From a virus: a DNA stretch of 22,410 bases. The stretch is taken from positions 1 to 22,410 of the IMG/VR virus record IMGVR_UViG_3300020183_002271. One strand, written 5' to 3'. Below are positions 1-22,410 of the stretch, piece after piece (within the stretch, counting starts at the first letter, position 1; each line of letters begins with the position of its first letter). The notes under the pieces were generated by a model. The model was not told the origin of the DNA, did no database searches, and saw only the letters and a list, made by a program, of their open reading frames with translations. Both the position numbers and the translations under genes were made by a program.

Positions 1-1011
1 AGCCGCGACCACATTGGCTGGGCCTTCATGACCTGGCGCAATTGGAAACCGGAGCTATTCACCGACACCGGACGCCCTAAAATCGATGAAGGAATTTTGC
101 AAGGAATCGGCACAATGGAGGCCGATACATTTGGACGGATTTTGGAACTACAAAAAGCTCTTGGTCAACTCAGTGACGGAGCCAATGCGTGGCTTAAGAT
201 GGTTACCAAAGCTGGTCGTATTCATCATACGTGCCAACTTGCCACGAACACAGGCCGTAACGCCCACAGCCGTCCTAACCTGGGTCAGACTTCCTCTGAT
301 CCTCGTTGCCGCGCTTTGTTTGGCCCTGGCGAAGATATGCGTCAGGTTGGTGCTGATGCTTCTGGACTTGAGCTGCGTATGCTTGGCCACTATCTTGCTT
401 ATTATGATGGGGGTTCCTTCGCAGATGTTGTTGTCAACGGAGACATTCATCAACAGAATGCTGACCGTGTTGGCTGTTCCCGAAAAGATGTCAAGACATT
501 GATTTATGCGTTTATCTACGGCGCATCTGATCGGAAGATCGGAGTATCTTTGGATAAGTCCCTCGACGACAAGAAGGCTGCTGCTCTCGGCAAAGACATC
601 CGCAAGAAGTTTCTTGAGGCTATTCCTGGTCTTGATCAACTTCTCAAAGCAGTCAACAAACGAGCAGAGTCCGATGTCATCAAGGCATTAGACGGCAGAC
701 CAATTCGTCTTCAAGGCAAAAAACACGCTGCCCTTAATTATCTCCTTCAATCCGCAGGGGCTATTGTTTGTAAGCGATGGAACGTCATTGCTTACGACTC
801 CTTTCAAAAACTTGGATACAAGTGGGACATTGATTACCAATGGCTTGGCTGGATCCATGACGAAATACAGCTCGCTGTCCAACCGCACCTTGTCAATGAC
901 GCCAAATTCCAACTCGAATGGGCCATCGTCCAAGCAGGAGAGTACTACAACCTCAAGGTCCCCCTCGCCTCAGAAGCGAAGGAAGGAAGCTCCTGGGCTG
1001 AATGCCACTGA
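1..1011 (+). CDS. T7-type (family A) DNA polymerase, C-terminal part; 5' end outside window
   Basis: Replicative DNA polymerase of the T7 gp5 type; the visible 336 residues form the fingers and palm. The reading frame is open from base 1 (SRDHIGW matches the SRDHI stretch of T7 gp5), so the ATG at 28 is internal. Motif A is DASGLEL with the metal-binding Asp codon at 355-357. Motif B (O helix) follows the pattern KTLIYAFIYG, with Tyr codon 505-507 at the T7 Tyr526 / E. coli Phe762 position. Motif C is HDE in WIHDEIQ near 860. The protein ends in WAECH, close to the WAICH end of T7 gp5. The 3'-5' exonuclease domain and the thioredoxin-binding region, if present, lie upstream of the window. The next gene, an exonuclease, overlaps its end, as in the T7 gp5-gp6 order. 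The family call is very secure. Confidence 0.97.
   Translation, partial: SRDHIGWAFMTWRNWKPELFTDTGRPKIDEGILQGIGTMEADTFGRILELQKALGQLSDGANAWLKMVTKAGRIHHTCQLATNTGRNAHSRPNLGQTSSDPRCRALFGPGEDMRQVGADASGLELRMLGHYLAYYDGGSFADVVVNGDIHQQNADRVGCSRKDVKTLIYAFIYGASDRKIGVSLDKSLDDKKAAALGKDIRKKFLEAIPGLDQLLKAVNKRAESDVIKALDGRPIRLQGKKHAALNYLLQSAGAIVCKRWNVIAYDSFQKLGYKWDIDYQWLGWIHDEIQLAVQPHLVNDAKFQLEWAIVQAGEYYNLKVPLASEAKEGSSWAECH
979..989 (+). promoter_or_regulatory. Purine-rich Shine-Dalgarno candidate for the exonuclease
   Basis: AAGGAAGGAAG lies within the polymerase C-terminal codons. It is the strongest SD-like run in this neighbourhood. It sits 8 bases before the in-frame CTG at 998 and 12 bases before an out-of-frame ATG at 1002. 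It therefore points to initiation at 998 or, if there is an indel, at 1002, rather than at the ATG at 896, which has no SD. Confidence 0.45.
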
Positions 1012-1735
1012 TACCCACCTTCGTATTGATGCTGACTTCTTTGCCTATCGGGCATGTCAGGTCAATGAGGTGGAACTAGAATGGGGTGACGACCTGATCA
1101 CCATTGCTTCCAACTTTAAGGAAGTGATTCGAGCCTTTTCCAGTGAGATCAATTCTCTCAAGAAACGGTTTGATACTGAGTACGTCACCCTGTACTTCTC
1201 AGACAGCAAGAACTTCCGTAAGGTTGTTGACCCTGACTACAAGGGCAAACGCACCAAACGCAAGCCAGTGGGCTACAAGCGTCTGCTGGAGTGGTGTAAA
1301 ACTGAATACACAACCGTCCGTTATGCCAACGTGGAAGCGGACGACGCTCTGGGAATGGAGTGCCATCTGGACCCTAGTAACTTTGTTCTAGTAAGTCCAG
1401 ACAAGGATATGAAGCAGATCTCCTGCCGCCTATTCAATGGCGAAGAGGAGTTCAACGTAACCCCAGAGGAGGCCGATTACTGGTTCTGGACACAATGCTT
1501 GACAGGTGACCCAGTTGACGGCTATAAAGGAGTTCCAGGGGTAGGTGCCATTGGTGCCAAGAAGATCCTGGACAAAGCCGAAGATCCGTGGGAGGCTATC
1601 GTGGCAGCCTACGAAAAAGCTGACTTGACCGAGGAAGACGCCATCCGCAACGCTCGTCTGGCACGAATCCTTCGTCCCGGAGAGTACAACTCAACTACGA
1701 AGGAACCTATTTTATGGACACCCTCATTTGGCTAG
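998..1735 (+). CDS. 5'-3' exonuclease, T7 gp6-like (start uncertain)
   Basis: FEN/PIN-type 5' nuclease, the T7 gp6 equivalent that removes primers and degrades host DNA. Visible landmarks are the acidic start RIDADFFAYRAC, the EADDALG and SPDKDMK metal-binding segments, the helix-hairpin-helix-like LTGDPVDGYKGVPGVG, and a C-terminal ARILRPGEYN...ILW block that resembles the end of T7 gp6 (ARILRFNEYN...YLW). The start is odd: the frame has no ATG between 896 and the conserved RIDADFF. An ATG at 896 lacks an SD and would add 34 residues that are an out-of-frame reading of the polymerase. CTG at 998 has a strong SD. An ATG at 1002 has good spacing but is in another frame. I give 998 as the most economical start. 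The end overlaps the next gene by 22 bases. Confidence 0.9.
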   Translation: MNATDTHLRIDADFFAYRACQVNEVELEWGDDLITIASNFKEVIRAFSSEINSLKKRFDTEYVTLYFSDSKNFRKVVDPDYKGKRTKRKPVGYKRLLEWCKTEYTTVRYANVEADDALGMECHLDPSNFVLVSPDKDMKQISCRLFNGEEEFNVTPEEADYWFWTQCLTGDPVDGYKGVPGVGAIGAKKILDKAEDPWEAIVAAYEKADLTEEDAIRNARLARILRPGEYNSTTKEPILWTPSFG

Positions 1736-1992
1736 AGGTATCTCTAGTTCTGATTGTTCTCTACATTCTGGATCGAAACTTTTTCCACTATGTGGACCTA
1801 CAGGTACAAAATCTCCGAGTTACCATCGCACTACAAATCCATCAAAGACTTCTTGGAGTCCGATTGTGGCTTGACCGAAAGTCCTTCACCCATAAAGGAC
1901 CCGTGGGAAAATTCTGGGGATGGTACACACTCTGGAAAATCAGACACAACCCCGTCTACAAAGAGCTCTTCGAACACCGTGACCAAGTATGA
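1714..1992 (+). CDS. Small membrane-anchored hypothetical protein
   Basis: A 92-residue protein of unknown function. The first 20 or so residues (DTLIWLEVSLVLIVLYIL) form one strong hydrophobic helix. They are followed by a basic, aromatic-rich tail with KFWGWYTLWKIR near residues 66-77, which suggests a single-pass inner-membrane protein with a cytoplasmic basic face. The ATG lies inside the last codons of the exonuclease, so translation is probably coupled. A second frame (from 1754 or 1790) is also open through most of this gene and runs into the DUF3310 protein. I prefer this frame because its product looks like a regular folded or membrane protein, whereas the other reads as Ser/Thr/Asp-rich linker. 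No family is recognised. Confidence 0.6.
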   Translation: MDTLIWLEVSLVLIVLYILDRNFFHYVDLQVQNLRVTIALQIHQRLLGVRLWLDRKSFTHKGPVGKFWGWYTLWKIRHNPVYKELFEHRDQV

Positions 1993-2182
1993 TCCTACCC
2001 ACTACAAGCGTGGTCGTATCGAGGTTTGGGATTTTATTGTGGATCAGCAGCTGGACTATCTGGCTGGCAATTGTGTTAAGTACATTTGTCGTGCTGGCCA
2101 TAAAAATTACGAATCAGAATTAGACGACTGGCTTAAGGTGAAGGCCTACGTTGACCGCAAGATCCAACAGCTTTCTCAATGA
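1979..2182 (+). CDS. DUF3310-domain protein (T7 gp1.7-type nucleotide-kinase domain)
   Basis: The 67 residues from GTG 1979 contain a clear DUF3310 core: DPTHYKRGRIEVWDFI, then QLDYLAGNCVKYICRAGHK, then a closing ELDDWLKVKAYVDRKI helix. In T7 the DUF3310-containing gp1.7 has nucleotide kinase activity, so a role in dNMP metabolism is plausible, supported by the MazG-like and reductase genes that follow. The start is uncertain. GTG 1979 overlaps the preceding gene by 14 bases and has only a weak AAGAG upstream. ATGs at 1790 and 1754 in the same frame would add a Ser/Thr/Asp-rich N-terminal extension fully overlapping the preceding gene. The end overlaps the next ATG (ATGA). Domain call firm, enzymatic role inferred. 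Confidence 0.8.
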   Translation: MTKYDPTHYKRGRIEVWDFIVDQQLDYLAGNCVKYICRAGHKNYESELDDWLKVKAYVDRKIQQLSQ

Positions 2183-2553
2183 TGTCACCAACGCTGCTCC
2201 AACAAGCCATCACCTTCCGCGAGGCGATGGAACAACCCATCGGCACCACCGACGAAAACGTACACGAGCTTCAGTTCTGTTTAATTGAAGAAGAGTTTTC
2301 AGAATTACGAGAGGAATATGAAATTGAACTTGAGGAAGGTACAAAAGAAGCCCAACTCAAAGAACTAGCAGATCTCGTATTCGTATGTTATCAATATGCC
2401 GCAGCTCGTGGCTGGGACCTGGACACGGCAATGCGTCGTGTCTTTGAATCCAACATGAGCAAACTGGTGGACGGGAAACCCCTCCGTCGAGCCGATGGCA
2501 AAGTACTTAAAGGACCCAACTATCAACCACCAATTCTTGACGACTTAGTATGA
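2179..2553 (+). CDS. MazG-like nucleotide pyrophosphohydrolase
   Basis: A 124-residue all-alpha NTP pyrophosphohydrolase of the MazG/PRA-PH type. The metal-binding pattern is present: a Glu-rich helix EEEFSELREEY (residues 37-47, ExxE) followed by KELADLVFVC (residues 61-70, ExxD). The C-terminal NMSKLVDGKPLRRADGKVLK segment is typical of phage members. Family members hydrolyse (d)NTPs to monophosphates; in cyanophages they have been proposed to recycle host nucleotides or alter (p)ppGpp, but the substrate cannot be read from sequence. ATG 2179 overlaps the preceding stop; a second ATG at 2182 is equally possible. Its own stop overlaps the reductase start (ATGA), giving a coupled dNTP-supply operon. 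Confidence 0.88.
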   Translation: MMSPTLLQQAITFREAMEQPIGTTDENVHELQFCLIEEEFSELREEYEIELEEGTKEAQLKELADLVFVCYQYAAARGWDLDTAMRRVFESNMSKLVDGKPLRRADGKVLKGPNYQPPILDDLV

Positions 2554-3992
2554 CTGCCTTTGCTGACCTCGGGGACACCCCCAACATGATCGCCCGGACC
2601 GGTCGAGTACAGAACTGGATCGATAACCCGGAGTCCCGCCTGCCCGTCAGCTGTACCGTGTTTGTCGTGGAAGACAGCATGGAAGGCCCAGAAGGTATTG
2701 AAGCCTCCTGGAGGTTCGTCAGCCATGCCCTCCGTAATGGAGCTGGTGTTGCTGTTCACCTCTCGAAGCTGCGTGCCAGGGGCCACGAAAATGGCAAGGG
2801 GCTTACTGCTTCCGGCCCAGTCTCATTCGCCCGTATTTATTCTGCTCTCAATGAAACACTCAGACGAGGTGGAGTCTATAAAAACGGGGCTGTGGTGTGC
2901 CATCTTGATTATAATCATCCCGACATTCTTGAGTTCATTACAGCTTCTCGCGCAGATCTTGCGTGGGTAAAGCGGTGTGTCAATGTCGATGGAGACTTTC
3001 TTGCTAAAGCATCACCAGAGCTTATTGATGCGCTGCTCATTGGCATCAAAAAGGGGGACATCTGGCTAAACAAAATCCGCCACGATGTCAAGGGAAATCG
3101 TATTTATGGAAATGTCTGCCTCGAAGTTTATCTACCTAGTCGTGGCACTTGTCTTCTTCAGCACATCAATCTTGGTGCTTGCTCACTCAGCGATCTGACC
3201 CCAGCCTTCAGTGAAGGTATGTCCAGTCTAGTTGCTCTTCATGCAAAGACAGGTGTGGGTGACACTGGTGAGTATCTGCCTCCGGAAACGGATCGTCAGG
3301 TGGGTCTTGGTATCCTTGGCCTGGCTAACTTCTTGGCTCAAAACAAAGTCACTTACAAAGAGTTTGGCCTAGCCCTCGATGCTTACTTCAACCACCAACC
3401 AGACTACTCACCCGCCTACATACTTGTATCGGAGCTTGCGAAATCCATCGAAATCGCAGCCCAGATTGCAAGGGTTAACAAAATGGATAGGGCGTTTGCT
3501 ATTGCCCCTACCGCTTCTTGTAGTTACAATAATGTTGACCTCCGGGGCTACACTACCGCTCCAGAGCTGGCTCCTCCTATCAGTCGCCACGTCGATCGTG
3601 ATTCTGGAACATTTGGCGTTGACTCGTATGAGTACCCGCCGGACATCGAGATCGCGGCTGAAGTAGGTTGGGAAGATTACAAACGTGTTGCGGATGGCAT
3701 TGTCCGTCTGTTCCAACATACTCTTCTCTTCCACGGATATTCCTTTAACAGTTGGAGTGATGTGGTTGTTTATAACCGTGAGTTCCTGAGGCAGTGGCTT
3801 TATTCGCCTCAAACGAGTCTTTACTACTCGCTCCAGGTTATGCCTGACACCCAGGCCAAAGACGATGCACTAGCAGCTCTGGATGAAGACTACCGTGATC
3901 TCTTCAACTTTGAGGAGGACACAGATCCTGACTGCGGCTGTCCACTACCAAAACCAGATACCAATGAACCTTGTATTCCTTGCGGAGAATGA
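2550..3992 (+). CDS. nrdA: Ribonucleotide reductase, alpha (catalytic) subunit, compact class I type
   Basis: Reduces ribonucleotides to deoxyribonucleotides for phage DNA synthesis. At 480 residues it is much shorter than bacterial NrdA (about 760). Catalytic landmarks: N-terminal redox Cys35 (PVSCTVF); NVCLE with Asn188, thiyl-radical Cys190 and Glu192; Cys201 aligning with E. coli Cys462 (GTC...NLGA versus ALC...NLGA). A Tyr-Tyr dyad at 425-426 (SLYYSLQ) matches E. coli Tyr730-Tyr731 (TLYYQ) and marks radical transfer from a separate beta subunit, i.e. class I. A C-terminal CIPCGE tail can re-reduce the active site. The next gene is a ferritin-like beta subunit coupled by ATGA. Homologues in cyanopodoviruses were once annotated as class II; the YY dyad and the neighbour argue against that here. 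No N-terminal ATP cone is visible. Confidence 0.93.
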   Translation: MTAFADLGDTPNMIARTGRVQNWIDNPESRLPVSCTVFVVEDSMEGPEGIEASWRFVSHALRNGAGVAVHLSKLRARGHENGKGLTASGPVSFARIYSALNETLRRGGVYKNGAVVCHLDYNHPDILEFITASRADLAWVKRCVNVDGDFLAKASPELIDALLIGIKKGDIWLNKIRHDVKGNRIYGNVCLEVYLPSRGTCLLQHINLGACSLSDLTPAFSEGMSSLVALHAKTGVGDTGEYLPPETDRQVGLGILGLANFLAQNKVTYKEFGLALDAYFNHQPDYSPAYILVSELAKSIEIAAQIARVNKMDRAFAIAPTASCSYNNVDLRGYTTAPELAPPISRHVDRDSGTFGVDSYEYPPDIEIAAEVGWEDYKRVADGIVRLFQHTLLFHGYSFNSWSDVVVYNREFLRQWLYSPQTSLYYSLQVMPDTQAKDDALAALDEDYRDLFNFEEDTDPDCGCPLPKPDTNEPCIPCGE

Positions 3993-4720
3993 ACGCCACC
4001 CTGTCCCCCTACGATCAAGTCATCAGCCGCAAACGCAAGTGGACCCCTGTAGCCGTACAGAAAGGAAAGCTTGCTGATGGAGCAGAAGAGTCCATCTACC
4101 GCGCCCTCGGTCTACGTCACCTCGAACTTCCAGTCCGGGAGTTCCTTCAGCAAGGCCTCGATAAGGAGCTTCCTAATACTCCTGGTGTACGCGACGCTCT
4201 GCTGTCTAATCAACTGGACGAGGAACGCCACGACCAGGCTCTCAACTATGTTGTTGATGCTCACGGTTCCGACGCTAAAGCTGAAGCTGAAGCCAAGCAC
4301 ATTCTCAAAGCCTGGCTATCTGCTCCAGAGCATCCAATCCTTAAGGCCGCAATCCTCGAACGCAGTGTCTTCTTCGTCATCCTTCCCTTCTTCCGTTTCA
4401 ACGGAGACATCGGCATCAGAACCACAGCAGCCGACATCAGTCGAGACGAACAAACCCACGTCGCCATCCACTCGATGGTCTGCTCCGAGCTTGGCCTCAA
4501 GTCCACACCGAGCCTCAATCGACTACGCAGAGCGACTGTGGGATGGGTAGTAGATGGGCTAGGATCCTCCAGCAATAAGTATCTGGACAAAGACTTCTGG
4601 CTCAATCAATCCGACTCCCTCTATGAACGAGGGAAAGCCCCTGGCTTGAAGGATACCCAACGAGCTAGGATGCCCGCCTTCTTTGAGGCGGCAAACACCG
4701 ATCTTCCACAGTATGGCTAG
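3989..4720 (+). CDS. nrdB: Ribonucleotide reductase, beta (radical-generating) subunit, NrdB-like, divergent
   Basis: A ferritin-like diiron or related-metal subunit that would supply the radical to the alpha subunit. It has 243 residues from ATG 3989, against about 375 for E. coli NrdB. Ligand pattern: Glu46 (or Glu51), Glu78-x-x-His81 (EERH), Glu124 (LER) and Glu154-x-x-His157 (EQTH). This is the order and approximate spacing of E. coli Asp84, Glu115/His118, Glu204, Glu238/His241. The residue four after the first His, where E. coli has the radical Tyr122, is Leu85, so a canonical tyrosyl radical is not possible at that site. The start overlaps the alpha stop as ATGA; ATG 3971 lies upstream in frame but is less likely. 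The last 8 bases overlap the next gene. Family call from metal-ligand pattern and context. Confidence 0.82.
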   Translation: MNATLSPYDQVISRKRKWTPVAVQKGKLADGAEESIYRALGLRHLELPVREFLQQGLDKELPNTPGVRDALLSNQLDEERHDQALNYVVDAHGSDAKAEAEAKHILKAWLSAPEHPILKAAILERSVFFVILPFFRFNGDIGIRTTAADISRDEQTHVAIHSMVCSELGLKSTPSLNRLRRATVGWVVDGLGSSSNKYLDKDFWLNQSDSLYERGKAPGLKDTQRARMPAFFEAANTDLPQYG

Positions 4721-4913
4721 TCCATTCCTAGATGACGAGGAAATCCCCCTGACCCGTGTGGTTGGGGGGAATGTTTCTTTGTCTAAACTAATTGAAGAAC
4801 TTGAGGAAATGTACCCGGACATTTATCCGGATTATACTATTTCCGAACGGCAAATGGCTTATCATGCTGGTGCCGTAGCAATCATTCGTTATCTTAAATC
4901 AAAGGTCTTGTAA
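4713..4913 (+). CDS. Small conserved-looking hypothetical protein
   Basis: A 66-residue acidic protein starting MASPFLDDEEIPL and ending in a helical segment ISERQMAYHAGAVAIIRYLKSK. No family is recognised. The ATG at 4713 overlaps the beta-subunit stop by 8 bases, favouring coupled translation; an ATG at 4683 in frame is less likely because it would overlap further. The middle (SLSKLIEELEEMYPDIYPDY) is predicted helical. It sits between dNTP genes and structural genes, where T7-like phages carry small accessory proteins. Function unknown. Confidence 0.65.
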   Translation: MASPFLDDEEIPLTRVVGGNVSLSKLIEELEEMYPDIYPDYTISERQMAYHAGAVAIIRYLKSKVL

Positions 4914-4915
4914 TC

Positions 4916-5185
4916 ATGTGTTCTGCGCCTTCGCCGCCTCCCATGCCCGCACCTCCTGCGGCACCGCCTTCTCCACCTCCGGCACCACCGCCGCCGGTTT
5001 CGGTCATTGGTCAGCCCGCTAAGGTTTCGTCGCCTGCTGGTCAACGTGCTGCTCGTAGGCGTGCTGCTGCTGGTCCTAGTCAACTGGCCATTCGTCCTGT
5101 TGGCGTAACTGGTGGTGCTGCGGCTACTGGAGCAACCCCTTCGTCGCCTTCTCCTACGGGCGTCAATCTTAACATTGGTAAGTAA
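4916..5185 (+). CDS. gp7.3-like small virion/tail-assembly protein with proline-rich N-terminus
   Basis: An 89-residue protein. Residues 1-30 are almost entirely Pro, Ala and Ser after an initial MC. Next comes a basic AARRRAAAGPSQLAIR segment (about 45-60), a Gly/Ala-rich linker, and the C-terminal end GVNLNIGK. T7 gp7.3, encoded directly before the portal, has the same plan at its C-terminal half (RKKARAGGKKSLSVARSSGGGINI-like, i.e. basic segment, S-L-x-x-R, Gly-rich, G-x-N/I-N-I). T7 gp7.3 is a minor virion protein needed for adsorption. The position immediately upstream of the portal and the shared C-terminal pattern support the match; overall identity is low, so the call is an inference. 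AAAGG near 4900 is a reasonable SD. Confidence 0.62.
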   Translation: MCSAPSPPPMPAPPAAPPSPPPAPPPPVSVIGQPAKVSSPAGQRAARRRAAAGPSQLAIRPVGVTGGAAATGATPSSPSPTGVNLNIGK

Positions 5186-5187
5186 TT

Positions 5188-6840
5188 ATGGAAACTTCGT
5201 CTGCCGCTTCTCGCTACGCTAAACTAGCAAGTGACCGGACGATCTTCCTCGATACCGCCAGGGACTGTGCTGCTCTTAGCCTTCCGTATATTCTCACCCC
5301 GACGGGCGTGGTAAACGGACAGAAGCTGCCTACCCCCTGGCAATCTATCGGAGCCAAAGGCGTTAACGTCATGGCCTCGAAGCTGATGCTGAGTTTGTTC
5401 CCAGTGAACACAACTTTCTTCAAGCTTCAGATCAACGACGGAAAGCTGGCCTCGGACCCCAATCTTGATGCTACGATCAAATCAGAGATTGACTTGAGCC
5501 TGTCCAAAATGGAACGGGTTGTCATGCAACACATTGCCGAATCACAGGATCGTGTGATCCTTCACCAGGCAATGAAGCATCTGATTGTAACCGGGAATGT
5601 CCTGGTCTACATGGGTTCGAAGGGTGTGAAGCTGTATCCTCTTGACCGTTTTGTGGTCGTCCGTGATGGAGAGGGTCAGCCCACAGAGATCATTACGGTT
5701 GAATCAATTGATCGACAGTTCCTTCCCGAACAATTTCAAATTTCAAAAACCACCGTTAACCATACCGGTGATAACACCGTAACCCCTGATGTCGATGTGA
5801 CTGTGGGTGATGGTGAAGCTGCTGTTTATACTTGGGCTAAACTCAAGGATGGACAGTGGCGCTGGAGACAAGAAGTTGATGGTGAGATTGTTCCTGATTC
5901 TGAGGGCAAAGCTCCTAAAAATACCACTCCTTGGCTTCCCCTCCGTTTTAATGTGGTAGACGGTGAAGATTATGGCCGTGGACGCATTGAAGAATACCTT
6001 GGTGATCTGAAGTCCCTTGAGGGTCTGATGCAAGCCATGGTCGAAGGCTCTGCGGCTGCCGCTAAGGTCGTGTTTCTTGTTAACCCGTCAGCCACGGTTA
6101 AACCTAGTACCTTGGCAAAGGCTGGTAATGGTGCTATCATTCAGGGGCGTCCTGAGGATGTAACCGCAGTTCAAGTTCAAAAGCAGGCTGACTTTGCGTC
6201 TGCCTTCCAAATGATTACTCAATTGGTTCAACGGTTGAGTGAGGCTTTCTTGATTTTAACGGTGCGTCAATCAGAACGTACCACAGCTGAAGAGATTCGT
6301 GCTACCCAGCAAGAACTCAACGAACAGCTTGGTGGTATTTACGGCAACCTAACCTCAGAGCTGCTACGTCCTTATCTTCAACGCAAACTGTTTATCCTTC
6401 AACGTTCCGGTGATCTGCCTAAGCTTCCCAAGGGCGTTGTATTCCCCACCGTCATTGCTGGCATCGAAGGCATTGGCCGGGGTCAGGACCGTGAATCTCT
6501 CATGATGTTCTTGACCACCATCAGCCAAGCCATGGGTCCAGAAATGATGATGACCTTTATCAATGCTGAAGAAGCTATCAAGCGATTGGCAGCTGCTCAA
6601 GGTATTGATACACTTAAATTGGTTAAGACGGTTGACGAACGTAATGCTGACAGATCTCAAATGATGTCGCAGAACGCTCAGGCTTCTCTGATTAACCAGG
6701 CAGGTAATCTTGCCAAGGCTCCAATTCTGGATCCTACCAAGAACCCTGAAGCCCTAGATTCGATTCGTAATGCCGCAACCAACTTCTCCCAATTCAGCCA
6801 AAACCCAACAACCCTCCCAACCCAACAACCTCCTCAATAA
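5188..6840 (+). CDS. Portal protein (head-tail connector), T7 gp8-like
   Basis: Dodecameric portal through which DNA is packaged and on which the tail assembles. It has 550 residues, close to the 536 of T7 gp8. The N-terminal region has the family pattern: RYAKLASDRTIFLDTARDCA, then TPWQSIGAKGVNVMASKLML followed by LFPVNTTFFKL. The central region has SERTTAEEIRATQQELNEQL and the C-terminal half is helical. The C-terminus is Gln/Pro/Asn-rich and ends at tandem in-frame stops TAA TGA (6838-6843). An ORF in the +1 frame overlaps the last 71 bases. The gene is followed by scaffold and capsid genes, as in T7. The call is firm. Confidence 0.95.
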   Translation: METSSAASRYAKLASDRTIFLDTARDCAALSLPYILTPTGVVNGQKLPTPWQSIGAKGVNVMASKLMLSLFPVNTTFFKLQINDGKLASDPNLDATIKSEIDLSLSKMERVVMQHIAESQDRVILHQAMKHLIVTGNVLVYMGSKGVKLYPLDRFVVVRDGEGQPTEIITVESIDRQFLPEQFQISKTTVNHTGDNTVTPDVDVTVGDGEAAVYTWAKLKDGQWRWRQEVDGEIVPDSEGKAPKNTTPWLPLRFNVVDGEDYGRGRIEEYLGDLKSLEGLMQAMVEGSAAAAKVVFLVNPSATVKPSTLAKAGNGAIIQGRPEDVTAVQVQKQADFASAFQMITQLVQRLSEAFLILTVRQSERTTAEEIRATQQELNEQLGGIYGNLTSELLRPYLQRKLFILQRSGDLPKLPKGVVFPTVIAGIEGIGRGQDRESLMMFLTTISQAMGPEMMMTFINAEEAIKRLAAAQGIDTLKLVKTVDERNADRSQMMSQNAQASLINQAGNLAKAPILDPTKNPEALDSIRNAATNFSQFSQNPTTLPTQQPPQ

Positions 6841-7000
6841 TGAAGAGGCACCTGCTGCGGTTGTAACAGAGTTGTCTACTCGTCGTAAGTCCGCTGGTCG
6901 TCCTGCTGTTAGTTCTGATTCTGTCAGTGCTAATTCCATCGGCTCTGGCAGTCGAGTGGTTGTTCCTGGTCTTGGTAAAGTTAAACTCGTTATCCACTAA
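6770..7000 (+). CDS. Small basic hypothetical protein between portal and scaffold; start uncertain
   Basis: No family recognised. From about 6842 to 7000 the frame has codon use like neighbouring genes (many GCT, CGT, GTT, TCT codons), giving VVTELSTRRKSAGRPAVSSD and a C-terminal VVVPGLGKVKLVIH. The start is unclear. ATG 6770 lacks an SD and overlaps the portal by 71 bases in a Gln/Pro/Asn-rich stretch. TTG 6872 is in frame but has no SD at useful distance. The ATG at 6840 is in another frame and stops after eight codons. A +1 frameshift from the portal end is a further possibility. The RRKSAGRP segment faintly recalls the basic segment of the gp7.3-like protein, which may be coincidence. The coding signal is reasonable; the extent is not settled. 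Confidence 0.55.
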   Translation: MPQPTSPNSAKTQQPSQPNNLLNNEEAPAAVVTELSTRRKSAGRPAVSSDSVSANSIGSGSRVVVPGLGKVKLVIH

Positions 7001-7008
7001 TCACCACC

Positions 7009-7860
7009 ATGCCTGAACTCACATTTGATGCCACCGATCCGGTGGAGACCGAAGCCCGTGAAGCTGAAGAGGCTCGCCTTCTTGAGTTGGGTAGTAAGCT
7101 CCAGGCCGAAGAGGAGGCCATTCAACAAGAGACCTACGACAAAGCCCGTAAGGATTCTGAGGCAGAACTTAATTACGCTGGCAAGTTTAAGTCAGCCGAA
7201 GATTTGGAAAAGGCTTATCTGGAACTCCAGAAAAAGCTTGGCCAAAAGGATGAAACCGAAGAGGCAGAGTCAGGGGAAGAGTCGGAGGCAGAGTCAACAG
7301 AAGATGCTGCTGAGGAACCCGCTGATGAATTGGCTTCTGAAAAGGATGCGATTCAAAAAGCATCCGAAGAATACTATGCCAACAATAACCAGCTCAAGCC
7401 TGAGACCCTCCAGAAGCTCAAGGAACTGCCTTCCGAAAAGCTAATTGAGGCCTACATCGAACTTCAAAAGAACGCGCCTCCTGTGGCCGCACAGCCGCTT
7501 TCTGATGCCGATGCTCAGGACATTGTAAAGGCCGTTGGCGGAACAGAATCGTACAACCAAACACTGGCCTGGGCTGCTGAAAATCTTTCGCCTGCCGAAG
7601 TGGCTGCTTACGATAATGTCGTAAACAGTGGTAACAAAGATGCCATCTTCTTTGCTGTTCAGGCTCTTAACCAACGGTACAAAGATGCTGTTGGATTTGA
7701 GGGTAATCAGGTTTCTGGCAAGGCTGTGAAGAACACCGTCAAAGGTTTCCGTTCACAAGCCGAACTTGCCAGGGCTATCAACGATCCACGGTATCGAACA
7801 GATCCTGCGTATCGTTTGGACGTGGAAACCAAGCTGGAAGCCTCTGGCGATCTGCTTTAA
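7009..7860 (+). CDS. Capsid assembly scaffolding protein, T7 gp9-like
   Basis: A 283-residue, strongly acidic, helix-rich protein that would nucleate procapsid assembly and leave before DNA packaging. The N-terminal half is Glu/Ala-rich, with an especially acidic run around residues 83-110 and predicted coiled coils. The C-terminal region FRSQAELARAINDPRYRTDP followed by AYRLDVETKL matches the end typical of T7-like scaffolds, where the DPRYxxDPAYR block precedes the capsid-binding tail. It lies directly before the capsid gene. No Shine-Dalgarno is visible before ATG 7009 (the upstream bases are ATCACCACC), which is shared with several other structural genes here. Confidence 0.9.
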   Translation: MPELTFDATDPVETEAREAEEARLLELGSKLQAEEEAIQQETYDKARKDSEAELNYAGKFKSAEDLEKAYLELQKKLGQKDETEEAESGEESEAESTEDAAEEPADELASEKDAIQKASEEYYANNNQLKPETLQKLKELPSEKLIEAYIELQKNAPPVAAQPLSDADAQDIVKAVGGTESYNQTLAWAAENLSPAEVAAYDNVVNSGNKDAIFFAVQALNQRYKDAVGFEGNQVSGKAVKNTVKGFRSQAELARAINDPRYRTDPAYRLDVETKLEASGDLL

Positions 7861-7957
7861 TTTACTGCCCGCGTCCGTGGCTTCGTAACGGCGAATGTCC
7901 ACTGGACGGGATTCCGAGTGGATGGTGAACCGTTGCCGCTGCTTGTCTAGCGCGGCG

Positions 7958-8024
7958 GACGCTATGATCTAATGGTAAGATGCCCTTATGAGGGGCAATG
8001 TGGGTTCGACCCCCACTAGCGTTC
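7958..8024 (+). ncRNA. Truncated tRNA-like element
   Basis: Three tRNA arms can be folded. Acceptor stem GACGCTA (7958-7964) pairs with TAGCGTT (8017-8023), six Watson-Crick pairs plus one G-U. The D arm is ATCT-AATGGTA-AGAT (7967-7981) with the usual loop pattern and TG spacer. The T arm is GTGGG-TTCGACC-CCCAC (8000-8016) with the canonical TTCGA loop. Only 18 bases (7982-7999) remain between the D and T arms, where a normal tRNA needs about 22-23. The best fold there is a 4-base-pair stem GCCC/GGGC with loop TTATGAG and a 3-base variable loop. A formal anticodon would be ATG, which is not a normal bacterial tRNA. No CCA is encoded. It is either a decayed tRNA or a tRNA mimic used as an RNA-processing signal. 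Confidence 0.5.
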
Positions 8025-8053
8025 ATTGAGGATGGGACAACCTCGTTAAAAAC

Positions 8054-8067
8054 CCAGTCATGACTGG
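8054..8067. repeat. Perfect 14-base palindrome
   Basis: CCAGTCATGACTGG is an uninterrupted inverted repeat with no spacer. Such a site suits a dimeric DNA-binding protein better than an RNA hairpin, because there is no loop. It lies 122 bases before the capsid ATG, between the tRNA-like element and the competing hairpins. No known operator is recognised. Confidence 0.5.
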
Positions 8068-8068
8068 A

Positions 8069-8112
8069 GTATTGGCCCGGTGCGCCGGATACCCAATACA
8101 AAGGACGTATTG
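8069..8112 (+). promoter_or_regulatory. Mutually exclusive hairpins in the capsid leader
   Basis: GTATTGG (8069-8075) pairs with CCAATAC (8093-8099), enclosing an inner CCGG-TGCG-CCGG stem-loop (8077-8088). The same CAATAC (8094-8099) can instead pair with a second GTATTG (8107-8112), closing a 7-base loop that holds the SD-like AAAGGA (8100-8105). The two folds cannot coexist because they share CAATAC. This direct-repeat/shared-complement layout is that of a simple RNA switch or attenuator, but no function has been shown and it could instead be a recombination or processing site. Confidence 0.45.
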
Positions 8113-8146
8113 CCTAACAACCGAATATCTCAAATCCGGATAAAAA

Positions 8147-8158
8147 CCAAGTACTTGG
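8147..8158. repeat. Perfect 12-base palindrome
   Basis: CCAAGTACTTGG, without spacer, lies 30 bases before the capsid ATG. A shorter palindrome ATCCGGAT lies just upstream at 8134-8141. It could be a protein-binding site or part of the capsid promoter region; nothing in it identifies the ligand. Confidence 0.4.
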
Positions 8159-8188
8159 GAAACTGATAAATTTCACTTTCCTAAATCA

Positions 8189-9187
8189 ATGACTGCAACT
8201 GTAACTCAACTCGGCCAGATTAATAAGGCTGGCGACAAGAAGGCTTTGTACCTCAAGCTGTTTACCGGCGAAGTGTACGAAGCTTTCCGTAACTCCACCA
8301 TCGCTAAGGGTCTGGTCATGAACCGCACCCTCCGTGGCGGTAAGGAGGCCCAATTCATTCACACCGGTCGCATTCAGGCTGGTTACCACGTCCCTGGCAA
8401 CGCTATCCTGGGCTCGGGTAATCCTCCTGCTGCTGAGACCACCATCGCAATGGACGACCTGCTGGTTGCCTCCGCGTTCGTCGATAACCTCGACGAGACC
8501 CTGGCCCAGTATGACATCCGTGGCCCCATCGCTCGTCAGATCGGCCAAGCCCTGGCTGAGTTCTATGATCGTCGGATCTTCCGCGTTCTGGACCGTGCCT
8601 CCGGCCTGACCGCTGCCGTGACCGGTGAGCCTGGTGGTTTCCAAGTGAACCTGGGTGCTGGTAATGAGTATGATGCTCAAGCCCTCGTTGACGGTTTCTT
8701 CGAAGCTGCTGCTCGTCTCGATGAGGTGGCTGCTCCTAAGGACGGTCGCGTGGCTGTGCTGAGCCCCCGCCAGTACTATGCCCTGATCAGCCAGGTGGAC
8801 ACCAACATCCTGAACCGCGACTATGGCAACAGCCAGGGTTCGCTGAACAGCGGTGAGGGTCTCTATGAGATCGCTGGCATCAAGATCTACAAGTCGAACA
8901 ACATCCCCTTCCTGGGCAAGTATGGTTCGCCTGCTGGTCTGGCCATCGACGCTGCTGCTGTGACCGGTGAAAACAACAACTACGGTGTTGCTTCGAACTT
9001 CACCAACTCCTGCGGTCTGATCTTCCACCGTGACGCTGCTGGCGTTGTGGAAGCCATCGGTCCTTCGGTTCAGACCACCGGTGCTGACACCAAGGTGATC
9101 TACCAAGGTGACGTGATCGTGGGCCGTCTGGCTTACGGTGCTGGTGCTGTCCGCGTTTCCGTGGCTGGCGCTTTCCGTAACGTCTGA
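8189..9187 (+). CDS. Major capsid protein, T7 gp10-like (HK97 fold)
   Basis: A 332-residue capsid subunit. The N-terminus GDKKALYLKLFTGEVYEAF corresponds to T7 gp10 GDKLALFLKVFGGEVLTAF. It is followed by a GGKEAQFIHTGRIQAGYHVPG block (T7: GKSAQFPVLGRTQAAYLAPG) and then TTIAMDDLLVA...YDIRGPIARQIGQALAEFYD. Length and position after the scaffold fit. Codon use is more GC-rich and biased (CTG, CGT, GCT, GGT, ATC, AAC) than in neighbouring genes, as expected for the most abundant virion protein. It ends with tandem in-frame stops TGA TGA (9185-9190), so no obvious read-through form is predicted. No Shine-Dalgarno is visible before ATG 8189; the upstream bases are pyrimidine-rich. Confidence 0.96.
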   Translation: MTATVTQLGQINKAGDKKALYLKLFTGEVYEAFRNSTIAKGLVMNRTLRGGKEAQFIHTGRIQAGYHVPGNAILGSGNPPAAETTIAMDDLLVASAFVDNLDETLAQYDIRGPIARQIGQALAEFYDRRIFRVLDRASGLTAAVTGEPGGFQVNLGAGNEYDAQALVDGFFEAAARLDEVAAPKDGRVAVLSPRQYYALISQVDTNILNRDYGNSQGSLNSGEGLYEIAGIKIYKSNNIPFLGKYGSPAGLAIDAAAVTGENNNYGVASNFTNSCGLIFHRDAAGVVEAIGPSVQTTGADTKVIYQGDVIVGRLAYGAGAVRVSVAGAFRNV

Positions 9188-9195
9188 TGACGAAC

Positions 9196-9218
9196 TTCTA
9201 ATTTGATTTAAATTAGAA
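9196..9218 (+). repeat. AT-rich perfect hairpin after the capsid gene
   Basis: TTCTAATTT (9196-9204) and AAATTAGAA (9210-9218) form a 9-base-pair stem with a 5-base loop, beginning 9 bases after the first capsid stop. It may protect the 3' end of the capsid mRNA or be an RNase processing site. It lacks the GC-rich stem and following T-run of an intrinsic terminator. Confidence 0.6.
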
Positions 9219-9225
9219 CTTGGTT

Positions 9226-9262
9226 AGGAGGTGGGTTATTAAAGCCTGCCTCCTTTCCCTTT
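9226..9262 (+). terminator. Terminator-like hairpin between capsid and tail tube A
   Basis: AGGAGGTGGG (9226-9235) pairs with CCTGCCTCCT (9245-9254), ten pairs including two G-U, with a 9-base loop. It is followed by the pyrimidine-rich TTCCCTTT. T7 has its late terminator (T-phi) at the same place, after gene 10, allowing partial read-through into the tail genes. The T-run here is short and interrupted by C, so termination would be partial at best. The hairpin overlaps another inverted repeat (9235-9268), and the two compete. Confidence 0.5.
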
Positions 9263-9286
9263 AATAACAATCCTGCCTGTTAAAGG
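9235..9286 (+). promoter_or_regulatory. Competing inverted repeats covering the tail tube A ribosome-binding site
   Basis: GTTATTAAAG (9235-9244) and CTTTAATAAC (9259-9268) form a perfect 10-base-pair stem. Alternatively CCTTTAA (9258-9264) pairs with TTAAAGG (9280-9286), which contains the AAAGGA Shine-Dalgarno (9282-9287) of the tail tube A gene. Both folds use CTTTAA, so only one can form. The upstream fold leaves the SD free. The terminator-like hairpin at 9226-9254 would disrupt the upstream fold and favour SD masking. Regulation is inferred from base pairing only. Confidence 0.45.
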
Positions 9287-9292
9287 ATAGAA

Positions 9293-9892
9293 ATGACAAC
9301 TAGACTTCAAGCTATCAACCAAATGTTGAGTGGCATCGGGCAGGCTCCAGTGGTCAGCCTTGATGTTGCCAACCCAGAACTTGCGTTGGCCCTGGACATT
9401 CTTGAATCCGTCAACCGCGAGGTTCAGGGTGAAGGCTGGCATTTTAATACTGAGATTAATTATCCGTTTACCCCGGATGTCAATGGACAGATTCTTGTGC
9501 CTCAAGATGTTCTGTCAATTTCAGACAACAAAATTTCCAACGTTCAGAAGTACCAGACCGTACTTCGCAACGGTAAACTTTACGACAAGATCAATCATAC
9601 CTACACCTTTCCCACTGGATCTCCTATCAAGTGTGATGTAGTGTGGCTCTTTGATTTTGAAGACATTCCACAGCCCTTTAAGGACTACATTACCCAACGA
9701 GCAGGACGTGTCTTTGCTGGACGTGCCCTTGGGTCTACCGAAATGGTTAACTTTAACGCCCAAGACGAAGGCATCCTGCGTGCCAACTGTCTGGCCTACG
9801 ATACCAACACCTCTGAGGTTAACATCTTTGGGTTGGAAACTGGTCAGAATTTCTACGTGTCCTATACCCCGTTCCGTACCATTGCTCGCTGA
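9293..9892 (+). CDS. Tail tubular protein A, T7 gp11-like
   Basis: A 199-residue gatekeeper/adaptor ring protein between portal and nozzle; T7 gp11 has 196 residues. Family marks are the N-terminal LQAINQMLSGIGQAPV and the segment LDILESVNREVQGEGWHFNTE, then the C-terminal half with RAGRVFAGRALGSTEMV. An SD AAAGGA (9282-9287) lies 5 bases before ATG 9293 and is one of the clearest in the window, but it can be hidden in a hairpin. The TGA stop overlaps the next ATG by one base (TGATG), so tail tube B is probably translated by reinitiation. Confidence 0.94.
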   Translation: MTTRLQAINQMLSGIGQAPVVSLDVANPELALALDILESVNREVQGEGWHFNTEINYPFTPDVNGQILVPQDVLSISDNKISNVQKYQTVLRNGKLYDKINHTYTFPTGSPIKCDVVWLFDFEDIPQPFKDYITQRAGRVFAGRALGSTEMVNFNAQDEGILRANCLAYDTNTSEVNIFGLETGQNFYVSYTPFRTIAR

Positions 9893-12834
9893 TGGCCGCT
9901 ATTTCTCAGAAAATCCCTAGCCTTGTTGGTGGGGTCTCACAGCAGCCGGATTCTCTGAAGCTGCCTAATCAGCTGCGTGAGTGCATCAATTACTATCCAG
10001 ACCCCACCTTTGGTCTTGCCAAACGGCCAGGACTTAAAGTGATTAGCAAACTTAATAACAGTCTTGCTGATGGTGTATGGTTTACGGCTTTTCGTGATGA
10101 TGAAGAGCGATACATTATTGAATTTGCAAAGAATGGTACGTTAAGGATTTGGGATGCGGAAAGTGGAGTACAGCAAACTGTTAATACTCCAGCAGCTTCT
10201 GCAACCACCTACGCAACTCATACCAATCCGTATGATTTGTCTGTGCTTCAAATTAACGATTACATCTTTGTTCTCAATAGAACAGTAACCGTTAAGGAAC
10301 AGACTTCCACCTCGGCTGCCATTACACCTTACGGCTACGTCCTTATCAATGCTGTTGGTTATAATACAACCTACAGTGTTACGCTCAATACGACCACCTA
10401 CAGCTACAACACTCCTGCCACCTCAGCAACTGCCCTAAATCTTAATGACATTACGGGTGGACTGGTCACGGCTATCAATGGTGGTGGTGTCTGGACAGCT
10501 ACAGCCGTAGGTAACTCGGTACATATTATCAAGAACGATAATGCTGACTTTAGCATTAAAGCTTCTGGCGGTACGGCAGGTAATGCAATTGAAGCCTACA
10601 AAGGTACTGTCAGTTCTATTGCTGAACTTCCTCGGCAGTTTCTTGACGGTAAAGTAATTCAAATCTTAGCCGCTGCTGATTCTAGTGGTGATGATTATTA
10701 CGTTAAATTTAAAACCAGTGATGGCGGTTCCAGCGGTGCTGGTGTTTGGGAAGAAACAGTAGGTCCTGGCGTACCAGAGGGCCTTGATGCTGCCACAATG
10801 CCTCACGCGATTATTCGTGAAGCCAATGGAACTTTCACCTATCGTCAATTGGGTGAAGCCGAAGCGAGTGCGATTACCCCAACGGCAAACGTAACCGGTG
10901 TTCCCACTTCAGTATCCATTACGACATCCGATAAGGGGCGCTACTCGGTTGGCCAAAGCTTTCCTGTTTATGGAGGCACAGGCCTTAACTTGCGTTTGCG
11001 AGTTACTGCGGTGCGTACTGACAATGTAATTACTAACTACACGTACAGTGGAGCATCCGTTAATTACATTGAAAAGAGTATTTATCCGGATAACTCCGTG
11101 GTGGTTACTTGGTATCTCAATAATGTGGTTCAACGAATCACATCAAATGACGATCCAATCACCATCAATAACTTGACAGTCTCCCTGTTTGGTTCCTATA
11201 CTCCGGTAGCAACCGCACCAGGAGCTGTGGTGACACAACGGGCTGGCGTCACAACAGATGCGGAATATCCTGGCCGTATTGATGGTATTCAGATTAGCCG
11301 CTCTGGACGTGGGTACACAGCCACAAACGTGGTTACCAGCGAACAAGGTGACACCTTTACGATTAATACTGTAGCAACAGTTACCCAACAGATTGATGCT
11401 TGGGCTGATAACTGGTGGCAAGATCGTAAGGTTGGGACGTTAGATACTAATCCACCTCCTACCTTTGTAAGCCGTAAGATTACTGGCATGTCGTTCTTTA
11501 AGAACAGGCTAGTATTGATGGCCGGGGAAAACGTCATCTGCTCACAGGCTGGCAGTTACTTTGATTTCTATGCGTCAACAGTCATAGCTTCTATTGATAG
11601 TGATCCTATTGATATTAGTTGTGGTTCGCTTAAACCAATTGAGATTCGTTATGCCATTCAAATGCCCCGTGGCTTGGCTTTGTTTGCTGATAACGCTCAG
11701 TACGTTTTAGAAACCACAACGGATGCTTTCTCCGCAGCCACGGCTGAAATTAATTTGCTTGGAGCTTACAATCAAGATCCTAAGATTCAACCCGTTGATG
11801 TGGGTGATTCTATTATCTTTACTGAGCAAAGCGATACAGCCACTGGAGTCTTTGAATTATTGATTCCCGAGCAAGGACTCGGCAAACCTCGTGTTGCTGA
11901 GCTTACTCGAATCATTCCTTCGTACTTACCTTCTGACATATTGGAGTTGAAGGCATCGTCCTCGGCTTCAACCTTTGTTTTGCGTAGTGCCCGTGATCTA
12001 AAGACGCTCTATTTCTTTAGGTTTTTTAATAGTGGCAACGATAGACAGATGGCTTCATGGTTTAAGTGGATCGCTCCTGGCGAAGTGGATGTTATCGATT
12101 TTGACCATGATAGGTTGTTTATCGTTTATACTACCGACTCTGGATCAAAGATTCTTACGCACGTAAACCTCCTTACCGACAGCCCTGGTGGCGCTTTATT
12201 CTTTGAGGATCGTTTTGTAGATCTTCGGTTGGATTGTTTTACTTATAACCCCACTTTGGTCTATGACTCTGGTACTGATACGACTAGGGTTTGCTTTAAA
12301 GAGGGAACCGAGGATGGACTGCTTCAACCATGTTTGGTCAGTTTAGATCCACTTGAACCAGGCGTAGTTCAATACCTCACACAGGAGTTTGACAATACAG
12401 CTCTAGCAGGTCAAAAGTACTACGTTGAAATTGATGGAGATCAAACCTCTAAACCGTTTGGTCTGGGCTATCAATACATTGCGTCTGCTACACTGCCTGC
12501 GTTCTATGTGTTTCAACGAGAGGACCGTAAGGATACTCTTAATATTCCCAGAGTCAATCGGATGTCTATTGACAGCTATGAGTCTGGTCCTTTTGAAGTG
12601 ACCGTTAAGGCACAGGGTAGGAACGCTTATACATCGGTTGTATCTCAAACCCCCGCCAACTCCTATCCAGCCAATACCCTGCCAATGCTTAGGAATGCTC
12701 AAAACAAGATTCCGGTTATGGCCAAAGGAACCGAAGTTGAGATAGACTTGTTGGCATCCACTCCATTTCCTTCTTCCCTTACCTCAATCACCTGGGAAGG
12801 CACCTACAACAACAAAGGAATCCGCTCACTATGA
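9892..12834 (+). CDS. Tail tubular protein B (nozzle), T7 gp12-like
   Basis: A 980-residue nozzle protein, longer than the 794 of T7 gp12. The N-terminus SQKIPSLVGGVSQQPDSLKL, then NQLRECINYYPDPTFGLAKR, is the diagnostic gp12 opening. Later parts include MSFFKNRLVLMAGENVICSQ with a following YFDFY, and SWFKWIAPGEVDVIDFDHDR, matching the T7 propeller region. The extra length is probably in the Thr/Asn/Ser-rich beta region around residues 130-500, consistent with additional surface domains. No SD is seen; the ATG overlaps the tail tube A stop. The end overlaps the next gene as ATGA. Confidence 0.95.
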   Translation: MAAISQKIPSLVGGVSQQPDSLKLPNQLRECINYYPDPTFGLAKRPGLKVISKLNNSLADGVWFTAFRDDEERYIIEFAKNGTLRIWDAESGVQQTVNTPAASATTYATHTNPYDLSVLQINDYIFVLNRTVTVKEQTSTSAAITPYGYVLINAVGYNTTYSVTLNTTTYSYNTPATSATALNLNDITGGLVTAINGGGVWTATAVGNSVHIIKNDNADFSIKASGGTAGNAIEAYKGTVSSIAELPRQFLDGKVIQILAAADSSGDDYYVKFKTSDGGSSGAGVWEETVGPGVPEGLDAATMPHAIIREANGTFTYRQLGEAEASAITPTANVTGVPTSVSITTSDKGRYSVGQSFPVYGGTGLNLRLRVTAVRTDNVITNYTYSGASVNYIEKSIYPDNSVVVTWYLNNVVQRITSNDDPITINNLTVSLFGSYTPVATAPGAVVTQRAGVTTDAEYPGRIDGIQISRSGRGYTATNVVTSEQGDTFTINTVATVTQQIDAWADNWWQDRKVGTLDTNPPPTFVSRKITGMSFFKNRLVLMAGENVICSQAGSYFDFYASTVIASIDSDPIDISCGSLKPIEIRYAIQMPRGLALFADNAQYVLETTTDAFSAATAEINLLGAYNQDPKIQPVDVGDSIIFTEQSDTATGVFELLIPEQGLGKPRVAELTRIIPSYLPSDILELKASSSASTFVLRSARDLKTLYFFRFFNSGNDRQMASWFKWIAPGEVDVIDFDHDRLFIVYTTDSGSKILTHVNLLTDSPGGALFFEDRFVDLRLDCFTYNPTLVYDSGTDTTRVCFKEGTEDGLLQPCLVSLDPLEPGVVQYLTQEFDNTALAGQKYYVEIDGDQTSKPFGLGYQYIASATLPAFYVFQREDRKDTLNIPRVNRMSIDSYESGPFEVTVKAQGRNAYTSVVSQTPANSYPANTLPMLRNAQNKIPVMAKGTEVEIDLLASTPFPSSLTSITWEGTYNNKGIRSL

Positions 12835-13301
12835 ATCCTCTGATCCGCCCAGCAACAATTGATGATGCCCTTGAGGTGGCACAGCATTTACAAGAAGCGG
12901 ATCGGCAAGAAGTGTTAGGGACGGGTCATGATCCAATCGTGGCCCTTCCTTATTCCATCGCTGTATCAGAGGCCCCTGTGACATTTGTCAGTCCTGAGGG
13001 CCAAGTGGCTGGCGTTGCTGGGGTATCCAGAACAGATGCCCTTAGCGGTGGTATTTGGCTTCTCACCACTGATGTTGTTAAGCAATATCCAAAGCTCTTT
13101 TTAAAAGGAGCCAAGGAATGGGTTGCTAAACAAAATCATTTTGAGATGCTTCATAACATCGCTGATCCACGCAACACCTCTCACCTTAAACTTCTCAAGA
13201 TTCTTGGTTTCAAGAGATTGGGATATGTGTCTGTTGGACCTAACAGGCTGACCTACGTTGAGTTTGCAAAACTAACATCATGTGCTTACCCGCAGCAGTA
13301 A
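12831..13301 (+). CDS. gp13-like protein with a GNAT-like fold
   Basis: A 156-residue protein in the T7 gene 13 position. The N-terminus LIRPATIDDALEVAQHL and the C-terminal NTSHLKLLKILGFKRL followed by YVEFAK have the layout of a GNAT acetyltransferase; T7 gp13 has the matching NTSHIRFLKTIGAVF. The acetyl-CoA pyrophosphate loop (R/Q-x-x-G-x-G/A) is not visible at the expected place (TTDVVKQYPKLFLKGAKEWV), so catalysis is doubtful and an assembly role, as for T7 gp13, is more likely. The start overlaps tail tube B (ATGA) and the end overlaps the gp14-like gene by 22 bases. Confidence 0.78.
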   Translation: MNPLIRPATIDDALEVAQHLQEADRQEVLGTGHDPIVALPYSIAVSEAPVTFVSPEGQVAGVAGVSRTDALSGGIWLLTTDVVKQYPKLFLKGAKEWVAKQNHFEMLHNIADPRNTSHLKLLKILGFKRLGYVSVGPNRLTYVEFAKLTSCAYPQQ

Positions 13302-14068
13302 TCGGGGTTATCACAGCAGTCACCTCGGTCGTAGGTTCGATTGCTGCGTATTCCCAACAACAACAAGAAGTTGCCTATCGTAATTCCGTTGCTCAGGCTC
13401 AGTATCAAAATCAACTGATTGCCTATGATCGGTCGATTAAGGCAACCCAAGAACAGTATCGATTAAATACCGAAGCAGCTAACCGAGGATACATTTCGGA
13501 ACAGAACAAGCTTCGTGCTGAATATCAGAAGTTTACGCAAGAGCAACAACAGCTTTTGGTGTCATCTCTTCAAACCCAAGGAACCGTACTATCGTCTGGT
13601 AGGGCTGGTCAATCCATTGGTCTACTTGCGGCTGATGCTGAAAGACAGTATGGTAGAGACCTAGCGACACTAGGTTTGAACCTTGCCTATTCTCAACAAG
13701 ACTTCTTTACTGCGACTGAGGGAATCTATAATCAAGCTCAGAGCGCCAACAATGCGGCAGCAGCCAACCAAATGCTTGAACCTATGGCTCCGATAATGGA
13801 ACAGGGTCCAAGTGCGTTAGGGTTGGTGTCTGGTATTGCTGGTGGAGTGATGGGCGGCTATAGTGCGTATCAAGGCCTACGAGCGCCATCGGCTGGAGGA
13901 GGAGGAGGAAGTTCACCCTATTCTCCAACGCCAATTCCTGGAGGCAGTTGGTCAGGAAGTTCTTCATTCAATCCATCACCATCTTTCCCGTCATCTACGC
14001 CTCGAATTAGTGGTACTATGGAATATCCGTCTTTCTCTCCGCTTCCTGCGGCTTCCCGTGTGAGGTAA
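13280..14068 (+). CDS. Internal virion protein, T7 gp14-like
   Basis: A 262-residue ejection protein. As in T7 gp14 it starts MC and then has a hydrophobic segment (residues 4-24, AAVIGVITAVTSVVGSIAAY). A long Gln-rich helical region follows (about 25-160), with GRAGQSIGLLAADAERQYGR and YSQQDFF. A second hydrophobic Gly-rich stretch (ALGLVSGIAGGVMGGYSAY, about 180-198) precedes a Ser/Pro/Gly-rich disordered tail. T7 gp14 is ejected first and forms a pore in the outer membrane; the same role is inferred. The tail is rich in GGA and TCN codons and is probably fast-evolving. The last codons include a GAGGTAA SD for the next gene. Confidence 0.85.
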   Translation: MCLPAAVIGVITAVTSVVGSIAAYSQQQQEVAYRNSVAQAQYQNQLIAYDRSIKATQEQYRLNTEAANRGYISEQNKLRAEYQKFTQEQQQLLVSSLQTQGTVLSSGRAGQSIGLLAADAERQYGRDLATLGLNLAYSQQDFFTATEGIYNQAQSANNAAAANQMLEPMAPIMEQGPSALGLVSGIAGGVMGGYSAYQGLRAPSAGGGGGSSPYSPTPIPGGSWSGSSSFNPSPSFPSSTPRISGTMEYPSFSPLPAASRVR

Positions 14069-14071
14069 TCA

Positions 14072-16690
14072 ATGGCCCGAATTTATGAATCACGCGGACC
14101 GCAGGTTGCTCTTCAAGGACCACGGGAAAGTGCTGGATTTCAACCGGTTCAAGCGTTTGACCCGTCTCGTCAGATTCTCAATCAAGCAGATCGTCAGCTG
14201 GCTCAGGCAGCACAGGTGGGCGAAAACATGTTGCGTAATTCTGCGAGGGACCTAGAAGCGTTAACGCAATTTTCTGACACTCTTAATAAATTTCTGTTTG
14301 ATCAAGCAGAACGAAAAAATAAGCAAGACCTTGAGCTAGGTATTGCAGAAGTTCTAAATGGTGATCGTGTTGTCAAACCCGATACCTTTCAACAATTTAG
14401 GCAAGCCGAACAGGTTCTTGGAACCAAAGCACTGGCAGATGCGTCTCTCAGTGATTCGGTAGCTCAAATCTCTCCAGCTATTGGAGAACAGGCTCGTGCT
14501 GATAGTCCCGCTATTAGTGGGTGGAGGGCCTATGGGCAGGCCATTGGTCGGGCTAAAAAAGCAGCCTCCGTAAGTCAGATGATGATGTCTGAATTTATGG
14601 AAAGCGATCAACCAGTGGTGCCAATTCCCAATCCAGATGGCACAGCCCGTCTGATGGCCCCAAGGGATGCTAGAAGTCCTGCTGAAATCATGGCCGCATT
14701 TTCGGTTGGTCAGCAGCTCTTTATCCAAGAGTCTGGATTGTCTGGTATCAATCCTGTTATTATTGCTGAACATCTTACTCCAACAATGCTTGGGGTTAAG
14801 CAAGGCATTGTCAGTAATAAGATTGCGGCTGCCCGTAAGGCGATGCAACAGGAGGAGATTGAACAGATTCAGGAATTTATTGGTTCTGAGGTTCTTACCC
14901 TGGATCCTAATGATCCTAATTTGATTCAAACGTTCTGGCAAAGCACTACCCGTGATCTTCAAATCAATGGTAGGATGAGCAGGGCTGAAGCCAATACTAC
15001 TGTTGTTGAATCGTTTATTGAGCACGCCAAGGCCCTTGGTCGGACGGATCTGCTGGAGGCTCTTGCTAACACTCCGCTCATTGCCGACCAACCAAATGGT
15101 CCCCGCGTCGGTGATCGCTTCCGTCCGCAATTCGAAGCCGCAGCCCGTGGGGTGGAGCAGTACAATGATTACATAGAAGGTAAAAAGGAGAAGGAACAGG
15201 ATGATATGGTGGACGATCTGCTATCCGCCCATACCCTGCTTCTTACCCAACCTGGCGTTAGTCCCTCACAAATTCAAACCAGTTGGGCTAGTACAACCAG
15301 TGAATTGCGGAAGCTTGCCGGTGCTGGCAGTAGAAAAGCGGCTAATGAGCTATTGGCAATGGAGCAAGAGGGTGAATCCTATAACCCCCTGCTTGCGTCT
15401 GATTTGGCCCGTGATATTGCCGCTGGTCGTTATCCATCTCCAGAAAGTATTGACGAATTAGTACGACTAAGGCGCATAAAACCCGCCGAAGGTGCGGATC
15501 TTAAAAATCGTATTCCTAGTTCTGCTGCTATTGCTAAAACTAAAGCTCTGGAACCGGAAATCAAAAAAGCGGTTCAAGGTGTTTTTAACAATGCCCTTAT
15601 AGAGCAAGGTGTAAGTTCTGCTGATGTTCAAGTTACAGCTTCTGGCACAGCATTTGTTCAAGGACAGATGGCTGATGAACTATCGGAACTGGCTCAAACC
15701 TATATTGAACAAAATCCTCAGGCATCTCCTGCGGAGGTTCGTGACTTTTTGCGGACCAGAGCCTCTGCTCTTATCCAGCAGCCACGCTTTCGTCCTATGG
15801 TGGAAGGTGGTGCAGTAAGATTTAAGCAGTCGCTTTCCAACAACCCAAAAGTCCAGAAGTTCCTTAACCCCGTCACCGGGCGTTCCACAAGAGACTTCAG
15901 TACCGCCACTCCTGCTCAAGTACAGTCTTCACGGCCTGTATCGAAAACGGATTGGCTGATCAGCTCTCAAGAACTTGCTCAAAACACTCAGAACTATCTG
16001 AATGGACAGCAACCCACTCCAAGGGTCAAGGCACTCATGACTGCCACCGGAAAGAGTTGGGACGCGTTCTTGAGGGACCAATCTCAAGCATATGGTATTC
16101 CCTTTACGCAACTATCCCAGTCCCAAGCGGCTCAGGCTGCTCAACAGCGTCGGGCTCTTGCCCCTGCTGCTGCTGCCATCCTGGTCAACCCAAACGCTAC
16201 TGCGACCCAACGCATTAGAGCCTGGAATGACATTACCGCAGCCCGCCAACGTCAAGCCCGCCAAACCAGCGGGAAAAACGATGGCCCCGCTCCTGGATCA
16301 GTTCCTGGTGGCGCTTTGGGGCCTGAACAGTTGGTTGACCTTGCCCTTCAATCAGGCTTTAGTCCTGAGTTAGCTCCAATCATGGCAGCAATTGCTATGG
16401 CTGAGTCGGGCGGTCGTACCAACGCTCATAATCCAAACCGCAGCACAGGTGACAATTCCTATGGCCTTTGGCAGATCAATATGATTGATAACCTTGGTCA
16501 GGAACGTCGCAGGCAGTTCGGTCTAAAACGTGATGAGGATCTTTGGGATCCAGCCACAAACGTTCGAGCAGCAAAACAGGTCCACGCATCGCAAGGACTT
16601 GGAGCTTGGACAGTTTATAAAACTGGCGCCTATCGTCAGTATCTACCGGAAACTAAGAGGGCGCTTGCCAATCTTCGTCGTTCCCGGTAA
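14072..16690 (+). CDS. Internal virion protein (gp15-like) with C-terminal lytic transglycosylase domain
   Basis: An 872-residue core/ejection protein in the T7 gene 15 position. Most of it is helical and Gln/Ala-rich with no recognisable catalytic motif. The last 120 or so residues form an SLT/lysozyme-like domain: LALQSGFSPELAPIMAAIAM, then AESGG with the probable catalytic Glu778 (codon 16403-16405), NPNRSTGDNSYGLWQINM, and a closing AAKQVHASQGLGAWTVYKTG. It would cut peptidoglycan during DNA ejection. In T7 this activity sits at the N-terminus of gp16; here the gp16-like protein shows no such motif. GAGGTAA (14062-14068) lies 3 bases before ATG 14072. The fold assignment is secure for the domain; gp15 homology is mainly positional. 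Confidence 0.86.
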   Translation: MARIYESRGPQVALQGPRESAGFQPVQAFDPSRQILNQADRQLAQAAQVGENMLRNSARDLEALTQFSDTLNKFLFDQAERKNKQDLELGIAEVLNGDRVVKPDTFQQFRQAEQVLGTKALADASLSDSVAQISPAIGEQARADSPAISGWRAYGQAIGRAKKAASVSQMMMSEFMESDQPVVPIPNPDGTARLMAPRDARSPAEIMAAFSVGQQLFIQESGLSGINPVIIAEHLTPTMLGVKQGIVSNKIAAARKAMQQEEIEQIQEFIGSEVLTLDPNDPNLIQTFWQSTTRDLQINGRMSRAEANTTVVESFIEHAKALGRTDLLEALANTPLIADQPNGPRVGDRFRPQFEAAARGVEQYNDYIEGKKEKEQDDMVDDLLSAHTLLLTQPGVSPSQIQTSWASTTSELRKLAGAGSRKAANELLAMEQEGESYNPLLASDLARDIAAGRYPSPESIDELVRLRRIKPAEGADLKNRIPSSAAIAKTKALEPEIKKAVQGVFNNALIEQGVSSADVQVTASGTAFVQGQMADELSELAQTYIEQNPQASPAEVRDFLRTRASALIQQPRFRPMVEGGAVRFKQSLSNNPKVQKFLNPVTGRSTRDFSTATPAQVQSSRPVSKTDWLISSQELAQNTQNYLNGQQPTPRVKALMTATGKSWDAFLRDQSQAYGIPFTQLSQSQAAQAAQQRRALAPAAAAILVNPNATATQRIRAWNDITAARQRQARQTSGKNDGPAPGSVPGGALGPEQLVDLALQSGFSPELAPIMAAIAMAESGGRTNAHNPNRSTGDNSYGLWQINMIDNLGQERRRQFGLKRDEDLWDPATNVRAAKQVHASQGLGAWTVYKTGAYRQYLPETKRALANLRRSR

Positions 16691-16719
16691 CAGCAAGAAA
16701 ACCAACTGTGGGAGGTTCG

Positions 16720-16815
16720 ATGCGTCGGGCCTCTTTTCTTGTATCCATCAACCCTTATCCCTGCGGGGACCACATCGACAACAATGACAACAAGTTGGAG
16801 AGAGTTTGGCAGTAG
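16720..16815 (+). CDS. Possible 31-residue leader ORF overlapping the gp16-like start
   Basis: ATG 16720 is preceded by GGGAGG (16710-16715) at a spacing of 4, one of the best SDs in the window. It encodes a 31-residue peptide beginning MRRASFLVSINPYPCGDHID and ending in LERVWQ before TAG 16813. It runs through the 93-base gap and overlaps the preferred gp16-like start (ATG 16784) by 32 bases in a different frame. The gp16-like start has no SD of its own, so translational coupling is possible. No homologue is recognised and it may be chance. Confidence 0.35.
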   Translation: MRRASFLVSINPYPCGDHIDNNDNKLERVWQ

Positions 16816-19800
16816 CCAGCGTCAGGGGGTCGAGGATCCTCTTGAAAGAAATAAAAAAGATGAAGAGGAACGTAGACGGCAGCAAGCGGAACAACAACGC
16901 AGGCAAGCCGAGGAGCTTAAGAAAAAGCAACAAGAAGAAGCTGCTCGTACACGGAACCCTCTAGCCTCAATTCAAGAAGCACTAGGTCAGGATGCTGCCC
17001 GTCCTCTTCTTCAAGGAATTGATAGAACGTTTGGCACCAACCTAGATCAGATTCGAGAACAAAACATTGAACGTGCTGGTGGCCGTGAAGCCATCAAGCA
17101 ACGCCAACAACAGGTTACAGAAGGATTTCAGCGGGAAGCTGATAAAGGAGCTAACATCGTTGGTTCTGAAGCCATCCGTGCTGTTGTTCGTACTCCTGTC
17201 AATCTTCTTGAAGGGGTTCTCAATACTGGTGAGCTGATCAAAGATACTGTTTCGGCTCCATTCCAAAAAGATCCAAAGAAGAATCCATTTGATCGTAGGT
17301 ATGTTCAAGCAGCCTATGACTTTAAGGTTGAGGGTCCTAAGACTCCAGTAGGTAAACTTGCTGAAGGATTGCTGACGTTTGGCGTTGGCATGAAACTAGC
17401 AGCTAGTCGGCTTCCCAAGGGTGCCGTTGGCCTTGGAACAGGTGGAAAGGGACTCAAGGGGGCGATTGCTTCCGGTATTGTCCCTGGTGCTCTGGCCGAT
17501 TTTATGCTGGCAAAGCCTGGCGATGGCAATCTGAGTAACCTTGTTCAGGATCTAGTTCCAGAGGAATATCGGGACACCTTCTTGTTTGCTCTGGCTACCG
17601 ATAAGGATGATGACCCCTGGACAGCGCGTCTAAAGACCGTTCTGGAGGGTGCTGGTACTGGTGCTGCTGTTGATACCCTCATCTATCTTAAGTGGGGTAG
17701 GAACGCCACACAGAGGGCTCTCAAGGCCGGTAAATCACAGGCTCAGGCCGTTTCCGAAGGCCTTAAAGCTGCGGATGCCAAACGGGTAGAACTGGAAAAA
17801 GCTCTTCCCAAAAAGATTGAACAGGAAGGTATTCGTTGGTCTGATGCCCAGCAAAAGGAAACCGAACGGCTTCTGGAACGGGAAAACTTCTTAATCAATG
17901 AAGAAGCAAATCTTCGTAATGCTGGTCTGGATGATTCAGATCCAAATCTTCAACGAGTAATCCAAGAGCTGGAAGAAGTTCGCCTTAACCAGTCGCAACT
18001 GGATTCCGAGATTGTTCGGGGTTATGATCCAGAAGATATTACCTTGGCTCCACAGGAACGCTCTGCCACTGTGGATACCACTGATGTTAACCGTGTTGTT
18101 GCTCAACAATTGGAGTTAGAACGTGGACCCATTCCAGATTCTGCGAGAGTTCCTGATGTTCCTTCAACATTTAGGACTAATCAGGCTGCTCTTGGTGGTT
18201 CTGATCATATACTTACTGATGCTGCTTATCGCATCCTGAATCTGGATGATGAGGTGGAGAACTTTGTTCGTCAAACCACCCGTCGTACTGATCTTCAGAC
18301 CCTGGCTAAAAGTCTCGGTAGATCCACAGATAGCATCGTCGCAGATGCTGCTAGGATCGTTCAGGAGGTGCGTGACGCCAGCCGTCAATGGAATGACCCT
18401 ACCGATAACATTGCGGACCTTCTGAAGCGTTCAGGGGCCATGATGGAGGTGCGTGGTGCTACCGATGGAACCTCCGGGGACATCCTTACTCGTGAGGGTG
18501 TTGTAGCTCTTAAGGCTCTGATTACTGATACCAGCAATCAAATCTTCGACCTTGCCTTAAACGCTGATAAAGCCCTTGAGGCTCGCATGGTTGGAGGTAA
18601 TCAATTTGATCGGATGGTTGATCGGCTTGTGACAATGCTCGGTCTCCATAAACAAGCTGCTGTGTTCCACGGTGGTGGTCTTCAGGCCTTTGGTCTTGAC
18701 CTTATGGGTGGTATCCACGTTCGTGGTGATGCTGCCGATGACAGTGTTGAACTAACCATGCGTCAAGCTCGTGAGTGGGCTGCCAAGGTTAAGGAACTTA
18801 AGCGTATTGGCGATCCAGAAGCTCAAGATCAACTGGAGAAACTGGTAAGGGCTATGGCTCTTGCTGGTGGTAATCCTACAAAAGCAGTCAACTTCACCTA
18901 CATTGCAGCCAAGCTCGGTGTAGATGAATTGATGAATGGAATGTATAACTCCATTCTTTCTGGACCCATCACGCATCTTCGTAACGTCATTGGTAACAGT
19001 TACGCACTTCTTGAGCGTCCTACGTCCATCATGTTGAGAGGTTTTCTCAATAATGATGAAACGCTGCGCCGTTCGGCGGTGGCGGGGTATCATGGCATTG
19101 TGAGTAGTGTTCAAGAAGCGTGGCGGGTTGGTTGGACCTCCATGAAAACTGGAGATTCCGTTAATCTAAATGCCAAGTTTGTTATCGAAGATGCTCAAGC
19201 CCTTGCTGGTATTGAGCGCCTTAAGATGGCAGCTAAACCTGGTAGCAACGAAGAACGTGCTGCGGGTTTTGTGGAAGCCCTCTATCGGTTTACCCACAAC
19301 CCTATTATTAGTCTGCCCAGTCGCATGATGATTGGTGCTGATGACTTCTTCAAAACCTTGACTGCTCGTCAGAAGGTTCAGACAGATGCCATGTATAAGG
19401 CGATGTCTGAAGCCCAAAGCGCCGATGATGTTGATGGATTGTTCCAATCCTACATGAAGGAATTTAGCAAGAAGATTGATCCGACAACGGGTCGCATTCT
19501 TGATCCAACTCTTCTTGAGTATGCTGAGCGTGCCACCTTTCAGCAAGATCCTGGTTCACAGGTTAATGCTATGGCCAATTTTCTCAATAGCATTCCATAC
19601 GGTATTGGACGCATCTTTGTCCCGTTTGTCCGTACTCCGGCTAACATTCTCGCTTATGCTGGACAACACACACCAGGTCTTGCTCGATTCCTCACTCAAT
19701 TTAAAGAGGCCGAGCGTGTCGGTGATGAACTTTTACTAGCAGAACTTAAGGGTCGAGAAGCTATTGGGTCAATGACCGTGGCTATTGCCGGTATGGCAGC

Positions 19801-20782
19801 AATGAATGGATTGATCACGGGCAACGGTCCTGTAGATCCGCAAGAACGCACAATCTGGCTCCAAACCCATCGTCCTATGTCCATTAAAATTGGTGATGCT
19901 TGGGTGTCATATCAGCCAATTGAACCGTTAAGTACTCTTATGGCAACCATTGCTGACATTGCAATGCTGGCTAATATGGGCGCTGCTGATGCGGCTGAAC
20001 GTCTTGCTGGTCAAACTGGCTATGCCATAGCTGCTGCTGTTACGGAAAAGAGTTACCTTGCTGGTCTGGCCAGTATTGCTGAAATTCTTGACCCACAAAA
20101 TATGACGGCAGACGGTGCGGCGCGAGGGCTACTTAGTACTGTCAATAATTTCTTCCCATATGCTGGTGCTAGGCGTGGTCTTGCCAACGCTCTGGATCCA
20201 TATATAAAGGAAGTTGACGGAGAACTTAAGCGTGCTCTTAATGCTGCCCTTCCTGGATACAAACTGCTTGGCCCTACAAAGGTCGATTTCCTTACGGGAA
20301 AGGATGTTGAGTCTTCCGCTGGTGGTCTTTACAATGCCATTAGTCCGATCCGTTATGCAAAAATGGGCGAAGACCCTGTAAAGGATATGCTGGTTAACAT
20401 CAACTACGAACTCAAGGATGTGGTTAAGACCGGTCCTATGGGGGTTGAGTTGACCGGTGAGCAACGGAGAATCCTATCGCAGGAGATGTATCGTAATGGC
20501 GTCCGACAACGTTTGGAACGCCTTATCAAGCAGGACTGGTTTAAGGAGGATGTGGCTAACTGGAAAGCCCGTGGTCTTAATTTCTCCACAGAAGATAACC
20601 GCCCCCGCCATTATCAAGCTGTTCAGCGGATTATCACTCAATCCAAAGAGTCCGCATTCCGCACAATGCAAGCCAAAGATCCTGGATTTGCCGAGATGGT
20701 CCGTAAAGCTCGCCAAGAGCAGGTCAAGTCGCGGCGAGGCATTTACACCGAAGTTAATGATTTGACCAATTACCCTAACTGA
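16784..20782 (+). CDS. Giant internal virion/ejection protein, T7 gp16-like
   Basis: 1332 residues from ATG 16784, similar to the 1318 of T7 gp16. The start MTTSWREFGSS is followed by a charged coiled coil (about 20-60, runs of E, R, Q and K) and long helical regions. Hydrophobic stretches include KLAEGLLTFGVGMKLAASRL, GLKGAIASGIVPGALADFML and MTVAIAGMAAMNGLITG (997-1013), consistent with a protein that crosses or lines the cell envelope during ejection. No transglycosylase Glu motif is seen at the N-terminus, unlike T7. In-frame TTG 16739 would add 15 residues but has no SD. ATG 16784 also lacks one and may depend on the short upstream ORF. Assignment is by position, size and composition. 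Confidence 0.85.
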   Translation: MTTSWREFGSSQRQGVEDPLERNKKDEEERRRQQAEQQRRQAEELKKKQQEEAARTRNPLASIQEALGQDAARPLLQGIDRTFGTNLDQIREQNIERAGGREAIKQRQQQVTEGFQREADKGANIVGSEAIRAVVRTPVNLLEGVLNTGELIKDTVSAPFQKDPKKNPFDRRYVQAAYDFKVEGPKTPVGKLAEGLLTFGVGMKLAASRLPKGAVGLGTGGKGLKGAIASGIVPGALADFMLAKPGDGNLSNLVQDLVPEEYRDTFLFALATDKDDDPWTARLKTVLEGAGTGAAVDTLIYLKWGRNATQRALKAGKSQAQAVSEGLKAADAKRVELEKALPKKIEQEGIRWSDAQQKETERLLERENFLINEEANLRNAGLDDSDPNLQRVIQELEEVRLNQSQLDSEIVRGYDPEDITLAPQERSATVDTTDVNRVVAQQLELERGPIPDSARVPDVPSTFRTNQAALGGSDHILTDAAYRILNLDDEVENFVRQTTRRTDLQTLAKSLGRSTDSIVADAARIVQEVRDASRQWNDPTDNIADLLKRSGAMMEVRGATDGTSGDILTREGVVALKALITDTSNQIFDLALNADKALEARMVGGNQFDRMVDRLVTMLGLHKQAAVFHGGGLQAFGLDLMGGIHVRGDAADDSVELTMRQAREWAAKVKELKRIGDPEAQDQLEKLVRAMALAGGNPTKAVNFTYIAAKLGVDELMNGMYNSILSGPITHLRNVIGNSYALLERPTSIMLRGFLNNDETLRRSAVAGYHGIVSSVQEAWRVGWTSMKTGDSVNLNAKFVIEDAQALAGIERLKMAAKPGSNEERAAGFVEALYRFTHNPIISLPSRMMIGADDFFKTLTARQKVQTDAMYKAMSEAQSADDVDGLFQSYMKEFSKKIDPTTGRILDPTLLEYAERATFQQDPGSQVNAMANFLNSIPYGIGRIFVPFVRTPANILAYAGQHTPGLARFLTQFKEAERVGDELLLAELKGREAIGSMTVAIAGMAAMNGLITGNGPVDPQERTIWLQTHRPMSIKIGDAWVSYQPIEPLSTLMATIADIAMLANMGAADAAERLAGQTGYAIAAAVTEKSYLAGLASIAEILDPQNMTADGAARGLLSTVNNFFPYAGARRGLANALDPYIKEVDGELKRALNAALPGYKLLGPTKVDFLTGKDVESSAGGLYNAISPIRYAKMGEDPVKDMLVNINYELKDVVKTGPMGVELTGEQRRILSQEMYRNGVRQRLERLIKQDWFKEDVANWKARGLNFSTEDNRPRHYQAVQRIITQSKESAFRTMQAKDPGFAEMVRKARQEQVKSRRGIYTEVNDLTNYPN

Positions 20783-20784
20783 CA

Positions 20785-22410
20785 ATGGCTGTCGTTCAAA
20801 ACACTTATACAGGGGATGGGACTACGGTTCTCTATTCCCTGTCTTTTCCTTATCTTGATGAGGCCGATGTTAAGGTATCGGTCAACAATGTAGTTGTTAC
20901 CAATTACATCTTTGCTACTGCTTCCTCTATTCAGTTTCTGGCTGCCCCTGGTGCGGGTACGAGCATTCGTATCTATCGGGAAACAGATATTGATGATCAG
21001 GCCGCTACGATTTTCCCCGGCTCTGCCATTAAGGCACAAGATCTGAATGAGAACTTCACTCAGACGCTCTATGCGGTTCAGGAGTCCAACTTTGAAGCAG
21101 ATTCGGCTACCACAACGGCCAACACCGCTTTAACCAACTCCAACACGGCAATCAGCACCGCCAACTCGGCAGTGTCTACGGCCAATACGGCACTTAGCGC
21201 GGCTAATGCTGCGGTGGTGACGGCCAATACGGCTGAGACCAACTCTCTCGCAGCAATTAGCACTGCCAACACTGCCAGTGGTAATGCTTCAGCTGCTGTA
21301 AGTACGGCTAATGCTGCCTCTGCTGCGGCTGCCTCTGCGGTCTCTACCGCCAACAGTGCTGTCAGTACTGCTAACAGTGCCGTTAGTACGGCCAACTCGG
21401 CTGTCAGTACCGCTAATACGGCCCTTACCAATGCCAACGCAGCTGTCAGCACAGCCAACACCGCGTCTTCAAATGCGAGTGCTGCTGTAACAACTGCCAA
21501 TACGGCTGCTACCAACGCCAGTGCTGCTGTCAGTACTGCCAACAGTGCTGCTTCTACGGCCAACACAGCCCTGAGCAACTCTGCTACTGCTATCAGTACT
21601 GCTAACGCTGCTGCGGCTGCTGTGGCAAGTGCGGTGCTGTATGCCCCTGTTGCTGATCTTGCGGCTCTGGCACTGCTGACTCCTGCTGATGGTGACTACT
21701 TTGAGCTTCAGGATTCGACTGGAGCCGAAAGTGATCCATCCATCACTGGTGTCCCTGGAGGCCTGGTTGGAGATGCTGGTCTGAGCTTCCGTCTTCGGTA
21801 TGATGACCCTCCGCAGGAATACGTGTTCCTGGAGTACTTTGCTACTGACTCGGAAACCCGCTACCTGAAACTTGCTGGTGGAACCCTTACTGGTGCTCTA
21901 GATCTTGGAGCAAACCTGATTAATGATGTTGCGGATCCACTCGCCGCTCAAGACGCAGCTACCAAAAACTATGTTGATAACGAAATTGCTGCTGTTAGTC
22001 TGACGGAGATTGTTGAGGATAACTCCAAAGTCGAAGTAATTGATGATGGTGTTAATCCTGGTGAAGCATCAATTACCCTTGACGGTGTTGTAGCACTTAG
22101 CGTTAAGAATGCTGGTACCAACAGTTATACCCCCATCTTCCAGCATCATCTACTTAATTTAGTAGATCAAAATCAACTTCAATTCATGGAAGCCGCTGGT
22201 AACGGCGTCAACCACGTTGGCTTTAAGGCTCCTGCCAATATCGCTGCCGATACGATTTGGACGCTTCCTGCTGCCGATGGTAGTGCTGGAAACTCTCTTC
22301 AAACGAATGGTAGCGGTACTCTGAGCTGGGGCAGCACTGATCTTGTCAATGATATTACCCCTCAACTTGGTGGCAATCTTGACGTTAATGATTACAGCAT
22401 CGTCAGCAAA
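20785..22410 (+). CDS. Tail fibre protein, T7 gp17-like N-terminal part; 3' end outside window
   Basis: 542 residues without a stop up to the window edge. Residues 1-105 form the T7-type tail-fibre attachment domain: AVVQNTYTGDGTTVLYSLSF, then YLDEADVKVSVNN, IRIYRETDIDDQAATIFPGS and AIKAQDLNENFTQTLYAVQE. Twenty-five heptads of a Ser/Thr/Ala/Asn repeat follow (21103-21627), probably a trimeric coiled-coil shaft. After that come fibre-type modules such as LAGGTLTGALDLGANLI...AATKNYVD and DITPQLGGNLDVNDYSI. The receptor-binding tip is beyond the window. ATG 20785 lies 2 bases after the gp16-like stop; no SD is visible. It is the host-recognition protein and the most variable gene expected here. 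Confidence 0.93.
   Translation, partial: MAVVQNTYTGDGTTVLYSLSFPYLDEADVKVSVNNVVVTNYIFATASSIQFLAAPGAGTSIRIYRETDIDDQAATIFPGSAIKAQDLNENFTQTLYAVQESNFEADSATTTANTALTNSNTAISTANSAVSTANTALSAANAAVVTANTAETNSLAAISTANTASGNASAAVSTANAASAAAASAVSTANSAVSTANSAVSTANSAVSTANTALTNANAAVSTANTASSNASAAVTTANTAATNASAAVSTANSAASTANTALSNSATAISTANAAAAAVASAVLYAPVADLAALALLTPADGDYFELQDSTGAESDPSITGVPGGLVGDAGLSFRLRYDDPPQEYVFLEYFATDSETRYLKLAGGTLTGALDLGANLINDVADPLAAQDAATKNYVDNEIAAVSLTEIVEDNSKVEVIDDGVNPGEASITLDGVVALSVKNAGTNSYTPIFQHHLLNLVDQNQLQFMEAAGNGVNHVGFKAPANIAADTIWTLPAADGSAGNSLQTNGSGTLSWGSTDLVNDITPQLGGNLDVNDYSIVSK
21103..21627 (+). repeat. 25 in-phase heptad repeats (xAxSTAN) in the tail fibre
   Basis: Twenty-five consecutive 21-base units encode seven-residue repeats of consensus (S/T/A)A(V/I/L/A)STAN, with no phase break from SATTTAN to AAAAAVA. 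Units 12-15 are identical at protein level (SAVSTAN) but differ at synonymous sites (for example AGTACT, AGTACG, AGTACC), which argues against very recent duplication. The heptad period suits a coiled-coil shaft with small Ala/Val/Thr core residues. The opposite strand is open through this repeat, which produces a spurious Leu/Ala-rich reading. Confidence 0.9.

Follow-up and report, generated by a model that had tools for sequence, protein, structure and literature searches.

In animal mitochondria, long transcripts have tRNA folds at the borders between messages, and these folds are real decoding tRNAs. The RNase III sites of phage T7 are hairpins that lie between genes, in the early region and elsewhere. 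mascRNA and menRNA (RF01684), from the 3′ end of MALAT1 and MEN-beta, are small eukaryotic tRNA-like RNAs with an acceptor, reduced arms, and a T-arm, and mascRNA is a substrate of both RNase P and RNase Z. At gene borders in plant mitochondria, tRNA-like sequences called t-elements mark where RNase Z and/or RNase P cleave to mature the message (PMC8662596).

The DNA analyzed here, called the window, is the whole of a 22,410-base virus record with a T7-like gene order, and the closest isolates to its T7-like genes infect Synechococcus. A tRNA-like structure sits in the gap between the scaffold gene end at 7860 and the major capsid gene (Table 1). Like the t-elements, it is a tRNA-like fold at a gene boundary and not a tRNA gene; unlike them, it is found in a virus record with T7-like genes instead of a plant mitochondrial genome, belongs to phages of cyanobacteria, stays at a constant position throughout an entire phage group, and has both a mini form without the decoding arm and an alternative form, termed form B below. 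By analogy, the window element may work like a t-element, while not being a member of that set. The counterpart in phage Syn5 resembles mascRNA/menRNA in its arms, and RF01684 is its best, although non-significant, Rfam match (23.4 bits against a cut-off of 42.5, E 1.5), but that family is eukaryotic and the Syn5 element is not a member of it; cmscan of the window listed no RF01684 match. The phage element also differs from the decoding tRNAs of animal mitochondria and, being a tRNA fold, from the RNase III hairpins of T7. A genuine tRNA-Gly(TCC), annotated and supported by ARAGORN, is present at the same spot before the capsid gene in NATL1A-7 (57% capsid identity), and it shares the acceptor/T-arm stack but, unlike the window element, has an intact anticodon arm and is called by ARAGORN.

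A tRNA-like fold lacking a usable anticodon

The sequence-only reading had claimed that a tRNA-like element with paired acceptor, D, and T arms and a canonical T loop occupies this spot, with an anticodon region about 4-5 bases short and no sensible anticodon, and our analysis bore this out in each respect. The RF00005 (tRNA) model matched in full (1-71) and exactly over the element in a cmscan of the window, with 43.8 bits (E 1.8e-6) against a gathering cut-off of 29 bits. A separate RF00005 profile search of the window's own record gave no match, with two loose first-pass candidates scoring below the limit, and the full cmscan was relied on where the two disagreed. Apart from this sub-standard tRNA match, the element lies outside every Rfam family. 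The acceptor has 7 pairs, the first of which is G-U, the D-loop carries the canonical GG, and the T-arm, with its 5-bp stem and canonical loop, is the only one found on either strand of the window by a motif-plus-stem search. Only 18 nt separate the D-stem from the T-stem, compared with about 22-23 in a tRNA, and in the minimum-energy fold this middle region forms UGCCCUU-AUG-AGGGGCA, that is, 7 bp closed by a 3-nt loop and not the anticodon arm of a 5-bp stem and 7-nt loop with a usable anticodon. ARAGORN called no tRNA and no tmRNA over the whole window, and thus the combination of a tag-peptide frame with a tRNA-like domain was not found either. An alternative pairing as a functional His-like tRNA (GCCC-TTATGAG-GGGC, 4 bp/7 nt, anticodon ATG, C at 73) was rejected because base 26 would be missing and the variable loop would have only 3 nt. 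A v-snoRNA-1 match at 14234-14167 of the window (28.3 of 75 bits, cmscan) was taken as chance. The folding energy of the element, −23.2 kcal/mol (z −2.0), is modestly unusual and by itself insufficient; it is covariation that carries the case.

Table 1. Features of the window and of related phage records, with the basis of each assignment
Feature	Record	Position	Strand	Basis
Scaffolding protein gene (upstream gene)	window	7009..7860	+	ORF list; position and comparison with annotated S-CBP2 gene order
tRNA-like structure, 3-arm form A	window	7958..8024	+	RF00005 match, covariation across relatives
Acceptor helix, 5′ strand GACGCTA	window	7958..7964	+	pairs with 8017-8023; homologous helix covaries at 7/7 pairs
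D-arm ATCT-AATGGTA-AGAT, D-loop GG	window	7967..7981	+	sequence; alignment helix 2, 83.7% of cells paired
Degenerate decoding arm, hairpin TGCCCTT-ATG-AGGGGCA, 3-nt loop	window	7981..7997	+	fold; T7981 common to D-stem
T-arm GTGGG-TTCGACC-CCCAC	window	8000..8016	+	sequence; alignment helix 3, 100% paired
Acceptor helix, 3′ strand TAGCGTT	window	8017..8023	+	RF00005 match, covariation
C at discriminator position	window	8024..8024	+	sequence
Capsid-gene leader, proposed 5′ untranslated region	window	8025..8188	+	sequence and fold
Stem GAGG/CCTC in leader	window	8028-8044
Hairpin in leader	window	8054-8067
Stem-loop GTATTGG..CCAATAC in leader	window	8069-8099
Major capsid protein gene	window	8189..9187	+	tblastn, 71% identity to S-CBP2 (Synechococcus phage) capsid protein
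Extra mini tRNA-like elements	P-SSP7	603-647 and 975-1044		early gene gaps; 975-1044 just before gene at 1079
Extra mini tRNA-like elements	S-TIP37	986-1033 and 1441-1486		early gene gaps; start of 986-1033 overlaps a gene's end
Extra mini tRNA-like element	NATL1A-7	around 23770	minus	near a gene edge
Glutamine-II riboswitch match	L207	835-888
Glutamine-II riboswitch match	L213	837-890
Glutamine-II riboswitch match	L214	597-649
Glutamine-II riboswitch match	L218	688-742
Glutamine-II riboswitch match	L221	832-888

Three forms of the element in capsid leaders and their covariation

Capsid-based retrieval from viral contigs, together with 24 named phage or fosmid records and the window, gave 212 leaders, and the census covered 173 leaders of capsid genes, all non-identical, from T7-like phages of cyanobacteria. 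Three forms were distinguished: form A has an acceptor helix and a T-arm, with the other arms present or absent; form C is a T-arm hairpin with an imperfect acceptor that overlaps the scaffold gene; and form B is a covarying hairpin of about 10 bp with the near-invariant loop CACCUCAGAGUCGGA (15 nt). Counted as non-identical sequences and not as independent lineages, 93 leaders had form A with a perfect acceptor, 7 form A with an imperfect one, 23 form C, and 44 form B. Six were unassigned, of which four (L007, L008, L057, and L443) are form A by eye, one (L036) is a truncated contig, and one (L447) has none, and hence a related element is present at this spot in every complete census leader but one. 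Form A occurs in Syn5, P60, P-SSP7, S-TIP37, S-SBP1, and S-CBP42, and form B in S-CBP1, S-CBP4, S-RIP2, 9515-10a, and NATL2A-133, while in S-CBP2 the T-arm is accompanied by an acceptor that pairs imperfectly.

L001, the nearest relative, shares the window's element, with one compensatory change, C-G to U-A, in the middle hairpin. In other relatives, with capsids 90-96% identical, the element lies equally far from the capsid gene but looks quite different: three-arm forms with middle loops of 3-6 nt (L005, L007, L016), mini forms made only of an acceptor, a short D-like hairpin, and a T-arm (L003, L017, L023, L061), and in some cases form C, with the T-arm hairpin over the scaffold stop. Across form A the decoding arm is either lost or has a loop of 3-6 bases, and forms without it predominate. 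A tRNA-Asn that ARAGORN called in the L002/L004 variant was not accepted as a working tRNA, its loop having C at position 33. A blastn search with the window leader against phage records found no match, because the sequence of the leader diverges while its structure stays. Extra mini elements occur elsewhere in some of the genomes (Table 1); matches in Syn5 (27019) and S-TIP37 (24727 and 32582) lie inside coding genes and are probably due to chance.

When a stacked site was defined as a T-arm directly on an acceptor helix with at least 11 bp in total, such a site was found in 78 of 171 non-identical leaders and in 3 of 3420 dinucleotide shuffles, and in 1.41 Mb of contigs 15 sites fell in capsid leaders and 1 elsewhere. 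Over both strands of the window, the element at 7958-8024 was the single stacked site. A Roseobacter-phage capsid protein was used to retrieve 50 non-identical leaders of capsid genes for comparison, and none of them had a T-arm or form B; in the sets compared, the element is restricted to phages of cyanobacteria. Three leaders related to Roseobacter phage CRP-125 (L511, L514, L576) have another small hairpin with a ACCUnCUUAGGU-like sequence at a similar place, which is possibly a further type of boundary element.

Thirteen three-arm sequences, including the NATL1A-7 tRNA and the degenerate tRNA-Gly(UCC) of L401, were aligned with MAFFT without regard to structure. All seven acceptor pairs had changed on both sides, which none of 500 shuffles reached, with 98.9% of cells paired, and sliding the partner by one column lowered the pairing of the whole structure from 95.6% to 43-46%; the structure tested was the window's own, which somewhat favors the observed register. 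Because MAFFT misplaced the 5′ acceptor strand of the mini forms, these were examined by a permutation test in which 3′ acceptor strands were re-paired with the upstream sequence of other phages: acceptor pairing was seen in 55 of 70 leaders, compared with a mean of 20.1 and a maximum of 32 in 1000 permutations, and the leaders contained 40 distinct acceptor 5-mers. The covariation across related cyanophages that the earlier reading had called for is thus present, and its view of a retained mimic, not random decay, is strongly supported by the fixed position, the covarying acceptor, the repeated loss of the decoding arm alone, and the 50 non-cyanobacterial leaders devoid of the element.

Form B, picked by its loop alone, has a 9-bp stem in which 9/9 pairs had changed on both sides (covariation score exceeded in 0/500). 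Its stems contain 69 G-U but only 5 A-C oppositions, which indicates that the selected molecule is the sense RNA, and the orientation of the element is always sense to the capsid gene. The conserved structure and position, the compensatory changes, the sense-strand RNA nature, and the dispensability of the decoding arm are established by these comparisons. Form B sites lie directly upstream of the capsid gene on the same strand in 114 of 119 cases. Form B has neither the T-loop nor the acceptor of a tRNA, and it matched nothing in Rfam at the loci scanned. Its 32 matches in 84,980 prokaryote genomes come from unrelated taxa and fall below the roughly 120 expected by chance for a 16-mer, so it is not a host element; we consider it a candidate new RNA motif. 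Its position, its mutual exclusion with form A, and its similar helix length are the features that suggest an equivalence of the two forms.

Several other features of these regions were observed. A TGGG in the loop of the leader stem GAGG/CCTC could pair with CCCA at 8053-8056 to form a pseudoknot (region 8028-8056), and in L066 and L069 that loop has GGC or GGA, with CCT downstream. A second motif, GCC-stem-loop-stem-GAYA(N)C within an outer stem, is represented in the window by GTATTGGCCCGGTGCGCCGGATACCCAATAC at 8069-8099. By a loose regular expression used without shuffle control, it was found in 198 of 212 cyanophage leaders and 42 of 50 non-cyanobacterial T7-like leaders, and it looks like a separate conserved capsid-leader RNA that has no Rfam name and reaches well beyond the phages of cyanobacteria. 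In six leaders (L020, L035, L037, L039, L053, L063) a gene that by appearance resembles a homing endonuclease gene lies between the leader and the capsid start, and the tRNA-like element and the leader stay upstream of it. Glutamine-II riboswitch matches of 40-56 bits precede a short gene a little way before the element in marine cyanophages (Table 1).

A proposed cut mark on the late transcript

We put at about two in three the probability that, for T7-like phages of cyanobacteria, the conserved tRNA-like RNA of the late transcript is a processing signal, and cleavage by RNase P/RNase Z at the start of the capsid message, as the sequence-only reading had suggested, appears to be the best explanation. 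Once transcribed, the element would fold into a tRNA-shaped acceptor/T-arm stack, with a GG in most UUC-loop forms that could make the elbow contact between the D-loop and the T-loop. Host tRNA-maturation enzymes would cut beside it: RNase Z is the most likely one at the 3′ end, and RNase P may act at the 5′ end; by tRNA geometry, the RNase Z cut in the window would fall right after 8024 and the RNase P cut just before 7958. The capsid message would be freed with its new 5′ end only a few nucleotides from a stable hairpin. We infer all three parts of this scheme, namely, the enzymes, the cleavage itself, and the benefit of a separate stable capsid message.

Cyanobacteria possess both RNase P and RNase Z (PMC10989914), and several RNAs that are tRNA-like or come from phages are RNase P substrates (PMC11143913). 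In Syn5, where one promoter serves over 37 kb (PMC3950665), the 15-base promoter was found at two sites, 4929 and 44797, and at no other; the element, at 19842-19882, lies about 15 kb downstream, so that a separate capsid message would need cutting. In 81 of the 93 elements of form A, UUG or UUA lies within 0-3 nt of the end of the acceptor. The stable hairpin of the leader comes next, and a message cut by RNase Z would thus have a structured 5′ end. Host RNase E rises during P-SSP7 infection (PMC10989914; PMC9692554), and such a protected end would plausibly help. The 5′ cut is more doubtful, because 52 of 86 form A leaders have, within the element, the stop of an upstream open frame of 30 codons or more, compared with 79 of 274 control windows, and RNase P would then remove the stop codon of the upstream message. 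RNase Z cleavage on the 3′ side is therefore favored as the common function, and RNase P might be optional. The scaffold stop of the window is 97 nt upstream of the element, where either cut would probably be harmless.

One alternative is that the leader stays uncut and controls capsid translation or message stability as a mimic that binds either the ribosome or a tRNA-handling protein such as EF-Tu, an aminoacyl-tRNA synthetase, or a modification enzyme. The element precedes the structural gene in greatest demand, and its elbow, the D/T contact, appears to be kept, but the acceptor and the middle arm vary freely, as the 40 acceptor 5-mers show, which means that no synthetase identity is kept, and the extra copies between early genes look like punctuation and not like capsid-specific control. 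We consider this alternative unlikely.

A cut by another nuclease that needs only a hairpin, such as RNase III or RNase E, with the tRNA likeness being incidental in some lineages, would suit form B, a plain hairpin of about 10 bp with a special loop at the same place, and T7 uses RNase III sites for this processing job. RNase III usually needs longer helices, however, and form A matches tRNA in its T-loop consensus (UUCRANN or UGCRANN) and in its stack length, which totals 11 or 12 bp in 81 of 93 elements, the stack of a tRNA being 12 bp. In addition, a D-loop-like GG is present in the upstream insert of 42 of 44 elements with UUC T-loops but 13 of 35 with UGC T-loops, where several lie in stems (kinship uncorrected), and close relatives switch both features together (UUAA with UGC in L363, UUAGG with UUC in L370). 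The G18-U55 and G19-C56 elbow contacts would predict this pattern, which has no meaning for RNase III. This alternative thus seems very improbable.

The element might instead be a phage tRNA gene of host origin whose decoding arm is disappearing through drift. The tRNA-Gly of NATL1A-7 and the UCC kept in the degenerate arm of L401 make a tRNA origin likely for at least some copies. The earlier reading had asked whether homologous phages carry a full-length tRNA here, and they do in NATL1A-7, which, with L401, points to tRNA origin or tRNA replacement; recent decay did not hold up, since forms without the decoding arm are the rule and covary. The almost fully paired acceptor and the compensatory change that keeps the middle hairpin of the window and L001 paired also contradict drift, to which we give hardly any weight. 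Weakest of all is a DNA-level feature, such as a hot spot for recombination or an attachment site that copies the 3′ half of a host tRNA, for although tRNA genes are common attachment sites and endonuclease-like genes are inserted nearby in several relatives, those genes lie downstream, between leader and capsid start, and the pairing kept under sequence change, the excess of G-U over A-C, and the constant sense orientation are signatures of RNA, making it next to incredible.

Possible punctuation of phage transcripts in cyanobacteria

Returning to the processing signal, a broader proposal is that tRNA-shaped punctuation before the capsid gene, and in some phages between early genes, replaces multiple promoters or RNase III sites across the phage group, and that form B can fill this slot and serve the same function, its single hairpin possibly imitating a tRNA elbow. 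We offer this only tentatively, at somewhat less than an even chance. No published description of the element was found in the open-licence literature, which does not prove novelty.

T7-like phages of cyanobacteria are abundant, yet it is not obvious how their capsid message comes to be separate and strongly expressed. The conserved tRNA-like element at the boundary of the capsid gene offers an answer that is concrete and testable, and it suggests that the phages borrow the tRNA maturation of their hosts. The leaders also provide a natural series from a real tRNA to a minimal mimic, and the elements are compact candidate RNA-processing parts for cyanobacterial genetics.

Follow-up and report, generated by a model that had tools for sequence, protein, structure and literature searches.

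A lysozyme-like module at the C-terminus of a gp15-like internal virion protein and its probable exchange among cyanopodovirus-like phages

In T7 the peptidoglycan-cutting domain lies on gp16, where PF01464 is matched at residues 15–127 (E 2e-31). The T7-like phage record analysed here, taken whole at 22,410 bases and referred to as the window, raises the question of how a domain of this type comes to lie on gp15 instead. A sequence-only reading of the locus had placed an SLT-type domain with Glu778 at the extreme C-terminus of the gp15-like protein, had seen no such domain in the gp16-like protein and had proposed that it moved from gp16 by a boundary shift across the intergenic gap. The window contains family matches to DNA polymerase A, a 5'–3' exonuclease, a MazG-like protein, ribonucleotide reductase, portal and capsid-assembly proteins and a T7-type tail fibre, and profile matches indicate that a major head protein, tail proteins and gp13- and gp14-like proteins are also encoded (Table 1). 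The gp13-like protein has weak GNAT-like Pfam matches (PF13302, 0.003; PF11090, 0.009), both of which are below the cut-off.

Table 1. Features of the internal virion protein region of the window
Feature	Position	Strand	Basis or remark
gp13-like small protein	12831..13301	+	PHROG 308, E 4e-33
gp14-like internal virion protein	13280..14068	+	PF24072 T7_gp14, E 6e-14
gp15-like internal virion (putative tunnel) protein, 872 aa	14072..16690	+	ORF between the gp14-like and gp16-like genes; PHROG 19560 virion structural protein, E 4e-22
Gly/Pro-rich low-confidence linker, residues 730–746, between body and module	16259..16309	+	Sequence RQTSGKNDGPAPGSVPGGA at 730–748; pLDDT <50 at 730–748
SLT_3 lysozyme-like module, residues 747–869	16310..16678	+	Pfam; predicted lysozyme fold, Z 9.9
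Glu778 codon (GAG), catalytic-type residue	16403..16405	+	Conserved without exception in the 14 aligned relatives
gp15–gp16 gap, 93 nt	16691..16783	+	Terminator-like hairpin at 16710–16735; motif TTATCCCTGCGGGGA, present in relatives too
gp16-like internal virion protein, 1332 aa counted from the conserved ATG	16784..20782	+	PHROG 6651 internal virion protein, E 2e-172; without a detected hydrolase domain

The gp15-like gene occupies the same place between its neighbours as the gene for T7 gp15. The predicted body of the protein superposes on T7 gp15 (7eyb_A) with Z 9.3 and an r.m.s.d. of 17.2 over 334 residues and on the T7 core (9jyy_G) with Z 9.5 and an r.m.s.d. of 4.7 over 249 residues, values to be read with the caution that a Z below about 13 often arises between helical proteins. 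The likeness also ranked first in Foldseek, with a probability of 0.97 but an E of 0.04. The likeness to T7 gp15 as judged from these models is moderate and suggestive. In BLASTP, residues 1–691 of the window protein align with residues 1–689 of the Syn5 protein (E 3e-17), and a homologous body is also present in S-TIP28 and S-CBP42.

Beyond the linker, residues 757–847 match SLT_3 (PF18896) with E 2.7e-15 and a score of 57 bits where the cut-off is 27, far beyond chance, and residues 770–835 match SLT (PF01464) above the cut-off (E 7.2e-6). In the AlphaFold model the alignment of residues 747–869 with lysozyme structures has an r.m.s.d. of 3.2 over 109 residues, and Glu778 ends helix 768–778 of the predicted lysozyme fold; the loop directly after it (781–807) is of low confidence, with pLDDT <50 at 781–798 and 802–807. 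The earlier placement of an SLT-type domain with Glu778 at this C-terminus is borne out. The ES...GLWQI motif was kept in all 32 SLT_3-bearing gp15 entries, among which some contigs are counted more than once. The gp15-like protein scored 16.8 bits against the c-type lysozyme family (PF00062), below the cut-off of 27. In c-type lysozyme the Asp preceding YG is the second catalytic residue; in a phmmer alignment to Musca lysozyme we find Ser796 at that position. This leans towards a single-Glu transglycosylase chemistry, without settling the matter.

The same fusion of gp15 with SLT_3 is present in three other contigs (L009, L024 and L025) at 76–82% identity, and the domain alone is 83–89% identical in L009 and L024. 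Modules 50–68% identical to it occur in other viral proteins that are built quite differently (1124 and 239 aa long in two examples), and its identity to the C-terminus of the gp15-position protein in the P-SCSP1 phages (17 records) is 49.6%. SLT_3 was found at four loci in cellular genomes, the best of which is a 1094-aa protein of a Cyanobium MAG (65%); no gp15 or gp16 profile was matched among the plus-strand ORFs of the stretch examined there.

No hydrolase was detected by Pfam at E<=1 anywhere in the gp16-like protein and no SLT domain was found among its PDB sequence matches, in agreement with the sequence-only reading. The absence is judged from sequence profiles, as the AlphaFold model of residues 1–420 was too poor for use (mean pLDDT 47.8). 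The gp16 reading frame opens with a TTG at 16739; close relatives conserve the ATG at 16784, 45 nt downstream, as the start. The hairpin in the preceding gap belongs to a class of terminator-like sites of which 17 were found against 12.6 expected, which is not clearly above chance. Among annotated phages, the window gp16 is closest to those of the Synechococcus phages S-TIP28, S-CBP42, P60 and Syn5 (29–32% identity), and by gp16 these and SS120-1 are its closest cultured relatives. A Pfam scan of the first 420 residues of gp16 in 110 representatives of the group (selected as described below) gave no hydrolase family at E<=0.01; for S-CBP3 and S-CBP2 only the C-terminal gene of a split gp16 was scanned.

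Among cultured phages, a Phage_lysozyme2 domain lies at the C-terminus of S-CBP2 gp15 (E 1.8e-9, above the cut-off), with matches below the cut-off in P60 (4e-5), Syn5 (0.013) and S-CBP42 (0.43); the gp15 tails of S-TIP28, S-CBP42, Syn5 and SS120-1 are homologous to that of P60 (tblastn, E from 3e-31 to 9e-11). Pfam also placed a glucosaminidase on gp15 of DSL-LC07 (7.5e-17) and S-CBP1 (3e-11), Hydrolase_2 on that of S-SBP1 (1.8e-7), SLT_3 on those of P-SCSP1i (1e-13) and S-CBP3 (5e-13) and Phage_lysozyme (PF00959) on the gp15-like protein of SP6 (7e-10). The gp15 proteins of S-CBP3 and S-CBP1 are homologous (BLASTP E 1e-40) despite their different modules. No gp15 hydrolase was found by Pfam in P-SSP7, S-TIP37, NATL1A-7, P-GSP1, CRP-114, HTVC119P, ProddE and phiKMV; of these, the phiKMV tail matches T4 lysozyme (E 2e-11) and the S-TIP37 tail matched the profile of a module described below as EGG. 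We tried the conserved final 130 residues of P60/S-CBP1-type gp15 as an M23 domain and rejected this assignment (probability 0.2 in a profile comparison with the M23-like set). Several gp15-position proteins previously listed as hypothetical, such as those of S-CBP1, S-CBP3, S-SBP1 and P-SCSP1i, can now be annotated.

These comparisons bear on the origin of the domain. Compared with T7, the peptidoglycan cutter is indeed carried by gp15 and not by gp16. The two sites lie next to each other along the genome, which together with the match of both domains to PF01464 at some level is what speaks for the passage of a T7-type gp16 N-terminal domain to gp15 by a boundary shift. The window domain gave no BLASTP alignment to T7 gp16 residues 1–160, even at E<=100, and the best Pfam models differ (SLT_3 for the window domain, SLT for T7 gp16). 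Relatives of the T7 domain occur in 1063 of 50,697 phage records, and no cyanophage is among the ten commonest of the 39 organism names carrying them. No remnant was seen in gp16, its start is conserved in close relatives, none of the 110 gp16 N-termini matches a hydrolase family at E<=0.01 and unrelated families occupy the same gp15 position in relatives. A migration from gp16 is therefore very hard to credit. Since the closest cultured relatives carry a different lysozyme-type domain at the same gp15 site, the pattern is one of replacement within gp15. A further suggestion, that a lysis endolysin became joined to a structural gene accidentally or through misassembly, draws on the single occurrence of PF18896 in the 22,410-base record, possibly a fragment, in which no separate endolysin gene was seen. 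Against this, three other contigs share the fusion, and in P60, S-CBP1, S-CBP2 and DSL-LC07 a lysozyme gene is annotated separately besides the gp15 module; we regard such an accident as highly improbable.

How widely the gp15 terminus varies was addressed by a census of 340 loci and records, from which 11 repeats had been removed beforehand and in which other contigs still occur more than once. A gp16 was present in 270 of these and 190 yielded a gp15, the 80 others being dropped because gp16 was cut at the contig end (51), no upstream ORF of 350 aa was present (18) or gp15 was cut (11). Clustering, which merged repeats, gave the 110 non-redundant representatives; counts on the 190, such as the 32 SLT_3 entries above, are not merged in this way. 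The loci came from queries favouring cyanophage-type gp16, except that the window, L003, L004, L056 and L061 came via gp15 or SLT_3 queries. The choice of gene for S-CBP3 and S-CBP2 and the labels of L004, L105, L109, L313, L320 and L231 were set by hand.

A Pfam scan of the last 330 residues of the 110 tails at E<=0.01 recovered eight families, with one protein able to count under several: SLT (20) and SLT_3 (15), which overlap, M23 (15), glucosaminidase (11), Phage_lysozyme2 (7) and DPBB_1, M15_3 and Hydrolase_2 (one each). With local profiles and hand corrections a module was recognised in 67 tails, labelled as EGG lysozyme-like (19, tentatively), SLT_3 (15), glucosaminidase (11), Phage_lysozyme2 (10), canonical SLT (5), M23-like only (5), DPBB (1) and Hydrolase_2 (1). 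The 43 tails with no recognised module belong mostly to the P-SSP7 group, so that either the position is not always filled or it is filled with something unseen. Tandem modules also occur: SLT_3 is accompanied by an M23-like domain in L196 and, by local profile, in L205, L208 and L236, and by M15 in L198. On a quick gp16 tree, in which long branches are possibly misplaced, the labels change at least 20 times, 12 of the changes falling among recognised glycosidase types, compared with a mean of 61.7 (range 55–66) in 200 label shuffles. Without six long-branch rows there were 18 changes, 11 among glycosidase types (with one label differing from the final set), and cruder labels gave 21 changes, or 16 without the 'none' rows.

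The EGG module, of the type found in L244, was detected by tblastn in 107 phage records; among 12 of these that were listed, two are annotated as 'lysozyme-like domain protein', one as amidase and two as structural protein, and the rest are hypothetical. It is because of these annotations that we call the module lysozyme-like, and we presume a likeness to lambda endolysin. In contigs other than L244 the label derives from an iterated local profile. The best 60 PDB matches listed for the L244 module were antibody chains, which we took as chance, and the L209 module had no PDB sequence match.

The motifs retained by these modules help to address whether they cut the wall. One alternative is that the exchange is real but the modules serve mainly in peptidoglycan binding or as structural parts of the virion, and some observations speak for it. 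In all 14 M23-like domains Gln replaces the first zinc-ligand His and HxH is absent, the ES motif is missing from four of ten Phage_lysozyme2-type domains (L256, L257, L265 and L267), and P-SSP7-type tails end in W-rich repeats with no hydrolase match. It follows that some of the modules cannot be active enzymes. Set against these cases, the ES and GLWQI motifs persist in every SLT_3 entry, ES and GQVMP in the four canonical SLT modules inspected and the invariant Glu in all 11 glucosaminidase modules, and the retention of residues of active-site type speaks for catalysis in these three types. A mainly binding or structural role for the modules is thus unlikely in our judgement.

The most direct view of exchange comes from five pairs of contigs (L244/L251, L231/L232, L241/L251, L326/L313 and L198/L236) that are 75–92% identical by BLASTN through gp15 and gp16. 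In all five the sole break longer than 60 nt in gp15 and the aligned gp16 is a non-homologous stretch of 322–520 nt in C-terminal gp15; for L198/L236 the matches reach only as far as the end of L236. A conserved gp15 end follows the non-homologous stretch in L326/L313, and L244 and L251 share the final 28 codons of gp15 while the preceding segment is unrelated. The SLT module of L251 is flanked by two near-copies (14 of 16 positions) of a 16-nt sequence that encodes LPTN; in L262 a single such sequence precedes a DPBB domain. Of 726 pairs in which gp16 identity reached 80% or more, 40 were scored as swaps, of which 28 involve the single contig L313 and five involve L115, whose tail differences match no hydrolase. 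L244/L251, L241/L251 and L313/L326 are among the 40; L231/L232 and L198/L236 lie outside them and were picked from the tree. As these are metagenome contigs, some of the swaps could be assembly chimeras. The DPBB domain is present in contigs of two samples (L241 and L262), L244, L251, L232 and L198 are each single in their own cluster, and L313 and L320 come from one sample.

The window itself can be compared with L194, to which its gp16 is 70% identical. Identity in the gp15 body is 48–72% in 50-column windows up to residue 750 and then falls to 24%, a drop that is not just fast evolution because the module is well conserved in L009 and L024. The L194 tail has a weak SLT match with canonical SLT motifs and an M23-like domain. 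The window thus repeats the pattern of the five pairs over a longer time scale.

In our view, the data described above are best accounted for if the window gene is the counterpart of T7 gp15 with a transglycosylase-like wall cutter joined to it by a linker, and if the gp15 C-terminus is a fixed socket at which modules are swapped by recombination; we consider this likely. In the T7 model the periplasmic tunnel is built of gp15, and wings on it are formed by gp16 residues 1–156, which include the transglycosylase (PMC8954989). By analogy, the gp15-like protein would be stored in the virion core, ejected on infection and assembled into a tunnel across the periplasm. The single-Glu lysozyme-fold domain would travel with it on its flexible linker and open the peptidoglycan locally for passage of the tunnel and gp16, the job for which T7 uses the gp16 N-terminus. 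Fusion to gp15 rather than gp16 might provide more cutters per virion and deliver them ahead of gp16. The SLT_3 module of the window would be one of several types exchanged at the socket by recombination. More tentatively, and with somewhat less than even confidence, we suggest that in T7-like phages of this group the end of gp15 is a site specialised for exchange, like the receptor-binding tips of tail fibres, at which recombination swaps unrelated wall-cutting modules while the body and gp16 stay, so that entry is matched to host peptidoglycan chemistry or lysozyme inhibitors. The modules concerned would be glycosidases, transglycosylases and peptidase-like domains, single or in tandem.

A lysozyme on gp15 is already in print for SP6, K1-5/K1E, phiKMV and PhiM1 (PMC5380687, PMC8954989, PMC11440229). 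Like the window protein, gp36 of the Pseudomonas phage phiKMV is a gp15-position protein with a C-terminal lysozyme-type domain (PMC5380687), but its module resembles T4 lysozyme and not SLT_3. SP6 gp36 and the K1E/K1-5 proteins also carry the lysozyme on the gp15-like protein, that of SP6 being of the PF00959 type. In the Pectobacterium phage PhiM1, the OEP, which we take as the gp15 counterpart, has a lysozyme-type domain at Gly718–Ser903 at its C-terminus (PMC11440229). The same source names the gp16 counterpart (TEP) a tetrameric ejection protein, gives it an inserted endolysin-like domain and describes the interface of the ejectosome as locally 8-fold (PMC11440229); no such domain was seen in the window gp16. 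T7 gp16 is a virion transglycosylase delivered with the ejection proteins and is comparable in this respect to the module proposed here (PMC8954989), but its domain lies on the other protein and does not align. Hydrolases located on or next to gp16 exist too: besides T7 gp16 and the PhiM1 counterpart, S-CBP2 has a separate M23 gene adjoining gp16 (E 3.5e-8), and JG068 gp39 has an SLT70 match (PMC3765740).

Closer to the window, the Syn5/P60-type cyanopodoviruses have a homologous gp16, with a Phage_lysozyme2-type module where the window has SLT_3. The gp15-position protein of the Prochlorococcus phage P-SCSP1i, annotated as hypothetical, has SLT_3 at its extreme C-terminus and no BLASTP match to the window body at E<=1e-3. 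For P-SCSP1a, annotation of the suspected internal proteins is reported to have been impossible (PMC9860041), and the P-SCSP1i match may add to their annotation. A hydrolase on gp15 is thus known in a handful of phages, and the addition made here is the frequent exchange of module type; no description of recurrent exchange of module families in C-terminal gp15 was found in an open-access library, in which subscription journals are scarce.

Across the cyanopodovirus-like group, the wall cutter, when found, sits in C-terminal gp15, and the type of module changes often, sometimes between closely related genomes. If the interpretation given here is correct, the cell wall would be a second exchange point of host adaptation beside the receptor. 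Natural pairs such as those described, whose gp15 and gp16 differ on a large scale only in the wall-cutting module, would allow a direct test of the role of the domain in entry.

M23 peptidases have a histidine as the first zinc ligand, together with an HxH motif. In the M23-like domain at the C-terminus of gp15, the putative T7-like tunnel protein, this first position is a glutamine and the second histidine of HxH is absent in all 14 sequences compared (L194, L007, L196, L205, L208, L209, L233, L236, L252, L227, L231, L240, L242 and L248); it is probably a pseudo-peptidase, and its role is perhaps that of a wall-binding domain.

The ES motif of the Phage_lysozyme2-type domain is likewise gone from four gp15 C-termini (L256, L257, L265 and L267) and is present in the six others compared. 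The gp16 adjoining the ES-less domains is 1842-1984 residues long, compared with 1332 in the window. The gp15 C-termini of the P-SSP7-type (L020, L114, L115, L132, L139 and L148) gave no hydrolase match; at the end of each tail stands a W-rich repeat (GDW...VWNG..W) in one to three copies, a number that varies among close relatives.

The SLT_3 module of the Cyanobium MAG protein (see table), possibly an ejection protein of another phage, shares 65% identity with that of the window; the M15-like stretch ahead of it was spotted by eye.

Coordinates of the features discussed
Feature	Location	Coordinates	Remarks
1094-aa protein	L351, Cyanobium MAG contig	1067-4348	M15-like stretch, then SLT_3 module
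Separate 1051-aa gene	S-CBP2, L105	4618-7770	M23 peptidase domain (E 3.5e-8); between gp15 and short gp16
Tail tubular protein B, 980 aa	window	9892-12834	Phage_nozzle match
TTATCCCTGCGGGGA	window	16755-16769	gp15-gp16 gap

The Phage_nozzle match to Tail tubular protein B is split into two stretches, which suggests an insertion relative to the shorter T7 protein (794 residues).

With at most one change, TTATCCCTGCGGGGA lies immediately ahead of gp16 in L005, L006, L008, L012 and L013; it was not found ahead of gp16 in L007. The window has a single copy of the motif's 12-base core. The motif may be a conserved element of a promoter or of translation.
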